From Curtobacterium sp. GC_Cur_3 (GTDB lineage Bacteria > Actinomycetota > Actinomycetes > Actinomycetales > Microbacteriaceae): a stretch of DNA of 64,000 bases. Made by a program: the position numbers and the translations under genes. The stretch is from NCBI RefSeq assembly GCF_026544205.1, contig NZ_JALNUI010000015.1, positions 1-64,000 of the forward strand, read 5' to 3'. How positions within the stretch are numbered: position 1 is the first letter of the stretch; each line of letters opens with the position of its first letter. The notes under the pieces are model-generated. The model saw only the letters and a program-made list of their open reading frames with translations. It searched no databases and was not told the origin of the DNA. This document shows, one piece after another, positions 1 to 64,000 of the stretch.

Positions 1-4
1 CAGC

Positions 5-814
5 GTGACCGCCTCGCGCTCCGACGCCCGCGCGCAGGCCGGGTCGCAGTCGGAGTACATGCCCTGGTTGCCGGCGTCGACGTCCCCGTTCGCCCCGGAG
101 GGCGTCGACCCCGCCGACCTGGTCTGGGCCGAGACGGTGGCACCGGGCGGGTACACACACCGGGTCCTCGCCCGCGGCTCCCGCATCCGCCTCGACGACC
201 CGACCGGGGACGCCTGCGCGAACATCGTCGTGTACAACGCGCTCGAGCCGTGGGAACGCCTCAACGTCGCGGACACGCAGAAGATCCCGTGGCAGGCGTA
301 CCTCGGCGCCGGGTCGCCGCTGCTGAGCGGGGACGGCCGGGCCCTCGCCACGATCATCGAGGACACCTCGGGCCGACACGACGCGTTCTGCGGCACCTCG
401 ACCGACGCCTGGAACACCGCGAAGTACGGCGACGCAGCACCCGAGGGGCCGTCCCCGAGCGGCCGGTCGCTCCTGGCGAAGGCCGCCGCGAAGCACGGGC
501 TCACCAAGCGCGACCTGCCGCCGAGCATCTCGTTCTTCCAGGGCGTGCGAGTCGACCCCGAGGGCGCGCTGGAGCCGATCGGGTCGGCGGGGCCCGGGCA
601 CCACGTCACGCTCGTCGCCGAGCTCCCGCTGCTGGTCCTCATCGCGAACGTCGCGCACCCGCTCGACCCGCGGGCGGACTACGTCGTCGGACCCCTGCGC
701 GTGCACGCGTGGCGCGGGGCCCCGACCACCGCGGCCGACGAGCGCTTCACCGCGACGCCGGAGCTGACCCGCGCCTACCTGAACTCCATCGACCACGCGG
801 AAGCACGAGGCTGA
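5..814 (+). CDS. DUF1989 protein, urea carboxylase-associated protein 1 type; probable carboxyguanidine deiminase subunit
   Basis: DUF1989 family protein of the UAAP1 type (269 residues from the GTG at base 5; the true start may lie upstream of the window). It shares with the next gene the family pattern of a DACANIVVYNALEPWERLNV-like strand followed by a conserved Cys/His-containing stretch (DAFCGTSTDAW). Family knowledge: paired DUF1989 proteins beside a biotin-dependent 'urea' carboxylase form a heteromeric carboxyguanidine deiminase (CgdAB type) that releases ammonia from carboxyguanidine to give allophanate. It is first in a tightly packed operon; only 3 bases separate its stop from the next ATG. 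Which of the two is CgdA or CgdB I cannot say, so no symbol is given. Confidence 0.85.
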   Translation: MTASRSDARAQAGSQSEYMPWLPASTSPFAPEGVDPADLVWAETVAPGGYTHRVLARGSRIRLDDPTGDACANIVVYNALEPWERLNVADTQKIPWQAYLGAGSPLLSGDGRALATIIEDTSGRHDAFCGTSTDAWNTAKYGDAAPEGPSPSGRSLLAKAAAKHGLTKRDLPPSISFFQGVRVDPEGALEPIGSAGPGHHVTLVAELPLLVLIANVAHPLDPRADYVVGPLRVHAWRGAPTTAADERFTATPELTRAYLNSIDHAEARG

Positions 815-817
815 ACG

Positions 818-1510
818 ATGACCGACACCCTGACCTCCACCGTGCCCGTCGGCGCCGTGCACGCGCCGGACGCCGTCCTCGACTGGAGCGAGTCCCTGGT
901 GCCCGGCACCGTCGTCCGTGACGACCGGGTCGCGCCGCTCGCCCCGTGGTCCGCCGTCGTGCGCGCCGGCGAGGTGCTCACGATCGTCGACGTCGGCGGG
1001 AACCAGAGCGCGGACTGTCTCGTCTACGACGCGCACGACCCCGACGAGCGGTACAGCGTCCCCGACACCCTCGTCGCGCAGGGCAACGCGTACGTCCGCA
1101 CCGGCACGGTCCTGATGTCGAACGAGGGCCGCCCGCTGATGACGGTCGTCGGCAACGAGATCGACCGCCAGGACACCATCGGCGGCGCCTGCTCGAAGGA
1201 GTCGAACACGCTCCGGTACGGGCACCACACCGCCTACCAACACGGCTGCCGCGAGAACTTCCTCGCCGAGGCGGCGCGACACGGCCTCGGGGTCCGCGAC
1301 CTGGTCTCGAACCTCAACTGGTTCATGAACGTCCCGGTCGAGGCGGACGGTGCCCTCGGCATCGTCGACGGCATGAGCACCCCCGGCAAGCGCGTGGCGG
1401 TCCGGGCCGAACGGGACGTGCTCGTGATCGTGTCGAACTGCCCGCAGATGAACAACCCCTGCAACGACTTCTCCTGCACGCCCCTGCGGATGATCGTGGT
1501 GCAGCCGTGA
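818..1510 (+). CDS. DUF1989 protein, urea carboxylase-associated protein 2 type; probable carboxyguanidine deiminase subunit
   Basis: Second DUF1989 paralogue, 230 residues, a usual length for UAAP2. Visible Cys/His clusters are NQSADCLVYDAHD, GGACSKESNTLRYGHH and the C-terminal NCPQMNNPCNDFSC; these are candidate metal or catalytic ligands. Expected to pair with the upstream homologue as carboxyguanidine deiminase between the carboxylase and allophanate hydrolase steps. Its TGA overlaps the GTG start of the carboxylase (GTGA), so the genes are translationally coupled. The older family name implied a role in urea use; the deiminase role is established for homologues and inferred here from synteny. 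Confidence 0.87.
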   Translation: MTDTLTSTVPVGAVHAPDAVLDWSESLVPGTVVRDDRVAPLAPWSAVVRAGEVLTIVDVGGNQSADCLVYDAHDPDERYSVPDTLVAQGNAYVRTGTVLMSNEGRPLMTVVGNEIDRQDTIGGACSKESNTLRYGHHTAYQHGCRENFLAEAARHGLGVRDLVSNLNWFMNVPVEADGALGIVDGMSTPGKRVAVRAERDVLVIVSNCPQMNNPCNDFSCTPLRMIVVQP

Positions 1511-4500
1511 CCGCCCTCGACACCGGCGCGACGCCGGCACCGACGCCCGCCGGGCGTCCCGCCCTCAGCACCGACACCGTCCTCGTCGCCAACCGCGGCG
1601 AGATCGCCCGCCGGGTGATCCGGTCCGCCAAGGCGCTCGGGATGCGCACGGTCGCCGTGTACTCCGACGCCGACCGCGCCGCCCCGCACGTCCGCGAGGC
1701 CGACGTCGCCGTCCGCCTCGGCCCGGCCCCCGCCCGCGAGTCGTACCTGCGCATCGACGCGGTCGTCCAGGCAGCGGTCGACTCCGGCGCCGGCCTGGTG
1801 CACCCCGGCTACGGCTTCCTGTCCGAGAACACCGCGTTCGCGGAAGCCTGCGCGGCGGCCGGCATCCGCTTCGTCGGGCCGACCGCCGACCAGATCGTGG
1901 CGTTCGGCGCCAAGCACACCGCCCGTGAACTCGCCGCGGCGGCCGGGGTCCCGATGCTCGCCGGCACCGGGCTGCTCGCCTCCGCCGACGACGCCGTCAC
2001 CGCCGCCGACCGCATCGGCCTGCCCGTCATGCTCAAGGCCACCGGCGGCGGCGGCGGGATCGGCATGCAGGCCTGCGCCACGCTCGACGAGGTCCGCGAG
2101 GCCTACGCGAGCGTCGAACGCACCGCGGCAGCCGCGTTCGGCGCCGCCGGCATCTTCCTCGAACGTCTGGTCCGACCGGCCCGCCACGTCGAGGTCCAGC
2201 TCTTCGGCGACGGCGAGGGCCGGGTCGCCGTCATCGGCGACCGCGACTGCTCCCTCCAGCGCCGGAACCAGAAGGTCATCGAGGAGGCACCGGCCCCGGC
2301 ACTGCCGGACCACGTCCGGGAGGCTCTCCACGAGTCCGCACGTCGGCTCGCGGCGAGCATCGGGTACCGCAGCGCCGGCACGGTCGAGTTCGTCTACGAC
2401 CCGGTGCGCGAAGAGGCGTCGTTCCTCGAGGTGAACACGCGCCTGCAGGTCGAGCACCCGGTCACCGAGGAGGTCTACGGCGTCGACCTGGTCGAGCTGA
2501 TGCTCCGGCTGGCCCGCGACGGTGCTGCCGGCATCCCCGACGACGTCTTCGACCGCCGCTGGACCCCGACGGGGCACGCCGTCGAGGCCCGCGTCTACGC
2601 CGAGGACCCCGCCAAGGGATCCCTGCCCTCCAGCGGCCTGGTCACGCAGGCCGTCTTCCCCGCGGCCGCGACCGACGACGGCACCGCGACCGGCATCCGC
2701 GTCGACGGCTGGGTCGAGACCGGCTCCGAGGTGTCGGCGTTCTACGACCCGATGCTCGCGAAGGTGATCGCGACCGGGGAGACCCGCGACGACGCCCTCG
2801 ACCGGCTCCGGGACGCCCTCGCCGCGACGCGCATCGACGGCATCGTCACGAACGCCGGACTGCTCCGCACGCTCACCGACGACCTCGAGCTCCGCACGGC
2901 GACGCACTCGACGTCCACGCTCGACACGACCGAGGACCCGGACCCGCGCATCGACGTCCTGGTGCCCGGCACGATGACGACCGTGCAGGACCTGCCCGGT
3001 CGCCTCGGGTACTGGCAGGTCGGTGTCCCGCCGAGCGGCCCGTTCGACGCCGCGTCCTTCGCCGAGGCGAACCGGGCGGTCGGCAACCCCGACGGCGCCC
3101 CCGCGCTGGAGGTCACCGCGACCGGCCCCACGCTCCGCTTCTCCGCCGCCACGGTCGTCGCCGTCACCGGGGCACCCGTGCCGCTGACCCTCGACGGCGA
3201 GCCCGTCGCGCTGTGGGAGCCGGTCGAGGTCGCCGCGGGACAGACCCTCGCCGTCGGGACCGCTCCCGGCCCGGGCCTCCGGAGCTACCTCGCCGTGCGC
3301 GGGGGCTTCGACGTGCCGACCTACCTCGGCTCCGCGGCCACGTTCACGCTCGGCGGGTTCGGCGGCCACGCGGGCCGTGCCCTGCTCGCGGGCGACGTGC
3401 TCCGTCCCGGCTCCCCCGACTCCGACGCCCCGCACCCGGCCTTCCCCGCCGGCACCCGGCTCGGGCTCGTCGGCGGCCCGACCCCGGCCGAGCACCGCAC
3501 GGCGCTGACGGACGCGTGGGAGATCGCCGTCACCGAGGGCCCGCACGCGGCACCGGACTTCTTCACCCGCGCGGACCTCGACGTGTTCTACGCCACCGAC
3601 TACGGCGTGCACCACAACTCCGCCCGCACCGGCGTCCGGCTCATCGGACCCCGGCCGGGCTGGGCGCGGACGGACGGCGGCGAGGCCGGCCTGCACCCCT
3701 CGAACATCCACGACACCCCGTACGCGGTCGGCGCGATCGACTTCACCGGCGACACCCCGATCATCCTCGGACCGGACGGGCCGTCCCTCGGCGGGTTCGT
3801 CTGCCCCGCCGTGGTGGCCAGCGGTGACCTGTGGAAGCTGGGCCAGCTGCGCCCGGGCGACACCGTCCGCTTCGTCCCCGTCCGCGAGACCGACGCCGCC
3901 GCGCTCATCGCGAACCGAGCCTCCAGGACGGTCCCGCGCACCGGACGTGACGGACGCGCCGGCGGTGACGGCGACGACGGTGTGCTGGCGCGCCTGGACG
4001 CGACCCCCAGCCGACCGAGCGTGGCGTACCGCCGTGACGGCGACGACAACGTGCTGGTCGAGTACGGCGACATGACGCTCGACATCGCGCTGCGGATGCG
4101 GGTGCACGCGCTCATGACGAAGCTGCAGGAACACACGCCGAAGGGCGTCCTCGACATCACGCCGGGGATCCGCTCGCTGCAGGTGCACACCGACGCGTCC
4201 GTGCTCAAGGCGCGCGACGTCGCCGGGCTGCTCCGTGAGCTCGAGGACGAGATCCCGCCGACGGACCAGCTCGTCGTGCCGTCACGCACCGTGAAGCTGC
4301 CGCTGTCGTGGGACGACCCGGCGACCCGGCTGGCGATCGAGCGCTACATGAACGGCGTCCGGAACGACGCACCGTGGACGCCCTGGAACATCGAGTTCAT
4401 CCGGCGGATCAACGGGCTGGACTCCGTGGACGACGTGTTCCGCACGGTGTTCGACGCGAGCTACCTGGTGCTCGGCCTCGGCGACGTGTACCTCGGCGCC

Positions 4501-5229
4501 CCGGTCGCCACTCCACTCGACCCCCGGCACCGACTCGTGACGACGAAGTACAACCCGGCGCGTACCTGGACGGCCGAGAACTCCGTCGGCATCGGCGGCG
4601 CGTACCTCTGCATCTACGGGATGGAGGGCCCGGGCGGCTACCAGTTCGTCGGCCGCACCGTGCAGATCTGGAACCGCTTCCGCCGCGGCGGGTTGTTCCA
4701 GGAGGACCCGTGGGCGCTCCGCTTCTTCGACCGGATCGAGTGGTACCCGGTCGGCGCCGAGGAGCTCCTCGAGCTGCGGGCCGAGACCGACGCGGGCCGC
4801 GGGGACTTCGAGACCGTCGACGGCGAGTTCTCGATCGCGTCGTACAACCGGTTCCTCGGGGACAACGCGGACTCGATCGCGGCGTTCCGAGCGCAGCAGG
4901 CCCGGGCGTTCGGCGAGGAGAAGGACCGGTGGCGCGCCTCGGGCGAGTTCGACGTGCGCGACGAACCGGCCGTGGTCGTGCCGGACGCCGTGACCGTGCC
5001 CGAGGGGTCGACGGCCGTCACCGCGCCGTTCACCTCGACCGTGTGGCAGGTGGACGTCCGCCCGGGTGACCGGGTGGACGCAGGACAGAAGCTGTTGGCC
5101 GTGGAGGCGATGAAGATGGAGTCGATGGTGCACGCACCCGTGGACGGACACGTCCTGGAGGTCTACGTCACACCGGGCGAGCAGGTCGCACCGGGCCAGG
5201 TCCTCGCCGCGATCGGAGCACCGGCATGA
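1507..5229 (+). CDS. biotin-dependent urea/guanidine carboxylase
   Basis: A 1240-residue ATP- and biotin-dependent carboxylase. Domains in order: biotin carboxylase (about residues 20-470, with VLVANRGEIARRVIRSAK, the glycine-rich ATP loop KATGGGGGIGMQ and EVNTRLQVEHPVTEE), a KipA/AHS2-like domain (about 481-790), a KipI/AHS1-like domain (about 839-1095) and a biotinyl domain with AMKM, biotin lysine at residue 1203. The GTG at 1507 overlaps the previous stop; the open frame runs further upstream only as a shadow of the DUF1989 gene. With two DUF1989 genes beside it, guanidine is the more likely substrate than urea, the product carboxyguanidine then being deiminated to allophanate. I could not map the substrate-specificity residue by eye. 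Confidence 0.93.
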   Translation: MTALDTGATPAPTPAGRPALSTDTVLVANRGEIARRVIRSAKALGMRTVAVYSDADRAAPHVREADVAVRLGPAPARESYLRIDAVVQAAVDSGAGLVHPGYGFLSENTAFAEACAAAGIRFVGPTADQIVAFGAKHTARELAAAAGVPMLAGTGLLASADDAVTAADRIGLPVMLKATGGGGGIGMQACATLDEVREAYASVERTAAAAFGAAGIFLERLVRPARHVEVQLFGDGEGRVAVIGDRDCSLQRRNQKVIEEAPAPALPDHVREALHESARRLAASIGYRSAGTVEFVYDPVREEASFLEVNTRLQVEHPVTEEVYGVDLVELMLRLARDGAAGIPDDVFDRRWTPTGHAVEARVYAEDPAKGSLPSSGLVTQAVFPAAATDDGTATGIRVDGWVETGSEVSAFYDPMLAKVIATGETRDDALDRLRDALAATRIDGIVTNAGLLRTLTDDLELRTATHSTSTLDTTEDPDPRIDVLVPGTMTTVQDLPGRLGYWQVGVPPSGPFDAASFAEANRAVGNPDGAPALEVTATGPTLRFSAATVVAVTGAPVPLTLDGEPVALWEPVEVAAGQTLAVGTAPGPGLRSYLAVRGGFDVPTYLGSAATFTLGGFGGHAGRALLAGDVLRPGSPDSDAPHPAFPAGTRLGLVGGPTPAEHRTALTDAWEIAVTEGPHAAPDFFTRADLDVFYATDYGVHHNSARTGVRLIGPRPGWARTDGGEAGLHPSNIHDTPYAVGAIDFTGDTPIILGPDGPSLGGFVCPAVVASGDLWKLGQLRPGDTVRFVPVRETDAAALIANRASRTVPRTGRDGRAGGDGDDGVLARLDATPSRPSVAYRRDGDDNVLVEYGDMTLDIALRMRVHALMTKLQEHTPKGVLDITPGIRSLQVHTDASVLKARDVAGLLRELEDEIPPTDQLVVPSRTVKLPLSWDDPATRLAIERYMNGVRNDAPWTPWNIEFIRRINGLDSVDDVFRTVFDASYLVLGLGDVYLGAPVATPLDPRHRLVTTKYNPARTWTAENSVGIGGAYLCIYGMEGPGGYQFVGRTVQIWNRFRRGGLFQEDPWALRFFDRIEWYPVGAEELLELRAETDAGRGDFETVDGEFSIASYNRFLGDNADSIAAFRAQQARAFGEEKDRWRASGEFDVRDEPAVVVPDAVTVPEGSTAVTAPFTSTVWQVDVRPGDRVDAGQKLLAVEAMKMESMVHAPVDGHVLEVYVTPGEQVAPGQVLAAIGAPA

Positions 5230-6992
5230 GCGCCGGCAGCGGTGTCAGCGCGAACGCTGCAGGCGCCGTGAGCACCGCGGCTGACCGCGTCCACGACGCC
5301 TTCGACCGGATCGCGGCGGTGGACCGACCCGAGGTCTGGATCACCCTGCGCGACCGCGCCGACGTCCTCGCCGAGGCGTCCCGCATCGACCCCGCCCTCC
5401 CCCTGGCGGGGCTGCTGTTCGCCGTGAAGGACAACATCGACGTCGCCGGCCTGCCCACGACGGCCGCCGCCAGGTCCTACGCGTACGAGCCGACGGCCGA
5501 TGCCACCGCGGTCGCCCGGCTGCGGGCCGCCGGCGCGGTCGTCGTCGGCAAGACGAACCTCGACCAGTTCGCCACCGGCCTGGTCGGCACCCGCTCCCCC
5601 TTCGGCGCCGTCCGGAACGCCTGGGACCCGTCGAGGATCTCCGGGGGCTCGTCCAGCGGGTCCGCCACGGCCGTCGCCCTCGGGATCGTCGACTTCGCGC
5701 TCGGCACCGACACCGCCGGCTCCGGTCGGGTGCCGGCAGCGCTCGGCAACCTCGTCGGGGTCAAGCCGACGAAGGGGCTCGTGCCGAACACCGGCGTCGT
5801 GCCGGCGTGCCGGTCCCAGGACTGCGTCACGGTGTTCGCGGCGTCCCTTGGACTCGCCAGGACCGCCGCCGAGCTGATGAGCGGGCCCGACGGCGTCGAC
5901 CCGCTCGCCCGCGAGGACCGCGCCCACGCCGCACTCCCGACCGTCCCGCGCATCGCCGTCCCGCTGCCGTCGCAGCTCGAGGGGCTCGCAGACGGGTGGG
6001 CGTCCGCGTTCGCCGCGGCCGTCGACCGCTTCCGGGCGCTCGGCCACGAGGTCGTCGAGGTGGACATCGCCCCGCTCCTCGACGCCGCAGCACTGCTCTA
6101 CGACGGGGCGTTCGTCGCCGAACGGCACGCCGCCGTCGGCGCGCACATCGAGGCGCACCGGGACCTCGTCGGCGAGGACCTCGACCCGTCCGTCGCCACG
6201 ATCGTGCTCGGCGGGGCCCGACCGACCGCGTCGGAGCTCTTCGCCGACATGGCCCGGCTCGACACCCTCGGGGCAGCGGGTCGCGCGGTGCTCGACGGCA
6301 CGACCGCGCTCCTCACGCCCACCACCACGTGGCACCCGACCCTCGCCGAGGTCGCAGCGGACCCGATCGGCGCGAACAGCCGGATGGGGCGGTACACGAA
6401 CTTCGCGAACCTGCTCGACATGGCCTCGCTCGCCGTGCCGGCGGGCTTCGTCGACGGGCTGCCGTTCGGCGTCATGCTGACCGGCCCGGCGTTCACGGAC
6501 CGCCGGCTGGCGGCGCTCGCCACCGCGTTCCTCGCACCGACCGTCGACCTGCTGGTCGTCGGCGCGCACCTCCGCGACCAACCGCTGAACGGCCAGCTGG
6601 TCGCGGCCGGCGGATCGTTCGTCCGGGAGGCTCGCACCGCCTCCGACTACCGGCTGTACGCCCTCGACACGGTGCCGCCCAAGCCGGGGCTGGTCCGCGC
6701 AGGCTCGGTCGCGCCCGGCAGCGCGGTCGCGTCCGGCAGCGCGGTCGCGTCCGGCAGCGGTGGGTCGGCCGGCGGTCCCGCCACCGGCTCGATCGCCGGT
6801 GAGGTCTGGCGGCTGCCCGCCGCGGGCTTCGCGACCTTCGTGGCTGCGCTACCCGCGCCGATGGCGATCGGGACCGTCACGCTCGAGGACGGTTCCGACG
6901 TCACGGGCTTCCTCGTCGAGCCCCGGGCGGTGCTCGGTGCCGAGGACATCACCCACCACGGCGGCTGGCGTGCCTACCGGGAGCAGGGCTGA
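5226..6992 (+). CDS. atzF: allophanate hydrolase
   Basis: 588-residue amidase-signature enzyme that hydrolyses allophanate to ammonia and CO2, completing the pathway of this operon. Visible catalytic features: Lys68 in AVKDNIDVAG, the serine cluster 142-144 in GGSSSGSA and nucleophile Ser166 in DTAGSGR. The C-terminal AtzF-type domain follows the amidase domain (about 1-445) and contains TGFLVEPRAVLGAEDITHHG. Start ATG overlaps the carboxylase stop (ATGA). An oddity is the linker near residues 498-512, where an 18-bp unit encoding Gly-Ser-Ala-Val-Ala-Ser is tandemly repeated. Confidence 0.94.
   Translation: MSAGSGVSANAAGAVSTAADRVHDAFDRIAAVDRPEVWITLRDRADVLAEASRIDPALPLAGLLFAVKDNIDVAGLPTTAAARSYAYEPTADATAVARLRAAGAVVVGKTNLDQFATGLVGTRSPFGAVRNAWDPSRISGGSSSGSATAVALGIVDFALGTDTAGSGRVPAALGNLVGVKPTKGLVPNTGVVPACRSQDCVTVFAASLGLARTAAELMSGPDGVDPLAREDRAHAALPTVPRIAVPLPSQLEGLADGWASAFAAAVDRFRALGHEVVEVDIAPLLDAAALLYDGAFVAERHAAVGAHIEAHRDLVGEDLDPSVATIVLGGARPTASELFADMARLDTLGAAGRAVLDGTTALLTPTTTWHPTLAEVAADPIGANSRMGRYTNFANLLDMASLAVPAGFVDGLPFGVMLTGPAFTDRRLAALATAFLAPTVDLLVVGAHLRDQPLNGQLVAAGGSFVREARTASDYRLYALDTVPPKPGLVRAGSVAPGSAVASGSAVASGSGGSAGGPATGSIAGEVWRLPAAGFATFVAALPAPMAIGTVTLEDGSDVTGFLVEPRAVLGAEDITHHGGWRAYREQG
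6717..6759 (+). repeat. 18-bp tandem repeat within atzF
   Basis: About two and a half copies of the unit GGCAGCGCGGTCGCGTCC in frame inside the allophanate hydrolase linker. Because the unit is a multiple of 3, copy-number change would lengthen or shorten the linker without a frameshift. Confidence 0.8.
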
Positions 6993-7018
6993 CCGCGGTG
7001 GCCTGGGAGGATGGGGCC

Positions 7019-7705
7019 ATGCCCTCCGACGAGCGACCGTCCCGCGTCGGACGCCCGCGCGCTGTGCCGGACACGAGCCCGGAGCTCAGCCCTCGCGACC
7101 AGATCCTGGACGCGGCGGCGGCGCTGTTCGTCGAGAACGGGTTCAGCGCGACCTCGACCCGCGCGATCGCCGAGCGCGTCGGGGTCCGGCAGGCGTCGCT
7201 GTACTACCACTTCGCGGGCAAGGACGACATGCTCGTCGAGCTGCTGACGACGTCCGTCCGTCCCTCGCTCGACGTCGTCCGTGACCTCGAGCAGCGCGTG
7301 CCGGAGTCGACGAGCGCCGCGGGTGCCCTCGCCGCGCTGGTCCTCATCGACGTGGACACGCTCGTGCGCACCCCGCACAACATCGGGACGCTGTACCTGC
7401 TGCCCGAGGTGCAGGGCGAGCGCTACGACGGGTTCCGCGTCGAGCGCCAGGAGCTGCAGGACACCTACGGCCGGCTCGGCTCCCGCGCCGCCACTCCCGA
7501 CGTGTCGCTCACCCCGACGCAGCTCGGCGCCGTGCTCATCCAGCTCGCCGAGACCGTCATCCAGCTCCGCCGTGCCGGTCGGGTCGAGGACGAGGACCGC
7601 GACGCCATCGTCACGACCTGCCTGCGCGCCTGCGGTCTCGACGCCGCTGCCGTCGCCGCCGCCCGGCACGACGCGGAGTCCCTGCTCGCCGCTGCCACCG
7701 TCTGA
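7019..7705 (+). CDS. TetR/AcrR family transcriptional regulator
   Basis: 228-residue TetR-type repressor. The N-terminal helix-turn-helix is clear: DQILDAAAALFVENGFSATS, then TRAIAERVGVRQASLYYHFAGKDDML. The ligand-binding half is not recognisable beyond the family. I chose ATG 7019 because GGGAGG at 7005-7010 lies 8 bases upstream; an in-frame GTG at 6998 has no such site. It starts 26 bases after atzF on the same strand, so it is probably co-transcribed with the guanidine/urea operon and may autoregulate it; no operator was identified. Confidence 0.88.
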   Translation: MPSDERPSRVGRPRAVPDTSPELSPRDQILDAAAALFVENGFSATSTRAIAERVGVRQASLYYHFAGKDDMLVELLTTSVRPSLDVVRDLEQRVPESTSAAGALAALVLIDVDTLVRTPHNIGTLYLLPEVQGERYDGFRVERQELQDTYGRLGSRAATPDVSLTPTQLGAVLIQLAETVIQLRRAGRVEDEDRDAIVTTCLRACGLDAAAVAAARHDAESLLAAATV

Positions 7706-7724
7706 CGGTTCCGCTCCCGCCGCC

Positions 7725-7772
7725 TGACGGATCCGGTTCGCGTCCCCCGACCTCCCCCGCCCAGATCCGTCA
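7725..7772. repeat. dispersed 48-bp palindromic repeat, family B, copy 1
   Basis: Ends are TGACGGATCCGGTTCGCG and CCAGATCCGTCA. A second copy of identical length lies inverted at 37970-38017 with the same two ends and a divergent middle. It lies just behind the TetR stop codon. Confidence 0.75.
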
Positions 7773-7874
7773 CTGTTCCGACCGAACTCCCCCGCGACCC
7801 CGTGTCCCGACACCGCACGAGTCGATCGACGCCCGCCATGTCGGACCATGCGGACGCATCCCCGCGCGCACGGA

Positions 7875-7913
7875 ACGACACCGTCGAGGTCGTACGACAC
7901 CGATGGTGTCGCG
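7875..7913. repeat. family C palindromic repeat, copy 1
   Basis: Imperfect palindrome centred on GTCGTACGAC with outer arms CGACACC and GGTGTCG. Same core (GTCGAGGTCGTACGAC) as 7949-7985 and, inverted, as 15171-15210 and 15241-15280. It occupies part of the 415-bp gene-free stretch 7706-8120, in which I see nothing else except repeat B copy 1. Confidence 0.75.
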
Positions 7914-7948
7914 TCGTGCCCGCACACCCACGCGGACCACCTCGGGCA

Positions 7949-7985
7949 CGACATCGTCGAGGTCGTACGACGACGATCTTGTCGC
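7949..7985. repeat. family C palindromic repeat, copy 2
   Basis: Shares the core CATCGTCGAGGTCGTACGAC and then GATCTTGTCGC with the inverted copy at 15241-15280. Intergenic. Confidence 0.78.
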
Positions 7986-8120
7986 CCGGGGCGTCTCCCG
8001 CGCGCGACACCGCGACCCGGACCACGACACCCCCTGGGACGGAACACCGGCGGGACGGGCAGGGTTGGAGGAGAGGTGCGTCGTCCGACGTGCGTCCCAG
8101 AACGACAGAAACGGTGCAGC

Positions 8121-8423
8121 ATGACGACGACGGTCCTCCTCGATCTCGAACTCCGGAGCGACGCGACCCACGAGGAGGTCGAGTCGACGGTCCGCGAGAC
8201 GCTCGCACAGACCCGCCAGCACCACGGCTGCGAGTCGCTCGAGGTCCTGGTCGACGACGCCGACCCCACGCACCTCGTCGTCCTCGAGCGCTGGACCACC
8301 ACCGCCGACCACGACGCCTACGCCGCCTGGCGTGGCACCCCCGAGGGCGCCTCCCCGCTCGGCCAGGTCCTGGCCGCCCCCGGCGTGAAGCGCATCTACA
8401 GCAGCACGATCGAGCTCTCCTAG
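8121..8423 (+). CDS. putative antibiotic biosynthesis monooxygenase (ABM) domain protein
   Basis: 100-residue single-domain protein with the pattern of the ABM / dimeric alpha-beta barrel family: an N-terminal strand (TTTVLLDLELR), a helix, QTRQHHGCESLEVLVDDADPTHLVVLERWTT, then HDAYAAWRGTPEG. Members are small cytoplasmic quinol monooxygenases or heme-degrading enzymes; the substrate here is unknown. An open frame extends about 90 codons upstream over repeat DNA, but the protein signal begins at ATG 8121. Stand-alone gene closed by a hairpin repeat shared with the convergent ABC operon. Confidence 0.75.
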   Translation: MTTTVLLDLELRSDATHEEVESTVRETLAQTRQHHGCESLEVLVDDADPTHLVVLERWTTTADHDAYAAWRGTPEGASPLGQVLAAPGVKRIYSSTIELS

Positions 8424-8450
8424 CGGATCGCGTCCGACGCGGCCCCACGA

Positions 8451-8494
8451 CGGACGGGAGGCTCCCCACACGCTGGTGGGGAGCCTCCCGTCCG
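8451..8494. terminator. palindromic repeat family A, copy 1 (bidirectional terminator)
   Basis: Arms CGGACGGGAGGCTCCCCAC and TGGGGAGCCTCCCGTCCG around a 7-base loop. Lies between two converging stop codons, 27 bases after the ABM gene and 8 before the permease stop. Confidence 0.85.
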
Positions 8495-8502
8495 TTCTGT
8501 GG

Positions 8503-9327
8503 TCACCGGTCGGCGAAGCCGCCGAGCATGCCGGAGATGAACCGCTTCTGCAGGAAGAAATAGAGGACGACGATCGGCAGGGCGACGATCACGCCGGCGG
8601 CCGACAGCAGCGAGTAGTCCGTCAGGTGCGCGCCCTTGAAGAAGGCGAGGCCGAGGGGGGCCGTGCGGTGGTCCTCGCTCGTGATGAGCACCAGGGGCAG
8701 CAGGAACTCGTTCCACGTCCACATCGTGATGAGCAGGGACATCGTCATGATCGGGGCGATCGCGGCGGGGACCATGACCTGCCAGAGCAGGCGGACGTCA
8801 CGGGCGCCGTCGAGGCGGGCGGCCTCGATGACCTCGCCGGGGAAGCTCCGGAACTGGCTGCGCATCCAGAAGATGCCGAAGGCCAGGGACTGCGCGGTCT
8901 GCGGCAGGACCAGGCTCGAGTAGGTGTCGGTGAGGCCGACGGACCGCAGGTTGAAGTACAGCGGGATGATGAAGGCCTCGGCCGGGAGCATCAGGCCGGC
9001 GAGCATCACGAAGAACAGGACGTTCGAGCCGAAGAAGTCGAGCCGACCGAACGCGAAGCCGGCGAACACGGCGAGGATCGTGGTCAGCACGACGACCGAC
9101 ACGGTGACCAGGACGCTGGAGAACATGTACGTGGCGAAGTGGCCCTGCGTCCACGCGGCGCCGAAGTTCCCGAGGTCGATCTTCGTCGGCAGGCTGAACC
9201 CGCCCGAGTTCTGCGCCGACGGGGTGACCGAGGACAGCAGCACCCCGATGAGCGGGATGATCGCGAACAGGGCGAAGAGCGTCAGGATGACGTAGTTGAC
9301 GGTCTTCTCGCGGACGGAGAGCCTCAT
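8503..9327 (-). CDS. carbohydrate ABC transporter permease (MalG-like)
   Basis: 274-residue inner-membrane permease of the binding-protein-dependent sugar family. Six hydrophobic segments begin at VNYVILTLFALFAIIPLIGV; the EAA loop is visible as EVIEAARLDGARDVRLLWQVMVP, the contact to the ATPase. The start overlaps the stop of the upstream permease (ATGA), so the two are coupled partners. Last gene of a minus-strand operon kinase, binding protein, permease, permease. No ATPase gene is present here, so a shared MsiK-like ATPase elsewhere is implied. Confidence 0.92.
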   Translation of the reverse strand: MRLSVREKTVNYVILTLFALFAIIPLIGVLLSSVTPSAQNSGGFSLPTKIDLGNFGAAWTQGHFATYMFSSVLVTVSVVVLTTILAVFAGFAFGRLDFFGSNVLFFVMLAGLMLPAEAFIIPLYFNLRSVGLTDTYSSLVLPQTAQSLAFGIFWMRSQFRSFPGEVIEAARLDGARDVRLLWQVMVPAAIAPIMTMSLLITMWTWNEFLLPLVLITSEDHRTAPLGLAFFKGAHLTDYSLLSAAGVIVALPIVVLYFFLQKRFISGMLGGFADR

Positions 9328-10256
9328 GCGACGTCCTTTGGCTGCAGACGACCGATCAGGGCCGTGACGATCATGATGACGACGGTGAGCGAGACGGCCA
9401 CCGCGGCTGCCGACCCGACCTGTCCGGTCTGGAACGCCCGGTTGTAGGCCTCGAACGCCGGCACGGACGTCGAGTTCCCGGGACCGCCGCTGGTGGTGAC
9501 GTAGACCAGGTCGAAGGTCTTCAGCGCCGAGACGACCGTGAGCGTCAGGGCCGCGGCGATCTGCCCACGGAGCGACGGCAGGGTGATCGAGAAGAACTCC
9601 CGCGCCGCACCGGCACCGTCGATGCGGGCGGCCTCGAACAGGCTCGGGTGGATGTTGCCGACGCCGGAGAGGAACAGCACCAGGCACAGGCCGACGTTCA
9701 GCCACGTGCCGACGAAGCCGATCGCGGGCAGGGCCGTGTCGTACCCGCCGAGCCAGACCTGCGCGAACTGCCCGAGGCCGACGAGCCGCAGGCCGTCGTT
9801 GAGCAGCCCGTCGGCGGAGTAGATCGACACCCAGATCGTCGCGACGACGACCGAGGCGATGACCTGCGGCAGGAACAGGACCGTGCGGAAGAACGACATC
9901 CCGCGCAGGCCGTTCGCCCGGGAGATCAGCGCGGTGAGGAACAGCGCCACGACGACGGGGATCGCGGCGTAGAAGACCATGAGCACCAACGCGTGCCCGA
10001 ACGACGCGCGGAGCTGCGGGTCCGTGAACACGCCGGCGTAGTTGGCGAAGCCCGCCCAGGTCGCCGGGGAGAGCCCGTCCCAGTCGTAGAACGAGTACTG
10101 GATGCTCTGCAGGAACGGCACGCCGAGGAACACCGCGAACACGACGAACGCCGGCAGGACGTAGAGGTAGGGCACCAGGCTGCGGCGGCGCCGGCGAGGG
10201 GCCGGGCGGGCGCTGCTCGGGGCAGCACCCGCCCGGGTCCCGGTCAACTGGGTCAC
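9324..10256 (-). CDS. carbohydrate ABC transporter permease (MalF-like)
   Basis: 310-residue permease. A basic N-terminus (RPAPRRRRRSLVPYLYVLPAF) precedes the first membrane helix; the EAA motif appears as LFEAARIDGAGAAREFFSITLP. Start GTG 10256 was chosen because TGAGGA lies about 7 bases upstream, overlapping the end of the binding-protein gene; longer frames only extend back through that gene. Forms the heteromeric channel with the MalG-like protein. Confidence 0.92.
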   Translation of the reverse strand: MTQLTGTRAGAAPSSARPAPRRRRRSLVPYLYVLPAFVVFAVFLGVPFLQSIQYSFYDWDGLSPATWAGFANYAGVFTDPQLRASFGHALVLMVFYAAIPVVVALFLTALISRANGLRGMSFFRTVLFLPQVIASVVVATIWVSIYSADGLLNDGLRLVGLGQFAQVWLGGYDTALPAIGFVGTWLNVGLCLVLFLSGVGNIHPSLFEAARIDGAGAAREFFSITLPSLRGQIAAALTLTVVSALKTFDLVYVTTSGGPGNSTSVPAFEAYNRAFQTGQVGSAAAVAVSLTVVIMIVTALIGRLQPKDVA

Positions 10257-10266
10257 GAGGCGGTCC

Positions 10267-11625
10267 TCACTTCTTGACGAAGCCGGTGTAGTCGGTCTGC
10301 AGCGTCTTCGTGTACTGCTCCGGCGTGGCCTTGCCCGCGACGAGGTCCTGCATGGCCGCGGTGATGGTGTCGTAGAACGTCGGGGTGGCGTAGTCGAGGT
10401 AGGGCGTGATGGCGTTCGCGCTCGAGATCGTCTTGTAGTTGCTCGTGATGTCGCCGGCGATCGTGCCCTCGGCGGGGGTGTCGGCGTCCGGCACCACCGT
10501 CGGTAGGTTGCCCTTGTCGACCAGGGTCGTGGCGGCCTTCGCGTTCGTGACGAAGTCGACGTACGCGGCTGCGGCGTTCGCGTTCTTCGTCTTCGACGTG
10601 ATGGCCCAGGCGAGGCCCTCACCGCCCATCGTCACCGGCGTCGATGCACCGGTCGGCGTGAGCGCCGTGAAGCCGATGGACTTCGCCTTGCTGGCGGCCT
10701 CGAGGGTGGCCTGGTACCAGGTGCCCGTGATGAGGAAGGCCGACTTCCCGGAGCCGAACGCGCTGACGGCGTCGTCGCGGGAGACGCCGTTCGCACCGTC
10801 GGTGACGTAGCCGTCCTTCACCCAGCCGCTGATCGTGCTGGCCGCCTTGACCTCGTCGTCACCGGTCCAGCTGCCGGACTTGCCCGCGACCAGGTCGTTG
10901 ACGGCGTCGTGACCGGCCATCGCGGAGAGGACCAGCCCGTAGAGGTGGATGCCGGGGCTCTTCTCGACGTCGCCGTAGCTGAGCGGCAGGGTACCGGCGG
11001 CCTTGACCTTCTGCATGTCCGCGGTCAGCTCGGCCACGGTGGTGGGCGGGCTGTCGATCCCCGCCGCCTTGAGGACGTCCTTGTTGTAGTACAGGCCGAC
11101 GAGCTCACCGGTCTGCGAGACGCCGTAGAGGGTGTCGCCCTGCCAGGTCTTCCCGTCCGAGGAGAACGAGTTGAGCTTCAGCAGGCTCGACGGGTAGTAG
11201 TCGTTCCAGCCGTAGAGCTTCGCGTAGTCGTCGACGGGGCGGAGGAACCCGGCCTTCACGAACGCGCCCATGTCCGGGTAGCCCTGGTTCGCCTGCACGA
11301 CGTCCGGCGGGTTGTCCCCGGAGAGGGCGAGCTTCAGCGTGGTCTTCAGGTCGGCGAAGGAGCGCGAGACCCGCTTGACCGTGATGTTCGGGTGGGCCTT
11401 CTCGAACGCGTCGTTGAGGACCTGCTGCGCGTCGTTGATGCCGGTGTCCGTGTTCTGGTCCCAGACGGTCAGCGTGGTCTTCGCCGAGCCCACGTCCTTC
11501 GACACCGGGCCGAGGCTCTGCGAGGCAGCGGGGGCGGCGGACCCGCCGGGCGTGCAGGCGGTGAGACCGAGGGCGACCGCCGCTGCGACGCCGATGAGCA
11601 TCGACGCCTTGCTGATGTGCTTCAT
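10267..11625 (-). CDS. ABC transporter sugar-binding lipoprotein
   Basis: 452-residue extracellular solute-binding protein, family 1. Signal peptide with lipobox LTAC, lipidated Cys24; the mature domain shows TTLTVWDQNTDTGINDAQQV and DVVQANQGYPDMGAFVKAGF, typical of this fold. It captures the sugar for the two permeases encoded downstream. The ligand cannot be told from sequence, but the linked GH4 glycosidase suggests a disaccharide or glycoside. Confidence 0.92.
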   Translation of the reverse strand: MKHISKASMLIGVAAAVALGLTACTPGGSAAPAASQSLGPVSKDVGSAKTTLTVWDQNTDTGINDAQQVLNDAFEKAHPNITVKRVSRSFADLKTTLKLALSGDNPPDVVQANQGYPDMGAFVKAGFLRPVDDYAKLYGWNDYYPSSLLKLNSFSSDGKTWQGDTLYGVSQTGELVGLYYNKDVLKAAGIDSPPTTVAELTADMQKVKAAGTLPLSYGDVEKSPGIHLYGLVLSAMAGHDAVNDLVAGKSGSWTGDDEVKAASTISGWVKDGYVTDGANGVSRDDAVSAFGSGKSAFLITGTWYQATLEAASKAKSIGFTALTPTGASTPVTMGGEGLAWAITSKTKNANAAAAYVDFVTNAKAATTLVDKGNLPTVVPDADTPAEGTIAGDITSNYKTISSANAITPYLDYATPTFYDTITAAMQDLVAGKATPEQYTKTLQTDYTGFVKK

Positions 11626-11692
11626 GGTGGGTCCAGTTCTGCGAGGGGGTGGGTGGTTCGGGTCAGTCGTGGGTGGCTGCGGGTGCGCCGAG

Positions 11693-12733
11693 TCAGTGTC
11701 CCGCGGCGCGGGGCACGTCGGCGCCGGTGCGGCCGGCGCTGGGGACGTCGGCGAGGAAGGACCAGTCGCCCGGGGCGGCGCGCCGGTCGAGGAAGGTGCG
11801 GAGCTCGTCGGGGTGCGGCGCGCTCGCCGCTCCCCCGAGCCCGGTGACGGCGAAGGCGGCACTGGCGGCGGCGAAGCGCAGCCGCGTCTCGAGGTCCCAG
11901 CCGTGGTGCACGCCGGCCATGAACGACGCGACGAACACGTCGCCCGCGCCGGTCGGGTCGACGGCCTCGACCCGGACGGTGTCCGCCGTGACGACCACGC
12001 CGTTGGCGGAGTCGACCGCCACGACGCCGTCGGGCCCACGGGTGACGACCGCGAGCGGCACGCGCTCGGCGAGCACCTTCGCCGCGGCGAGCGCCGAGTC
12101 CGTCCGGGTGTACCGCATGGCCTCGACGTCGTTCGGCACGAAGACGTCGATCTCGGCCAGACGGTCGAGCACGCCGCCGCTCCACTCGCCGGTGTGGTCC
12201 CACCCGACCCCGCCGACGACGGTGGTGCCGGCTGCGCGGAGTCGGGCGACCCAGGCGGGCAGGGGCTTGGCGATGCCGACGTGCGTCGCGGCGACCGGGC
12301 CGAGGTCGTCCGGCACGACGGTCGGGCCGAGGTGCTCCTCGTACGTGATGAAGCTGCGGTCGTCGGGCCCGGTCAGCGCCACCGAGACGGCGCTCTGGTG
12401 CCCGGGCACCAGCTCGAGCAGGGAGGTGTCGAGGAACGGCTCGGCGGTCAGCACGTCGTACACGTGGCGGCCGAGGACGTCGTCGCCGAGGCGGCTCGCG
12501 AGCATCGTCGGCGCACCGGCTCGGGCAGCGGCGACCGCACGGTTCGCGACGCCGCCCGGGGTGATGGCGAACGCGTCGGCGAACACCTCGGCGCCCTGCT
12601 CGGGTGCCGTGACCCCGGAGAAGACGACGTCGCAGTAGACGTCCCCGGCGAACAGCAGGGTGCCGCGAGTGGTCTCGTCGGCCTGCCCGCCGGTGTGTCC
12701 GGTGGGTCGTGGCTCGGCATGCGCCTCGGTCAC
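11693..12733 (-). CDS. PfkB family carbohydrate kinase
   Basis: 346-residue ribokinase-like kinase. The second signature VEAVDPTGAGDVFVASFMAG carries the catalytic Asp, and the first is seen as FAITPGGVANRAVAAARAGA. GTG start 12733 has GAGGAG a few bases upstream. First gene of the minus-strand operon and divergent from a DeoR regulator and GH4 glycosidase, so it probably phosphorylates the imported sugar or a hydrolysis product. The exact substrate is unknown. Confidence 0.88.
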   Translation of the reverse strand: MTEAHAEPRPTGHTGGQADETTRGTLLFAGDVYCDVVFSGVTAPEQGAEVFADAFAITPGGVANRAVAAARAGAPTMLASRLGDDVLGRHVYDVLTAEPFLDTSLLELVPGHQSAVSVALTGPDDRSFITYEEHLGPTVVPDDLGPVAATHVGIAKPLPAWVARLRAAGTTVVGGVGWDHTGEWSGGVLDRLAEIDVFVPNDVEAMRYTRTDSALAAAKVLAERVPLAVVTRGPDGVVAVDSANGVVVTADTVRVEAVDPTGAGDVFVASFMAGVHHGWDLETRLRFAAASAAFAVTGLGGAASAPHPDELRTFLDRRAAPGDWSFLADVPSAGRTGADVPRAAGH

Positions 12734-12932
12734 GGCAGTCTCCTCGTCATCGCGGATCAGTGCTGCGCAGGTGTGCTCGACCTGGGACGGATCCGGTGGT
12801 GGTGCTCAATCCTGCGTGCTTCGTGTTGCGAGGACGTTACCCGGTTGCGCCAGATTTGTTAAGTCTGCTTGAGTCGGATCATGTCGTGCGCGATCTTGCT
12901 TGCTTCTGCTCGATCTGCGTTACTGTGGCGCC
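12734..12932. promoter_or_regulatory. divergent control region of the sugar locus
   Basis: 199-bp region between the kinase and DeoR genes, visibly more AT-rich than its surroundings near TTTGTTAAGT. Near-identical direct repeats TCTGCTTGA (12864-12872) and TCTGCTCGA (12905-12913) are 41 bp apart, about four helical turns, with a similar TCTTGCTTGC between them; they are candidate DeoR half-sites. Confidence 0.5.
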
Positions 12933-13715
12933 ATGATCCTGCGCGACCGACAGAACCGCATCATCCGGGCACTCCGGGCTGACGGTGCTGCCTCGGTGCA
13001 GGAGCTGGCCGATGCCCTCGCGGTCAGCCCGGCGACGATCCGACGCGACCTCGAGATGCTCGACCGCAACGGTGAGCTGGTCCGCACCTGGGGTGGCGCG
13101 GTCCTCCCCCCGCGTGCCACGGCGCAGGAGGACACCGACCCGGACGAGGCCGTCGAGACCCCGTTCGAGCAGGCCGGCGACCTCGACCTCAAGCGCCGCA
13201 TGGCCGAGGCCGCCGCCGCGATGGTCACCGACGGCCAGGTCGTCATCCTCGACATCGGCACGACCACGCCGCAGATCGCCGAGCTGCTCCGCGGCCGGGA
13301 CATCACCGTGATCACCACGAACCTCGCGGTGTTCGACGTGCTCCGCGACGACGAGGCCGTCCGGCTCGTGCTCCTCGGGGGTGTCGTCCGGCGCAACTAC
13401 CGCACGCTCGTCGGTTCCCTCGCCGAGGCCGCACTCGAGCAGGTCAGCGCCGACCTGCTGTTCCTGTCCTGCACCGGTGTCCGCGCGAACGGACACGTCG
13501 TGGACAACATGGCGGTCGAGGCCCCCATCAAGCAGTCCATGATCGCGGCCGCCGATCGCGTGGTGCTGCTCGCGTCCGAGACCAAGTTCCCGGGGAGCGG
13601 GGCCCTCCGGCTCTGTTCCCTCACCGACGTCGACACGCTGATCACGACGACCGGCGCCCCCGACGAAACACTCGCACACAGCCGGAACGCCGGCGGAGAG
13701 GTCGTCATCACATGA
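12933..13715 (+). CDS. DeoR/GlpR family transcriptional regulator
   Basis: 260 residues. N-terminal DeoR winged helix: LRDRQNRIIRALRADGAASV, then QELADALAVSPATIRRDLEML. C-terminal sugar-phosphate sensor domain with VILDIGTTTPQIAELL and DLLFLSCTGV. The ATG at 12933 gives the standard N-terminus; an open frame extends 33 bases further. Overlaps the GH4 gene by 4 bp. Probably represses both divergent arms and is released by a phosphorylated sugar made by the kinase. Confidence 0.91.
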   Translation: MILRDRQNRIIRALRADGAASVQELADALAVSPATIRRDLEMLDRNGELVRTWGGAVLPPRATAQEDTDPDEAVETPFEQAGDLDLKRRMAEAAAAMVTDGQVVILDIGTTTPQIAELLRGRDITVITTNLAVFDVLRDDEAVRLVLLGGVVRRNYRTLVGSLAEAALEQVSADLLFLSCTGVRANGHVVDNMAVEAPIKQSMIAAADRVVLLASETKFPGSGALRLCSLTDVDTLITTTGAPDETLAHSRNAGGEVVIT

Positions 13716-15070
13716 AGCTCTGCATCCTCGGAGGCGGCGGGTTCCGCACGCCGTACGTCTACCAGGCACTCCTCCGCGACACCGGCTCCCCCCGGGTCGA
13801 GGAGGTCGCGCTGTACGACGTCGACGAGGTCCGCCTGCACGCGATGGTGGCGATCCTCACCGAGCTCGCGGCCGACTTCCCCGACGCACCGGTCCTGAAG
13901 CCCACGACGGACCTGCACCGCGCGGTCGAGGGCAGCGACTACGTCTTCGCCGCACTCCGCGTCGGCGGGCTCGAGGGCCGACGCTGCGACGAGCACGTCG
14001 CGCTCGACCTCGACGTCCTCGGGCAGGAGACCACCGGCCCCGGCGGGCTCGCGTATGCCATCCGTACCGTCCCCGTCATGGTCGAGGCCGCGAAGGTCAT
14101 CCGCGACCTCGCACCGAACGCCTACGTGATGAACTTCACGAACCCCGCCGGCATCATCACCGAGGCCATGCAGACCGTCCTCGGCGACCGCGTGCTCGGC
14201 ATCTGCGACACCCCGTCCGGCCTCGGGCGCCGGGTCGCCGGCATGCTCGGCCTCGACCACACCCGTGTGCAGATGGACTACGTCGGCCTGAACCACCTCG
14301 GGTGGATGCGCCGCGTGATGTACGACGGCCGCGACGTGCTCCCCGAGCTGATGGCGGACGACGAGCGACTCGGTGCGATGGAGGAGGGCCACGTCTTCGG
14401 GCTCGACTGGATCCGCAGCCTCGGGGCCATCCCGAACGAGTACCTGTACTACTACTACTTCAACCGCGACGCCGTGCGCTCCATCATCGGCTCCGGCAAG
14501 ACCCGCGGCGACTTCCTCGCCGAGAGCCAGTCCGCCTTCTACGACCGCGCCACCGCAGCGGGCAACGGGGTCGCCGACCTGTGGCGCGAGACCGTCGCGC
14601 GGCGCAGCGCGTCCTACATGGCCGAGGCCAAGGGCGGCACGCAGGACGAGCCGGTCGACTCCAAGGAGCGCGAGACCGACCCGTCGCACCAGGGCTACGC
14701 GGGTGTCGCCCTCGGGGTCATGGCAGCGATCAGCCGCAACGAGCGCCAGACGATGATCCTGAACGTCCGGAACAACGGCACGATCGCCGGGCTCCCCCGT
14801 GACGCCGTGGTCGAGGTCCCGACGATGGTCGACGCGAACGGCGTCCACCCGATGTCCACCGAGCAGCCCGACCTGCACCAGATCGGGCTGATGTCCCAGG
14901 TCAAGGCCGTCGAGCGCCACACCATCGCCGCCGCCATGACCGGGTCGAAGGACGAGGCCCTCAAGGCCTTCGCGCTGCACCCCCTCGTGGACAGCGTCAC
15001 GATCGCCCGCGACCTGGTGCGCGGCTACATCGACCGCATCCCGGAGGTCGCGGCGGTGCTCACGAAGTAG
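13712..15070 (+). CDS. glycoside hydrolase family 4 (6-phospho-beta-glucosidase-like)
   Basis: 452-residue NAD- and Mn-dependent GH4 enzyme. The N-terminal dinucleotide fold starts KLCILGGGGFRTPYVYQALL; NFTNPAG follows, then metal ligands Cys165 in GICDTPSG and His195 in GLNHLGW. GH4 uses a redox elimination mechanism rather than carboxylate catalysis. Members act on 6-phospho-glycosides or free glycosides; since transport here is ABC-type and not PTS, either the neighbouring kinase phosphorylates the substrate or the enzyme takes an unphosphorylated one. Closed by a perfect hairpin repeat. Confidence 0.91.
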   Translation: MKLCILGGGGFRTPYVYQALLRDTGSPRVEEVALYDVDEVRLHAMVAILTELAADFPDAPVLKPTTDLHRAVEGSDYVFAALRVGGLEGRRCDEHVALDLDVLGQETTGPGGLAYAIRTVPVMVEAAKVIRDLAPNAYVMNFTNPAGIITEAMQTVLGDRVLGICDTPSGLGRRVAGMLGLDHTRVQMDYVGLNHLGWMRRVMYDGRDVLPELMADDERLGAMEEGHVFGLDWIRSLGAIPNEYLYYYYFNRDAVRSIIGSGKTRGDFLAESQSAFYDRATAAGNGVADLWRETVARRSASYMAEAKGGTQDEPVDSKERETDPSHQGYAGVALGVMAAISRNERQTMILNVRNNGTIAGLPRDAVVEVPTMVDANGVHPMSTEQPDLHQIGLMSQVKAVERHTIAAAMTGSKDEALKAFALHPLVDSVTIARDLVRGYIDRIPEVAAVLTK

Positions 15071-15079
15071 CGCGACCCT

Positions 15080-15119
15080 GACGGGAGGCTCGGTGCCAGC
15101 TGGCACCGAGCCTCCCGTC
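15080..15119. terminator. palindromic repeat family A, copy 2
   Basis: Perfect 40-bp palindrome with arm GACGGGAGGCTCGGTGCCAG, 9 bases behind the GH4 stop. No T-tract. Confidence 0.88.
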
Positions 15120-15170
15120 CGTCGCGGTGCGGCTCCGGCACGGCGCTTCCGAGTCCCCGCCGACTCGGAA

Positions 15171-15210
15171 CGAGGCCGTCGCCGTCGCACGACCTCGACG
15201 ATGTCGCTCG
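15171..15210. repeat. family C palindromic repeat, copy 3
   Basis: Inverted relative to the 7.9-kb copies; contains CACGACCTCGACGATGTCGC. The left arm is diverged. Confidence 0.65.
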
Positions 15211-15240
15211 TGCGTCCGCTGACCGCCACGGTCGACTTCG

Positions 15241-15280
15241 AGCGACAAGATCGCTGTCGTACGACCTCGACGATGTCGCT
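15241..15280. repeat. family C palindromic repeat, copy 4
   Basis: Full copy: outer arms AGCGACA and TGTCGCT, inner ATCG and CGAT, centre GTCGTACGAC. Reads as the reverse complement of 7949-7985. Confidence 0.78.
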
Positions 15281-15302
15281 GGCCTCCCCGCCCTCGCCGG
15301 AC

Positions 15303-15318
15303 TAGATTGTTGAACAAC
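15303..15318 (+). promoter_or_regulatory. pxp promoter -10 and GntR-type operator
   Basis: TAGATT (15303-15308) fits an actinobacterial -10 box and runs directly into ATTGTTGAACAAC (15306-15318), a near-perfect palindrome. The same palindrome, perfect, sits at the DUF969 start (21472-21484) beside a GntR gene. A repressor bound here would block the pxp transcription start. Confidence 0.65.
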
Positions 15319-15340
15319 CCGGCGACGACAGGGAGCACCC

Positions 15341-16186
15341 GTGACGACGATCGACCTCAACAGCGACCTCGGCGAGGGCTACGGCGCCTGGAGCATGGGT
15401 GACGACACCGCGATGCTCGACCTCGTCTCGAGCGCGAACATCGCCTGCGGCTTCCACGCCGGCGACCCGACGATCATGCTCGCCACCTGCCGCGCCGCTG
15501 CCGAACGGGGCGTCGCCGTCGGTGCACACGTCGCCTACCGCGACCTCGCGGGCTTCGGCAGGCGCCCGATGCACGTCACGCCGGACGAACTGCACGCCGA
15601 CGTCGTGCACCAACTCGGCGCCATGATCGCCACCGCCCGCGTCGCCGGCACCAAGGTCACCTACGTCAAACCCCACGGCGCCCTCTACAACACCGCCTGC
15701 GCCGACCCCGTCCAGGCCGAGGCCGTCGTCCGTGCGATCGCCGACGTCGACCGGTCCCTCGCCGTGCTCGCCCTGCCCGACTCCGAGCTCCTGCGCGCGG
15801 CCGAGCGGCAGGGGCTCCGCGCCGTCAGCGAGGCCTTCGCCGACCGCGCCTACGAACCCGACGGCTCCCTGGTGTCGCGGAGCAAGCCGGGATCCGTCCT
15901 GCACGATCCCGAGCAGGTGGCCCAACGCGTCCTGCGCATGGTGACCGAGGGCGTCGCGACCGCGGTCGACGGCTCCGACGTCGCCGTCCGCGCGGACTCC
16001 GTCTGCGTCCACGGCGACTCCCCCGACGCCGTCGCGATGGCCCGGGCGATCCGCCGGCTGCTGGCCGAGCACGACATCGCCATCGCCCCGTTCACCGGAG
16101 CCGCGACGGGAGCGGCAACAGCGACGGCGGCGGCAACGGCGACCGCGACCGCGACCGGGACCGCGACCGACCCGACCCCCGCATGA
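15341..16186 (+). CDS. pxpA: 5-oxoprolinase subunit A (LamB/YcsF family)
   Basis: 281-residue LamB/YcsF protein, subunit of the ATP-dependent 5-oxoprolinase PxpABC that opens 5-oxoproline to glutamate. Hallmarks: [43 protein letters not shown] and [14 protein letters not shown] start with AGGGAG 6 bases upstream. It is longer than the usual ~250 residues because of an Ala/Thr-rich repetitive tail after about residue 253, encoded by a low-complexity tract. First gene of pxpABC; its ATGA overlap couples it to pxpB. Confidence 0.94.
16101..16172 (+). repeat. low-complexity tract encoding the PxpA tail
   Basis: Runs of GCGACC/GCGACG-like hexamers encoding alternating Ala and Thr just before the pxpA stop. 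It is absent from typical family members and probably unstructured. Confidence 0.7.
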
Positions 16187-16839
16187 CGCTCGACCTCCGC
16201 CCCGCCGGCAGCAGCGCCCTGCTCGCCACCTTCGACACCCTGCAGGACACGGTCGCCTTCCGCGCCGGCCTCGACCACCGCCCGCCCGGAGTCACCGAGG
16301 TCGTCTCCGGCGCCCGCACGCTCTTGTTCCGCTTCGACCGCACCCGCACGGACGCCTCCCGCCTGCGCGCCGACCTGGCTCGCGTCACCCCGTCCGCCGC
16401 CACCAGCACCGCCGACACCGCAGCACGAGCCGAGACGACCACCGACGCAGACGCCCCCGTCCTGGTCCCCGTCATCTACGACGGCGACGACCTCAGCGCC
16501 GTGGCCGACGTCGCCGGCATGACCCCCGCCGACCTCGTCGCCTGGCACACCGGCCAGGTCTGGACGAGCGCCTTCTGCGGCTTCGCTCCGGGCTTCAGCT
16601 ACCTGACCGGCACGGCACCCTCGCTCGACCTGCCGCGCCGCAGCACCTCCCGCACCGCCGTCCCGAGCGGCGCCGTCGCCCTCGCAGGCGAGTTCAGCGC
16701 CGTCTACCCCCGCACCTCACCCGGTGGCTGGCAGCTCATCGGCCGCACCGAGGTCCCGATGTGGTCGCTCGACCGCGACCCGCCCGCCCTCGCTCCCGCC
16801 GGCACCCGCATCCGCTTCGTCGACACGAGCGGCACGTGA
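16183..16839 (+). CDS. pxpB: 5-oxoprolinase subunit B (KipI family)
   Basis: 218-residue carboxyltransferase-fold protein of the KipI/allophanate-hydrolase-subunit-1 family. Key stretches: [20 protein letters not shown], then [13 protein letters not shown] and the conserved [20 protein letters not shown]. Acts with PxpC in the oxoprolinase complex. The middle has an Ala/Thr/Asp-rich insertion (about residues 69-88) that looks like a flexible linker. Overlaps both neighbours by 4 bp. Confidence 0.93.
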
Positions 16840-17717
16840 GCACCCTCACCGTCGAGCGCGTCGGCTTCGGCGTCACGACCCAGGACCTCGGCCGCCCGGG
16901 CTTCAGCGACATGGGGCTCGGCGCAGCCGGCGCAGCCGACCGCGGTTCCGCAGCGCTCTCCAACCGGATGGTCGGCAATCGCCCGGACGCAGCCGTCCTG
17001 GAGGCCCTGCTCGGCTCCGTCTCCCTCCGTGCCGACGCGCACGTGGTCGCCGCCGTCACCGGTGCGGCCTGCGCGGTCGAGGTCGAGCGCGCGGACGGCA
17101 GCATCCGTGGCGCGGCCGCGTACGAGGTCCTGATGCTGGGCCCGGGCGACACCGTGCACCTCGGCGTCCCCGACACCGGACTGCGCTCGTACGTCGCCGT
17201 CCGTGGTGGGTTCGCCGTCGAACCGGTGCTCGGCAGCCGGTCGTGGGACTCGCTCGCGCGGCTCGGGCCCTCCCCACTGCAGGTCGGTGACGCACTGCCC
17301 GTCGGGGACCAGGCCGACGGGTGGCCCGTGGTCGACGCCGTCGCACCGCCGCTCGAGCCCTGGCCGTGGGAGTCCGTCGTGCTCGACGTCGTCCCCGGTC
17401 CCCGTGACGACTGGTTCGACCCCGGGTGGCGGACGACCCTGACGGGGCAGGACCACCTCGTCAGTCCGGACAGCGACCGCGTCGGAGTCCGGACCACCGC
17501 GGCAGAGCCCCTCGTCCGCGCCGTCACCCACGAGCTCCCGAGCGAGGGCGTCGAGACCGGCTCACTCCAGGTGCCCCCGGACGGCTTCCCGGTCCTGTTC
17601 CTCGCGGATCACCCGGTGACCGGCGGGTACCCGGTCGTCGCCGTCCTCACACCTGCGTCCGTGGACCGTGCCGCCCAGCTCCGGCCGGGCGACACGGTCC
17701 GCTTCCGGATCGTGTGA
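16836..17717 (+). CDS. pxpC: 5-oxoprolinase subunit C (KipA family)
   Basis: 293-residue KipA/AHS2 protein. Conserved start LTVERVGFGVTTQDLGRPGF, NRMVGNRPDAAVLEALLG, and the C-terminal DHPVTGGYPVVAVLT and AAQLRPGDTVRFR. GTG 16836 overlaps the pxpB stop (GTGA); the longer frame upstream is only the shadow of pxpB. The same domain occurs fused in the carboxylase at 1507-5229, so the window holds both free and fused versions. Ends 6 bases before the converging GH16 gene. Confidence 0.93.
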   Translation: MSTLTVERVGFGVTTQDLGRPGFSDMGLGAAGAADRGSAALSNRMVGNRPDAAVLEALLGSVSLRADAHVVAAVTGAACAVEVERADGSIRGAAAYEVLMLGPGDTVHLGVPDTGLRSYVAVRGGFAVEPVLGSRSWDSLARLGPSPLQVGDALPVGDQADGWPVVDAVAPPLEPWPWESVVLDVVPGPRDDWFDPGWRTTLTGQDHLVSPDSDRVGVRTTAAEPLVRAVTHELPSEGVETGSLQVPPDGFPVLFLADHPVTGGYPVVAVLTPASVDRAAQLRPGDTVRFRIV

Positions 17718-17723
17718 TCCGGG

Positions 17724-18482
17724 TCAGCCGGCGTAGGCGTACGTGCTGACCCAGTCGATGTCGAGGTGTCCGGCGCCGCCCCAGTTCCCGACCTGGAACA
17801 TGAACCGGTGCGGAGTCGTCGGCACGTCCACCGTCACGGTCCTGACGACCGTGCCGTCGACCAGGTAGGTCACCGACCGGCCCGGGATCCACTCGACCGA
17901 GTAGGTGTGCCACTGCCGCCAGGACACCCCGGTGCTGATGCTCGTCGAGTGGGACTCCCATCCCGGCGTCATCGAGTGCTGGTACGCCATCGGCGTGCTC
18001 TCGAAGTTGCCCTCGGGGTAGTCGATCTCGCCGTCGGACCAGACGTTCGAGGACGGCCACAGCATGAAGGCCGCGCCGTTGCCCGTTCCGCCCTCGGCCT
18101 TCGCCCGGACGGAGAACTTCCCGCCGACGTGCGACCAGGCACCGTTCGGCGTGCCGAAGGTCCCCGCGGCCCCGCGCGCGCCGTCGAGCCTGACGTCCAT
18201 GTAGCCGTCACGGGCACTGACCTGCGTGCTGGAGGAGTAGATCCCCGAGGTGCCGTCCGGGTAGGGCTGCCAGGAGTTCGCGTACGTCCTGGCGAACTGC
18301 CCGTTCGCCGCGGCCGCGGTGCTGAAGTCCTCCCGGAACGTCTGCTTGAAGGGCCCGACGTCACCGACGGGTGCCGAGGTGCCGGCCTCCGCGACGGACG
18401 TCGATCCGAGCGGGACGGCGACGAGTGCTGCCCCGAGGACGACAGCGGCGAGTGTTGCTCTGGTGGTGGTTCGTTTCTGCAT
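17724..18482 (-). CDS. secreted glycoside hydrolase family 16 protein
   Basis: 252 residues with a Sec signal peptide (MQKRTTTRATLAAVVLGAAL, then a hydrophobic core ending near SVAEAG). The catalytic GH16 motif is intact: Glu152-Ile-Asp154-Tyr-Pro-Glu157, nucleophile and acid/base. Family members cleave beta-1,3 or mixed-linkage glucans and related polysaccharides outside the cell; the target cannot be told. Start ATG 18482 has AGGGAG upstream; a longer frame lacks signal-peptide character. A single gene placed between the pxp operon and the DUF2891 operon, and unrelated to either. Confidence 0.88.
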   Translation of the reverse strand: MQKRTTTRATLAAVVLGAALVAVPLGSTSVAEAGTSAPVGDVGPFKQTFREDFSTAAAANGQFARTYANSWQPYPDGTSGIYSSSTQVSARDGYMDVRLDGARGAAGTFGTPNGAWSHVGGKFSVRAKAEGGTGNGAAFMLWPSSNVWSDGEIDYPEGNFESTPMAYQHSMTPGWESHSTSISTGVSWRQWHTYSVEWIPGRSVTYLVDGTVVRTVTVDVPTTPHRFMFQVGNWGGAGHLDIDWVSTYAYAG

Positions 18483-18629
18483 GGCTGTCACTCCCTGACG
18501 TGACGATGACACCGGATCCCTGCGGTGTCGAGCCGGATCTCGGCTGTCCACAGAACGTAGTTGCTATCCACAATGTCCGCAGGGGCTTGACAGCCGATGT
18601 TGTCTCTGCAAACACCGAGAGAACAGCCG

Positions 18630-19670
18630 TCACCGCAGGGAGTGCTCGCCGGCCTCCATCGCGTCCCAGGCAAAGCTGGCCAGCCAGTGCGTCGAGTAGT
18701 ACTCCTCGCCGACGCTCGCGGCGAGCCCGGACACGAGCAGCCGCTCGGCCGCGTCGTCGAGCAGGTCCGCGAGGTCGTCGGTCGTCGAACCCGCAGCACG
18801 CAGGGCGTCCCCGACCCGACGGGCAGCGCCGGCCCGGGACAGGTCGAGCCCGAACAGGTGGACCTGCTGCGGGTCGTTGTCGTCGCGGACCACCGTCGAC
18901 TGCAGGACGTCGTCGCCGGCGCGCACCTCGGAGCAGAAGGCGCGCACCCACGGGGCGAACTCCGCCGGCGGCAGGACCGCGCGCATGAGGTCAGCTTCGG
19001 CCAGGCCCGCCGAGAGGAAGTCGTGCCCGCTGCGCTCCCAGGAGAAGGGCCAGCCGGTGTCCGCACCGAACCAGTCGCGGGCAGCGCGTTCGCACGTCGC
19101 CGCGAGTTCGTCCCGCCCGAGCGATCGGGCGGCCTCGAGCACGAGCTGCAGCCCGAACGCGGAGTTCGAGTGCACCCCGTGCCGGACCGGGTGGGCGGCG
19201 CCGTCGACCCAGCGCGTGACGAGGTCCTCGACCGCGTCGACCACGGGCACGAACCCAGGCGCGAGCGCACGGATCGCGGGCACCGGGGACGACGCGACCT
19301 CCGCCGCCAGGCGCATCACCCAGGCCCAGCCGTAGGGGCGCTCGAAGTGTGACGCACTGTGCAGGTAGGCCGCCTCGGTCGCGAGGTGATCCGCGGTCAG
19401 GTGGGCCTGCAGGATCGTGGTGATCCGGGCCTCCTGGCTGGCCGGCACGCCGAACGCGACCAAGCGGGCGGCGAGCCAGTGCATGTGCACGGACGAGTGC
19501 CAGTCGTACGAGGTGGCGAAGGCCGGGTGCAGCTCGACGGGCAGGGCGCGGTCGTCCGGACTCATCGTCGTGTGCTGCGACGCGTAGGGGTACTCGCGGG
19601 TGATGTTGTCCGCGGCGACGGCGGCGAAGTCCGCGGCCCAGGCTGCCCGGGTGGGCTCAGAAGGCGACAA
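18630..19670 (-). CDS. DUF2891 family protein
   Basis: 346 residues with recognisable DUF2891 stretches: ELHPAFATSYDWHSSVHMHWL, ERPYGWAWVMRLAAE, HSNSAFGLQLVLEAARS and STHWLASFAWDAMEA. The family is helical and probably an (alpha/alpha) barrel; its activity is unknown to me. It regularly accompanies DUF969/DUF979 transporter genes, as here, where it overlaps the DUF979 stop. Start is most likely TTG 19670 with a GGGGG stretch 9 bases upstream; the first ATG would remove conserved N-terminal sequence. Likely role: cytoplasmic handling of 5-oxoproline-type substrates, inferred from context. Confidence 0.82.
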   Translation of the reverse strand: MSPSEPTRAAWAADFAAVAADNITREYPYASQHTTMSPDDRALPVELHPAFATSYDWHSSVHMHWLAARLVAFGVPASQEARITTILQAHLTADHLATEAAYLHSASHFERPYGWAWVMRLAAEVASSPVPAIRALAPGFVPVVDAVEDLVTRWVDGAAHPVRHGVHSNSAFGLQLVLEAARSLGRDELAATCERAARDWFGADTGWPFSWERSGHDFLSAGLAEADLMRAVLPPAEFAPWVRAFCSEVRAGDDVLQSTVVRDDNDPQQVHLFGLDLSRAGAARRVGDALRAAGSTTDDLADLLDDAAERLLVSGLAASVGEEYYSTHWLASFAWDAMEAGEHSLR

Positions 19671-20748
19671 CGTACATGACCCCCATGTTGACGACGAGCA
19701 GGATGGCGGCGGTCGGGATCTGGGCCTTGATCGGGCCGTACTTGTCCCGCATCTCGAGCAGCGCGGCGGGGACGAGGTTGAAGTTCGCCGCCATCGGCGT
19801 GACGAGGGTGCCGCAGAAGCCGGCGAGCATGCCGATCGCGAAGATCGCCGCCGGGTTGCCGTCGAAGCCCTGCACCAGGACCGGCCAGCCGATCGCGGCG
19901 GTCATGATCGGGAACGCGGCGAACGCGTTGCCCATGATGACGGTGAACAGCGCCATGCCGAGGCAGTAGACGACGACCGCGGCGAGCAGCGACCCGCTCG
20001 GCAGGATCGTCTTGATGATCGTGCCGACCGCGTCACCGACCCCGGCCTGCGTGAACACGATGCCGAGCGTGGAGAGCATCTGCGGGAGCAGCGCTGCCCA
20101 GCCGATGGCCTGCAGGAGGCGGCCGCCCTCGCGGATGGGAGTCGCGATCTTCGGCGGGCGCAGGACGAACACGGCGACGACCACGGCCAGGACCGAACCG
20201 ATCCCGAGTCCGGTGAGGGTCGCGCTGCCCTCGGCGAGCAACGGCTTGCCACCGATCTCGACGAGCGGGCCGAGCGTGGCGACCAGGACGGCGACCACCG
20301 GGACGACCAGTGCGGGGATGAAGAGCCGGTTGCCGAAGCGCGTCGCGAAGGACGCACGTTCCTCAGGCGAGGTCGTCGCGAGCACGCTCGTGCTGTCGCC
20401 CGACTGGCGGGCCATGACGCCGGTCGGTTCCGCCGGACCGGTCTCCGCGCCGACGCCCGCACCCGGGATGCTCGCCACACGCGTGCGGCTCGGCCTGCCA
20501 CCCCGGGCCGTGGTGCCGGTGAAGCCGAGGCCCGCGAGCGCCACCATCACCAGGACCGCGATGCCGAGGACCCACGACGGTGCCGTCTTGGCGGCGACGA
20601 AGGTGCCGTAGAAGAAGGAGATGCCGAGGATGCCCCAGAAGGCCGCGTTGCCGAGGCGCTTGGCGTGCTCCCGGTCCGTCACGATGAGCACCGCGACGGC
20701 GATGAAGAACGCGCCGATGAGCCAGTAGAGCCATTCGCTGGTGATCAC
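19657..20748 (-). CDS. DUF979 membrane protein, putative 5-oxoproline transporter subunit
   Basis: 363-residue integral membrane protein with about ten hydrophobic segments, starting WLYWLIGAFFIAVAVLIV; it contains GNAFAAFPIMTAAIGWPVLV and GMLAGFCGTLVTPMAANFN, typical of DUF979. It forms a two-component transporter with DUF969; because these pairs cluster with pxpABC they are regarded as 5-oxoproline transporters. GTG start overlaps the DUF969 stop. A roughly 45-residue loop (about 85-130) is rich in Pro, Arg and Ser and probably cytoplasmic. Confidence 0.85.
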   Translation of the reverse strand: MITSEWLYWLIGAFFIAVAVLIVTDREHAKRLGNAAFWGILGISFFYGTFVAAKTAPSWVLGIAVLVMVALAGLGFTGTTARGGRPSRTRVASIPGAGVGAETGPAEPTGVMARQSGDSTSVLATTSPEERASFATRFGNRLFIPALVVPVVAVLVATLGPLVEIGGKPLLAEGSATLTGLGIGSVLAVVVAVFVLRPPKIATPIREGGRLLQAIGWAALLPQMLSTLGIVFTQAGVGDAVGTIIKTILPSGSLLAAVVVYCLGMALFTVIMGNAFAAFPIMTAAIGWPVLVQGFDGNPAAIFAIGMLAGFCGTLVTPMAANFNLVPAALLEMRDKYGPIKAQIPTAAILLVVNMGVMYVVAF

Positions 20749-21473
20749 GCTGCCACCCCCGAGGTGGTCGAGGCGCCGCGCATGTCCGCCGCCATCCGGT
20801 CGAGCTTGCGGTCGAACAGCAGCAGCCGGGTACCGTGGATCAACAGCGCGGCGATGCCCGTCGGGATCGCCCAGAGTGCGAGGTCGATCGGCTCGAGCGC
20901 CAGGTCGTACGTCGCGTCCACGAACGTCGTGATGAGCAGGATCGAGCCGACCGCGACGAAGACGTCCTCACCGAAGAACACCCCGACGGTGTCCGAGGAC
21001 GCGGAGAAGCCCTTGATCTTCTCGCGCATCGGGTCGTCCACGCGGCCGTACTTCTTGATGGCGGCACCCTCGGCCATCGGGTACACGAGCGGGCGCACCG
21101 TCTGGGCCGGGCCACCGATGCTCGTCAGGCCGACGGCGGCGGTGACCTGCCGGATCGCGAGGTACCCGGCGAGCAGGCGCCCGGTGGTCAGCTTGTCGAG
21201 CTTCGCGATGAGCCGCTTGGCCTGGTCCTGCAGGCCGTAGCGCTCGATCAGGCCGATGACCGGCAACACGAGCGCGAACGTCGTGACGCTGCGGCTGGAG
21301 GCGAAGCCGTCGCCGAACGCGGTGAGGATGCCGACGGGACCGATCCCGCCGATGGCCGCGGTGACGATCCCCGCGACGGTGACGACGAGCAGTGCGTTGA
21401 CGCGCAGTGCGAAGCCGACGATGACGACGGCGACGCCGATGAGGACGAACATGCGGGACAGTCTGGACTGCAT
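20745..21473 (-). CDS. DUF969 membrane protein, putative 5-oxoproline transporter subunit
   Basis: 242-residue membrane protein: FVLIGVAVVIVGFALRVNAL opens the first helix, and VLPVIGLIERYGLQDQAKRLI and SIGGPAQTVRPLVYPMAEGAA are DUF969 signatures. First gene of the DUF969-DUF979-DUF2891 operon. The ATG at 21473 overlaps a 13-bp palindrome, and the nearest Shine-Dalgarno-like GGGAGG is 18 bases away, so the message may be leaderless or start at Met8 (21452). Divergent from a GntR regulator. Confidence 0.85.
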   Translation of the reverse strand: MQSRLSRMFVLIGVAVVIVGFALRVNALLVVTVAGIVTAAIGGIGPVGILTAFGDGFASSRSVTTFALVLPVIGLIERYGLQDQAKRLIAKLDKLTTGRLLAGYLAIRQVTAAVGLTSIGGPAQTVRPLVYPMAEGAAIKKYGRVDDPMREKIKGFSASSDTVGVFFGEDVFVAVGSILLITTFVDATYDLALEPIDLALWAIPTGIAALLIHGTRLLLFDRKLDRMAADMRGASTTSGVAA

Positions 21474-21484
21474 TGTTCAACAAT
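21472..21484. promoter_or_regulatory. GntR-type operator
   Basis: ATTGTTCAACAAT, a perfect palindrome around one base, overlaps the DUF969 start codon and lies 86 bp upstream of the GntR gene. The only other copy noticed is in the pxp promoter (15306-15318). Confidence 0.7.
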
Positions 21485-21570
21485 CACAAGGCCCTCCCGG
21501 GACTTGTAACACGTCGGTCACACGCGCCCCCTGTGGAGGAGTCGTCCCCCGGCCGTGTCAGGATCGGGGC

Positions 21571-22215
21571 ATGAGCCGAACCGTCAGCGGCGCCGAGTCC
21601 TCCGCGACCCGGCTGCGCACGATGATCGCGTCCGGCGACTTCGCCCCGGGCACGCAGCTGTCCGAGGAACGCCTGAGCGACCAGCTCGGGGTCTCCCGGA
21701 ACACGCTCCGCGAGGCCTTCCGGCTCCTGGCCCGCGACCGACTCGTCGAGCACGTCTTCAACCGCGGGGTGTTCGTCCGCCGCCTCTCGGCCGCCGACGT
21801 CGTCGACCTCTACGCCGCCCGCCGCGTGCTCGAGTCGGCAGCCGTGCGGGCATGCACGCCGTCATCGCCCGCCCTGGCCGACGCCGCGTCTGCCGTGTCC
21901 GAGGCGCGCGCCGCTGCGGCAGCCGGCGACTGGCGCGCCGTCGGCACCGCCGACATCCGCTTCCACGCGGCACTCGTCCGGGCCGTCCCGAGCGAGCGGA
22001 TCTGGGGCCTGATGGACGGGCTGCTCGCCGAGATGCGGCTCGCGTTCCTCACGACGGACGACCCCGGGTCCTTCCACGCCGGGTTCGTCGAACGGAACGA
22101 GGCCATCGTCGACGCGCTGCGCGCCGACGACCGGTCCACCGCGTCCGCGCTGCTCGCGGACTACCTCGACGACGCCGAGCGCACCCTGCGGTCTGCCGCC
22201 GACGCAGCACGCTGA
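21571..22215 (+). CDS. GntR family transcriptional regulator (FCD domain)
   Basis: 214 residues. N-terminal GntR wHTH: LRTMIASGDFAPGTQLSEER, then LSDQLGVSRNTLREAFRLLA. C-terminal all-helical FCD domain with ARRVLESAAV, RFHAALVRA and RNEAIVDALRADD. ATG 21571 fits the family start. Divergent from the putative 5-oxoproline transporter and the best candidate for the protein that binds the shared ATTGTT-N-AACAAT palindromes, so it probably controls both uptake and hydrolysis of 5-oxoproline. Confidence 0.9.
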   Translation: MSRTVSGAESSATRLRTMIASGDFAPGTQLSEERLSDQLGVSRNTLREAFRLLARDRLVEHVFNRGVFVRRLSAADVVDLYAARRVLESAAVRACTPSSPALADAASAVSEARAAAAAGDWRAVGTADIRFHAALVRAVPSERIWGLMDGLLAEMRLAFLTTDDPGSFHAGFVERNEAIVDALRADDRSTASALLADYLDDAERTLRSAADAAR

Positions 22216-22224
22216 CGCGGCGGC

Positions 22225-22265
22225 GGACTGGAGGCTCGCTGCCAGCTGGTGGGGAGCCCCCGTCC
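22225..22265. terminator. palindromic repeat family A, copy 3 (degenerate)
   Basis: Mosaic copy 9 bases behind the GntR stop: left arm GGACTGGAGGCTCGCTGCCA, right arm GGTGGGGAGCCCCCGTCC. Arms match imperfectly. Confidence 0.65.
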
Positions 22266-22428
22266 GTCTCGCCCCGCGGCTCGATGCCGGACACCGAGAG
22301 GGTCGCAGCGCGAGACGTGGTCGCCGGACGCGTCGCAGCTCGAACGGGGGCTACGCCGTAAGTGGCTGTGCATCAGACACTGGCCGAGGCGACGTCCGGT
22401 TCGCCGATGACCGCACAAGGAGCCCCCA

Positions 22429-22635
22429 ATGCAGTACGTCGTCCTCCAGGTGATCCTCAAGGAGAAGTTCCTCGGGACCGGTTCGGGCAACCTGACCTCC
22501 CTCGAGCAGACCATCAACGAGCAGGCGGCGAAGGGCTACCGGCTCCACACGATCACCACGGCGAGCAGCGGAAGCAAGGGTCTCGGCGGCGGTGACCGGA
22601 TCCAGGCCACGATGGTCTTCGAGAGTCTCAGCTGA
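22429..22635 (+). CDS. DUF4177 domain protein
   Basis: 68 residues. Compact DUF4177 pattern: MQYVVLQVILKEKF, LTSLEQTINEQAAKGYRLHT, ITTASSG and the terminal RIQATMVFE strand. AAGGAG lies 7 bases before ATG. Function of the family is unknown; members are small cytoplasmic alpha-beta proteins. Apparently a single-gene unit; 213 bp upstream hold repeat A copy 3 and nothing else clear. Confidence 0.82.
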   Translation: MQYVVLQVILKEKFLGTGSGNLTSLEQTINEQAAKGYRLHTITTASSGSKGLGGGDRIQATMVFESLS

Positions 22636-22722
22636 CGCCGGCCGCGCTCCGGGCCGGCACGGCTCAGTCGTCAGTCGCGTCGGCCCGCTCCTGATCGTCG
22701 CTCCCCATGCACCTGCCTCATG

Positions 22723-22754
22723 GTTGCGTATGTCACACGCTACCGGCAGGATCG
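22723..22754 (+). promoter_or_regulatory. putative promoter shared with 41846-41878
   Basis: GTTGCGTATGTCAC (22723-22736) is repeated exactly at 41846-41859. TTGCGT, a 17-base spacer and CAGGAT could be -35 and -10. Both copies lie roughly 35-65 bases before small two-helix membrane proteins. Confidence 0.5.
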
Positions 22755-22788
22755 GTGTCACCGGATGGTGGATCGAGGAGGGCGCGAC

Positions 22789-23028
22789 ATGACCAGTCAG
22801 CAAACAACGACCCGGGGCCGCAGACTCCCGGTGGCACTCATGCTCGCGGGACTCGCGACACTCGTCGTGGCGTTCGTCATGGCCGGTCCGGGCATCGTGG
22901 GCCTGATCGCCCTCGCCGCACTGTGGATCGCGACGACGGCCGCGCACCTCGCCGGGAGCACCCCGCCGCCAGATGCCCTCGAGACGACGAACCCGATGAC
23001 GTCGACACACACCGAGCGGCGCCGATGA
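22789..23028 (+). CDS. small two-helix membrane protein
   Basis: 79 residues; not assigned to a family. A basic N-terminus (TTTRGRRLPV) is followed by two hydrophobic segments (about 17-33 and 36-53) and a polar tail. ATG 22789 has GGAGGG upstream; the longer frame begins inside the promoter block. The stop overlaps the SdpI-like gene (ATGA), so the two form a unit. Architecture resembles the protein at 41919-42212, which has the same promoter block. Confidence 0.7.
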   Translation: MTSQQTTTRGRRLPVALMLAGLATLVVAFVMAGPGIVGLIALAALWIATTAAHLAGSTPPPDALETTNPMTSTHTERRR

Positions 23029-23414
23029 TCGTCGTCGAGATCGCCGCGGCCGTCCTCGTCGCCCTCAGTGTCGTGCTCCCTGCCCGTGGTGTCGTCCCCC
23101 GCAACCGCTGGCTCGGCATCCGCACCGCGGCCACCCTCCGAGACCCTGACACGTGGCAGCGAGCACATCAGGCAGCCCTCGTCCCGATGTGCACGACCGC
23201 CGCGGTGATGGCCGTCGCGGGCGTCGTCGGCTGCCTGCTCGGCCAGTGGAACAGCGAACCGCTCATCCTGGCCATCGCAGCAGCGGCGGTGGCCGGGTCA
23301 CTCTGGAGCACCGGGATCGCCGTGCGTGCCGCACGACGGCGACCCGAGTCGGACCGACCCGAGCCGGACCTCCGCGTCACACCACCTCCGGCAGCACGAT
23401 CACCTTCCCGCTGA
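23025..23414 (+). CDS. SdpI/YhfL family membrane protein
   Basis: 129 residues with the SdpI family core: GVVPRNRWLGIRTAATLRDP followed by DTWQRAHQAALVPMC, between membrane helices starting VVEIAAAVLVALSVVLPARG. SdpI of Bacillus is an immunity protein for a killing peptide, but most homologues are uncharacterised. Coupled to the upstream small membrane protein. The last 38 bp overlap the end of the converging oxidoreductase gene. Confidence 0.82.
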   Translation: MIVVEIAAAVLVALSVVLPARGVVPRNRWLGIRTAATLRDPDTWQRAHQAALVPMCTTAAVMAVAGVVGCLLGQWNSEPLILAIAAAAVAGSLWSTGIAVRAARRRPESDRPEPDLRVTPPPAARSPSR

Positions 23415-24315
23415 TCCCGCCCTCGGCAGCCTCGGCGTGCAGCGCGGGCAGCTCCGCCAACGGGATGCGCTGCGAGACCTCCACTCGCAGCTCCCCCGCG
23501 TCGACCAACCGCACGAGCTCCCTGAGCTGCGCGAGGTCACTCCGCACGAACACGACGACGGACCGCACGCCGCGCTCGGCGTCGTCCGGCGCGGGCATCC
23601 ACGCGGTGGTGCTCACGACAACTCCACCCGACCGGACCAGCTCGACCAGGGCGGCGAACTCCGCGGGCTCGATCGGCGCCAGGTTGAGCAGCAGGTCGAC
23701 CGGATCGGACACGGCATCCCGCAGTGACGACGCCGTGTGGTCGACGACCTCGTCCGCACCCGCAGTCCGGACCGCCTCGACGCTCCGCGGGCTCGCGGTG
23801 GCGATGACGTACGCACCGGCTCGCTTCGCCAGCTGCACCGCATACTTGCCGACGACCCCACCCGCACCGACGATGAACACCCGCTGCCCGGCCTGCAGCC
23901 CGCCGTCGTCGAACAGCGCCTGCTGCGCGGTGAGGGCGACCGACGGCAGTGCCGCGGCGTCGGCCAGCGGGATGCTCGTCGGCGCGTGGACCAGCACGTC
24001 GGCCGGTGCCACGACGTACTCTGCCGCCCCGCCGTCCTCGCCCATCGGCAGGAACGCGACGACGGCGTCGCCGACCGTGAAGCCCTCCACGCCGTCGCCG
24101 AGCGCGTCGACGGTGCCGGACACGTCGTAGCCCGGCACGTGCGGGAGCGTCACCGGGATGGGCAGGAAGCCCGCCCGCATGCCGGTGTCGGCGGAGTTGA
24201 ACGCGGACGCCGCGACGCGGATCCGCACCTGGCCGGCCGCCGGCTGGGGCTGCTCGACGTCGACGTACTGCAGGACCTCGGGTCCACCGACCTCGAGGAA
24301 ACGGACTGCCTTCAT
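23377..24315 (-). CDS. NADP-dependent medium-chain oxidoreductase (quinone reductase-like)
   Basis: 312-residue MDR-family enzyme. N-terminal GroES-like domain starts MKAVRFLEVGGPEVLQYVDV; LPHVPGYDVSGTVDALGDGV follows; the nucleotide site is GQRVFIVGAGGVVGKYAVQL. It lacks the cysteine ligands of the structural zinc, as in quinone oxidoreductases. GAGAGG precedes ATG 24315. Divergent from a MarR gene with two strong palindromic operators between them, suggesting inducible detoxification of an electrophile or quinone. Confidence 0.88.
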   Translation of the reverse strand: MKAVRFLEVGGPEVLQYVDVEQPQPAAGQVRIRVAASAFNSADTGMRAGFLPIPVTLPHVPGYDVSGTVDALGDGVEGFTVGDAVVAFLPMGEDGGAAEYVVAPADVLVHAPTSIPLADAAALPSVALTAQQALFDDGGLQAGQRVFIVGAGGVVGKYAVQLAKRAGAYVIATASPRSVEAVRTAGADEVVDHTASSLRDAVSDPVDLLLNLAPIEPAEFAALVELVRSGGVVVSTTAWMPAPDDAERGVRSVVVFVRSDLAQLRELVRLVDAGELRVEVSQRIPLAELPALHAEAAEGGISGKVIVLPEVV

Positions 24316-24334
24316 GGTGATGCCTCTCGTCATG

Positions 24335-24400
24335 TGCTTCGAGTTCGAAGCAACTGGTGCCGACGGTAGCACTGCTTCGAACTCGAAGCAACGGTAGGAT
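24335..24400. promoter_or_regulatory. twin MarR operators and divergent promoters
   Basis: TGCTTCGAGTTCGAAGCA (24335-24352) and TGCTTCGAACTCGAAGCA (24373-24390) are 18-bp palindromes with 8-bp arms, 38 bp centre to centre. TAGGAT at 24395-24400 is a -10 box for a leaderless MarR transcript (6 bases to ATG); TACCGT on the minus strand between the operators could serve the oxidoreductase. Confidence 0.8.
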
Positions 24401-24406
24401 CGGGTC

Positions 24407-24907
24407 ATGGTCGAACCCCAACCCGGACTCTCCCGGACCGAGCTCGCCGCGTACTTCGCCTTCACCGAGGTCAGCGCGCTCCTCCGCCCCGCGGTCGAGC
24501 AACAGCTCCGCGACGCCGGAGGCCTCAGCTACGTGCAGTTCCAGCTGCTGGCGCGCCTCGGCGACGACCCGACGGGCAGCCGCAGCATGACCGACCTGGC
24601 GGACGGCGTCGTCTACAGCCGCAGCGGCCTGACGTACCAGGCGCAGCTGCTCGACCAGCGCGGGCTCGTCAGCCGATCGACCTCACCGGAGGACGAACGC
24701 CGCGTCGTCGTCACCATCACCGAGGCCGGCCGCGCGGTCCTCGCCACCGTCTTCCCCGGCCACATCGCCGTCGTCCGCGGCACGCTCTTCGAGTCCTTGA
24801 CCACGGACGAGGTCGACTCCCTCGCCACCGTCCTCGGCAAGGTCGGCGACCGCCTCCGCGCGGCCCCGCCACGATCCGCGAGCCCCCGACGCCGCAAGGC
24901 GTCCTGA
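24407..24907 (+). CDS. MarR family transcriptional regulator
   Basis: 166 residues with a MarR winged helix: SYVQFQLLARLGDDPTGSRS, then MTDLADGVVYSRSGLTYQAQ, and the wing SRSTSPEDERRVVVTITEAG. It probably represses itself and the divergent oxidoreductase through the twin palindromes. ATG 24407 follows TAGGAT by 6 bases, so translation is probably leaderless. Confidence 0.92.
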   Translation: MVEPQPGLSRTELAAYFAFTEVSALLRPAVEQQLRDAGGLSYVQFQLLARLGDDPTGSRSMTDLADGVVYSRSGLTYQAQLLDQRGLVSRSTSPEDERRVVVTITEAGRAVLATVFPGHIAVVRGTLFESLTTDEVDSLATVLGKVGDRLRAAPPRSASPRRRKAS

Positions 24908-24930
24908 GGCGGCACGCAGTCGGCCACCCA

Positions 24931-24976
24931 CCGGACGGGAGGCTCCCCACCAGCCCGGTGGGAGCCTCCCGTCCGG
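24931..24976. terminator. palindromic repeat family A, copy 4
   Basis: Arms CCGGACGGGAGGCTCCC and GGGAGCCTCCCGTCCGG, 23 bases behind the MarR stop. Confidence 0.83.
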
Positions 24977-25126
24977 CGTTCCGCACCATCTCCGCAGCCG
25001 CGCTTGCCGTCGGCCCACGTCGTCATCTACGGTGTGCGCAGAGGGAAAAAGCCCGCGCCACCGTGCGCCGGGCGCGCGCACGTGACTCGCTCGAGTCGCC
25101 ACTTCTTCACCTGAAGGAGTGCGCTC

Positions 25127-26569
25127 ATGTCCGCCGTCCCCACTCGCCCTCGGCTCGCGCCGGGTTCGCTCCGCGAGGCGTGGCTCGCCCTCGCCGGGCT
25201 GTCCGCCGTGTTCCTGTTCGAGATGCTCGACAACTCGCTGCTCAACGTGGCGCTGCCCACCATCGGCCGCGAGCTCCACGCCACCACCACCGGGCTGCAG
25301 TGGGTCACCGGGGCGTACTCCGTCGTGTTCGGCGGGTTGATGCTGCTGTTCGGCGCCGTCGCCGACCGGGTGGGTCGCCGCCGGGTCATGCTCGTCGGGC
25401 TCGTGCTGCTGGCGGTGGCGAGCCTCGCGACCGTGTTCGTCACGACGACCCCGGAGCTCATCGCCCTCCGGGCCGTGATGGGCGTCGCCGCCGCGATGAC
25501 CACCCCGGGGTCGATGGCGCTGGCGTTCCGGCTCTTCGACACCGAGGACCTGCGCGTCCGCGCCCTCACCGTCATCTCGACCGCTGGACTCGTCGGCCTG
25601 GCGATCGGCCCGACCATCGGCGGCCTGGTGCTCGCCGTGGCGCCGTGGCAGGTCCTCCTGCTCGCGAACGCCCCCATCGCCCTGGTGGCGTTCGTCGGGA
25701 TCCGGACCGGCATCGGCGCCGACACCGCAGAGGGACTGCACCGCGCGCCGATCGACGTCGCGGGCGCCGTCCTCGGGACCGCGACGATCGCCGGGGCCCT
25801 CGTGACGCCGACACTCGCGGTCGACCTCGGCTGGTCGTGGCAGACGTGGGCGGTGGCTGCGATGACCGTTGCGGCAGCCGTGGCGTTCGTCCTGTGTGAG
25901 CGGTCGGCCCGGCACCCCCTGCTCGACCTCGCACTCGTCGCTCGGCCACTGGTGACGAGCGGACTGGCCTTCAAAGCCGGTGCGGGACTCGCCGTCGCGG
26001 GGCTGTCCTACCTCGTGACCCTGCAGCTGCAGTTCGGCTGGGGCTGGTCCCCGGCGGCCGCTGCGGTGGGGATGCTGCCGCAGGTCGTGGTGCTCCTGGC
26101 GAGCGGGCGCTTCGTCGGGCCGTTCGTGCAGTGGGTCGGGCTCCGTCGGGCGGCAGCGTCCAGCGCGGCAGCCGTCGTCCTCGGGCTCGGGGTGTTCGCG
26201 GTGGCAGGGCACCTCGGCTACGGGTGGGTGGCCGTCGCGCTCGTGCTCGTCGCCGCCGGGATGCGGGTCGTCGGCGTGGTCGCCGGCAACGACGTCCTCC
26301 GCGGGCTGCCCGCCGACCGGACCTCGATGGGCGCCGCGCTCGTGGACACGGCGAGCGAGCTGGCGACCGGGGTCGGGATCGCCGCCTCGGGGGCGGTGCT
26401 GGCGGCGATGGTCAGCGGGAGCATCGCCACGACGACCGCCTGGACGACCGCGCGACTGGCGCAGTTCGAGTCGGGCGTGCAGGTCGCCGGCGTCGTGCTG
26501 ACGCTCGTGGCGGCTGCGCTCGTGACGGTCGGGATCGTGCGGTCACGTCAGGGCCAGGACGCGAGCTGA
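25127..26569 (+). CDS. MFS transporter, DHA2 (14-helix) drug efflux type
   Basis: 480-residue multidrug-type exporter. N-terminal helix carries EMLDNSLLNVALPTIGRELH (DHA2 motif D1), motif A is GAVADRVGRRRVML and motif C GLAIGPTIGG. About 14 hydrophobic segments. GAAGGAG is 7 bases before ATG. No regulator precedes it; a TetR gene converges from downstream and may or may not be linked. Substrate unknown. Confidence 0.88.
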   Translation: MSAVPTRPRLAPGSLREAWLALAGLSAVFLFEMLDNSLLNVALPTIGRELHATTTGLQWVTGAYSVVFGGLMLLFGAVADRVGRRRVMLVGLVLLAVASLATVFVTTTPELIALRAVMGVAAAMTTPGSMALAFRLFDTEDLRVRALTVISTAGLVGLAIGPTIGGLVLAVAPWQVLLLANAPIALVAFVGIRTGIGADTAEGLHRAPIDVAGAVLGTATIAGALVTPTLAVDLGWSWQTWAVAAMTVAAAVAFVLCERSARHPLLDLALVARPLVTSGLAFKAGAGLAVAGLSYLVTLQLQFGWGWSPAAAAVGMLPQVVVLLASGRFVGPFVQWVGLRRAAASSAAAVVLGLGVFAVAGHLGYGWVAVALVLVAAGMRVVGVVAGNDVLRGLPADRTSMGAALVDTASELATGVGIAASGAVLAAMVSGSIATTTAWTTARLAQFESGVQVAGVVLTLVAAALVTVGIVRSRQGQDAS

Positions 26570-26624
26570 ACGGTCCGGGCGCAGTCAGCGCTGCAGGACG
26601 CGGGCGCGCCGGGTCGGGACGCGG

Positions 26625-27200
26625 TCAGCGCCGCACGAGCGCCGCGACCGCGTCCACCACGACCTGCCGACGCCGCGCCGGCAGCACCGCGGTGACCAGG
26701 GCGTCGAACTCCGGGCTCGTCTCGCTCCAGAACGCCGCCAGGTGCACGACGAGCCCGAGCAGCACGGCCGGACGGAGGGTCCTCGGCAGGACACCCGCGC
26801 GTTGCGCCCGTTCGATCTCGGCGACCGCGTCGGCGTTGCCCGCGACGACGGCCTCCATCGGGGCTGCGTCACCGCGCTCCAGCCGGTACCAGGTCACCAG
26901 GCGCTGGGCCCACGGCCGTTGCACCGCCGCGTCGTGCAGCCGCCCGGCGTACTCGGGCAGGTCCTCGGCGTCGAGGGGCACGAGCGCGAGCGTCTCCGCG
27001 AGCGTCTGGGCGTACAACGCGTCGAACAGGCCCTCCTTGCTGCCGAAGTAGTGGAAGATCTGCGCCTTGTTGCTCGAGGACGACGCGGCGATGCGTTCGA
27101 TCCGCGCGCCGGTGATGCCGACCGCCGCGAACTCCTCGCGTGCTGCGAGCAGGAGCTTCGCACGCATGGTGTCGGTGGGCGGGGGCGTGAAGGTGGCCAT
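26625..27200 (-). CDS. TetR/AcrR family transcriptional regulator
   Basis: 191 residues. HTH region: MRAKLLLAAREEFAAVGITG, ARIERIAASSSSNKAQIFHY, then FGSKEGLFDALYA. ATG 27200 follows TACGGT by 7 bases, indicating a leaderless message; the longer frame runs into repeat DNA. Converges on the MFS gene with 55 bp between stops and lies downstream of the dipeptidase transcript, separated by a terminator repeat. Target unknown. Confidence 0.87.
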   Translation of the reverse strand: MATFTPPPTDTMRAKLLLAAREEFAAVGITGARIERIAASSSSNKAQIFHYFGSKEGLFDALYAQTLAETLALVPLDAEDLPEYAGRLHDAAVQRPWAQRLVTWYRLERGDAAPMEAVVAGNADAVAEIERAQRAGVLPRTLRPAVLLGLVVHLAAFWSETSPEFDALVTAVLPARRRQVVVDAVAALVRR

Positions 27201-27256
27201 GTCGATCACCGTACCGAGCGGCGGGTCGCCACGGCGGACCTGGTCGCGACCACGGT

Positions 27257-27300
27257 CGGACGGGAGGCTCCCCACCGGCTGGCACCGAGCCTCCCGTCCG
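27257..27300. terminator. palindromic repeat family A, copy 5
   Basis: Arms CGGACGGGAGGCTC and GAGCCTCCCGTCCG with a hybrid centre (left CCCACC from one subtype, right GGCACC from the other). Lies 8 bases behind the dipeptidase stop (minus strand). Confidence 0.82.
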
Positions 27301-27308
27301 GCTCCTGG

Positions 27309-28763
27309 TCACCGGGGCAGGTCGGCCAGCTCGCTCCACAGGTGGGCGATGGACGCGGCACCGTCGAGCAGGGTGCGGACGTCGATGCTCTCGTCGCTGG
27401 AGTGCCAGTGGTCCTCCGGCAACCCGGTGCCGATGAACAGGACCGGTGCGTCGAACACCCGGCCGAGCAGTTCTGCCGGGCCGCCGCCGGCGTTGCCCAT
27501 GCGTCCTGCCGTCGGCGCTCCGTGTCCTCGTTCCATCGCGCGCACCAGGGCGTCCAGTGCCGGACCGGTGGGGGTGACGTAGGGGTCCTGGCCGGTCTCC
27601 TCGGGGATGGCCACCTCGTAGTCGTAGCCCTCCGGCATCTGCGCGGCGACGAACTGCCGGAGCTGCTCTGCCACACGCTCGACGCGCTGACCCGGCACTG
27701 TGCGGATGCTGAGCGTGGCGGTCGCCTCGCGCGGGATGACGGCCCGGGGGAACCCGGTCGGATCGCCCGCCAGCAGGGTCAGCACCTCGATCGCCGGTCG
27801 CGCCCAGAGACGTTCCTCGACGGTGCGGTCCGGGTCGCCGACGACGCTGCGGGTCTCCGTGCGCTCGAGCCACACGTCGGTGTCGAACGGCAGGGCCTCG
27901 AGCTCGGCACGGCGCTCGTCGGTGAGTTCCTCGACGTCGTCGTGGAAACCGGGCAGGGTCACGCGTCCGGCGTCGTCGTGCAGGGCCGCGAGGACCCGGA
28001 CGAGCGCATGCGACGGGTTCGGCGCGGCCCCCGAGACGGCTCCGCTGTGGACGTCACGCGCCGGCCCGGTCACCGTGAGGGTCGCGCCGGTCATGCCGCG
28101 CATCGACGTCACGACCGCCGGGTTGCCCTGCTTCCACTGCAGGGTGTCGGAGAACACGATGACGTCGCACGCCAGCCGCTCGCGCTCCTGGTCGAGGAGC
28201 GCGGCGAAGTGCTCCGAGCCGAGCTCCTCCTCGCCCTCGACGATGTACTTGAGGTTGACGGCCGGGACGGCGGCGTCGTCGGCGGCGTCGCTCTCGCCGT
28301 CGTCGGTGACGGAACCGCGGTCGGCGAGGTGTGCACGGAGCCCCCACAGGTGCGCGATGACCTGCCCCTTCGCGTCGGACGCCCCGCGGCCGTACAGGCG
28401 CTCGTCGCGGAGGACCGGTTGGAAGGGGTCCGTCTCGACCCACTCCTCGGGCTTGGCGTGCCGGACGTCGTGGTGGCTGTAGACGAGCACGGTCGGCTTC
28501 TCCGGGTCGACGATCCACTCGCCGTACACCGCAGGTGCCGGGCCGGCCCAGAGGATCTCCGTCCGCATCCCCACCTCCCGCATCGCCGCGGCCAGCCAGC
28601 GGGCGGACCGCTCGACGTCGAGGCTCCGCTCGGGCTGGGACGCCACGGACGGGATCCGCACCCAGTGCTCGAGCTGGCCGAGCATGGCCTCGCGGTGGTC
28701 GTCGAGGAACCGGCCGATGCCGCTCTCCTCAGCCGTGGTGGGCGTGGGCACGGTGGTCGTCAT
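27309..28763 (-). CDS. M20 family metallopeptidase (dipeptidase)
   Basis: 484-residue zinc dipeptidase of the M20/PepV-like group. Metal-site motifs: VLVYSHHDV, LYGRGASDAKGQ and the catalytic VEGEEELGSEHF. A dimerisation domain lies in the middle (about 215-380). A short acidic insertion (DDGESDAADD) precedes the catalytic Glu pair and looks species-specific. Start ATG 28763 lies 35 bp inside the end of the upstream ligase gene, so the pair is one operon. Cytoplasmic; peptide substrate unknown. Confidence 0.9.
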   Translation of the reverse strand: MTTTVPTPTTAEESGIGRFLDDHREAMLGQLEHWVRIPSVASQPERSLDVERSARWLAAAMREVGMRTEILWAGPAPAVYGEWIVDPEKPTVLVYSHHDVRHAKPEEWVETDPFQPVLRDERLYGRGASDAKGQVIAHLWGLRAHLADRGSVTDDGESDAADDAAVPAVNLKYIVEGEEELGSEHFAALLDQERERLACDVIVFSDTLQWKQGNPAVVTSMRGMTGATLTVTGPARDVHSGAVSGAAPNPSHALVRVLAALHDDAGRVTLPGFHDDVEELTDERRAELEALPFDTDVWLERTETRSVVGDPDRTVEERLWARPAIEVLTLLAGDPTGFPRAVIPREATATLSIRTVPGQRVERVAEQLRQFVAAQMPEGYDYEVAIPEETGQDPYVTPTGPALDALVRAMERGHGAPTAGRMGNAGGGPAELLGRVFDAPVLFIGTGLPEDHWHSSDESIDVRTLLDGAASIAHLWSELADLPR

Positions 28764-29910
28764 GGTGCTGCTGCTCCTTCCGGATGGTGGGTCGGGGTCG
28801 TTCGCGCCCGGTCCGGGCGCGGGTGCTGGCTGCCGCGACGGCGAGGGCGACGCTGCCGAGGTCGCCGGTCGTGGCGTGGAACGCGCGCTGTCGAGCGGCT
28901 CCCGTCCCGGTGGCGAACAGGTCGGCGATGCCGCGCTCGACGAGCTGGTCGTCACCGTTCGCGGTCAGGGCGGGTCGGACGTGTTCGAGCAGCATGAGGA
29001 CGACCTCGCGTGCCGGCGCCGAGCGGCTGGTCAGCGGGTCGACGAGCTCGTCGTCGAGTCCCCCGAGCGCCGCCCGCCAGTTCGCGAGGCGGATCGTGCA
29101 GGCGGCGACGTCAACCGGTGCGAGCCCCGCCCGCCATTCGGCAGCAGCTGTGTCGACCAGGGCGCGGACGAGGCCGGCGATCGTCACGGTGACGCCCGGG
29201 TCCATCGGCACGTCGGCGACCCGGACCTCGACGGTGGGGTGGTTCCGCGACAGCCGCGCGTCGAAGTACAGCATCGCCGGGTCGATCAGCGCGCCGGTGC
29301 CGACCAACGCGTCGCACACCGCACGGTAGCGCTGCGGCGACCCGTACCGCTCCATCGGTCCGGCGGACGGCCACTGACTCCAGGAGATCGACCGGTAGCT
29401 CGCGTGCCCAGTGTCCTCGCCGTCGAGGAACGGCGAGTTCGCACTGAGGGCGATCAACGCCGGGGTCCAGACGCGGATCCGGTCGAGCACCGCCACGCCC
29501 TCGGCCTCCGACACGATCGAGACGTGCACGTGGAGTCCGCAGGTCAGACACCGCTTCGGCATGACCCCGTACCGCTCGCTGATCGTGCGGTAGCGCCCCG
29601 TCATCCGCGGGTGCGGCGTCGCGGGGACCGGCGAGGTCGCGAGCGGTGCCGCGTGGGCGCCCACCGTCGCGGCGAGCTCCTCGACCCAGGCGCGGTTGTC
29701 GAGCACCTGCCCGCCGAGCCCGGCCAGCGACGCGTGCGGACGGGTCAGCACCTCGATCATCTCGTGGTGGATCTCCTCCACCAGGCCGGCACCGTCGCCC
29801 GGAGCCGCTGACCGCGAGGCGGCGGCCAGCACTGCGTCCGCCGCGGGCACGGGGGCCCCGGTACGGCGGTCGACGAGGAGGAGTTCCTCCTCCACACCCA
29901 TGGTTCTCAT
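28729..29910 (-). CDS. YbdK-type carboxylate-amine ligase (GCS2 family)
   Basis: 393 residues of the glutamate-cysteine ligase 2 family: [20 protein letters not shown] at the N-terminus, [22 protein letters not shown] and [20 protein letters not shown], the ATP/Mg-binding elements. Members show weak gamma-glutamylcysteine synthetase activity in vitro, but the physiological role is unclear. Both ATG 29910 and ATG 29901 are possible starts. It is followed by a peptidase overlapping by 35 bp, pointing to small-peptide or gamma-glutamyl metabolism. Confidence 0.87.
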
Positions 29911-30002
29911 GCCGTCCAGTCATGCTCGCGAGGGGTGCGGACGCTCCCAGATCGTCGCGGAACGCGGTGCGCCGATCCGGACCGCGCAGCTGCATCCGGC
30001 AC

Positions 30003-30046
30003 GCGCAGATCCGCGCCCCGGATTCGACCGAGGCGCGGATCTGTGC
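30003..30046. terminator. hairpin behind ctaD
   Basis: Stem GCGCAGATCCGCGCC / GGCGCGGATCTGTGC with one mismatch, 12 bases downstream of the ctaD stop. It shares the CAGATCCG word with repeat family B but is otherwise distinct. Confidence 0.65.
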
Positions 30047-30057
30047 TGGTCGTCGGG

Positions 30058-31825
30058 TCAGAAGTCCTGCCCGGTGCCGTGCGGTTTCCGGGTGCCCCCG
30101 GTGCCCATGTCGTGGGTGGCGGCGTCCGGTGCGTCCATGGCCGGCCCGCGACCGACGGGGATGCCGGCTTCCGGGTGGTTGAGGTCGAACGCGGGTGACT
30201 CCGACCGGATCCGCGGGATCGACACGAAGTTGTGCCGGGGCGGCGGGCAGGACGTCGCCCACTCCAGCGACCGGCCGTACCCCCACGGGTCGTTGACGCG
30301 GACGGGGTGCGCCCGTCGGGCGGTCTGCACGACGTTGAGGAAGAACGGGATCATCGACGCGCCGGTGAGCATCGCGCCGGCGGTCGAGACCTGGTGGAGC
30401 CACGTGAAGTCGTCCTCCGGCAGGTAGCTCGCGTACCGGCGGGGCATGCCGATCACCCCGAGCCAGTGCTGGATGAGGAACGTCATGTGGAAGCCGATGA
30501 ACAGCATCCAGAAGTGCACCTTGCCGAGCGTCTCGTTGAGCATCTTGCCGGTGAACTTCGGCCACCAGAAGTAGAAAGCCGGAGAACATCGCGAACACCA
30601 CCGTGCCGAACACCACGTAGTGGAAGTGCGCCACGACGAAGTACGAGTCGTGCACGTGGAAGTCCAGCGGCGGGCTCGCCAGGATCACCCCCGTCAGGCC
30701 GCCGAACGTGAAGGTGATGAGGAACCCGATCGCCCACAGGATCGGCGTCTCGAAGGTCACCGAGCCCTGCCACATCGTCCCGACCCAGTTGAAGATCTTC
30801 ACGCCCGTCGGCACCGCGATGAGCATCGTCAGCAGGGCGAACCACGGCAGCAGCACGCTCCCCGTCGCGAACATGTGGTGCGCCCAGACCGTCACCGACA
30901 GGCCGGCGATCGAGATCGTCGCGTACACCAGGGTCTTGTAGCCGAAGATCGGCTTCCGGCTGAACACCGGGAACACCTCGCTGACGATGCCGAAGAACGG
31001 CAGGGCGATGACGTAGACCTCGGGGTGCCCGAAGAACCAGAACAGGTGCTGCCAGAGCAGGGCGCCGCCGTTCGCGGGGTTGAACACCTGCGCCTGGAAC
31101 GCGCGGTCGAGCAACAGCCCGAACAGCGCCGCCGCGAGCACGGGGAACGCCATCAACACCAGGATCGACGTGATGAGCGTGTTCCACGTGAAGATCGGCA
31201 TCCGGAACATCGTCATGCCGGGAGCCCGCATCGTGATGACCGTGGTGATGAAGTTCACCGAGCCGAGGATCGTGCTGAAGCCGGTGAGCGCGAAGCCCGC
31301 GACCCAGAACGTGCCGCCGAGCCCAGGTGTGAAGGTCAGGTCCGACAGGGGTGCGTAGGCCGTCCAGCCGTAGGACGCGGCACCCTGCGGCGTGAGGAAC
31401 CCGCCCATCACGATGAGGCTGCCGAAGACGTACAGCCAGTAGGAGAACGCGTTCAGTCGTGGGAACGCCACGTCCGGTGCGCCGATCTGCAGCGGCATGA
31501 TCGCGTTCGCGAACCCGGCGAACAGCGGCGTCGCGAAGAGCAGCAGCATCACCGACCCGTGCATGGTCAGCAGCTGGTTGTACTGCTCACGGGTGTGCAT
31601 GAGGTCCAGGCCCGGGGTGAAGAGCTCGGCCCGCATCACGAGCGCCATCACCCCGGCCAGACAGAAGTACCCGAACGAGGTCACCAGGTACAGGTTCCCG
31701 ATCGTCTTGTGGTCCGTGCTGATGTGCCAGTTCAGCATCCGCGCCCCGGTCCGCAGCGGCTTCCGCCCGCCGAGGTCGTCCGGTTCCTCACCCAGTGTGG
31801 GCGGCGTCTCGAGGTGTGTCGTCAT
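30058..31825 (-). pseudogene. ctaD: cytochrome c oxidase subunit I, interrupted by a one-base frameshift
   Basis: Heme-copper oxidase subunit I. All key ligands lie before the break: HGSVMLLLF, the His-Tyr pair in FFGHPEVY, the CuB pair in WAHHMF, and [16 protein letters not shown]. The reading frame breaks near codon 417 at 30575-30577, where AAA stands for the expected AA (minus strand GGCTTTCTAC instead of GGCTTCTAC). Removing one base restores [20 protein letters not shown] and a normal 588-residue protein with both last helices and a polar tail. This is either a sequencing error or a real frameshift mutation; unrepaired, the product would run on out of frame. No other oxidase subunit gene is adjacent, so this may be a second copy. 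Confidence 0.9.
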
Positions 31826-31974
31826 GGTCGTTCCTCGCCTGCATCGGAGCCGGCACCACCCGGCTGAGGAGCCACAGGTTCGTCACGGCACACTGAGATG
31901 CTGCTCAGACGAGGGCTTCCCGGCGGCATCCATGTCCAGGATGAGCAGGGCGGACGTGAGCCGCGCGACGCACC

Positions 31975-31990
31975 GGCACCGAGCCTCCCG
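31975..31990. repeat. half copy of repeat family A
   Basis: GGCACCGAGCCTCCCG, the right arm only, in the 221-bp gap between divergent ctaD and the FMN-binding protein gene. No left arm is visible, so it cannot form the hairpin. Confidence 0.6.
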
Positions 31991-32046
31991 ATCGCCCGCG
32001 CGTAGCGTCGCGAGCACCATCCGGTCTCTCGACGAGGAGCACACCC

Positions 32047-32544
32047 ATGTCCGACACCACCCCCAGCGACCAGCACCACATCGCCGACCTGATGAACGAC
32101 GCGAAGGTCGCGATGCTCACCACGATGACCACGGACGGCAAGCACGTGAGCCGGCCCATGGCCCTGCAGGAGGCCGAGTTCGACGGCGACCTGTGGTTCT
32201 TCGCCTACGACGACTCCGCCAAGGCCGAGCAGATCGGCATCCACCCTGGGGTGAACGTGTCGTTCTCGGACACGAAGGGCCACTCGTGGACGTCCCTGGC
32301 CGGCCGCGCGACCGTCGTGCACGACCGCCAGAAGGCCGAGGAGCTGTGGGTCAAGCCGCTGCAGGCCTGGTTCCCGGACGGGCTCGACACGGCGGGCCTG
32401 GCACTGATCAAGGTCGAGGCCGACTCCGCCGAGTACTGGGAGGGGCCGAGCAGCACCGTCGCGTACATCGCGAAGACCGCTCGGGCTGCGGTCACGCGGA
32501 ACCCCGACAAGGACCCGATCGAGAACGGCACCGTCGAGCTCTGA
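32047..32544 (+). CDS. pyridoxamine 5'-phosphate oxidase-like FMN-binding protein (general stress protein 26 type)
   Basis: 165-residue split-barrel protein. Typical: DAKVAMLTTMTTDGKHVSRP, GDLWFFAYDDSAKAEQIGIH and WTSLAGRATVVHDRQKAEEL. Homologues bind FMN or F420 and are often stress-induced; the reaction is not known. GAGGAG lies 8 bases before ATG. A single gene, closed by a terminator repeat shared with the converging dehydrogenase. Confidence 0.86.
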   Translation: MSDTTPSDQHHIADLMNDAKVAMLTTMTTDGKHVSRPMALQEAEFDGDLWFFAYDDSAKAEQIGIHPGVNVSFSDTKGHSWTSLAGRATVVHDRQKAEELWVKPLQAWFPDGLDTAGLALIKVEADSAEYWEGPSSTVAYIAKTARAAVTRNPDKDPIENGTVEL

Positions 32545-32580
32545 CCGACCGGGGCCGGACGACCGGCCCGACCAGGGCTG

Positions 32581-32621
32581 GACGGGAGGCTCGGTGCCAG
32601 CTGGCACTGAGCCTCCCGGTC
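32581..32621. terminator. palindromic repeat family A, copy 6
   Basis: Left arm GACGGGAGGCTCGGTGCCAG; right arm has one substitution (CACTGAG) and one extra base (CCCGGTC). Lies between converging stops, 36 bases from one and 3 from the other. Confidence 0.83.
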
Positions 32622-32624
32622 GTC

Positions 32625-33764
<1,140 letters not shown>

Positions 33765-33897
33765 GCTTGCTCCGTTCGTTCGGGTGTCCTCGGCGGGCTG
33801 TGCGCCCACCGCCGCCGGACGCTACGCGGCGGCGCGCGAGTCCCCTCGGAAGGTCGCGTGACCCGGACAGCGGGGACGGGCACCGGGGCGGCCCACG

Positions 33898-34923
33898 TCA
33901 GGGCAGCAGGACCACCTTGCCGTCGAGCGTCCGCGACTCCGCCAGCTCCATCGCCTGCACGATCTCGGTCAGCGGGAACCGTGCGGCGATCCTCGGCGTG
34001 ACGACCCCGTCGCGCACGAGCTCCAGCACCCGCCCGAGGTCCTCCTCGAGGTGCGCGCGGAACCGCTTCGGCGTGCGGCTGTGTCCACTCCACAGGTCGT
34101 AGAACACCGCGCGCTGACCGGGCAGCGCGTTCCAGAACGCGATGCGGCCCACGTGGGACAGGAACGGCGGCCACAGGCTGCCCGTCCCGCTGACCGCATC
34201 GATGATGGCGTACGAGACCAGCACTCCCCCGTGTGCGAGCAGGGACCGAGCCGTCTGCGTCGTGGCACCGCCGATGTTGTCGAAGACGGCGTCGACCCCG
34301 GCCGGAGCGAGCGCGCGCACCCGGGCCCCGAGCTCGGGGTCGGCGTAGTCCACGGGGTCGACGCCGTCCCGCCGCAGGGCCTCGTGGTGCCGCGGGGACG
34401 CCGCGGCGATCACCCGGACGCCGTGGTGCCGGGCGAGCTGGATGAGCACACCGCCGACGCCGCCGTTCGCCCCGAACACCAGGATCGTCTGCCCCGGACG
34501 CACCCGCGCAGCACGGTGGAGCATCTGCCACGCGGTGACGCCGTTCACGGTGACGGCCTCGGCGTCCTCGGACGAGACGCCGTCCGGCACGAGGACCGAG
34601 TCCCGCTCGGCGACGACCGCGCGTCCGGTCCAGGCGCCCGTCTTCGTGAGGCTCGCCACGCGCCGGCCGGTCATCGCGGGGTCGACGCCCGGCCCGACCG
34701 CGGTCACCGTGCCGACGAGGTCGTACCCGGGCGTGAAGGGGAACGCTGGCTGCATGAAGTAGCGGCCGCGTCGCATCGCGTGTTCGGCGTACGAGATGCC
34801 GGTCGCCTCGACGGTGACGAGCATCTCCCCCGCTCCGGGCGCAGCGACGGGGGTCTCCTCGACCAGCAGCCCGGTCGGCTCGACGATGCCCGGCAGGACG
34901 ACGTGGGTGGTGGTGTCGTTCAT
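33898..34923 (-). CDS. medium-chain zinc-free oxidoreductase (quinone reductase-like)
   Basis: 341-residue MDR enzyme: VEATGISYAEHAMRRGRYFM, FPFTPGYDLVGTVTAVGPGV, nucleotide site GQTILVFGANGGVGGVLIQL and the final LAESRTLDGKVVLLP. No structural-zinc cysteines. It follows a TetR gene on the same strand; similar imperfect palindromes lie before both genes (34944-34961 and 35567-35584), so the pair is probably one inducible detoxification module. The start ATG 34923 is preferred because codons upstream of it are not family-like. Confidence 0.87.
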   Translation of the reverse strand: MNDTTTHVVLPGIVEPTGLLVEETPVAAPGAGEMLVTVEATGISYAEHAMRRGRYFMQPAFPFTPGYDLVGTVTAVGPGVDPAMTGRRVASLTKTGAWTGRAVVAERDSVLVPDGVSSEDAEAVTVNGVTAWQMLHRAARVRPGQTILVFGANGGVGGVLIQLARHHGVRVIAAASPRHHEALRRDGVDPVDYADPELGARVRALAPAGVDAVFDNIGGATTQTARSLLAHGGVLVSYAIIDAVSGTGSLWPPFLSHVGRIAFWNALPGQRAVFYDLWSGHSRTPKRFRAHLEEDLGRVLELVRDGVVTPRIAARFPLTEIVQAMELAESRTLDGKVVLLP

Positions 34924-34943
34924 GGTGGTCTCGATTCGTTTGG

Positions 34944-34961
34944 TTACTGATTGGACAGTCA
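34944..34961. promoter_or_regulatory. candidate TetR operator
   Basis: TTACTGATTGGACAGTCA, an imperfect palindrome (arms TTACTG / CAGTCA). 12 of 18 positions match TGACTGATCAAACACTTA at 35567-35584, just before the TetR start. Confidence 0.45.
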
Positions 34962-35001
34962 CAACTGCGGACATGAAGGGAAAGGCGAAGAGAGGGGCGC
35001 G

Positions 35002-35565
35002 TCAGCGGTGCCGGATGCCGGCCGTGATCGACTGCGCCCACGAGGCGCCGACGGCCGACAGGTCCGTCTGCACGATGAGGTGGCACAGCTGCCCGTACGC
35101 GACGAAGCGCTGGACGTCGGCGGGCGCCGCACCCGAGGCCCGCTCCACGGCACGGACGACCTCGCCGAGTCCGCTGCGCACGGCGTCGCGGATCTCGGGC
35201 ACGCTGCTCGCGCTCTGCGCGTGCGCCTGCATCATGATGAGGTCGCGGTCCTCGACGAGCGCGATGTACGCGTTGGTCATCGATGCCAGTCGAGCCGTCG
35301 GGTCGGACTCCTCGCTGGACTCACCGGCTTCGGCGAGCGCCTCGGCGACGCGTTCGTAGGTGTCCTCGACGGCGGCGACGAACACCCCGAGCTTGCCGGG
35401 GAAGAGTCGGAAGACGTAGGCCGGCGAGACGCCTGCCTCCGCTGCGACGTCCGCGACCGGGGTGGCGTGGTAGCCCTTCTCCGAGAAGACCCGGACGGCA
35501 GCCGCGGTGATCCGGGCGCGCTGGGCCTCGGCGGTGGAGCGGGGGCTGGTTCCGGTGGCGGGCAT
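35002..35565 (-). CDS. TetR/AcrR family transcriptional regulator
   Basis: 187 residues; HTH AQRARITAAAVRVFSEKGYH, then ATPVADVAAEAGVSPAYVFR, LFPGKLGVFVAAVEDTY. ATG 35565 starts the real protein; upstream in-frame sequence is repeat DNA. Probably controls itself and the oxidoreductase 78 bp downstream on the same strand through the related palindromes. Confidence 0.89.
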   Translation of the reverse strand: MPATGTSPRSTAEAQRARITAAAVRVFSEKGYHATPVADVAAEAGVSPAYVFRLFPGKLGVFVAAVEDTYERVAEALAEAGESSEESDPTARLASMTNAYIALVEDRDLIMMQAHAQSASSVPEIRDAVRSGLGEVVRAVERASGAAPADVQRFVAYGQLCHLIVQTDLSAVGASWAQSITAGIRHR

Positions 35566-35605
35566 GTGACTGATCAAACACTTACAAGCGGCTCCTGTCA
35601 AGAGC

Positions 35606-35649
35606 CGGACGGGAGGCGCTGTGCCCGCTGGCACCGAGCCTCCCGTCCG
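35606..35649. terminator. palindromic repeat family A, copy 7
   Basis: Arms CGGACGGGAGGC and GCCTCCCGTCCG with a partly mismatched centre (GCTGTGCCCGCTGGCACCGA). 8 bases behind the MOSC stop (minus strand). Confidence 0.8.
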
Positions 35650-35657
35650 TCAGGGGG

Positions 35658-36218
35658 TCAGACCGGCTGCAGCGGGGTCAGCGCGCCCTCGGGGAGCTCG
35701 ACGCGGATCGCGTCGCCCTGCCGGACGACACCGCCCGACACCACGACGCTCATCACCCCGCCCTTGCGCTCGACGACGCCGTCGTCGGTCTTGCCCAGGA
35801 CCTCGCGGAGGAGCCCGGGTTCGAAGCCGTTGATCTGCTGGCACGGGTTGCGCAGGCCGGTGACGCGGACGCAGGCGTCGTCGCCGAGGTGCAGCAGGGT
35901 CCCCTCCGGCAGGTCGAGCAGGTCGATGCCGCGCGTGGTGACGTTCTCGCCGAGCTCCCCCGGCGCGACCGCGTAGCCGGCCTCGGCGACCTCGTCGAAC
36001 AGCTCGGCGTGGATCAGGTGCACCTGGCGGAGGTTCGGCTGCGACGGGTCCCGCGCCACCCGTGAGCGGTGCTGCACGGTGGTGCCGGCGTGGGCGTCAC
36101 CCTCGACACCCCAGCCCTCGACGAGGGTGAGCTCCTGCACGACCGGCTTGCTGAACCGGTGGTCGCTGTCCCTGCTCACCGCGACCACGCGCGGCCTGTC
36201 CTCGTGTTCAGCGTTCAT
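35658..36218 (-). CDS. MOSC domain protein
   Basis: 186-residue MOSC (molybdenum cofactor sulfurase C-terminal) protein. Typical: VVAVSRDSDHRFSKPVVQEL, GVEGDAHAGTTVQHRSRV, GELGENVTTRGIDL and the conserved cysteine in GLRNPCQQINGF. Such proteins carry sulfur or relate to molybdenum cofactor and to reduction of N-hydroxylated compounds; no molybdopterin genes are nearby. Start ATG 36218; divergent from the phospholipase D-like gene by 58 bp. Confidence 0.9.
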   Translation of the reverse strand: MNAEHEDRPRVVAVSRDSDHRFSKPVVQELTLVEGWGVEGDAHAGTTVQHRSRVARDPSQPNLRQVHLIHAELFDEVAEAGYAVAPGELGENVTTRGIDLLDLPEGTLLHLGDDACVRVTGLRNPCQQINGFEPGLLREVLGKTDDGVVERKGGVMSVVVSGGVVRQGDAIRVELPEGALTPLQPV

Positions 36219-36276
36219 GGGGCGATTCTCGCGCACACCCGGGGCGAACGGCGAGGGCTCCCCGTAGTGTTCGATC

Positions 36277-37854
36277 GTGCCCACCGACCCACGTCACTGG
36301 TTCCTGTCCCGCGACGAGCGCGGCAACACCGCCACCGAGGTGCATGCCGGCGCCGGTGACACCCCCGCCTGGTCCGAGGGCAACCTCGTCCGCCCGCTCG
36401 TGCACGGGGCGCCGTACTTCGAGCGCATCCACGCCGAGCTGACCGCGCTCGGGCCCGGCGACCGCGTGTGGTTCACCGACTGGCGCGGTGACGCCGACGA
36501 ACGCCTGCTGCCCGACGGCCCCACGATCGGCGACCTGCTGGCCGACCGGGCGCGCGCAGGGGTGGAGGTCCGCGGGCTGATCTGGCGCTCCCACGGCGAG
36601 CGCATCTCGGCGTCGCTCAGCTCCCGGGCGAACGAACTGCTGGGGCGGAAGATCAACGACGCCGGTGGCGAGGTCCTCCTCGACCAGCGCGTCCGCGTGT
36701 TCGGCTCCCACCACCAGAAGTTCTTCGTCATCCAGCACCGTGACGACCCCGCGCGGGACGTCGCCTACGTCGGCGGCATCGACCTCTGCCACAGCCGCCG
36801 TGACGACGCGGCGCACGAGGGCGACCCGCAGCCGATCTCGATCGACTCCCGCTACGGCAAGCAGCCCGCGTGGCACGACGCCTCGATGGAGCTCCGTGGC
36901 CCGGTCGTCGCCGACGTCCTCGCCGTGTTCGCCGAGCGGTGGGACGACCCGCACCCGCTCGACCGCAGCCTGCCGTACCGGATGCTCCTGCAGCGCCTCG
37001 TCCGGATGCCGCGCCGCCCCGAGCCGCTGCCCGAGCGCACGCCCGCGCCACCGCCCGCCGGTGACCACGCGGTGCAGCTCCTCCGCACCTACGGCGTGAA
37101 GCGCCCGCCGTTCCCGTTCGCGCCGCAGGGTGAGCGGAGCATCGCGCGGGCCTACGGCAAGGCCTTCCGCACGGCCCAGCACCTCATCTCCATCGAGGAC
37201 CAGTACCTCTGGTCACGCGAGGTCGCGACCGGCATCGCCGAGGCACTCGAGCGGAACCCCGAGCTCCGCGTGGTCATCCTCGTGCCCCGGTACCCGAACT
37301 CCGACGGGGTGCTCGGCGGGCCCCCGAGCCGCCTCGGGCAGATCGACGCGATCACGACCCTCCGCCGCACAGCACCCGACCGCGTGGGCGTCTTCGACCT
37401 GGAGCACGAGTCCGGCCGCCCGATCTACATCCACGCGAAGGTCTGCATCGTCGACGACACCTGGTTCACGATCGGGTCGGACAACTTCAACCGGCGCTCC
37501 TGGACGTCCGACAGCGAGCTCACCTGCGCCGTGGTCGACGGGTCCGAGGGGGACGGGTCACTCGCACGGGACCTCCGGCACGAGCTCTGGGCCGAGCACC
37601 TCGCGACGACACCGGACGACCCGCGGCTGGACGGCTCGGGCGCCGAGCTCCTCGCGCTCTGGCGGTCCCACGCCCGGGCGCTCGACCACTGGTACGAGGA
37701 CGGCCAGCCCGGCCCACGTCCCCCCGGTCGCATCCGGCAGCACCAGCCGGAGCCGGTGTCCGCGCTGCAGCGTCTGTGGGCAGCCCCGGCGGCACGGCTC
37801 GCGGTGGACCCGGACGGTCGGCCGCGCGCGCTGCGGGGCACGACGCAGTTCTGA
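36277..37854 (+). CDS. phospholipase D-like protein
   Basis: 525-residue PLD superfamily protein with two HKD regions. The second is intact: His386-Ala-Lys388-x4-Asp393 with IGSDNFNRRSW. The first has His146-Gln-Lys148 but Gln153 where the Asp should be, followed by a short insertion (HRDDPARD) before VAYVGGIDL. No signal peptide is apparent, so cytoplasmic or membrane-associated. GTG start 36277 follows TAGTGT by 6 bases: a leaderless promoter. Likely acts on phosphodiester bonds of phospholipids; substrate unproven. Confidence 0.88.
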   Translation: MPTDPRHWFLSRDERGNTATEVHAGAGDTPAWSEGNLVRPLVHGAPYFERIHAELTALGPGDRVWFTDWRGDADERLLPDGPTIGDLLADRARAGVEVRGLIWRSHGERISASLSSRANELLGRKINDAGGEVLLDQRVRVFGSHHQKFFVIQHRDDPARDVAYVGGIDLCHSRRDDAAHEGDPQPISIDSRYGKQPAWHDASMELRGPVVADVLAVFAERWDDPHPLDRSLPYRMLLQRLVRMPRRPEPLPERTPAPPPAGDHAVQLLRTYGVKRPPFPFAPQGERSIARAYGKAFRTAQHLISIEDQYLWSREVATGIAEALERNPELRVVILVPRYPNSDGVLGGPPSRLGQIDAITTLRRTAPDRVGVFDLEHESGRPIYIHAKVCIVDDTWFTIGSDNFNRRSWTSDSELTCAVVDGSEGDGSLARDLRHELWAEHLATTPDDPRLDGSGAELLALWRSHARALDHWYEDGQPGPRPPGRIRQHQPEPVSALQRLWAAPAARLAVDPDGRPRALRGTTQF

Positions 37855-37867
37855 CGCGACCCCGGAC

Positions 37868-37911
37868 CGGACGGGAGGCTCGGTGCCAGCTGGCACCGAG
37901 CCTCCCGTCCG
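37868..37911. terminator. palindromic repeat family A, copy 8
   Basis: Perfect 44-bp palindrome, the longest uninterrupted copy (arm CGGACGGGAGGCTCGGTGCC plus AG). 13 bases behind the phospholipase stop. Confidence 0.88.
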
Positions 37912-37969
37912 TCTCGGTCTGACCCCGGAACCCGCGGGTCCGCCGCCGGCCCGTTCCCGAATCGCGTCG

Positions 37970-38017
37970 TGACGGATCTGGTCGGCCCACCCCGAGATCC
38001 GCGAACCGGATCCGTCA
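37970..38017. repeat. dispersed palindromic repeat family B, copy 2
   Basis: 48 bp, inverted relative to 7725-7772: ends TGACGGATCTGG and CGCGAACCGGATCCGTCA. Intergenic between converging genes. Confidence 0.75.
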
Positions 38018-38114
38018 CGCCACAGAACGAGAACCGTCGTCCCCTGCACAGACCGTCGCTGTGGCCCCAACCCGCAGGCCGGGCGCCCGCGGAACGAGGA
38101 CCGCCATCCGGTGC

Positions 38115-39587
38115 TCAGACCGTCGCTTCGGTCCCTCGCGCCTTGCCGACGACCACGTCGACGATCCCGGCGACCAGCGCCGCGGCGACGAAGCCGAGCG
38201 AGACGCCGAGCCCGAGCGGCAGGCCCTTCGCGTAGTCACCGTTCGAGTTCGCCAGGATCGAGTAGAAGACGCTGCCGACCGCAGCGATCCCCACTGCGGA
38301 CCCGACCCGAGCGCCGACCTGGATGAGGCCGCCCGCGGAGCCGCCCTGTTCGACGGGCACCTCGGAGAGCGTGAGGGTCTGGTTCGGGGAGATGGTGAGG
38401 CCGGAACCGATGCCGGCGACGAGCAGCGGCAGGACGAGCCACCAGCCGAGGTCGGAGCGGTAGTGGTTCGCGACCACCCAGATGACCGCACCGAGCCCGA
38501 GGAGCACGAGGATCGTCCCGATGACGATGAGCTGCCGGCCGAAGCGGTGCACGATCCGGCCGCCGATGGTCGAGGCGATGCCCGAACCGATCGCGAACGG
38601 CACCGACGACAGCCCGGCCATCAGCGCCGAGTAGTGCAGGCCCGACTGCAGCGCGAGCGTCAGGACGAAGAACAGCGGGGTGAAGCCGGCGAAGTAGAGG
38701 GTGGCCAGGCCGACGCCGAGGGAGAACGACCGACGGCGGAACAGCTTCAGGTCGATCAGGGGCTCCTTCGTCCGCTCGTAGCGTCGCTCCCACAGCACGA
38801 ACAGCGCGCCGAGCACGACGGCGACGACCACGAGCCACCACTTCGTGTTCCCCTTCCACTCCGAGGACTGCACGAACGGCAGGAGCAGTGCGACCACCGC
38901 GGCGCCGAGCAGCACGATGCCGACCGGGTCGAAGTCGTGCTTCCGACCCCGCTCGGTGCTGGTCATGCCCGGCAGGTAGCGGAAGGCCAGGAGGATCGTG
39001 ACGATGCCGACGGGCAGGTTCACGAAGAAGACGAAGCGCCAGCCGTTCTCGGTGCCGAACGCCGTGATGAGCAGGCCGCCGATTAGCGGACCGATCGCGG
39101 TCGCGATGCCCACCGTCGCACCGAAGAGCCCGAAGGCGGTGCCCCGCTCCTTGCCGCGGAAGAGCTGCTGGATGAGCGCGGTGACCTGCGGGGTGAGCAG
39201 ACCGCCCGCGAGCCCCTGCACCAGGCGGGCGATCACCAGGACGATGCCGTTCGGCGCGAACCCGCACAGGGCACTCGCCACGGTGAAGAGCCCGACCCCG
39301 ATGACGAACATCCGGCGGCGGCCCGTGGCGTCACCGAGCCGCCCTCCGGGCACGAGCAGCAGCCCGAAGGACAGGGCGTACCCGGACAGGATCCACTGGA
39401 CGGCCTCGGGCGAGGTCCCGGGGAGCCCGGTCGAGATGGACTGCAGCGCGACGTTGACGATCGAGACGTCGAGGAGCACGATCCCGCCGCCGAGCAGGCA
39501 GATGACGAGTGCTTTCCAGCGGTTCGGATCCGGCTGGTCGGAGGGAGCCACGTCGGACTCAGGAGTTGTGCGATCTTCAGCTGTCAT
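38115..39587 (-). CDS. MFS transporter, DHA2/EmrB-QacA type
   Basis: 490-residue, 14-helix exporter. Signatures: GGIVLLDVSIVNVALQSIST, VQWILSGYALSFGLLLVPGG (motif A region GRLGDATGRRRMF) and motif C IGPLIGGLL. Long conserved C-terminal half with SLPFAIGS-like repeats and ISPNQTLTLSEV. It lies 44 bp behind the SDR gene on the same strand, with its own TAGCGT -10-like box 9 bases before ATG. Substrate unknown. Confidence 0.9.
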   Translation of the reverse strand: MTAEDRTTPESDVAPSDQPDPNRWKALVICLLGGGIVLLDVSIVNVALQSISTGLPGTSPEAVQWILSGYALSFGLLLVPGGRLGDATGRRRMFVIGVGLFTVASALCGFAPNGIVLVIARLVQGLAGGLLTPQVTALIQQLFRGKERGTAFGLFGATVGIATAIGPLIGGLLITAFGTENGWRFVFFVNLPVGIVTILLAFRYLPGMTSTERGRKHDFDPVGIVLLGAAVVALLLPFVQSSEWKGNTKWWLVVVAVVLGALFVLWERRYERTKEPLIDLKLFRRRSFSLGVGLATLYFAGFTPLFFVLTLALQSGLHYSALMAGLSSVPFAIGSGIASTIGGRIVHRFGRQLIVIGTILVLLGLGAVIWVVANHYRSDLGWWLVLPLLVAGIGSGLTISPNQTLTLSEVPVEQGGSAGGLIQVGARVGSAVGIAAVGSVFYSILANSNGDYAKGLPLGLGVSLGFVAAALVAGIVDVVVGKARGTEATV

Positions 39588-39631
39588 GACGACCCCACGC
39601 TAGGCTCGCGAACCTGCCCGTGGCACCGGGA

Positions 39632-41098
39632 TCACCAGGCGCTGGGTTGGTAGTCCTTCAGGAACACGCCGAACAGGTCCTCACCCGCTTCTCCGCGCAC
39701 GATCGGGTCGTACACGCGCGCCGCTCCGTCGACCAGGTCGAGCGGAGCGTGGAAGCCCTCCTCCGCCAGTCGCACCTTCGTCGGGTGCGGCCGCTCGTCG
39801 GTGATCCAGCCCGTGTCGACGCTCGTCATGAGGATCCGGTCCGTCTCGAACATCTCCTGCGCACTCGTCCGCGTCAGCATGTTGACCGCGGCCTTCGCCA
39901 TGTTCGTGTGCGGGTGCCCCGGCCCCTTGTACGCACGGCCGAAGACCCCTTCCATCGCGCTCACGTTCACCACGTAGGTCCGGCGTGCGCCACTCGCTGC
40001 CATCGCCGCGCGGAGCTTCGAGATCAGGATGAACGGCGCCGTCGTGTTGGCGAGCTGCACCTCGAGCATCTCGAGCGGGTCCACCTCGTCGACCTGCTGC
40101 GTCCAGGAGTTCACGTCGTGCAGGTCCGGGACCAGACCGCCGGCGTCGATCGCGGTTCCTCCGGCCAGTCGTTCGAGCGAGCTCGACCCCGGGGCCATCG
40201 CCTGCTCGGTGAGCTCCTCCGCCCGAGCAGCAGCGGCCGCGAGCACGGGGTGCGCCGTGACCGAGCGCGCCAGAGCCAGCGGGTGCTGGTCGTTCGTGTG
40301 GCCGAACGTCACCAGCTCGGGCAGTGGCCCGTCCGGCAGAGGTGCGAGTTCGGCGTCGGCGAGCGGCTGGTACGCCCCCGGCGACCGGCGCACGGTCTGC
40401 GTGGCGTTGTTCACCAGGATGTCGAGGGGTCCCGACGCGGCGACGTCCTCCGCGAGCCCGATGACCTGGGCGGGGTCGCGCAGGTCGATGCCGACGACCT
40501 TCAGGCGCGACATCCAGTCGGCGGAGTCGGGCAGGCTCGCGAACCGGCGAACGGCGTCGCGCGGGAACCGGGTCGTGATGGTGGTGTGGGCGCCGTCGCG
40601 CAGCAGCCGGAGCGCGATGTACATGCCGATCTTCGCGCGGCCGCCGGTGAGCAGGGCGCGCTTGCCCGTCAGGTCGGTCCGGGCGTCGCGCTTGGCGTGG
40701 CTCATCGCCGCGCACGCCGGGCACAGCTGGTGGTAGAACGCGTCGACGACCGTGTACTGCTGCTTGCACATGTAGCAGGGGCGCGCCTTCAGCAGGGTGC
40801 CGGCGGTGACCGCTGCCGTCGAGGTGCTGATCGGGACGCCGCGGGTCTCGTCGTCGATCCGGTCGGCGGCGCCGGTCGCGGTCGCGGCGATGACCCGTCG
40901 ATCGGCCTCGGCGATGACCGCACGCTTCTCCAGACGGTGCGCGCGCTTCACGGCCTTGAACATCTTCGCCGTCGCCTGCCGCACGCGGACGAAGTCGGGG
41001 TGCGCCTCGTCGATCTCGGTCAACTGCTCCAGGACCCGGAGCGTGACGGCGAGGTCCTCGGGAGGGATGCTGCTGGGGTCGAGGGGCTCGGAGGTCAC
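39632..41098 (-). CDS. SDR-family oxidoreductase with N-terminal zinc ribbon
   Basis: 488 residues in three parts: a helical N-terminus (about 1-85), a CxxC...CxxC zinc ribbon (CYMCKQQYTVVDAFYHQLCP, ending AC) at about 108-128, and a short-chain dehydrogenase domain with GKRALLTGGRAKIGMYIALR, DILVNNATQ and a YVVNVSAMEGVFGRAYKGPG active region (Ser, Tyr, Lys variant). Long insertions interrupt the Rossmann fold, so it is an atypical SDR. GTG 41098 follows TAGAAT by 5 bases, a leaderless start; the frame extends only 16 codons further. Function unknown. Confidence 0.8.
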   Translation of the reverse strand: MTSEPLDPSSIPPEDLAVTLRVLEQLTEIDEAHPDFVRVRQATAKMFKAVKRAHRLEKRAVIAEADRRVIAATATGAADRIDDETRGVPISTSTAAVTAGTLLKARPCYMCKQQYTVVDAFYHQLCPACAAMSHAKRDARTDLTGKRALLTGGRAKIGMYIALRLLRDGAHTTITTRFPRDAVRRFASLPDSADWMSRLKVVGIDLRDPAQVIGLAEDVAASGPLDILVNNATQTVRRSPGAYQPLADAELAPLPDGPLPELVTFGHTNDQHPLALARSVTAHPVLAAAAARAEELTEQAMAPGSSSLERLAGGTAIDAGGLVPDLHDVNSWTQQVDEVDPLEMLEVQLANTTAPFILISKLRAAMAASGARRTYVVNVSAMEGVFGRAYKGPGHPHTNMAKAAVNMLTRTSAQEMFETDRILMTSVDTGWITDERPHPTKVRLAEEGFHAPLDLVDGAARVYDPIVRGEAGEDLFGVFLKDYQPSAW

Positions 41099-41247
41099 AC
41101 GAGATTCTACGGTCCCGCAAAGCCGCGTACTGAGCCCCACCGCCACACCCTCGTTCTGGGGGCCGGTGAAGTGGATGAAGCCCGTGTCCGCACTTCGGGG
41201 GACCGGTACGTTCAGGGCATTCCGCGAACCCGACCCGAACGGAACCC

Positions 41248-41796
41248 ATGCTCAAGATCGTCAACGGCACCATCGCCGGGGCCGCCGGCATCGCCCTGCT
41301 CCTGGGAGGCGCGAGCACCTTCGCCCTCTGGAACGCCGACGCCACGACCCAGCCCTCGACCGTCAGCTCGGGCACGCTCGCCCTGTCCGCGAACTCCGAC
41401 GGTGCCTGGACGGACATCACGAACGGCCGCTCCGACGTGGTCGACATCGCGAGGGTGCGCATGGTGCCGGGCAACACGTACCAGTTCCACCAGACGCTGA
41501 ACGTGACCGCGACCGGGGACGACCTCTCCGCCGACCTGTCCTGGACGCCGCAGAGCATCACCGGCGACGCCGACCTCATCGCGGCCTCGACGCAGTCGCT
41601 CGGCGTCTCGTCGACGAGCTCGTCGCTGGCCCCTGCCGGCCGGACCAGCTGGACCGTGAAGCCCACGGCGGGGACCTCGGTGCTCGACGTGACCTACACG
41701 ATCGGTCTCTCGTCGGACGTGACGACCGGCAAGGCGCAGACGATCGACCTGAGCGGGCTGACGTTCACGCTGACGCAGAACCCGATCGAGGACTGA
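41248..41796 (+). CDS. secreted protein with SipW-type (alternate) signal peptide
   Basis: 182 residues. The N-terminus (LKIVNGTIAGAAGIALLLGG, then ASTFALWNADATT) matches the alternate-type signal peptide family processed by SipW-like peptidases. The mature part is a Thr/Ser-rich beta protein resembling TasA/camelysin-like surface proteins (LNVTATGDDLSADLSWTPQS). No SipW peptidase or second surface protein lies beside it, which is unusual for the family. A 149-bp region upstream should hold its promoter; none was obvious. Confidence 0.78.
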   Translation: MLKIVNGTIAGAAGIALLLGGASTFALWNADATTQPSTVSSGTLALSANSDGAWTDITNGRSDVVDIARVRMVPGNTYQFHQTLNVTATGDDLSADLSWTPQSITGDADLIAASTQSLGVSSTSSSLAPAGRTSWTVKPTAGTSVLDVTYTIGLSSDVTTGKAQTIDLSGLTFTLTQNPIED

Positions 41797-41845
41797 CCGC
41801 GGCGGCTTCGACCTCGCTTTGGTCGACAACGCCCGGCGTGCTGAT

Positions 41846-41878
41846 GTTGCGTATGTCACCGGTACGGGGCAGGCTGAG
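41846..41878 (+). promoter_or_regulatory. putative promoter shared with 22723-22754
   Basis: Contains the same GTTGCGTATGTCAC word, then 17 bases after TTGCGT a CAGGCT that could be a -10. Confidence 0.5.
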
Positions 41879-41918
41879 ACGCATCCGGCGAGGGGCGCCG
41901 GCAGGAGAGGAGAGGACG

Positions 41919-42212
41919 GTGCACTCCCACACCCCGAGAGCCGCGCACCCCGTGCGCCGCTGGATGCCCGCGGTCCTGACACTCGGCAGCCTCGCGGCAG
42001 CGGTGATTGCATGGGCATCGTCCTGGCCGACGATCGCGGTTGTCCTGCTGCTCGCGACGTCCTGCGTCAGCGCCTTCTCCAGGCCCGTCATCGGCGACAC
42101 CCCGGTCGCCGGGCCGGCACCGTCCGTCGATCCCGGTGACGTGCGGCGTTACCGCGAGGAACACCCGGGAGTGACCATCAGCGACGCCGTCGCAGCCACC
42201 ACACGCCGGTGA
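41919..42212 (+). CDS. small two-helix membrane protein
   Basis: 97 residues, family not recognised. Basic N-terminus (HTPRAAHPVRRW), two hydrophobic stretches (about 16-30 and 33-48), then a polar tail ending in DVRRYREEHPGVTISDAVAA. GTG 41919 has GGAGAGGAGAGG upstream. It resembles the 79-residue protein at 22789 in layout and promoter, so the two are probably co-regulated. Confidence 0.68.
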   Translation: MHSHTPRAAHPVRRWMPAVLTLGSLAAAVIAWASSWPTIAVVLLLATSCVSAFSRPVIGDTPVAGPAPSVDPGDVRRYREEHPGVTISDAVAATTRR

Positions 42213-42252
42213 AGGACGTGGGCACCGTCGCCGCTCACCGGCGCGACCCGAT

Positions 42253-42298
42253 ACGGACTGGAGGCGCGGTACGGGCCCGCCCCGCGCCTCCAGTCCGT
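42253..42298. terminator. palindromic repeat family A, copy 9 (GACTGGAGGC subtype)
   Basis: Outer arms ACGGACTGGAGGCGCGG and CCGCGCCTCCAGTCCGT with a GGGCCC centre, 40 bases behind the small membrane protein gene. Confidence 0.83.
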
Positions 42299-42405
42299 CA
42301 TCGGTGACCACCCAGAGCCAAGTCATCCCCGTGGCGGACGCTGGTGCGCGGCCGGCGCCGCTAGCGTGAGTGGGACGCGCCGTAGGCGCACCGAGGGGGC
42401 ACACC

Positions 42406-42639
42406 GTGATCGAGAACCTGAGCGGCCTCCACGTGCTGGTCATCCTGGTCTTCCTCGCGCTGGAGGTCCTCGCGCTGGTGCAGGTCTGGCGCGATCGCCG
42501 TCGCAGCAACCTCGTCAAGGTGCTCTGGACGGTGGCCATCGTCGCGCTCCCCGTCATCGGCCTGCTCGGATGGGCCGTCAACTGGGTGCTCGGACGCGCA
42601 GCCGACCGCCTGAACCGACCCGCCGGACCGGCCGCCTAG
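42406..42639 (+). CDS. PLDc_N domain small membrane protein
   Basis: 77 residues of the phospholipase D nuclease N-terminal (cardiolipin synthase N-terminal) type: hydrophobic LHVLVILVFLALEVLALVQV, a basic loop WRDRRRSNLVKVLWTVAIV, then ALPVIGLLGWAVNWVLGR. Two membrane helices only, with no catalytic domain attached. GTG 42406 has a GAGGGGG site. Followed 24 bp later by an uncharacterised gene; likely one transcript. Confidence 0.78.
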   Translation: MIENLSGLHVLVILVFLALEVLALVQVWRDRRRSNLVKVLWTVAIVALPVIGLLGWAVNWVLGRAADRLNRPAGPAA

Positions 42640-42663
42640 TCCATCCACGGCGACACGCTCGAC

Positions 42664-43236
42664 ATGCCCGGCACTCGCCGCAGCCTCATCGACGCCGCGC
42701 GCGGCCTCACGGGCTCGTTCTCCAGCCGCAACAACGACTACCGAGGCGCGTGGCTCCCCGGTGTCCTGCTGCAGCGCTTCCTCGACGGAAGTGGTGCAGC
42801 CGTCGTGGTCGACCTGGTCCAGCACAGCGACGGCGATGACCACCTCACGGACACGATCCGGGCGACGTACGGCGAACTGCTCCGTTCGGTCCTCGCGCGG
42901 ACAGGGCTGGCCGAGGACGTCGTGGCGACGGCTTCGATCACCATCGACTTCCGACCCCGGGAACCGAACTGGACGCGGGAGGACTGGCTCTCGCCGCGTG
43001 CCGTGCTCGACCGACCGACGTGGTGGTTCGAGGCCATCGTCCGGATCGAGGACGACCGCGGTCACGTCCACACGGCTGCGGACCGCAACTGGTGCTGGCC
43101 GGAGACGCGCCGCCTCCCGATCGGTCAGTCGACCTCCATGCCGGACGGACGCCTGAGCGGTGGCATCGCCACCACGCTCTCCGACGCCGTGCACCGGCGA
43201 TTCCGTCAGCTGGCACCGCGGCGCCTGGGACGCTGA
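42664..43236 (+). CDS. hypothetical protein
   Basis: 190 residues, no family recognised. Soluble, mixed alpha-beta, with a Trp/Arg/Glu-rich middle (FRPREPNWTREDWLSPRAV) and RPTWWFEAIVRIEDDRGHVH; codon use is like its neighbours, so it is probably real. The first ATG lacks a clear Shine-Dalgarno site, so the start is uncertain. Probably in an operon with the PLDc_N gene. Confidence 0.6.
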   Translation: MPGTRRSLIDAARGLTGSFSSRNNDYRGAWLPGVLLQRFLDGSGAAVVVDLVQHSDGDDHLTDTIRATYGELLRSVLARTGLAEDVVATASITIDFRPREPNWTREDWLSPRAVLDRPTWWFEAIVRIEDDRGHVHTAADRNWCWPETRRLPIGQSTSMPDGRLSGGIATTLSDAVHRRFRQLAPRRLGR

Positions 43237-43260
43237 CCGACCCCGCAAACGCACCGCAGG

Positions 43261-43791
43261 TCAGCGCGCCGCGAGCCCCCGCAGCACCAGCTCCACCAAC
43301 CCCCGCGCCTCCACCGCCCACTCCGGACGGTCGGTCGCGGACCCGATGCCGTGCAGCGCGACGAGCACGGCGCCCGGAGTCGCGTCTGCGCGGATCGCAC
43401 CCTCGGCAACGGCAGCCGTCATCAGGTCGCCGAGCGTGCGCTCGAGTTCGCTCCCACCCTCGGCCTGAGTCGCTGGATCGACGACCGACGCGAGGGTCCG
43501 CGCCAACGCCGCATGCTCGACGACGTACTCCACGAACGCGTGCAGGAATCCCTCGAGGCGCTCCCCCGCCGGTCGCGCCGAGTCACGCGCCTCCCCACAG
43601 AGCGCCTCGACCTCACCCTGGTAGACCGCAGCCGCCAACGCCTCCCGCGTCGGGAAGTGCCGGTACAGCGTTCCGACCCCGACACCGGCCCGCGTGGCGA
43701 AGTCGTCGAACCGGAGCTGCTCGTCCTGCTCGAACACGGTCCGAGCCGCCGCGATGATCGCGTCCCGGTTCCGTCGGGCATCGGCGCGCAC
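43261..43791 (-). CDS. TetR/AcrR family transcriptional regulator
   Basis: 176 residues: HTH ARRNRDAIIAAARTVFEQDE, then LRFDDFATRAGVGVGTLYRH, FPTREALAAAVY. C-terminal domain with GERLEGFLHAFVEYVVEHAA. GTG 43791 has GAGGAGG upstream. Divergent from a ketopantoate-reductase-like gene whose promoter carries two copies of a palindrome-containing 18-mer, the probable binding sites. Target ligand unknown. Confidence 0.9.
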   Translation of the reverse strand: MRADARRNRDAIIAAARTVFEQDEQLRFDDFATRAGVGVGTLYRHFPTREALAAAVYQGEVEALCGEARDSARPAGERLEGFLHAFVEYVVEHAALARTLASVVDPATQAEGGSELERTLGDLMTAAVAEGAIRADATPGAVLVALHGIGSATDRPEWAVEARGLVELVLRGLAAR

Positions 43792-43817
43792 TGGTCCTCC
43801 TCGATCGGCAGCAGTCG

Positions 43818-43866
43818 TTGACAAGTGGAGACAGTCTCCGTATGTTCGCAAGTGGAGACAGCCTCC
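43818..43866 (+). promoter_or_regulatory. sigma-70-type promoter with two TetR operator copies
   Basis: TTGACA (43818-43823), 17-base spacer, TATGTT (43841-43846). CAAGTGGAGACAGTCTCC (43822-43839) fills the spacer and CAAGTGGAGACAGCCTCC (43849-43866) covers the expected start; each contains the GGAGAC-N-GTCTCC palindrome, the second with one mismatch. 27-bp spacing. Confidence 0.8.
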
Positions 43867-43887
43867 AACTTAGCGGACAGGTGTGCG

Positions 43888-44826
43888 ATGCGGATCCTCA
43901 TGTTCGGTCGCGGGGTCATCGCGACCATCTACGGCCAGGCCCTCCAACAGGCAGGCAACGTGGTCGACCACTACGTCCGCCCGGGTCGCGCTGCCGAGTA
44001 CGGCGACCACGTCCAGTTGGACGTCGTCGACGGGCGGCGAGGAGCACTCGGTCGTCGAAGCGCAACCTCCTACCGGGCCGAACTCCGTGAATCGGTCCAC
44101 CCGGACGACGGCTACGACCTCGTCGTCCTCAGCGTCGGCCATCACCGACTGCGCGAAGCGGCAGCGTTCCTGGCGCCCCGCATCGGCGACGCGACGGTCG
44201 TGGTCCTCGGCAACGTCTGGGATGAACCGCTCGACGCCGTCGCTCCGATCCCCGCCGAGCAGGTCGTGTTCGGCTTCCCCGGCGCAGGCGGCGGCTTCAG
44301 TGACGACGGCGTCCTGCACGGCGGCGTCCTCCGATCGGTCACCCTGGCAGCGCCGGCACCCGGACCAGACCGGCGCGGACTGGAGGCTCGGCTCGCCTTC
44401 CGACAGGCAGGTTTCGCCGTCCGAGACGAACCGGACATGCGCGGGTGGCTCTGGTTGCACGTCGTGCTCGATGCCGGCATGTTCTCCGCTGCGCTGCAGC
44501 ACGGCGGGCTCGCGAACATGATCGGGAACCGACGCGCACTCGGCGACGCCTTCCTGAGGAGCCGCGAGCTCCTGCCGGTCCTCGAGGCACGAGGCGTCGA
44601 CCTCGGCCTCCACCGCACGGCGACGCTCCCCACGCGGTTCCCGAGGCTGACGGGGACGATGCTCGCAGCAGCCACACGCCTCGTCCCGATCGCCCGCGCG
44701 AGCCTCGCGGGACACGGTGACCCGAACGCCGCAGAACCGCGTGCCGTCATCGAGGACGTCTCCCGCACAGCGCGCGAGCTCGGCATCGTGACACCGCGCC
44801 TCCAGCGGGTCGCCGAACGACACTGA
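43888..44826 (+). CDS. ketopantoate reductase-like oxidoreductase (ApbA/PanE family)
   Basis: 312 residues. N-terminal NADP fold MRILMFGRGVIATIYGQALQ, then YDLVVLSVGHHRLREAAAFL, and VFGFPGAGG; the C-terminal helical domain has WLWLHVVLDAGMFSAALQHG. The key catalytic Lys of true PanE is not obvious, so it is probably a paralogue with a different substrate. ATG 43888 follows the TetR-controlled promoter. Induction through the neighbouring repressor suggests detoxification rather than pantothenate synthesis. Confidence 0.83.
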   Translation: MRILMFGRGVIATIYGQALQQAGNVVDHYVRPGRAAEYGDHVQLDVVDGRRGALGRRSATSYRAELRESVHPDDGYDLVVLSVGHHRLREAAAFLAPRIGDATVVVLGNVWDEPLDAVAPIPAEQVVFGFPGAGGGFSDDGVLHGGVLRSVTLAAPAPGPDRRGLEARLAFRQAGFAVRDEPDMRGWLWLHVVLDAGMFSAALQHGGLANMIGNRRALGDAFLRSRELLPVLEARGVDLGLHRTATLPTRFPRLTGTMLAAATRLVPIARASLAGHGDPNAAEPRAVIEDVSRTARELGIVTPRLQRVAERH

Positions 44827-44897
44827 GCCACACGCGGTCAGGCCGCTGAGGACGATCGCCAGCACCGCGGCTGCCGACGCACTCCTACGACCACGCG

Positions 44898-45620
44898 TCA
44901 GCGCTCCGTCAGGCGACCGCGCAGCCGGGCCCGCAGCTCGGCGTCAGCGCCGATGGTCGCGAACGCGGCGTCGACGTCCGCAGCCACGTCCTCGACGATC
45001 GGAGCAGTCGCGGCGATCCACTCGTCGACCTCGTCCGTCCCCCAGGTGGCCTGCCGGTCGTTCGGCGCGTGCGCCTTCGCCCCCGCCATGGCCCGGACCG
45101 ACTCCGCGTAGTCGGCAGCGACCACCGCTGGGGCAACGCCCGCGTTGCTGAGCAGGAGCGCACTGATCATGCCCGTCCGGTCCCGGCCAGCGCTGCAGTG
45201 CACCAGGAGTCCGTGCGGGGCATCCGCGATCGCGGTCAACGTCCCGAGCACGAGGTGCGGCAGGATGCGCCAGTTGTGCCGCCAGTACTCGGGCGAGTCC
45301 AGGATCGGGAAGCACGTCTTCCGGAACTCGGGATCGTCCTGGTCCTCGGTCGGCGCGAGCACCACGGGGACAGCATCGAGCACCTCGGGCGCGACGACCG
45401 GGTCACCGTCGCGGACGCCGACCTCGTGAGCGCACCGGAGATCGACCACCGCTGCGAGGCCCCAGCCGCGGGCGTCCCGCCACCCGGCGTCGGTCAAGAG
45501 CTCGCGGCGCGGCCCTCGTGCCACCCTGCCGAAGCGTGTCGAGCCGGTCGCGGACAGGGGCGTCGGGAGTCCGCCCAGGTCACGGGCGTTCAGGTACCCG
45601 TCCCACACGAGCTCTCGCAC
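44898..45620 (-). CDS. tyrosine-protein phosphatase
   Basis: 240-residue Y_phosphatase3-type enzyme: NARDLGGLPTP near the start, and the P-loop VHCSAGRDRTG with nucleophile Cys142. Cytoplasmic dual-specificity-like fold also seen in phosphoinositide phosphatases. GTG 45620 was chosen because TATGGT lies exactly 6 bases upstream, a leaderless promoter; another GTG at 45626 would sit directly against that box. Stand-alone gene. Confidence 0.9.
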   Translation of the reverse strand: MRELVWDGYLNARDLGGLPTPLSATGSTRFGRVARGPRRELLTDAGWRDARGWGLAAVVDLRCAHEVGVRDGDPVVAPEVLDAVPVVLAPTEDQDDPEFRKTCFPILDSPEYWRHNWRILPHLVLGTLTAIADAPHGLLVHCSAGRDRTGMISALLLSNAGVAPAVVAADYAESVRAMAGAKAHAPNDRQATWGTDEVDEWIAATAPIVEDVAADVDAAFATIGADAELRARLRGRLTER

Positions 45621-45685
45621 GCACACACCATAGCGACCAGCACAGCGGTGCCGCCGGCCCGCATCAGCGATGGGAGGATCTCCTC

Positions 45686-46201
45686 GTGATCACGACCTTC
45701 CTCGTCAACCACGCGACTGCCGTGAAGGTGCTCTTCTGGGTCGTCCTGGTCGCACTCACGGCCCTGGGGTGGTTCGCACACCGCCGGCAGGCTCGGAAGG
45801 CGCTCGTGACGCTCGCCGTCATCAGTGCGGTGGCGACGTTCGCGCTGACCATGACCCCGGCGGGCGACGGCGGCAACGGGACCTTCTGCACCGTGCAGTT
45901 CTCGGTCCCGTTCCAGGGCATCGACACGCTCGCCAACGTCGCACTCCTGTTCCCGGTGACGCTCTTCGCCGCGCTGCGCACGAACCGACCGGTGTGGGTC
46001 GTGGCTGCGGCGTCCGGGCTGTCCGCCGCCATCGAACTCCTCCAGGCGCTGCTGCCGAACCTCGGCAGGGCATGCGACACGAACGACTGGTTCATGAACA
46101 CGGTCGGCGCCGTGCTCGCCGGCGTCCTCAGCGCCGGCATCGTCGCCGTCGACCGCAGCCGGCGCACCCGGCAGGCTCACCCGAGCGGATCAACGCCGTA
46201 G
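45686..46201 (+). CDS. VanZ family membrane protein
   Basis: 171 residues with four hydrophobic segments (starting TAVKVLFWVVLVALTALGWF) and the VanZ-like block DTLANVALLFPVTLFAAL, SAAIELLQALLP, DTNDWFMNTVGAVLAGVLSA. Family knowledge: VanZ gives low teicoplanin resistance in enterococci; most homologues are uncharacterised envelope proteins. GTG 45686 has GGGAGG upstream. The end of the gene overlaps a relic of a LysR gene on the opposite strand. Confidence 0.86.
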   Translation: MITTFLVNHATAVKVLFWVVLVALTALGWFAHRRQARKALVTLAVISAVATFALTMTPAGDGGNGTFCTVQFSVPFQGIDTLANVALLFPVTLFAALRTNRPVWVVAAASGLSAAIELLQALLPNLGRACDTNDWFMNTVGAVLAGVLSAGIVAVDRSRRTRQAHPSGSTP

Positions 46202-46222
46202 CTGTGCACCACCGCCCGCAGC
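46177..46222 (-). pseudogene. relic of the 3' end of a LysR-type gene
   Basis: On the minus strand this segment reads LRAVVHSYGVDPLG-stop, nearly the same as the end of the LysR protein encoded at 47563-48504 (LRAVVTSYGVEPLG-stop). 40 of 46 bases match 47563-47608. The rest of the gene is missing, and the VanZ coding end runs over it. Confidence 0.6.
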
Positions 46223-46235
46223 GAGGGGCGGTCGG

Positions 46236-47408
46236 TCAGTCCTCGTGCGCGGCGAGGGTGGACAGCACGAGCTTCGCGATCCGGCGCTGCCCAGTGTCGT
46301 TCGGGTGCAGGCCGTCCGTCGAGTAGATCCCGGTTCCGGAGTAGGTGGCCTTCGGGAAGGTGTCGTCCATGCTCACGTACGCGGCCCCGGCCGCCGCAGC
46401 CGCCTTCTTCGTCGCGGAGAGGTAGCTCGACCAGGGGCTCGACATGTTGTTCGTCATCGCGGGCGCCGGCGTGAACTCGCCGATCACGAGCAGCGAGGGC
46501 TTGGTGGGGAGTGCGGCGAGCGCCTCGAGGAACGCCTGGTACTGCCGGCCGAGCTCCGCGGGCGTGACGTGCTGCGAGTCGTTGCCGCCCAGCGTCACGG
46601 TGACCAGGCTCGGCCCGGCGCGGCGCATCGCCCGCAGGAACCCAGCCTGGTCCTCGGTGAAGGTCGCGATCGTCGCTCCGGAGTGCGCGGAGTCGTACAG
46701 CTGGATGCCCTTGTCCCGATCGCCGTCGTAGACCGTGAAGCCCTGCAGCGAGAACGGGTTCACCGCGGTGACGGTGACGGTGTGCTCCCCGCGCCGCAGG
46801 TCGTCCACCTTCGTGACGGTCCCCGTGCTGGCCTTCCCATTCGTCGACACCGTCTTCGGTGCGGCGCCGTCGATGCTGTAGGTGAAGTCGCCCGACCCCT
46901 CGTAGCGCGTCCACCAGATGTCGATCCCGGTCCCGGTGAACGGGTAGGTCCGCGAAGCGCCCGCTTGCATGGCGACGGCCCGGTACCCGAGGTCGGGGAC
47001 GGTCACGTCGTACTGGCTCGAGCCCGTGCGCGAGGTCGCCCAGTCACCCCAGGTCGAGTCGGGCGCGTAGACGGCGAACTGCGCTGGGAGGTACCCGGCA
47101 CCCCCGTGGGCCCCCGACGTCGGGTGACGCTTCCGGAGCTGGTCGAGCGTCAGGTCCATCCAACGCGTGGAACGGGCAGAGGAGCCCTGCCCCTCGGTGA
47201 TCGAGTCCCCGAGAGCGACCCACTTGGCGGGAGCACTGGAGCGGTCGGTCACGGCAGCGTTCCACGCGGCGAGGGGCTCGGGCTCGGCGGGCTTCGTCGA
47301 GGCGCACCCCGTCGCGACGGTCGCGACCAGGGCGACGAGCAACCCGGCGACCACACGCGATGCCGTCCGGACTCGTCGGTGTCCTCGTTGCCGTGCTGTG
47401 CCGTCCAC
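46236..47408 (-). CDS. SGNH/GDSL-family lipoprotein hydrolase
   Basis: 390 residues. Lipoprotein signal (VVAGLLVALVATVATGC, lipidated Cys35), then SGNH blocks: nucleophile Ser69 in ALGDSITEGQG, Gly/Asn blocks including LGGNDSQ, and the final DGLHPND. A beta-sandwich-like insertion (about 130-235) is probably a carbohydrate-binding or adhesion part. Likely a surface esterase, for example deacetylating polysaccharide. GTG 47408 has GGAGG 5 bases before it. Confidence 0.87.
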   Translation of the reverse strand: MDGTARQRGHRRVRTASRVVAGLLVALVATVATGCASTKPAEPEPLAAWNAAVTDRSSAPAKWVALGDSITEGQGSSARSTRWMDLTLDQLRKRHPTSGAHGGAGYLPAQFAVYAPDSTWGDWATSRTGSSQYDVTVPDLGYRAVAMQAGASRTYPFTGTGIDIWWTRYEGSGDFTYSIDGAAPKTVSTNGKASTGTVTKVDDLRRGEHTVTVTAVNPFSLQGFTVYDGDRDKGIQLYDSAHSGATIATFTEDQAGFLRAMRRAGPSLVTVTLGGNDSQHVTPAELGRQYQAFLEALAALPTKPSLLVIGEFTPAPAMTNNMSSPWSSYLSATKKAAAAAGAAYVSMDDTFPKATYSGTGIYSTDGLHPNDTGQRRIAKLVLSTLAAHED

Positions 47409-47505
47409 GTTGCCTCCGCGTGCCTTCGGGATGTCGCTCACGACCGAGGTCCTGACGGGGTCAGGGTAACTGCTCGGACCTGGCAGAAGCGGGCAGGACA
47501 ACGGA

Positions 47506-47550
47506 CGGACGGGAGGCTCGTGGCGGGCCCCGCCACGAGCCTCCCGTCCG
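47506..47550. terminator. palindromic repeat family A, copy 10
   Basis: Arms CGGACGGGAGGCTCGTGGCG and CGCCACGAGCCTCCCGTCCG, 12 bases behind the LysR stop (minus strand). Confidence 0.86.
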
Positions 47551-47562
47551 GTGTCCGCCTGC

Positions 47563-48504
47563 TCAGCCGAGCGGCTCGACGCCGTAGCTGGTGACCACCG
47601 CCCGCAGCTCGTCCAGGTACGCCTGCGCCTGCACGGTGAGGGGGACCGAGGCGTGGGCGATCCACCCGATCTCGATGCGCTCGTCGACGTCGAGCGGGAT
47701 GGCGACGATCTCGGGGTCCAGGTCGTCGCTGATGAGCCCGGTCGAGATCGTGTACCCGCCGAGGCCGATCATGAGGTTGAAGATCGTCGCCCGGTCGGAG
47801 ACGCGGATCTCCCGCTTGCTCGACATCGTCGACAGGATCTCCTCGGCCAGGTAGAAGGAGTTGTTCGCGCCCTGGTCGAACGTGAGCCGCGGGAGGTCCG
47901 CGAGGTCGGCGAGGGTCGCGCGCTTCCGGGACGCGAGCGGGTTCCGCTTGGCGACGAAGATGTGCGGCTCCGCGATGAACAGCGGGGTGAACACGACGCC
48001 GGCGTCCCGCAGCAGCTTCCCGAGGACCTGCCGGTTGAAGTCGTTGCGGTAGAGGATGCCCACCTCGCTCCGCAGCGTCCGGACGTCCTCGATGATGTCC
48101 CAGGTGCGTGTCTCGCGCAGGGAGAACTCGTACTCGTCCGCGGCCGCTGCTTCGACCATGCGGACGAAGGCCTCCACGGCGAACGAGTAGTGCTGCGCCG
48201 ACACCCCGAGCAGCCGACGCGACGGTTGCCCGCCGACGTAGCGCTGTTCGAGGAGGGAGACCTGCTCGACGACCTGTCGGGCGTACCCGAGGAACTCGAC
48301 GCCGTCGACGGTGAGCACCACCCCGCGGGCCGATCGGACGAACAGGGGGCGTCCGATCCGCGTTTCGAGGTCCTTCATCGCCGCGGACAGGGTCGGCTGC
48401 GCAACGTAGAGCAGATCGGCCGCTGCGCTGATCGAGCCCTCCGTCGCGACCTCGATGAAATACCGGAGTTGCTGCAGCGTGATGTCGTTCGAGACCCGAG
48501 CCAT
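47563..48504 (-). CDS. LysR family transcriptional regulator
   Basis: 313 residues. HTH: ITLQQLRYFIEVATEGSISA, then AADLLYVAQPTLSAAMKDLE; the periplasmic-binding-type effector domain follows. Divergent from mesX-mesD, so it is probably their activator, sensing a methionine-pathway metabolite. ATG 48504 follows TATAGC by 8 bases, suggesting a nearly leaderless message; a GCTAT-N8-ATAGC inverted repeat overlaps this promoter. Confidence 0.92.
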   Translation of the reverse strand: MARVSNDITLQQLRYFIEVATEGSISAAADLLYVAQPTLSAAMKDLETRIGRPLFVRSARGVVLTVDGVEFLGYARQVVEQVSLLEQRYVGGQPSRRLLGVSAQHYSFAVEAFVRMVEAAAADEYEFSLRETRTWDIIEDVRTLRSEVGILYRNDFNRQVLGKLLRDAGVVFTPLFIAEPHIFVAKRNPLASRKRATLADLADLPRLTFDQGANNSFYLAEEILSTMSSKREIRVSDRATIFNLMIGLGGYTISTGLISDDLDPEIVAIPLDVDERIEIGWIAHASVPLTVQAQAYLDELRAVVTSYGVEPLG

Positions 48505-48512
48505 AGGCGGAG

Positions 48513-48530
48513 GCTATACCAGCGCATAGC
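48513..48530. promoter_or_regulatory. LysR-type box between lysR and mesX
   Basis: GCTATACCAGCGCATAGC, inverted repeat GCTAT-N8-ATAGC in the 72-bp gap between the divergent genes, matching the T-N11-A form of LysR sites. Confidence 0.65.
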
Positions 48531-48576
48531 GTTTGGGGATTACCCGATGACCCTCGCCTCCCGTCATGCTCGGGGG

Positions 48577-49560
48577 ATGGCGAATGACCTGACCTTCAGC
48601 ATCACGCGGACGCGGTTCGACGAGGACTACTCCCCCGCGGACAACTCCCGGCTGACCACGAACTTCGCCAACCTTGCGCGCGGTGAGCACCGTCAGCAGA
48701 ACCTCCGCAGCGCGCTCGGGATGATCGACCGGCGCTGCAACGAGCTGGCGTCGGCGGGCGACCCGGCCGGTTCGGCCGGTGATCGCTTCCGGGTCGAGCT
48801 CGACATCGTCTCGGTCACCGCGCACTTCGTCGACCAGGGTTCTGCCGGAGAGTTCCCCTTGCTCGAGATGCTCGACGTCGCGATCCTCGACCAGCACACC
48901 GGCGAGCGCCACCAGGGGATCCTCGGCAACAACTTCTCCTCGTACCTGCGCGACTACGACTTCGCCGTCCTGCTGCCGTCGCTGTCCTCGGTCCCCGACG
49001 ACTTCGGTCAGCTCCACGGACAGCTCTTCCAGCGCTTCCTGGAGTCCTCCGCGTTCCGCTCGAACTTCAGCGCAGAGCCCGTGGTCTGCATCAGCGTCTC
49101 CACGAGCCAGACCTACCGGCAGACCGAGTACGTCCACCCGGTCCTCGGCGCCGAGTACGAGCACGAGCACTCCTCCCTCACCGACGACTACTTCGGTCGG
49201 ATGGGGATGCAGGTCCGTTACTTCATGCCCGCCGGCGGGAAGGCGCCGCTCGCGTTCTACTCCCGCGGTGACGTGGCGAACGACTACTCGGACCTGCAGC
49301 TCATCGGCACGATCAGCACCATGGAGACGTTCCAGCAGATCTACCGCCCGGAGATCTACAACGCGATCACGGCCGCTCCGAGCACCTACCGCCCGAGCCT
49401 GGCGCACACGGACTTCTCCACGCCGCCCGTCTCCTACGACCGCGAGGAACGGAGCCGCCTCGCGATCACCCAGGGCCGGTACACCGAGGAGCACCTCGTG
49501 ACGCCGCACCGAGCACTCCTCGAGCGGTGGGCCACCAGCCCCGCCGCGCTCACCCACTGA
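48577..49560 (+). CDS. mesX: putative oxygenase MesX (DUF1852)
   Basis: 327-residue DUF1852 protein: DLTFSITRTRFDEDYSPADN, NLARGEHRQQNLRSALGMID and YVHPVLGAEY are family stretches, and it has several conserved Asp/Glu/His/Tyr residues compatible with a metal site. MesX is required, with oxygen, by the folate-independent methionine synthase MesD and is thought to supply the methyl group from an unidentified donor. ATG 48577 has only a GGGGG stretch as a weak ribosome site. Followed by mesD after 73 bp of short repeated words. Confidence 0.88.
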   Translation: MANDLTFSITRTRFDEDYSPADNSRLTTNFANLARGEHRQQNLRSALGMIDRRCNELASAGDPAGSAGDRFRVELDIVSVTAHFVDQGSAGEFPLLEMLDVAILDQHTGERHQGILGNNFSSYLRDYDFAVLLPSLSSVPDDFGQLHGQLFQRFLESSAFRSNFSAEPVVCISVSTSQTYRQTEYVHPVLGAEYEHEHSSLTDDYFGRMGMQVRYFMPAGGKAPLAFYSRGDVANDYSDLQLIGTISTMETFQQIYRPEIYNAITAAPSTYRPSLAHTDFSTPPVSYDREERSRLAITQGRYTEEHLVTPHRALLERWATSPAALTH

Positions 49561-49633
49561 CCCACTGACCGTCCGATCCACTGGCCGTCCGCCCAGCTGA
49601 CCGCCTGCCCCTGAACGACAGGAACCACACCGC

Positions 49634-50683
49634 ATGACCACGCTCCTGCCCACCGCGATCGTCGGCAGCCTGCCGAAACCCTCCTGGCTCGCCGAGCCCG
49701 AGAAGCTCTGGTCGCCCTGGCGGCTGGACGGCGCAGCACTGGCCGAGGGCAAGCAGGACGCACTCCGCGCCGCGGTTCACGAGCAGGAGCGCGCCGGCCT
49801 CGACATCGTCAGCGACGGCGAGCAGACCCGGCAGCACTTCGTCACGACGTTCATCGAGCACCTCGACGGCGTCGACCTCGACCGCAAGGAGACCGTCCGG
49901 ATCCGTGACCGGTACGACGCCGCCGTCCCGACCGTCGTCGGTGCCGTCAGCCGTCGCCAGCCGGTCTTCGTCGAGGACGCGAAGTTCCTGCGCGCCCAGA
50001 CCGATCGCCCGATCAAGTGGGCGCTCCCCGGCCCGATGACGATGATCGACACCCTCTCCGACCAGCACTACAAGAGCCGCGAGAAGCTGGCGTGGGAGTT
50101 CGCCACGATCCTCAACGAGGAAGCCCGGGAGCTGCAGGACGCCGGCGTGGACGTCATCCAGTTCGACGAGCCCGCCTTCACCGTCTTCCACAACGAGGTG
50201 CAGGACTGGGGCGTGGCCGCACTCGAACGCGCAGCCGAGGGCCTCCGCGTGGAGACGGCCGTGCACATCTGTTACGGCTACGGGATCGAGGCCAACAACA
50301 AGTGGAAGGAGACGCTCGGCGCGGAGTGGCGCCAGTACGAGCAGTCCTTCCCGCTCCTGCAGCAGTCGTCCATCGACATCGTCTCGCTCGAGTGCATCCA
50401 CTCCCACGTCCCCCTCGATCTCGTCGAACTCATCCGCGGGAAGAAGGTCATGCTCGGCGCAATCGACGTCGCCACCGAGACCGTGGAGACCCCGGACGAG
50501 GTCGCGGAGGTGCTTCGTCGCGCCCTGGAGTTCGTCGACGCCGACAAGCTCATCCCGAGCTCCAACTGCGGCATGGCTCCCCTGGCGCGAGGTGCCGCCC
50601 TGGACAAGCTCGGCGCGCTTGCGGCAGGAGCGGACATCGTCCGAGCTGAGCTCGCCAAGACCGCCGTGCCGGCAGCACACTGA
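49634..50683 (+). CDS. mesD: core methionine synthase MesD (MetE C-terminal type)
   Basis: 349 residues, i.e. only the catalytic half of MetE, without the folate-binding N-terminal domain. Zinc ligands are visible: His211 and Cys213 in HICYGYG, Cys312 in SNCGMAPL. Also IVGSLPKPSW at the start, DIVSDGEQTRQHF and VIQFDEPAF. Core MetE proteins of the MesD type methylate homocysteine using MesX and oxygen rather than methyltetrahydrofolate. Tight pairing with mesX and a divergent LysR supports this. Confidence 0.9.
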   Translation: MTTLLPTAIVGSLPKPSWLAEPEKLWSPWRLDGAALAEGKQDALRAAVHEQERAGLDIVSDGEQTRQHFVTTFIEHLDGVDLDRKETVRIRDRYDAAVPTVVGAVSRRQPVFVEDAKFLRAQTDRPIKWALPGPMTMIDTLSDQHYKSREKLAWEFATILNEEARELQDAGVDVIQFDEPAFTVFHNEVQDWGVAALERAAEGLRVETAVHICYGYGIEANNKWKETLGAEWRQYEQSFPLLQQSSIDIVSLECIHSHVPLDLVELIRGKKVMLGAIDVATETVETPDEVAEVLRRALEFVDADKLIPSSNCGMAPLARGAALDKLGALAAGADIVRAELAKTAVPAAH

Positions 50684-50759
50684 CCCCCTGATGATTCAGG
50701 ACCGCTCGCCTCGCGGTCACTGACACAAGCGCGTCAGACGAGGGGCGTTGACTACGCCC

Positions 50760-51185
50760 ATGATCACCAAGAGCAAGATCCACGAGGTCGAGAACGCGAC
50801 CGTCCGAGATCGCGACGGCGCATCGGTCGGCAAGGTCAGGCAGGTGTTCCCCTCCGACGAGGACGGCAGCGCTGCGTTCGTCAGCGTCGCGACAGGCCTC
50901 CTCGGGGGTCACACCGCGCTCATCCCGGTCGAGGACGCCACGTTCGACGGCACGGACCTGCACGTCGGGTACGCGAAGAGCGCGATCAAGGGCGCACCCT
51001 CCCGAGGCACCGGAAACACCTTGTCCGCCACCGAGGCGAACGCCGTCCGCAAGCACTTCGGACTGTCCCCCACCGGCAGAGCAACCGGCGACATGGGTGA
51101 TCCGCACGAGAACCTCGACCAGGCTGGTACCGGTCCCGCGGGCGCAGACGACACCGAGGGCGCGGGCACGACGCCGCCGGCGTGA
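50760..51185 (+). CDS. PRC-barrel domain protein
   Basis: 141 residues: a PRC-barrel-like N-terminal half (HEVENATVRDRDGASVGKVR, FVSVATGLLGGHTALIPVED) and a low-complexity Gly/Asp/Thr-rich tail. Related proteins in actinobacteria are stress-induced. ATG 50760 is preferred; a TTG at 50748 sits too close to the GAGGGG site. The intergenic region before it contains a small GACCGC/GCGGTC hairpin, a candidate mesD terminator. Confidence 0.8.
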   Translation: MITKSKIHEVENATVRDRDGASVGKVRQVFPSDEDGSAAFVSVATGLLGGHTALIPVEDATFDGTDLHVGYAKSAIKGAPSRGTGNTLSATEANAVRKHFGLSPTGRATGDMGDPHENLDQAGTGPAGADDTEGAGTTPPA

Positions 51186-51386
51186 GCAGCGCTGGCGAGT
51201 GACCCGAGGAAGCGCGGGAGCCCGGGGCCGCCAGCGCAGCGCGAACTGACACCGCCGCCGTGCCGTCTGGACGCTGACCACTGAACGACAGCTCCCTTCT
51301 GGAATGAGGAGAGCCGCCGTTCGTGTCGCGTCCGTCGCCTGCTCTGCTTCAGCCCGGCCGGGAGGCGGCCACCTCGCGCAGCCTGC

Positions 51387-51551
51387 TCACCGTTCGAGCG
51401 GCTCAGTGGCAGCGGAGCCGACCGCCGCTGCGAGGAACAGCGCCTGCAGCGCGGCGAACAGGATTGCTGTCCTCGCCGGGGCTCCGTACCCGGTCGGGCT
51501 GCCGTCCGGACCGAACGTCGTGGCGATCCGATCGGGTAGCCGATCCCACCA
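51387..51551 (-). pseudogene. remnant of a DUF1648/SdpI-type membrane protein gene
   Basis: Directly after the TAG of the serine hydrolase, and in the same frame, the minus strand codes for WWDRLPDRIATTFGPDGS, PTGYGAPARTAILFAALQAL, FLAAVGSAATEPLER and then a TGA. LPDRIxxxFxxDGxPxGYG is the hallmark of DUF1648 proteins, which continue with more membrane helices. Here only about 54 codons remain, so both ends are lost. It is the only content I can recognise in the 366-bp gap 51186-51551. Confidence 0.65.
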
Positions 51552-52385
51552 CTAGCGACGCACCTCGTGCTCGATGAGCGCAGTGGCGACCTTGTCGGCT
51601 GCATGCGGAGCCTTTGCAAGCGCGTGCACGACCGCGGTGACTCCTGTCGCGTTGGCGATGACCGCTCCTGCCGCTCGCACTTCGCCGTTGATCCAGGTCG
51701 ATGCTCCTTTCCGCTGCCAGCTCACCGTGCGATCACCCCCAGCGCAAGGCTCGAGCGCCCAGTCGGCGTAGCGACAGAGGTCGTCGAACGTGGACCAGAC
51801 GCCGCCCGCCGCCGCGAACGACGACTCCCCGAGCGCCCACGGCGTGATCGGACGACCGAACAGCTTCGGCACCACACGCTCTGCCGGAGCTGGCACGAGC
51901 ACCGCAGAGCTGATCCCCGCCGGCTCGAGGACGTGCTGGCGCACAGCGGCGAACCAATCGCCGTGCACCTCGTCGAGCACTGCACCGAGGAGGGCGTACC
52001 CGAGGTTGGAGTACACGAACTGGCCTCGGGGTGTGACCGGCACTGCAGCTGTCAGGTCCAGAGGAACCCCGACAGTCTCTCGGTACGGATCAGTGAACAG
52101 GCGGTCGCGCATCGTGGCCGGGAGCCGCGGCAGACCCGAGGTGTGGTGGATGAGATCAGCAACAGTCATCTCGGCGTCGGGCACACCGGGGAGGTAGTGC
52201 GCGACCGGCCGCTCGACCTCGAGCGTGAGACAGGCCGTCGTGCCCACGAGTCCCTTCGTGATGCTCCCCCACTCGAGCATCGAAGCGGTGGCGTACGACC
52301 CCCGGGGCTCACGGACACTTCGCCAGCCGTTGGCTGTGTGGAGACTTGCGCGCCAGTGGCCCGAGCTCTCAAGCGGATTTCGCAC
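51552..52385 (-). CDS. serine hydrolase (beta-lactamase/penicillin-binding fold)
   Basis: 277 residues with class C-like motifs: Ser41-Ile-Thr-Lys44 in WGSITKGLVG and the YSNLGYALLG Tyr-x-Asn motif. Shorter than typical family members (about 350-400) and without a signal peptide or the long C-terminal part, so it may be a trimmed gene; its TAG is followed in frame by a DUF1648 remnant. GTG 52385 has AGGAGGG 5 bases upstream. Substrate unknown. Confidence 0.8.
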   Translation of the reverse strand: MRNPLESSGHWRASLHTANGWRSVREPRGSYATASMLEWGSITKGLVGTTACLTLEVERPVAHYLPGVPDAEMTVADLIHHTSGLPRLPATMRDRLFTDPYRETVGVPLDLTAAVPVTPRGQFVYSNLGYALLGAVLDEVHGDWFAAVRQHVLEPAGISSAVLVPAPAERVVPKLFGRPITPWALGESSFAAAGGVWSTFDDLCRYADWALEPCAGGDRTVSWQRKGASTWINGEVRAAGAVIANATGVTAVVHALAKAPHAADKVATALIEHEVRR

Positions 52386-52574
52386 CGTGTCCCTCCTCTA
52401 CAAACGCACCATCACGGGGAGGCAACTCCGTCGCACCGCGCTGCTCAGGGGTGGAGGCCGGCGTGACAACTATGGAAGCAAGATATACCAGGTTGCGCAT
52501 CTAGCGTTCTAGGTGCAGGGTGTTCGCATCGAGCAGCCGCTCGACTAGCAAAGTCGCTAGGACAGGAGACCGTC

Positions 52575-53228
52575 TTGAAGACCATCACTCGCACCCCGCA
52601 CCGCATCGCACTCGTCGCCATTGCGGCTGCCGCACTGCTCGGCTCATCACTCGTCGCAGGCCCCGCACACGCCACGGAACCTGCCGCCGACGAGCAGACT
52701 TTCATTTCCGCCGCAGAACTCGACGCTCTGGCCCCGAATGGCAGTGCTGCTCTCGATCCCCACGTGTTCCTCGAAGGGATCGAGCAACTCGAGGCATCCC
52801 CCGTGCCGCGACAGACGTTCACCGACGACGGTCACACCTACCGCCGGTACGTCGTCGAGGAGGGAGCAATCACGCTCCCAAGCGCGGATGACCTCCGCGG
52901 AGCAATTGCGGAGGCGGAAAAGTCCGAGGGCGCCACCGGCACGATCACCCCGTTCCTCGAAGCGCCATTCTCCGGCATCAAGACGGCGATCGGGTTCAAC
53001 ACCGTCGACCAGCAAGCCCTTGCGGCCGGCGGTGGAGCTGCCATCGGCGCTGCGATTTGTCTGATCCCTGGCATCGGGTGGGCTGCATGCGCAGCCATCG
53101 GCGTCGTCGTCAGCGTCGCGACCACGTACATCTTCAAGAACGGCATCTGCAGTGGCGGACGAAAGCTCTGGTGGTACGACGTGAAGGGCGGGTCGACCGT
53201 GGGCTGCCGCTCATCCGCCCCCTTCTGA
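52575..53228 (+). CDS. secreted protein with hydrophobic glycine-rich, four-cysteine C-terminus
   Basis: 217 residues; Sec signal cleaved probably after Ala33 (GPAHA). A charged propeptide-like middle (about 34-150) is followed by a very different C-terminal part: a hydrophobic glycine-rich stretch (AAGGGAAIGAAICLIPGIGW, continuing to TYIF) and GICSGGRKLWWYDVKGGSTV, with cysteines at 162, 172, 192 and 211. No family recognised; the layout is compatible with a bacteriocin- or toxin-like precursor. TTG start 52575 has AGGAG 7 bases upstream. Followed 25 bp later by a 63-residue two-helix membrane protein, as an immunity partner would be. Confidence 0.7.
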   Translation: MKTITRTPHRIALVAIAAAALLGSSLVAGPAHATEPAADEQTFISAAELDALAPNGSAALDPHVFLEGIEQLEASPVPRQTFTDDGHTYRRYVVEEGAITLPSADDLRGAIAEAEKSEGATGTITPFLEAPFSGIKTAIGFNTVDQQALAAGGGAAIGAAICLIPGIGWAACAAIGVVVSVATTYIFKNGICSGGRKLWWYDVKGGSTVGCRSSAPF

Positions 53229-53253
53229 TTCGATGCAGGGAAGGACAACCCTC

Positions 53254-53445
53254 ATGCGTGCATGGCTGCTGTACATCCTGACCGTCATCGCTGCGCTCGC
53301 AGCACTGCTCGCGATCGCCTACAGCTTGCCCGCGGCATCATCGGCCGTCTTCTGCATCGGCACCCCAGTCGTCGTGATCGGGGCCGGCCTCGGGGCCAAG
53401 TTCGTCAGGGAGACACGGAGGGGCCGCCGTACTCGTCAGCGCTGA
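53254..53445 (+). CDS. small membrane protein paired with the secreted protein
   Basis: 63 residues, two hydrophobic segments (MRAWLLYILTVIAALAALLA and AVFCIGTPVVVIGAGLGAKF) and a basic tail (RETRRGRRTRQR). Uncharacterised. ATG 53254 has GGGAAGGA upstream; an earlier ATG at 53233 is less likely. Position and size suit an immunity or export-accessory protein; this is inference from context only. Confidence 0.65.
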   Translation: MRAWLLYILTVIAALAALLAIAYSLPAASSAVFCIGTPVVVIGAGLGAKFVRETRRGRRTRQR

Positions 53446-53509
53446 CGCAGCACATGGATGGACCGGGGCGTGGCAGCACTAGAACGCGCAGCGCTGCTCC
53501 ATCTGGTCA

Positions 53510-53549
53510 GACTGGAGGCGCGGTGCCAGCTGGCACCGCACCTCCAGTC
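53510..53549. terminator. palindromic repeat family A, copy 11 (GACTGGAGGC subtype)
   Basis: Arm GACTGGAGGCGCGGTGCCAG; the right arm has CA for GC near its outer third. Preceded by TCCATCTGGTCAG, which also precedes copy 12. Confidence 0.83.
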
Positions 53550-53591
53550 CGCGCGACTGAGACGAAGCAACCTCACCCCTAGACTCGGCAG

Positions 53592-54812
53592 ATGCTCGAG
53601 AGCCGTCGCCTTCCACTGTGGGCGGGTCGCACGGCCGCGCTGCTGGGCATCGTGCTCGTGGCGTTCACCCTCCGCCAAGCTGTTGCTGCGGTCTCGCCGA
53701 TCATCGGTGACATCCGGGCCGACTTCCCGGTCTCGAACCTCGAGGTCGGCCTGCTCGGCACCCTGCCGCCGCTGCTGTTCGCGGCCTCGGGGTTCACGGC
53801 ACCACGCGTCGCTCGGCGTCTCGGGCTCGACGGCGGGATCGTCCTCGCGCTGGCCCTCATCACCGTCGGCCATCTCGTCCGCGCCGTCGCACCGGGCGTC
53901 GCGATGCTGCTCGTCGGCAGCATCCTGGCATTCGCCGGGACTGGCATCGGCAACGTGTTGCTGCCGTCCGTCGTCCGTCGCTACTTCCCCGACCGGGTGG
54001 CCCTGCTGACCGCGGTGTACGCGTGCATCGTGGGGGTCAGTACCGCGGTGCCTGCTGCCCTGGCTGCCCCGATCGCGCAGTACGCCGGGTGGCGGACCTC
54101 GCTCGCCGTCTGGGCAGTCACCTCAGCGGCAGCACTCGTTCCGTGGCTCGTCGTCCTCGCACAGCAGCGCCGACTCCGCCGCACGGACGCCGGTCTCGTC
54201 AGCCCCGCACCCACCGAGGTCGTCACCCGCCTGTGGCGATCACGCGCTGCGCTGTCGATCACCGCGCTCTTCTCCTCGAGCGCGATCTGCACCTACGCCG
54301 CCTTCGCCTGGCTGCCGGAGATCCTGCAGGACCTCGCCGGATCGACGCCGACCGAAGCGGGCGTGCTCCTCGCCGTCACGGGCGTGATCAGCGTCCCCGG
54401 CGCACTGATCGCTCCCCTGCTCGTGCCTCGGCTCCGCAACGTCGGCTGGCTGATCGCCGCAGGCGTCCTGAGCTTCGCACTCGGGTACCTCGGCCTGCTG
54501 CTCGCACCGGCGCCGCTCACCCTGCTCTGGGTGCTCCTGATCGGCTGCGGCTCGATCCTGTTCCCCGTCTGCCTCGTGCTCATCAACGTCCGTACCCGGA
54601 CACACGGCGGGACGGTAGCCCTGAGCGGCTTCGCCCAGGGCACCGCGTACGCACTCGGCGCCCTCGGCCCGCTGCTGGTCGGGCTGCTCCACGACGCCAG
54701 TGGTGGCTGGACGCTGCCGCTGCTCTTCCTCCTCGCCGTCACGCTCGCGGCAGCGATCCCGGCGGTCACACTCGGCCGCCCGACGTTCGTCGAGGACGAG
54801 CTCGGCCGGTAG
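53592..54812 (+). CDS. MFS transporter, CynX/NimT type
   Basis: 406-residue, 12-helix transporter of the cyanate/2-nitroimidazole (CP) family: TLRQAVAAVSPIIGDIRADF near the start is typical, then FPVSNLEVGLLGTLPPLLFA, RRYFPDRVALLTAVYACIVG and QGTAYALGALGPLLVGLLHD. Substrate unknown. ATG 53592 follows TAGACT by 6 bases: a leaderless promoter. Confidence 0.88.
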   Translation: MLESRRLPLWAGRTAALLGIVLVAFTLRQAVAAVSPIIGDIRADFPVSNLEVGLLGTLPPLLFAASGFTAPRVARRLGLDGGIVLALALITVGHLVRAVAPGVAMLLVGSILAFAGTGIGNVLLPSVVRRYFPDRVALLTAVYACIVGVSTAVPAALAAPIAQYAGWRTSLAVWAVTSAAALVPWLVVLAQQRRLRRTDAGLVSPAPTEVVTRLWRSRAALSITALFSSSAICTYAAFAWLPEILQDLAGSTPTEAGVLLAVTGVISVPGALIAPLLVPRLRNVGWLIAAGVLSFALGYLGLLLAPAPLTLLWVLLIGCGSILFPVCLVLINVRTRTHGGTVALSGFAQGTAYALGALGPLLVGLLHDASGGWTLPLLFLLAVTLAAAIPAVTLGRPTFVEDELGR

Positions 54813-54839
54813 CCGACGGGACCGCCCCAGCTCATTCGG

Positions 54840-55583
54840 TCAGCGCGCGGGCACGAAGGCTGCGAGCGTCGCACGAGCCTCGGCGGCCGACCCGAGCGGC
54901 ACGCTGCGGCTGCCGACCCCGGTCGCCAGGGACAGCGCGATGGCCACCGCGCCGACCTCAGCCGCGGACACCCATTCGGGATCGCCCTCGACGAACCGTG
55001 TCCGGATGGGTCCGAGCACGAGCGCGTGGATGCGCTTGTCCGGCGACTCCGCCGCGAGGCCACGCTGCATCATGAGCACCGCGGCCTGCTCCATGCTCAC
55101 CAGTCCGCTGTTGGGCACCGGGAACTCGGCTGACTGACCGACGATCACCGTGTACGCGCCGAGGCCGCTGAGCCGAGGCACGATCGACCGCGCCACCGCC
55201 ATGTGCACCGTGGCCAGTTCAGTGAAGGCCGCGGCCCAGTCGTCCTCGCCGATGTCGGTCAGCGGTCCGCCCTGCCACCAGCCGCCGACGGGGACCACGA
55301 CGTCGTCGATGCCACCCATCCGCTCGGTCATCTCGCGACCGAGCGCCTCAGCACCGGCGAAGGAGGTGTAATCGTGCGTCGGCAGGTGCAGCAGCGGGGA
55401 CGTCCCGACATCCCCGAGCGCAGCGCGCAGCTCGGCTCCGCGCGCCTCGGACCGGGTGGGCACGACGACGTCGGCGCCCGCGTCGAGGTAGGCGCGGACG
55501 ACGCCTTCGCCGACACCCCCGGTGCCGCCGGGCACGAGGACGCGGCGGCCGGAGAGGTCATGGGTGGACGGTACTTCGTTCAA
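54840..55583 (-). CDS. short-chain dehydrogenase/reductase
   Basis: 247 residues. Rossmann motif GRRVLVPGGTGGVGEGVVRA; VVPVGGWWQGGPL stands where NNAG usually is, and the usual YxxxK catalytic pair is not evident (SGLVSMEQAAVLMMQRGLAA), so it is an atypical SDR. TTG start 55583 has AAGGAG 7 bases upstream. Divergent from a MarR gene with three operator-like palindromes between the starts. Confidence 0.82.
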   Translation of the reverse strand: MNEVPSTHDLSGRRVLVPGGTGGVGEGVVRAYLDAGADVVVPTRSEARGAELRAALGDVGTSPLLHLPTHDYTSFAGAEALGREMTERMGGIDDVVVPVGGWWQGGPLTDIGEDDWAAAFTELATVHMAVARSIVPRLSGLGAYTVIVGQSAEFPVPNSGLVSMEQAAVLMMQRGLAAESPDKRIHALVLGPIRTRFVEGDPEWVSAAEVGAVAIALSLATGVGSRSVPLGSAAEARATLAAFVPAR

Positions 55584-55594
55584 AGCAGAACTCC

Positions 55595-55660
55595 TTGGTC
55601 GAACCAATGTTGGTTGCGCCAACGGTAACATCGATCGTTGGTAGCGCCAACTGGTATCGT
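55595..55660. promoter_or_regulatory. three MarR operators and a leaderless promoter
   Basis: TTGGTCGAACCAA (55595-55607), TTGGTTGCGCCAA (55610-55622) and TTGGTAGCGCCAA (55638-55650) share TTGG-N5-CCAA. TATCGT (55655-55660) lies 6 bases before the MarR ATG. Confidence 0.78.
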
Positions 55661-55666
55661 GCTGCC

Positions 55667-56116
55667 ATGCCTGATGCACCGACGCCGCCTGAGGCACTCC
55701 GGACCCTGGTGAGCTGGCAGGCCGGCCGCGTCGCCACGATCGGGGCGCGCCTCACGGGCGCCAGGATGCCGCTCGAAGCACGGTCCGACTTCGCGGTCCT
55801 GTCCCTCCTCGAGGAGAACGGCCCGCTCAGCCAGGCCGACATCGGCCGGATCCTCGGTCTCGACCGGAACAACGTCAACGGAATCGTCGTCCGCCTCGAG
55901 ACCGACGGGTTCGCGAGCCGGCAGCCGGACCCGGAGGACCGGCGGCGCAACGTCGTCACCATCACGACCGCGGGCCGCGCCCGGTCGTCCGAGCTCCTGG
56001 ACCACGCGCAGGCAGTGCAGGCGGAGCTCCTGACCGCGCTCTCCCCCGACGAGCGCAAGGCCCTCATCGGCCTGCTCGGCAAGGTCCTCGCCAGCCACCC
56101 GGCGCAGTCCGCCTGA
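55667..56116 (+). CDS. MarR family transcriptional regulator
   Basis: 149 residues: ARSDFAVLSLLEENGPLSQA, DIGRILGLDRNNVNGIVVRL and the wing ASRQPDPEDRRRNVVTITTA. Probably represses itself and the divergent SDR through the TTGG-N5-CCAA sites. The frame runs upstream to 55595 over the operators, but the MarR domain and the -10 box point to ATG 55667. Confidence 0.92.
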   Translation: MPDAPTPPEALRTLVSWQAGRVATIGARLTGARMPLEARSDFAVLSLLEENGPLSQADIGRILGLDRNNVNGIVVRLETDGFASRQPDPEDRRRNVVTITTAGRARSSELLDHAQAVQAELLTALSPDERKALIGLLGKVLASHPAQSA

Positions 56117-56138
56117 GCCAGGTCTCCATCTGGTCAGC

Positions 56139-56178
56139 CTGGAGGCTCGGTGCCAGCTGGCACCGAGCCTCCAGTCCG
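56139..56178. terminator. palindromic repeat family A, copy 12 (GACTGGAGGC subtype)
   Basis: Arms CCTGGAGGCTCGGTGCCAG and CTGGCACCGAGCCTCCAGTCC, between converging stops of the MarR gene and the next hypothetical gene. Confidence 0.85.
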
Positions 56179-56218
56179 GAACAGGGTTGCGGACACGCGG
56201 CGGCCGTGCCGCCATCTG

Positions 56219-56674
56219 TCACATGTCGGCGATGAGCCGGAGCGTGTAGCCGTCGGGGACCGTCTGGTGTTCGACGTAGTGCATGAACACCGGCGCTGCC
56301 TGGTCGGCCGTGAAGAGCTCTGACAGGTGCCGCGGCTCGTGCGCAGCCTGCACGTCGATGGTCTCCGTGAGCGGTTCCGCGAGGTCGTGGTCGCGGCCGA
56401 CGATGTAGAAGCGGTACTCGCCGTCGTCCTCACGTCGGCGGAGTTCGACGCTCATCTTCTCCGCGGTGCCACCGGCCTCCAGGTACGAGCCCCCGTACTC
56501 GTCGATGACCGACTGCGCGCCGGCGCGCCAGGTCTCGTGATCGATCAGTGCGGAGAAGACCAGCCACGCGAAGTGGTCGTCGTTGTCGAGCAGGCCGAGG
56601 CAGCGGCGGACCTGGTCGGGGAGCGGGCGGAACGTGTCCTTTAGGACACTGCTGACCGACCCGTTGGTCTTCAT
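56219..56674 (-). CDS. hypothetical protein
   Basis: 151 residues, no family recognised. Acidic and soluble (LGLLDNDDHFAWLVFSALID, VELRRREDDGEYRFYIVGRD). GC-rich like the core genome; its start marks the left edge of the low-GC island. No clear ribosome site; GATAAT on the minus strand lies upstream as a possible -10. Probably real, function unknown. Confidence 0.65.
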   Translation of the reverse strand: MKTNGSVSSVLKDTFRPLPDQVRRCLGLLDNDDHFAWLVFSALIDHETWRAGAQSVIDEYGGSYLEAGGTAEKMSVELRRREDDGEYRFYIVGRDHDLAEPLTETIDVQAAHEPRHLSELFTADQAAPVFMHYVEHQTVPDGYTLRLIADM

Positions 56675-56689
56675 GATGATCGGACAAAA

Positions 56690-57108
56690 TTATCAAGTTC
56701 CACTTGACCGACACACCCAACACCCAGTCGTACGCGAACGTGAGGAATAACAATCCGCCCACGCGCGTCCCCGATGCATCACCTAGGCACCCAGAATGAT
56801 AGACAGGGCAATAAGAGCAATCATGAGAGTCACGAATATGACACAAGCGCCCCTTCAGCCGGCTTTCACACCACGCTGCCCTAAAGATCCTATGAAAGGG
56901 AGGGGCAATCGCATCGGTTGGATAGGCGGACAGCGTCGTCAACGAACGCGGCCACCAGATGCTTGGTGCAGATTACTCGCTAGTGAGTTCGGCGCGCGGC
57001 CGTGCGTCGTTCACTCGCGGTTGAGGTGTATGCCGCTTCCAGTAACTACCTCCTTGCAGCGGCGGAATTATTCACATTCTGACCACCTTTCGGATGCCCC
57101 ATCGGAAC
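56690..57108. other. low-GC gap at the left edge of the accessory island
   Basis: About 420 bp with no gene I can support. Composition drops at once (AAAATTATCAAG and similar). On the minus strand a short stretch (about 56784-56850) reads CVIFVTLMIALIALSIILGA-stop, like a lone transmembrane helix, but there is no start or upstream frame, so it may be a relic. Confidence 0.5.
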
Positions 57109-57900
57109 TTACCTGGGATCATGCCTCTTCGCGTCTGGCAAGCGAGAAGTTCGCCCGCCATCTACCCGCTCAAACAAGTCGTTGAACCATTGAACGCCCG
57201 CTGCTCTCGCGGACCGTTGAGTCACGCGGGCGCCCGAGATGAAACGCTTCCCACCGTGCACTGTCCCAAATCTTATGCCGTTGCCGATCCTGTGCAGCCC
57301 CACCAGCTGGGGAGCGCCTCCGGAGTAAGGGTCCGCCCGCCCACGTAGGGCTTCAGTGAATGAGCTATAAATGGATCGACTCGTGCCGCCCTGAACACTT
57401 TCCTCCCAAAGCTTTCCGGTTGCCCGAACCTCTCGAGCTCCGCTCCCGGCGAGATGTAACCGCGCAGACTTCCCAGGCATGGCAACCTCCTTCGTATTCC
57501 AGGTCTGGCTCGATGCCTCAAAGGTGATCACCGCGAGCTCAAAAACAGAATCCATTTTATCTCGACGGCGAGTTGCGACGACTAAGCCAAAATCGCGCTG
57601 CTCCTGTAACGGGTAGTCTCTCCACAGTCGCCGAATCGCATCGCCGATGTCGCCGAAAGCTGAGGCCCGCCTCCGCGTCGCACCCGCCGCTATCTCATCT
57701 AGCACTGTTGGAATCGCTAATGCGGGAAACAACACGTCACCCCAGTACCCGAAAATATGGGGAGTGGTTGATGCGGCGAAAGTTTTTCGCCCCTGATTCC
57801 ACTGGTGCGAGTCGCCCCAAGTGATTCTACTGTCGCTCGCGATGTAAATTGAGGACACCGCTCGATGATCCACGCCCGCCCAAGCGATCAGAGTCGTCAC
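57109..57900 (-). CDS. putative proteasome-type Ntn hydrolase
   Basis: 263 residues. The N-terminus (V/M)TTLIAWAGVDHRAVSSIY puts a Thr directly after the start; then IASDSRITWG, the basic block GRKTFAAS and IFGYWGDVLFP follow. This order matches the HslV/proteasome-beta pattern of Thr1, an Asp near 17, Lys33 in a (R)K motif and the GxxGD turn. Removal of Met would expose the Thr as nucleophile. GTG 57900 has AGGGGGG 3 bases before it; an in-frame TTG at 58053 would instead give a 51-residue propeptide. Lower GC than the core. Downstream of the giant island gene on the same strand. Fold assignment is by eye only. Confidence 0.6.
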   Translation of the reverse strand: MTTLIAWAGVDHRAVSSIYIASDSRITWGDSHQWNQGRKTFAASTTPHIFGYWGDVLFPALAIPTVLDEIAAGATRRRASAFGDIGDAIRRLWRDYPLQEQRDFGLVVATRRRDKMDSVFELAVITFEASSQTWNTKEVAMPGKSARLHLAGSGAREVRATGKLWEESVQGGTSRSIYSSFTEALRGRADPYSGGAPQLVGLHRIGNGIRFGTVHGGKRFISGARVTQRSARAAGVQWFNDLFERVDGGRTSRLPDAKRHDPR

Positions 57901-57910
57901 AAGCCCCCCT

Positions 57911-57949
57911 AAAAAAGAACCGGAGCGCCGACTGCTGTCGACGCTCCGG
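57911..57949 (-). terminator. intrinsic terminator or attenuator before the Ntn-like gene
   Basis: On the minus strand CCGGAGCG / CGCTCCGG (8 bp, 14-base loop) is followed by TTCTTTTTT and then directly by the AGGGGGG ribosome site and GTG start. A classical hairpin plus U-tract in the leader of the gene. Confidence 0.7.
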
Positions 57950-58235
57950 GAAGACCTGAGTGCTGTCAAATTGTCAGCAGGGACACCTCGTACCGCCTCG
58001 TATTTGGCGGCCTCAGGAGTTGCGTCCTTGAAGGGCCGATGAAGCCCGAACAAGGTGGGCGCAGCAAGCTGGCGCCAAAAAGAAAGCTATCGACCCCGGG
58101 CGCGCTTGTCAACAAAGTGTGGCCGCTGGACTTCCATGTCACCCAACAGAAGAATCGCCATTCTGTACTTCATTCTCAACATGTTAGACATCTCGACTTT
58201 CTCGGTCGCCCACCCGTTCTGTCACAGAGTCGGCC

Positions 58236-58267
58236 AGCGGCCAAGACGGGGGCCGGCCGCTCCTTTT
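58236..58267 (+). terminator. hairpin with short T-tract, plus strand
   Basis: AGCGGCC / GGCCGCT stem followed by CCTTTT. No plus-strand gene is recognised upstream, so its partner transcript is unknown. Confidence 0.45.
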
Positions 58268-58639
58268 ACAGAGGCGATGACGTTGACTTGGCCTCACATC
58301 CACCGACGGCGAGCGAGACAAATTAGGAGGAAGAGACTTGTTCCCAGTTCGCTCCATCGAGCCACTCTACGATTGCTGCTCGGTCAAGCGGTTTAGCCCG
58401 AGCGAACTTTGTAAAGGAAACGCGAGTCGCTCTGCGATCGGAAGTAGCCCGCTAATGCAGGGACGCAGCGTCGAGCTCACGGCCGAGATCAATTGCGCGA
58501 ACACTCGCGCGGACGCCGCGCGCGGCGCTAAGCCGGGGCACTTTTTGTTCCTGCCGCGCGGCCTCGCTACTTGCACTCCGACACAGGCGGCTGCAGGGGC
58601 CGGCGGCACAGGACGCCGATCGTCACTGTCAGCTTCCAC

Positions 58640-61600
58640 TCACTCGTCCCCGAGACGCTCTGCTTCCAGATCGTGCATCTTCGCCTCTCGAAGATAGCCT
58701 TCCGCGATGCCACGAAGCACACTCGCGGTTCTAGGCCACCGAACTGCGAGGGCCGCTGCGGAATCACGGTAGTTGCGCTCGAGTTCACGTTCCTGGTCCC
58801 CTCCGTCGTAGACAGCACGTGACGTGAACCCGCGTTGATTCGTCCTCCCAACATGGAGTCCGGTTTCGATACGGATACTTACCAACGACTCGATAAGGTC
58901 TCGCACCGGTTCGGCGGGCCAGATCCCGTCCTCTCCTACAGGGCTTACGGAGAGGATCTGGCCAATCTGCTCGTCACCGATCGCGGCGCGGCCGGCATCG
59001 GACAGGGCTGATCGAGCGGCCTGCACCCAAGCGGTGAGGTGCTCGGCATCTATAGATCCATCTCTCTTGCTACCCGGCAGTCCTCTCCATTCGTGCAAGA
59101 TCGAAAACGCTAGAGTGCCGAACGCCGACTCCTTCGCAGTCCGATCGCGTTTTTGCTCACCGTCACCTCGAAAGACCCCCTTCATCAATGCGACGAATTC
59201 GTCAGGGTCGGAGTTGAGCCGACGGTACAGCGCAGATGATGGCCGATGATCCGGGAGTAGATTGAAGAGCGCAAACTCGAGGGAAGGTAGACTCGGCTCT
59301 TCCGGCAATACCGCCTCGAGATGATTGAGTATTGTCGCAACACTGTACCCAGTCATTTGAGCGTCTTCCGGCGGACCGGGAAAGTGTAGCAAAGCCTCCA
59401 GCACAGACAAGGTTATTGAATTATCGAACGTTGAATGCTCTTCCAGCAGTGCTGCCACCAAATGGACCGCAGCCCAGGGCCGTTTATGCTCAAGTAACAA
59501 CTGTACGGCCTCATCACGCTCCCCGAGCGGCACTTCGTAGTGAGAAACATGCGACCAGTACTCAACTTGATAGTCCTGATCAAGCTCGTCGACGACCTGC
59601 CAAAATCGTCGTTCGAAGGGAACAGCATTCATCAAGCTCAGCGGGACTCTCGGGATGTCTCGAAATACGCCGCCGAGCCAAGATTCCCCATTGGTGAGCA
59701 TTCGCGACCGCGCGAACGATGATGCCGCTTCTACGAGATGAACCTCCTCCCGACTCAACCAATCAAGCACCCGCGTAGCTGGTAAGTCGCCGAAATCAGC
59801 CATAGCCTGCCCGACGAGCCTTGGAACTGGAACCGAACTCATGAACGCCTCAAGCTCTACAGGACTAAAGGCGATGAGCTCTTCCACCGCCTCGCGCTGC
59901 ATGTCCGCCAGCCTCTCCCGATAACCTTCTCGGCCCAACCGCCTACCCGGTACGGACGGCCGCCAATCGAATATGCGAGCGAGTCGCCGAGGATCCTCAG
60001 GGCTCGCCAATCGATCAGCAACCGACTTCAGCAGACCTAACCCATCAGCATCGAGTGCCCAGTCAGCATCTGCGTAGTCCTCGTGACGACTGATCTCCTT
60101 CGTCAGCGCCTCCCAAACAGCATATCGATTCTCGCTCGACCAGCCAGAAGATTCGATAACCCCCTGAAGCGTCCTGAGGACGATTTCTCGCCCGCCCTGC
60201 GGAAGGCGATCGACCTTTGACACCAGCTGAGTCCAGCGCTCAGGAGTATCACCAGCGGCCGAAACCGCTATCTTCACAAGCGCTTGGGAGTACCGATGAA
60301 CTTCTTCGTAGGTGACGGAGTTCCTCTTTGGCCCCCAGTCCCGATACGACGGTCGATGTGGAACTAGGCCAACTGCGCGCATGCTGGGCAAACCCGAAAG
60401 AACGAGCGACCAACCGATTTCGGGGGCAAAATCTATCACTCGGCTGATGATGCCAATCTTGTCGTCGACACCGCCACCGCCGTACGGGAAAATGGCCCTC
60501 GTGAGGTTCTGGAGACTTGCTGACGGTCGATTCGACAGCCGTCCGCCAGGATCCAGCATTGAAAGCTTCGCGAGGAGCCTTCCCACATGCCCGAAGTAGC
60601 TCGGCGACCACGACAGGCTCTCCAGCGCCCACAGCAAGCTAGTGTGGGGAGAGGAGGGCGCGAACGGGTCGCCGGCAGCACTCCCATCTCGGAACACCGT
60701 CCGAAGAATTGAGTCGGGTCCACCCGCGCCGAGTTCGACCGCTTCGAGGAACTCGTCCGGTGCCGCTTCAGCAAGCGCCGGAAGTACGGAGGCGATGCGA
60801 GCCCATGTCCCACCCGAGCCGTCGTCATTCGCTCGTTGCAGGACTGCTCGGACGATAGAGCGCACGTAGGGATTTACATCGACGGCCGCCGATACATCCA
60901 ATGCGGTGGCGCCAGCGAGTGCCACCCCATCTGCCAGGTGCTGACGGAGTGTCCCGGAGATCGACGACTCTGAGTCGGAGACAGAAGCCGCGATGCGTTC
61001 CACGGGCGTCAGGGCCTCAAGCGGATCTTCCGCGAGGAGATGATGGATGACCGTTTCGCGCCAGCGATGGAGGTCGGCGTCCGTCAGGTGCGGGAAGAGT
61101 AGGAGAGCTGCCTCTACTGGTGCAACCGGCCGCCAAAGCCCCCCGGAGTGGACGAAGGGTGCCTCCGCTGTGGCGGCCAAGGTTCGCAACTGCTGCTCGA
61201 CCGAGCGGCTAGAAGTTTCGGTGAGGCACTCGATCACAGCGGAGTCGGCCGGGGTGGACGTCCAGGAGCCGGCAAGTATGAGCGGTGCCAGGATGGCCGC
61301 GACCGCGCCATCGATTGCCCACGGCGGGACCGTCGCGCGAGGGTCTCGGGCGATGGATCGGAAAAGCGCTGGCATGCTTCGTCGTCCCAACGCCACGAGT
61401 TCTTCGGCAGTATGGAAGTCGACATCGCTCTCCTCGAGTACCTGCCGGGCTTCTACCCGGTCAATCTTTGGTAGGTCGATGCCATTACCCGGCCGTACGG
61501 TCTCAGTCGCCCCGGCCACGAGGATAACCCGATGGCCTGCATCGGTCGCGATCTTGATGTCTGGCCGTCCGTCGAAGTACGGAATCAAGACCATGGGCTG

Positions 61601-62584
61601 CGACGATGCGCTCAAGGATGTCCAAGCAGCCGCGTCAGTCACCACGAGGACACGGTCAATGACGTCGCCTGCGGGATGCAGCGCTGCATGAACGAATGCG
61701 AGCGCATCATCAACCCAAGGCGCTCGAACTGTGATCACTGCATCCGACGCCGCGTCGACGATAACCTGCGTCAGCTGCTCAGCCTCGGTTGCCCGCCCAG
61801 CAGTGAAGAACGCCGTAGGCAGCTCGAGCCTCGAACGCCCGCTGAAACTCAACCACCAGTCAGTAATCACACGAGCATTGCGCGGGTGTCGACCCAGGCG
61901 TTCAGACAACCAATAATGCACGGACGGCGTCGACTGGAGCCAGCCTTCGAGAACATGCGCATCGATTGCCTTAACGGCAGCAAACACGCCATCTTTAGAA
62001 CGAGCGTCCGCCCAAGCCCGTCCGCCCGCCCAGTTGCGAGGTGTCGCGTACACAAAAGTGTGTTGCTTGGCGCTCGCGTCAAAGCCGACGCGCTTGTCGT
62101 AGTCGGCTTGCGCCTTTCTCTTTGAATCCTTCTCCGTGCCGAACTCAAACCGCAGGTCCCCCCGAGGCAGAAATGGACCACCGCCCGAAGACGCTGAGCC
62201 GTCCCAACCGGGAGCAGCAACTCCCTCGTGGGACCGAATGTCGAGGTCCACGACGTGCGAAGACGCGGCTAGCAGTCGACGCATGAGTTCGGGGAAAGCT
62301 CCCTTGGCGTCCTCCGACATCGCCCACGCGTCGAGGTCAGCTGCCCGGACCAAGTCAGGACCAAGAGGTTTGACCATCGGCACGATTGATGAGACTGCCT
62401 CTCCCCGATGGGCAGCAAACTCGAGTACGTGCTCACGAGCGAACCGATGCTGCTTAGCGCCCGGCAGACGAGCGGACACTAACGTGCCCTTCGCAGCCCA
62501 GTTCCGCACTGTGTTGGGATGCACTCCAAGGAGACGAGCGGTCTCGCCAACCGTCAGATACGCAGCGTCGGATGTGCGTTTCAT
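58640..62584 (-). CDS. giant multidomain protein: excisionase-like HTH, nuclease-like domain, P-loop-like region, helical repeats
   Basis: 1314 residues, no family name known to me. Residues 9-58 form a MerR/excisionase-type winged helix (AYLTVGETARLLGVHPNTVR, NWAAKGTL, then QHRFAREHV). Residues about 97-235 resemble a PD-(D/E)XK-type region with GWDG (126-129), LRFEFGTEKD (Glu147) and KRKAQADYDKR. Residues about 282-360 look like a P-loop NTPase core, VITVRAPWVDDALAFVHAAL then PMVLIPYFDG, but lack GKS/T. The remaining ~900 residues are mostly helical, HEAT/ARM-like. Lower GC than the core. ATG 62584 follows TACGGT by 6 bases (leaderless). The layout recalls large STAND-like defence proteins, but this is inference. 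Confidence 0.7.
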   Translation of the reverse strand: MKRTSDAAYLTVGETARLLGVHPNTVRNWAAKGTLVSARLPGAKQHRFAREHVLEFAAHRGEAVSSIVPMVKPLGPDLVRAADLDAWAMSEDAKGAFPELMRRLLAASSHVVDLDIRSHEGVAAPGWDGSASSGGGPFLPRGDLRFEFGTEKDSKRKAQADYDKRVGFDASAKQHTFVYATPRNWAGGRAWADARSKDGVFAAVKAIDAHVLEGWLQSTPSVHYWLSERLGRHPRNARVITDWWLSFSGRSRLELPTAFFTAGRATEAEQLTQVIVDAASDAVITVRAPWVDDALAFVHAALHPAGDVIDRVLVVTDAAAWTSLSASSQPMVLIPYFDGRPDIKIATDAGHRVILVAGATETVRPGNGIDLPKIDRVEARQVLEESDVDFHTAEELVALGRRSMPALFRSIARDPRATVPPWAIDGAVAAILAPLILAGSWTSTPADSAVIECLTETSSRSVEQQLRTLAATAEAPFVHSGGLWRPVAPVEAALLLFPHLTDADLHRWRETVIHHLLAEDPLEALTPVERIAASVSDSESSISGTLRQHLADGVALAGATALDVSAAVDVNPYVRSIVRAVLQRANDDGSGGTWARIASVLPALAEAAPDEFLEAVELGAGGPDSILRTVFRDGSAAGDPFAPSSPHTSLLWALESLSWSPSYFGHVGRLLAKLSMLDPGGRLSNRPSASLQNLTRAIFPYGGGGVDDKIGIISRVIDFAPEIGWSLVLSGLPSMRAVGLVPHRPSYRDWGPKRNSVTYEEVHRYSQALVKIAVSAAGDTPERWTQLVSKVDRLPQGGREIVLRTLQGVIESSGWSSENRYAVWEALTKEISRHEDYADADWALDADGLGLLKSVADRLASPEDPRRLARIFDWRPSVPGRRLGREGYRERLADMQREAVEELIAFSPVELEAFMSSVPVPRLVGQAMADFGDLPATRVLDWLSREEVHLVEAASSFARSRMLTNGESWLGGVFRDIPRVPLSLMNAVPFERRFWQVVDELDQDYQVEYWSHVSHYEVPLGERDEAVQLLLEHKRPWAAVHLVAALLEEHSTFDNSITLSVLEALLHFPGPPEDAQMTGYSVATILNHLEAVLPEEPSLPSLEFALFNLLPDHRPSSALYRRLNSDPDEFVALMKGVFRGDGEQKRDRTAKESAFGTLAFSILHEWRGLPGSKRDGSIDAEHLTAWVQAARSALSDAGRAAIGDEQIGQILSVSPVGEDGIWPAEPVRDLIESLVSIRIETGLHVGRTNQRGFTSRAVYDGGDQERELERNYRDSAAALAVRWPRTASVLRGIAEGYLREAKMHDLEAERLGDE

Positions 62585-62920
62585 GCTGGCACCGTAGCAC
62601 CATGTGGTTTTTGTGTCTTACCCAAGTCCGAGCTGCACGACTCGATCCAGCTTGAACCAGGTCCTACGCACGCCACGTGCACGGCGCGGAGAGCCAAGGC
62701 TGCTCTAGAGCTTGGACTCGACTTATTCGGGCGGAACTGTCGAAGCGTCCTCAAGGGCTCCGCATCGATCACGGCGGTTGACTGAATCTCGACGTCGTGA
62801 GCTGCACCAGCTAACTCTTGGCGAGCTGGCGACTTGCGGACCTCATGCGCGATCGGTCAAAAATGGGTCGGTCGCCCACCGGCCGAAGCCAGCGGGGCGT
62901 CCCCACGCGTCAGAGCAAGC
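62585..62920. other. gap at the right edge of the island
   Basis: 336 bp without a supported gene. It includes the promoter of the giant gene (TACGGT, minus strand, 62591-62596) and, behind nrdF, a weak hairpin with ATTTTTG on the minus strand near 62860-62885 that may terminate it. No attachment-site repeat or tRNA was found. Confidence 0.5.

Positions 62921-64000
<1,080 letters not shown>

Follow-up and report, generated by a model that had tools for sequence, protein, structure and literature searches.

The STAND proteins of immunity, among them plant NLRs, Apaf-1 and bacterial Avs, are understood as nucleotide-driven switches. Two further names are needed below: GAPS6, which consists of GapS6a and GapS6b, and PD-Lambda-4_A, whose suffix '_A' implies a partner gene. 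Here we compare these and other systems with P0001, a 1314-aa protein encoded in the window (the whole stretch of 64,000 nucleotides that was analysed). A table in PMC10952713 credits PD-lambda-4 to Vassallo et al. 2022. PD-Lambda-4_A (PADLOC PDLC03991), which is reported to be anti-phage, resembles P0001 in its colinear nuclease-like head, STAND core and repeat tail and in its length of ~1,280 aa. All five PD-Lambda-4_A-type proteins that we examined carry a Walker A motif and a D...QxK nuclease signature; in the P0001 family, Walker A and the acid of Walker B are both absent and the nuclease signature differs. Avs (AVAST) proteins, which are the best Foldseek PDB matches of P0001, likewise consist of an effector, a STAND core and a repeat sensor; according to passages in PMC12931631, the effector of Avs1-4 is a nuclease and Avs5 requires Walker A and B. 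Unlike Avs, the P0001 family lacks Walker A and B, ends in a HEAT-type tail and matches no PADLOC Avs profile.

Eroded Walker motifs within a STAND fold are also a feature of the iSTAND proteins of MoxR-vWA and BREX, for which passages in PMC7159879 and PMC12839542 propose a role as sensor or relay; as described there, these proteins belong to multi-gene systems, whereas P0001 holds nuclease, core and HEAT tail in one chain. The likeness to GAPS6 is of another kind: the HEAT part of the P0001 family is found as a gene adjoining gapS6a. Lastly, phrog_18693, whose function is listed as unknown, matches P0001 residues 79-1309 (E 6e-126). We recognised no paper describing the P0001 family in the open-licence PMC literature, which is weak evidence of absence, and found no experiment there on any member with exactly P0001's architecture. 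A Gifsy prophage defence protein was considered as a family member and set aside, being a ParA-like ATPase according to a passage in PMC12724215.

The island beside nrdF

The locus and its edges comprise the following features.

56,682-62,874, no strand: variable low-GC island (hotspot cargo), defined by GC and by absence of similarity in relatives
56,219-56,674, minus: left-flank gene, 151 aa, marking the island edge in the comparison with relatives
57,109-57,900, minus: Ntn-hydrolase-like gene (P0002), 263 aa from a GTG start; lies next to P0001 but is no conserved partner
58,640-62,584, minus: P0001, 1314-aa HTH / PD-(D/E)XK-like nuclease / inactive STAND / HEAT-repeat protein
62,921-63,985, minus: nrdF, conserved right-flank gene, in 65 of 66 genus genomes

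The label nrdF is that of an earlier note, made from the sequence alone, which had pointed to a sharp drop in composition between two GC-rich core genes and, inside it, two convincing genes on one strand. The drop is clear: GC is 0.597 (59.7%) for 56,682-62,874 vs 0.711 (71.1%) for 1-56,681, and all 202 island-sized windows of 1-56,681 have a GC of at least 0.676. The two genes, P0001 and the Ntn-hydrolase-like gene, do lie on the minus strand. The description of the flanks fails on one side, since nrdF has a GC of only 0.62 and the island's right flank is therefore not GC-rich.

The segment 56,682-62,874 finds no similarity in the stretches compared from 20 relatives, a set made up mostly of the closest among the 64 other genomes of the genus with nrdF. 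Similarity on the nrdF side ends exactly at 62,875 in 14 of these relatives and at 62,879-62,920 in the remaining six; the left-flank gene is present in the stretches of six, in four of which similarity ends exactly at 56,681. The DNA beside nrdF is different in all 20, as expected of the accessory, variable locus that the earlier note had proposed. What the relatives carry there points to a defence context: 43 cargo ORFs, picked by eye, match 147 PADLOC families (a count of families, not of ORFs), among them CBASS-type cyclase, TRIP13, E1-E2, MTases, AriA, TIR-TM and Ppl, vs one family for 43 control genes of the window chosen by script, the left-flank gene included. The site thus looks like a defence hotspot, and it is a ready place to seek further defence genes in the genus. 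The defence context suspected earlier extends to homologues elsewhere: 148 neighbour ORFs of P0001 relatives, drawn at random from 243 (258 before four near-identical Rhizobium loci were removed; ORFs > 700 aa excluded), match 219 PADLOC families, the matches listed including AbiE, type I REase, type III MTase and GajB. The copy on an Arthrobacter plasmid has little defence context around it.

Domains of P0001 and its relatives

The domains and residues of P0001, all on the minus strand, are as follows.

62,411-62,560, minus: HTH domain, residues 9-58, MerR/excisionase-like (Pfam HTH_17 E 9e-11, MerR_1; NCBIfam excise)
61,922-62,362, minus: predicted PD-(D/E)XK-like nuclease domain, residues 75-221 (AF2 model, VIA alignment)
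62,201-62,203, minus: putative catalytic D128, in 90/90 (codon checked)
62,144-62,146, minus: putative catalytic E147, in 90/90 (codon checked)
62,114-62,116, minus: putative catalytic K157, a migrated lysine, in 86/90 (codon checked)
60,905-61,885, minus: STAND-like NTPase region without Walker A/B, residues 234-560 (Foldseek, VIA)
61,694-61,738, minus: lost P-loop region, residues 283-297 (motif search in 90 sequences, hhalign alignment)
58,643-60,952, minus: HEAT-repeat superhelix, residues 545-1314 (AF2 model, structural matches)

Conservation was read from 90 sequences, namely P0001 and 89 ORFs > 1,200 aa from loci of its family; with this length limit, broken or shorter copies (L013, L037, L040, L071, L086) fall outside the set. 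The HTH that had been noticed at the start of the 1314-aa protein is confirmed by Pfam HTH_17 and by NCBIfam excise (E 9e-8), and PADLOC matches P0001 only with mad1 and MTase_II, both at the HTH end. Outside the HTH, Pfam, NCBIfam and PADLOC give P0001 no name. Fusion to such an HTH had been called unusual, which it is not within this family: 48 of the 90 sequences have an N-terminal extension of at least 60 residues (42 do not), and HTH_17 matches 23 and HTH_3 matches 19 of the 48. Upstream of P0001 lie two palindromes, which are short, imperfect and not interpretable.

The architecture of nuclease, STAND core and repeats is borne out by predicted structures, which place an N-terminal effector, a central STAND fold and a C-terminal repeat in the Avs-type order. 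The AF2 model of residues 70-560 has a pLDDT of 93.5. VIA aligns its nuclease part with the FokI cleavage domain (Z 8.0, 134 aligned, rmsd 4.1) and with MspJI (Z 7.8, 137 aligned, rmsd 4.4), Z values of about 8 being middling. The head combines this predicted fold with a conserved acidic pair and a lysine, as expected of a PD-(D/E)XK-type nuclease. The putative lysine, K157, lies away from the textbook ExK position; a lysine at that place, K149, occurs in two sequences, both among the four without K157, and the two are never found together.

For the central region, Foldseek returns Avs4 (E 8e-6), Avs3 (E 2e-5) and AVAST5 (E 4e-4) as best PDB matches, with low TM-scores of 0.25-0.31, and VIA aligns AVAST5 at Z 8.4 (269 aligned, rmsd 6.5). 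The region had been called P-loop-like, which is right for the fold and wrong for the motifs, both Walker A and Walker B being missing. GxxxxGK[ST] is absent from the P-loop position in 90 of 90 family sequences, one of which (L092) has a stray GKS; in the hhalign alignment, the octet APWVDDAL (288-295) pairs with GLSGVGKT of a PD-Lambda-4_A protein. The Walker B aspartate is replaced, position 335 being acidic in 0 of 90. The HEAT part is modelled with a pLDDT of 90.6, and its structural matches are karyopherins, PP2A-A and condensin HEAT subunits. A structure search of a viral library gave no match at E up to 0.001.

Profile comparisons indicate that P0001 is remotely homologous to PD-Lambda-4_A. 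An hmmsearch with a profile of four PD-Lambda-4_A-matching proteins finds family members (best E 9e-17 when the 90 are searched). Aligned with these four by hhalign, the 90 sequences give Prob 98.9, E 2e-17 over 922 columns; when another relative, L005g2 (E 1e-106 with the four-protein profile), is added as the fifth, the values are Prob 99.5, E 2e-23 over 1,030 columns. The best Prob of 20 column shuffles was 0.3 for the four and 0.2 for the five, and that of GapS6b 0.2; single PD-Lambda-4_A-type proteins give Prob 3, 9, 34, 69 and 90. Because the four-protein alignment begins only at residue 202, homology is less secure for the nuclease head than for the remainder. The PADLOC PD-Lambda-4_A model itself has no match to P0001 at E up to 1 and matches one homologue, L036, weakly (E 0.0023). 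GapS6b (NF047936) was also tried as a homologue of P0001 and rejected, with hhalign Prob 0.1-0.2 and no NCBIfam match.

In one scan of 84,980 species genomes, 575 stretches encode relatives of P0001; within the genus, three of 66 genomes match. Seven variants lack the nuclease-STAND part and retain the protein from about residue 405-439 onward; four of them have another nuclease-like head and three adjoin a gapS6a relative. Judged by its motifs, the alternative head may be Cap4/DUF4297-like; a search of Pfam gave it no match of that type. In a tree that left out the four near-identical Rhizobium loci, the seven form one clade (0.994), sister (1.0) to a Shewanella nuclease-STAND member. Beside P0001 itself, neither P0002 nor P0003 has a GapS6a match.

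Proposed function and competing explanations

Domain order, loss of the Walker motifs, nuclease residues, PD-Lambda-4_A homology, nested replacement of the head and a defence-rich variable site are established at the level of sequence and prediction, and we consider P0001 likely to be a single-gene immune receptor against mobile genetic elements, most likely phages, in which a nuclease is controlled through a dead STAND core. The C-terminal HEAT superhelix would sense an invader-derived molecule, and the central STAND fold, its nucleotide motifs lost family-wide, would pass the signal on structurally, independent of nucleotide. Released in this way, the PD-(D/E)XK-type nuclease at the N-terminus would cut DNA, which would end replication or kill the infected cell. 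For the additional HTH in front of it, the most likely roles are repression of the P0001 promoter or guidance of the nuclease to DNA.

The earlier note had instead paired P0001 with the Ntn hydrolase as sensor and effector, a two-gene sensor-protease system that now seems very improbable. P0002 does have the look of an Ntn hydrolase: its best start is GTG 57,900 (263 aa) rather than that of a 314-aa TTG ORF, because three plasmid homologues have annotated CDSs that start at the corresponding residue and because Thr (four) or Ser (one) follows Met in five of five aligned sequences, all of which also keep K39 and GSG 152-154. By analogy with HslV and the proteasome, the Thr/Ser would be the nucleophile, in keeping with the Ntn-hydrolase pattern of an N-terminal Thr/Ser nucleophile with a conserved lysine. 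Pfam, NCBIfam and PDB sequences give no convincing match to P0002, PADLOC matches neither P0002 nor P0003, and no Ntn relatives were found in viral contigs or phages. That both genes are rare and patchy and share one island and one strand favours a pair, as does the existence of nuclease-protease pairs in antiviral immunity (PMC12799240), though there with a trypsin-like protease; against this, 740 bp separate the genes, no Ntn relative was found at any of 103 other family loci, 66 of which extend 3 kb or more to each side, and the nearest Ntn relative (63%) sits in a genome without a P0001 match. Of the 398 genomes compared from the bacterial family, 14 have a P0001 match (three over only a short stretch, two of these by the HTH alone) and two a match to the Ntn gene; the window's own genome is the only one with both. 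A different conserved partner for the Ntn gene was sought and rejected: the genes next to its relatives on plasmids of Pseudomonas, Arcobacter and Agrobacterium and in genome G401 are mutually dissimilar (blastp, E up to 0.01), the sole cross match pairing a 46-residue piece of an Agrobacterium neighbour with the G401 stretch (E 0.005). Compared with the island, these neighbours gave nothing better than E 0.67 (blastp), and the DNA upstream of the Ntn gene has no similarity to G401, one 20-bp match being the gene's own start. The Ntn hydrolase thus appears unrelated to P0001, an independent passenger that shares its hotspot. The missing linkage, which the earlier note had named as a refutation, counts against the pair and leaves P0001 untouched as a defence candidate.

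The family is common on plasmids, and its role could lie in conflict between plasmids or in regulation rather than in defence against phages. That P0001 targets plasmids or other mobile DNA and not phages, its HTH binding the DNA of the element and its nuclease cutting it, strikes us as unlikely, even with 22 matching plasmid records (11 predicted conjugative), ParAB or ParB genes near relatives in a Shewanella and an Arthrobacter plasmid, and N-terminal extensions, many of them HTHs, in 48/90. Relatives also occur at viral-contig loci, two of which (L096, L100) keep the nuclease part, the nested variants are located in E. coli prophage regions, and 42/90 have no extension of 60 residues, which excludes DNA targeting by the HTH as the core function. 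Still less probably, P0001 serves mobile elements in DNA repair or regulation, its nuclease domain processing DNA, and has no immune role: HTH, nuclease and HEAT repeats would suit such a protein, and a TniQ profile matches 2 of the 148 neighbour ORFs, but the remote PD-Lambda-4_A homology, the fold similarity to Avs, the effector replacement with gapS6a linkage and the defence-rich sites all speak for the immune receptor.

More tentatively, and at somewhat less than even chances, the immune receptor may represent a widespread NLR-like class without a nucleotide switch, in which a HEAT tail signals to an intact nuclease by way of a dead STAND core, and whose tail has been re-plugged into a second nuclease-like head or onto GapS6a in trans; such a class would be related to PD-Lambda-4_A and perhaps derived from it. 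A large family that keeps its nuclease site and has lost both nucleotide motifs would make ATP-free STAND signalling testable. Because the HEAT tail is common to three architectures, a single search for its trigger could account for several systems at once. It is the gene adjoining gapS6a in E. coli, Buttiauxella and a viral contig, and in Photobacterium the same adjacency is deduced from positions across the start of the record.

The low-GC segment and the site beside nrdF

The earlier note described a low-GC segment carrying two same-strand genes, and this description is borne out; GC is 59.7% in 56,682-62,874 against 71.1% in 1-56,681, where the minimum among 202 island-sized windows is 67.6%. 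Its statement that both flanking genes are GC-rich does not hold for the right side, which is less GC-rich than stated because nrdF has only 62% GC. The 740 bp between the two ORFs contain no convincing gene.

Features of the low-GC segment
56,682-62,874: low-GC segment, within the window's last 8 kb
58,640-62,584, minus strand: P0001, ORF of 1314 aa
best start GTG at 57,900, minus strand: Ntn-hydrolase-like ORF of 263 aa

Among 66 genus genomes, nrdF is present in 65, P0001 in three and the Ntn-hydrolase-like gene in one. Comparison with nrdF-site stretches from 20 relatives shows similarity ending, towards nrdF, at 62,875 in 14 and at 62,879-62,920 in six. The left-flank gene was found in six of the 20, with similarity ending exactly at 56,681 in four, and six relatives have 0.7 to 8.4 kb of unlike DNA between the flanks (for example, 4.4 kb in L153 and 5.7 kb in L155); the remaining 14 show a different order beyond nrdF. 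When 43 cargo ORFs, chosen by eye from those listed beside nrdF in relatives, were compared with PADLOC (E ≤ 1e-5), 147 families were matched, versus one (WYL) for 43 other window genes, a contrast rather than a rate because families and not matched ORFs are counted and related models recur. The 25 of these 147 families that were listed include a CBASS-type cyclase, TRIP13, E1-E2, type II and III methyltransferases, AriA, Ppl and TIR-TM. The nrdF site (window 56682-62874; L152-L171 in relatives) looks like a defence hotspot in the genus, with CBASS-type, methyltransferase, TIR and further PADLOC-positive cargo in relatives. The left-flank gene (window 56219-56674) also matches L156 at two places and L159 at three.

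Nothing found links the Ntn-hydrolase-like gene to P0001, and the proposal that the two form a pair falls. Five Ntn homologues have in common a Thr or Ser directly following Met, K39 and a GSG motif, which we take to recall HslV and proteasome subunits; searches of Pfam, NCBIfam and PDB sequences yielded nothing convincing. Relatives occur on six plasmids and in two of 398 genomes of the bacterial family, the window's own included. On Pseudomonas and Arcobacter plasmids (L107:6408-9559, L108:6677-9513) the gene lies ~30 bp behind another gene; these partners are unalike, the Arcobacter one being annotated as HEPN/Toprim-associated.

Domains and conserved residues of P0001

The N-terminal HTH is the one part of P0001 with a match in Pfam or NCBIfam, and PADLOC matches are confined to that end, while phrog_18693 of PHROGs, its function listed there as unknown, spans residues 79-1309 (E 6e-126). 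Among 90 aligned family sequences, 48 have an N-terminal extension of at least 60 residues, with HTH_17 in 23 of these and HTH_3 in 19, which makes the HTH an exchangeable add-on.

For residues 70-560, a model built with 60 sequences (pLDDT 93.5, pTM 0.91) has as best Foldseek PDB matches Avs4 (E 8e-6), Avs3 (2e-5) and AVAST5 (4e-4), followed by CED-4 and Apaf-1 at E > 0.001. By VIA-align, the region from residue 75 resembles the FokI cleavage domain (Z 8.0, rmsd 4.1, 134 aligned) and MspJI (Z 7.8), and residues 234-560 resemble AVAST5 (Z 8.4, rmsd 6.5, 269 aligned); such Z values are only middling, and a large number of unrelated AAA+ chains reach similar scores on the core. For residues 545-1314, a model from 46 sequences (pLDDT 90.6, pTM 0.74) predicts a helical superhelix like karyopherins, PP2A-A (Z 10.6) and condensin subunits (Z 9.7), values that for repeat proteins indicate a common arrangement only.

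D128 and E147 are invariant across the 90 sequences and K157 is found in 86. In two of the four sequences that lack K157, a lysine occupies position 149, where the canonical ExK motif would have it, and no sequence has both lysines; the chance of both K149 sequences falling among those four at random, calculated post hoc, is 6/4005. This pattern points to a nuclease that probably works with a migrated lysine. The nucleotide motifs are another matter: GxxxxGK[ST] occurs at the Walker A position in 0 of 90 sequences (APWVDDAL in P0001), and position 335, aligned with the Walker B aspartate, is acidic in none and proline in 56. A stray GKS occurs in one sequence (L092), and an ADE.LGKS stretch lies ~70 residues further on in two. 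PaAvs5 depends on Walker A and B according to PMC12931631, so the P0001 family, if working, works differently. The idea of inactive STAND domains as sensors is already found in PMC7159879 and PMC12839542.

Relatives, exchanged parts and a candidate mechanism

A single scan, run over 84,980 species genomes with one degenerate pattern, picked up relatives encoded in 575 stretches, the best 80 of which, by record title, come from Actinomycetota, Pseudomonadota, Bacteroidota, Bacillota, Chloroflexota, Planctomycetota, archaeal MAGs and others. ORFs adjoining P0001 homologues (148) match 219 PADLOC families, and the 25 listed include AbiEi/AbiEii, type I REase, type III MTase, GajB and a phospholipase effector.

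PD-lambda-4 reportedly protects against phage. The PADLOC model PD-Lambda-4_A gave a weak but in-register match to one P0001 homologue, and proteins matching it were fetched from nine of 398 genomes (the phylum of a Bradyrhizobium locus). A profile of four such proteins finds P0001-family members in an hmmsearch of the 90 (best E 9e-17), and hhalign joins the two sets over residues 202-1234 (Prob 98.9, E 2e-17). A fifth relative, first spotted by eye beside a Rhizobium gallicum P0001 homologue (1280-aa ORF, L005:11834-15676; E 1e-106 to the four-protein profile), raises this to Prob 99.5 and E 2e-23 over 1,030 columns, residues 95-1236. Single proteins reach Prob 3 to 90 only; 20 column shuffles of each alignment gave at most 0.3 (four) and 0.2 (five), and GapS6b, as a further control, gave 0.2. 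All five retain Walker A, whereas the P0001 family lacks it. At L005 the Walker-A-bearing ORF lies directly behind the P0001 homologue; therefore, dead-core and live-core relatives can stand in tandem. PMC10952713 lists PD-lambda-4 among the P-loop NTPase systems of Vassallo et al. 2022. Another PD-Lambda-4_A-like ORF (L193, 1591 aa) has an N-terminal extension in which an XRE-like HTH can be made out by eye, reminiscent of the HTH fusions in the P0001 family.

Some relatives carry only the later part of the protein. At nine of 11 viral-contig loci the match begins only around residue 405-429, and on three plasmids it begins only at 439 or 663. Four of the variants examined (L095, L097, L101, L110) have another N-terminal region with a Q-x-K-x-S stretch, which we presume from the motif to be nuclease-like; Pfam gave this head no support. 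Three others (L102, L103, L111; about 920-932 aa) start with an SG/TG-x-G-x-N motif directly behind a gapS6a relative, a linkage taken partly from E. coli annotation. A midpoint-rooted HEAT tree places all seven in one clade (0.994), whose sister is a nuclease-STAND member from Shewanella (1.0); the latter three group together (1.0), and the former four are unsupported as one (0.074). GAPS6 consists of GapS6a and GapS6b, and in the three variants beside gapS6a the HEAT tail occupies GapS6b's place, which supports a sensor role for the tail. Homology of the tail to GapS6b itself was rejected, true GapS6b being not detectably related (hhalign Prob 0.1-0.2).

Alongside the observed architecture, conservation, homology and location of P0001, we envisage that the HEAT tail would sense a trigger, the STAND core would relay the signal independently of nucleotide, the nuclease head would cleave DNA, the target would be phage and the HTH would serve autoregulation. 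That P0001 serves plasmid-directed conflict instead is a serious alternative. Matches occur in 22 plasmid records, with coverage of at least 80% in 14; several of these records are annotated with AbiE, SIR2, RES/Xre, Abi or restriction genes near the homologue, and an Arthrobacter plasmid has few such genes there.

A 16-bp palindrome, perhaps a REP-like element, recurs in the window with at most two mismatches (14 strand matches versus 0.25 expected).

Copies of the palindrome GGTGCCAGNTGGCACC
seven places in the window: 15092, 32593, 35620, 37882, 53522, 56149, 63971

Three of them (32593, 37882, 56149) fall between listed ORFs, that at 35620 lies inside one, and that at 63971 lies over nrdF's listed start.
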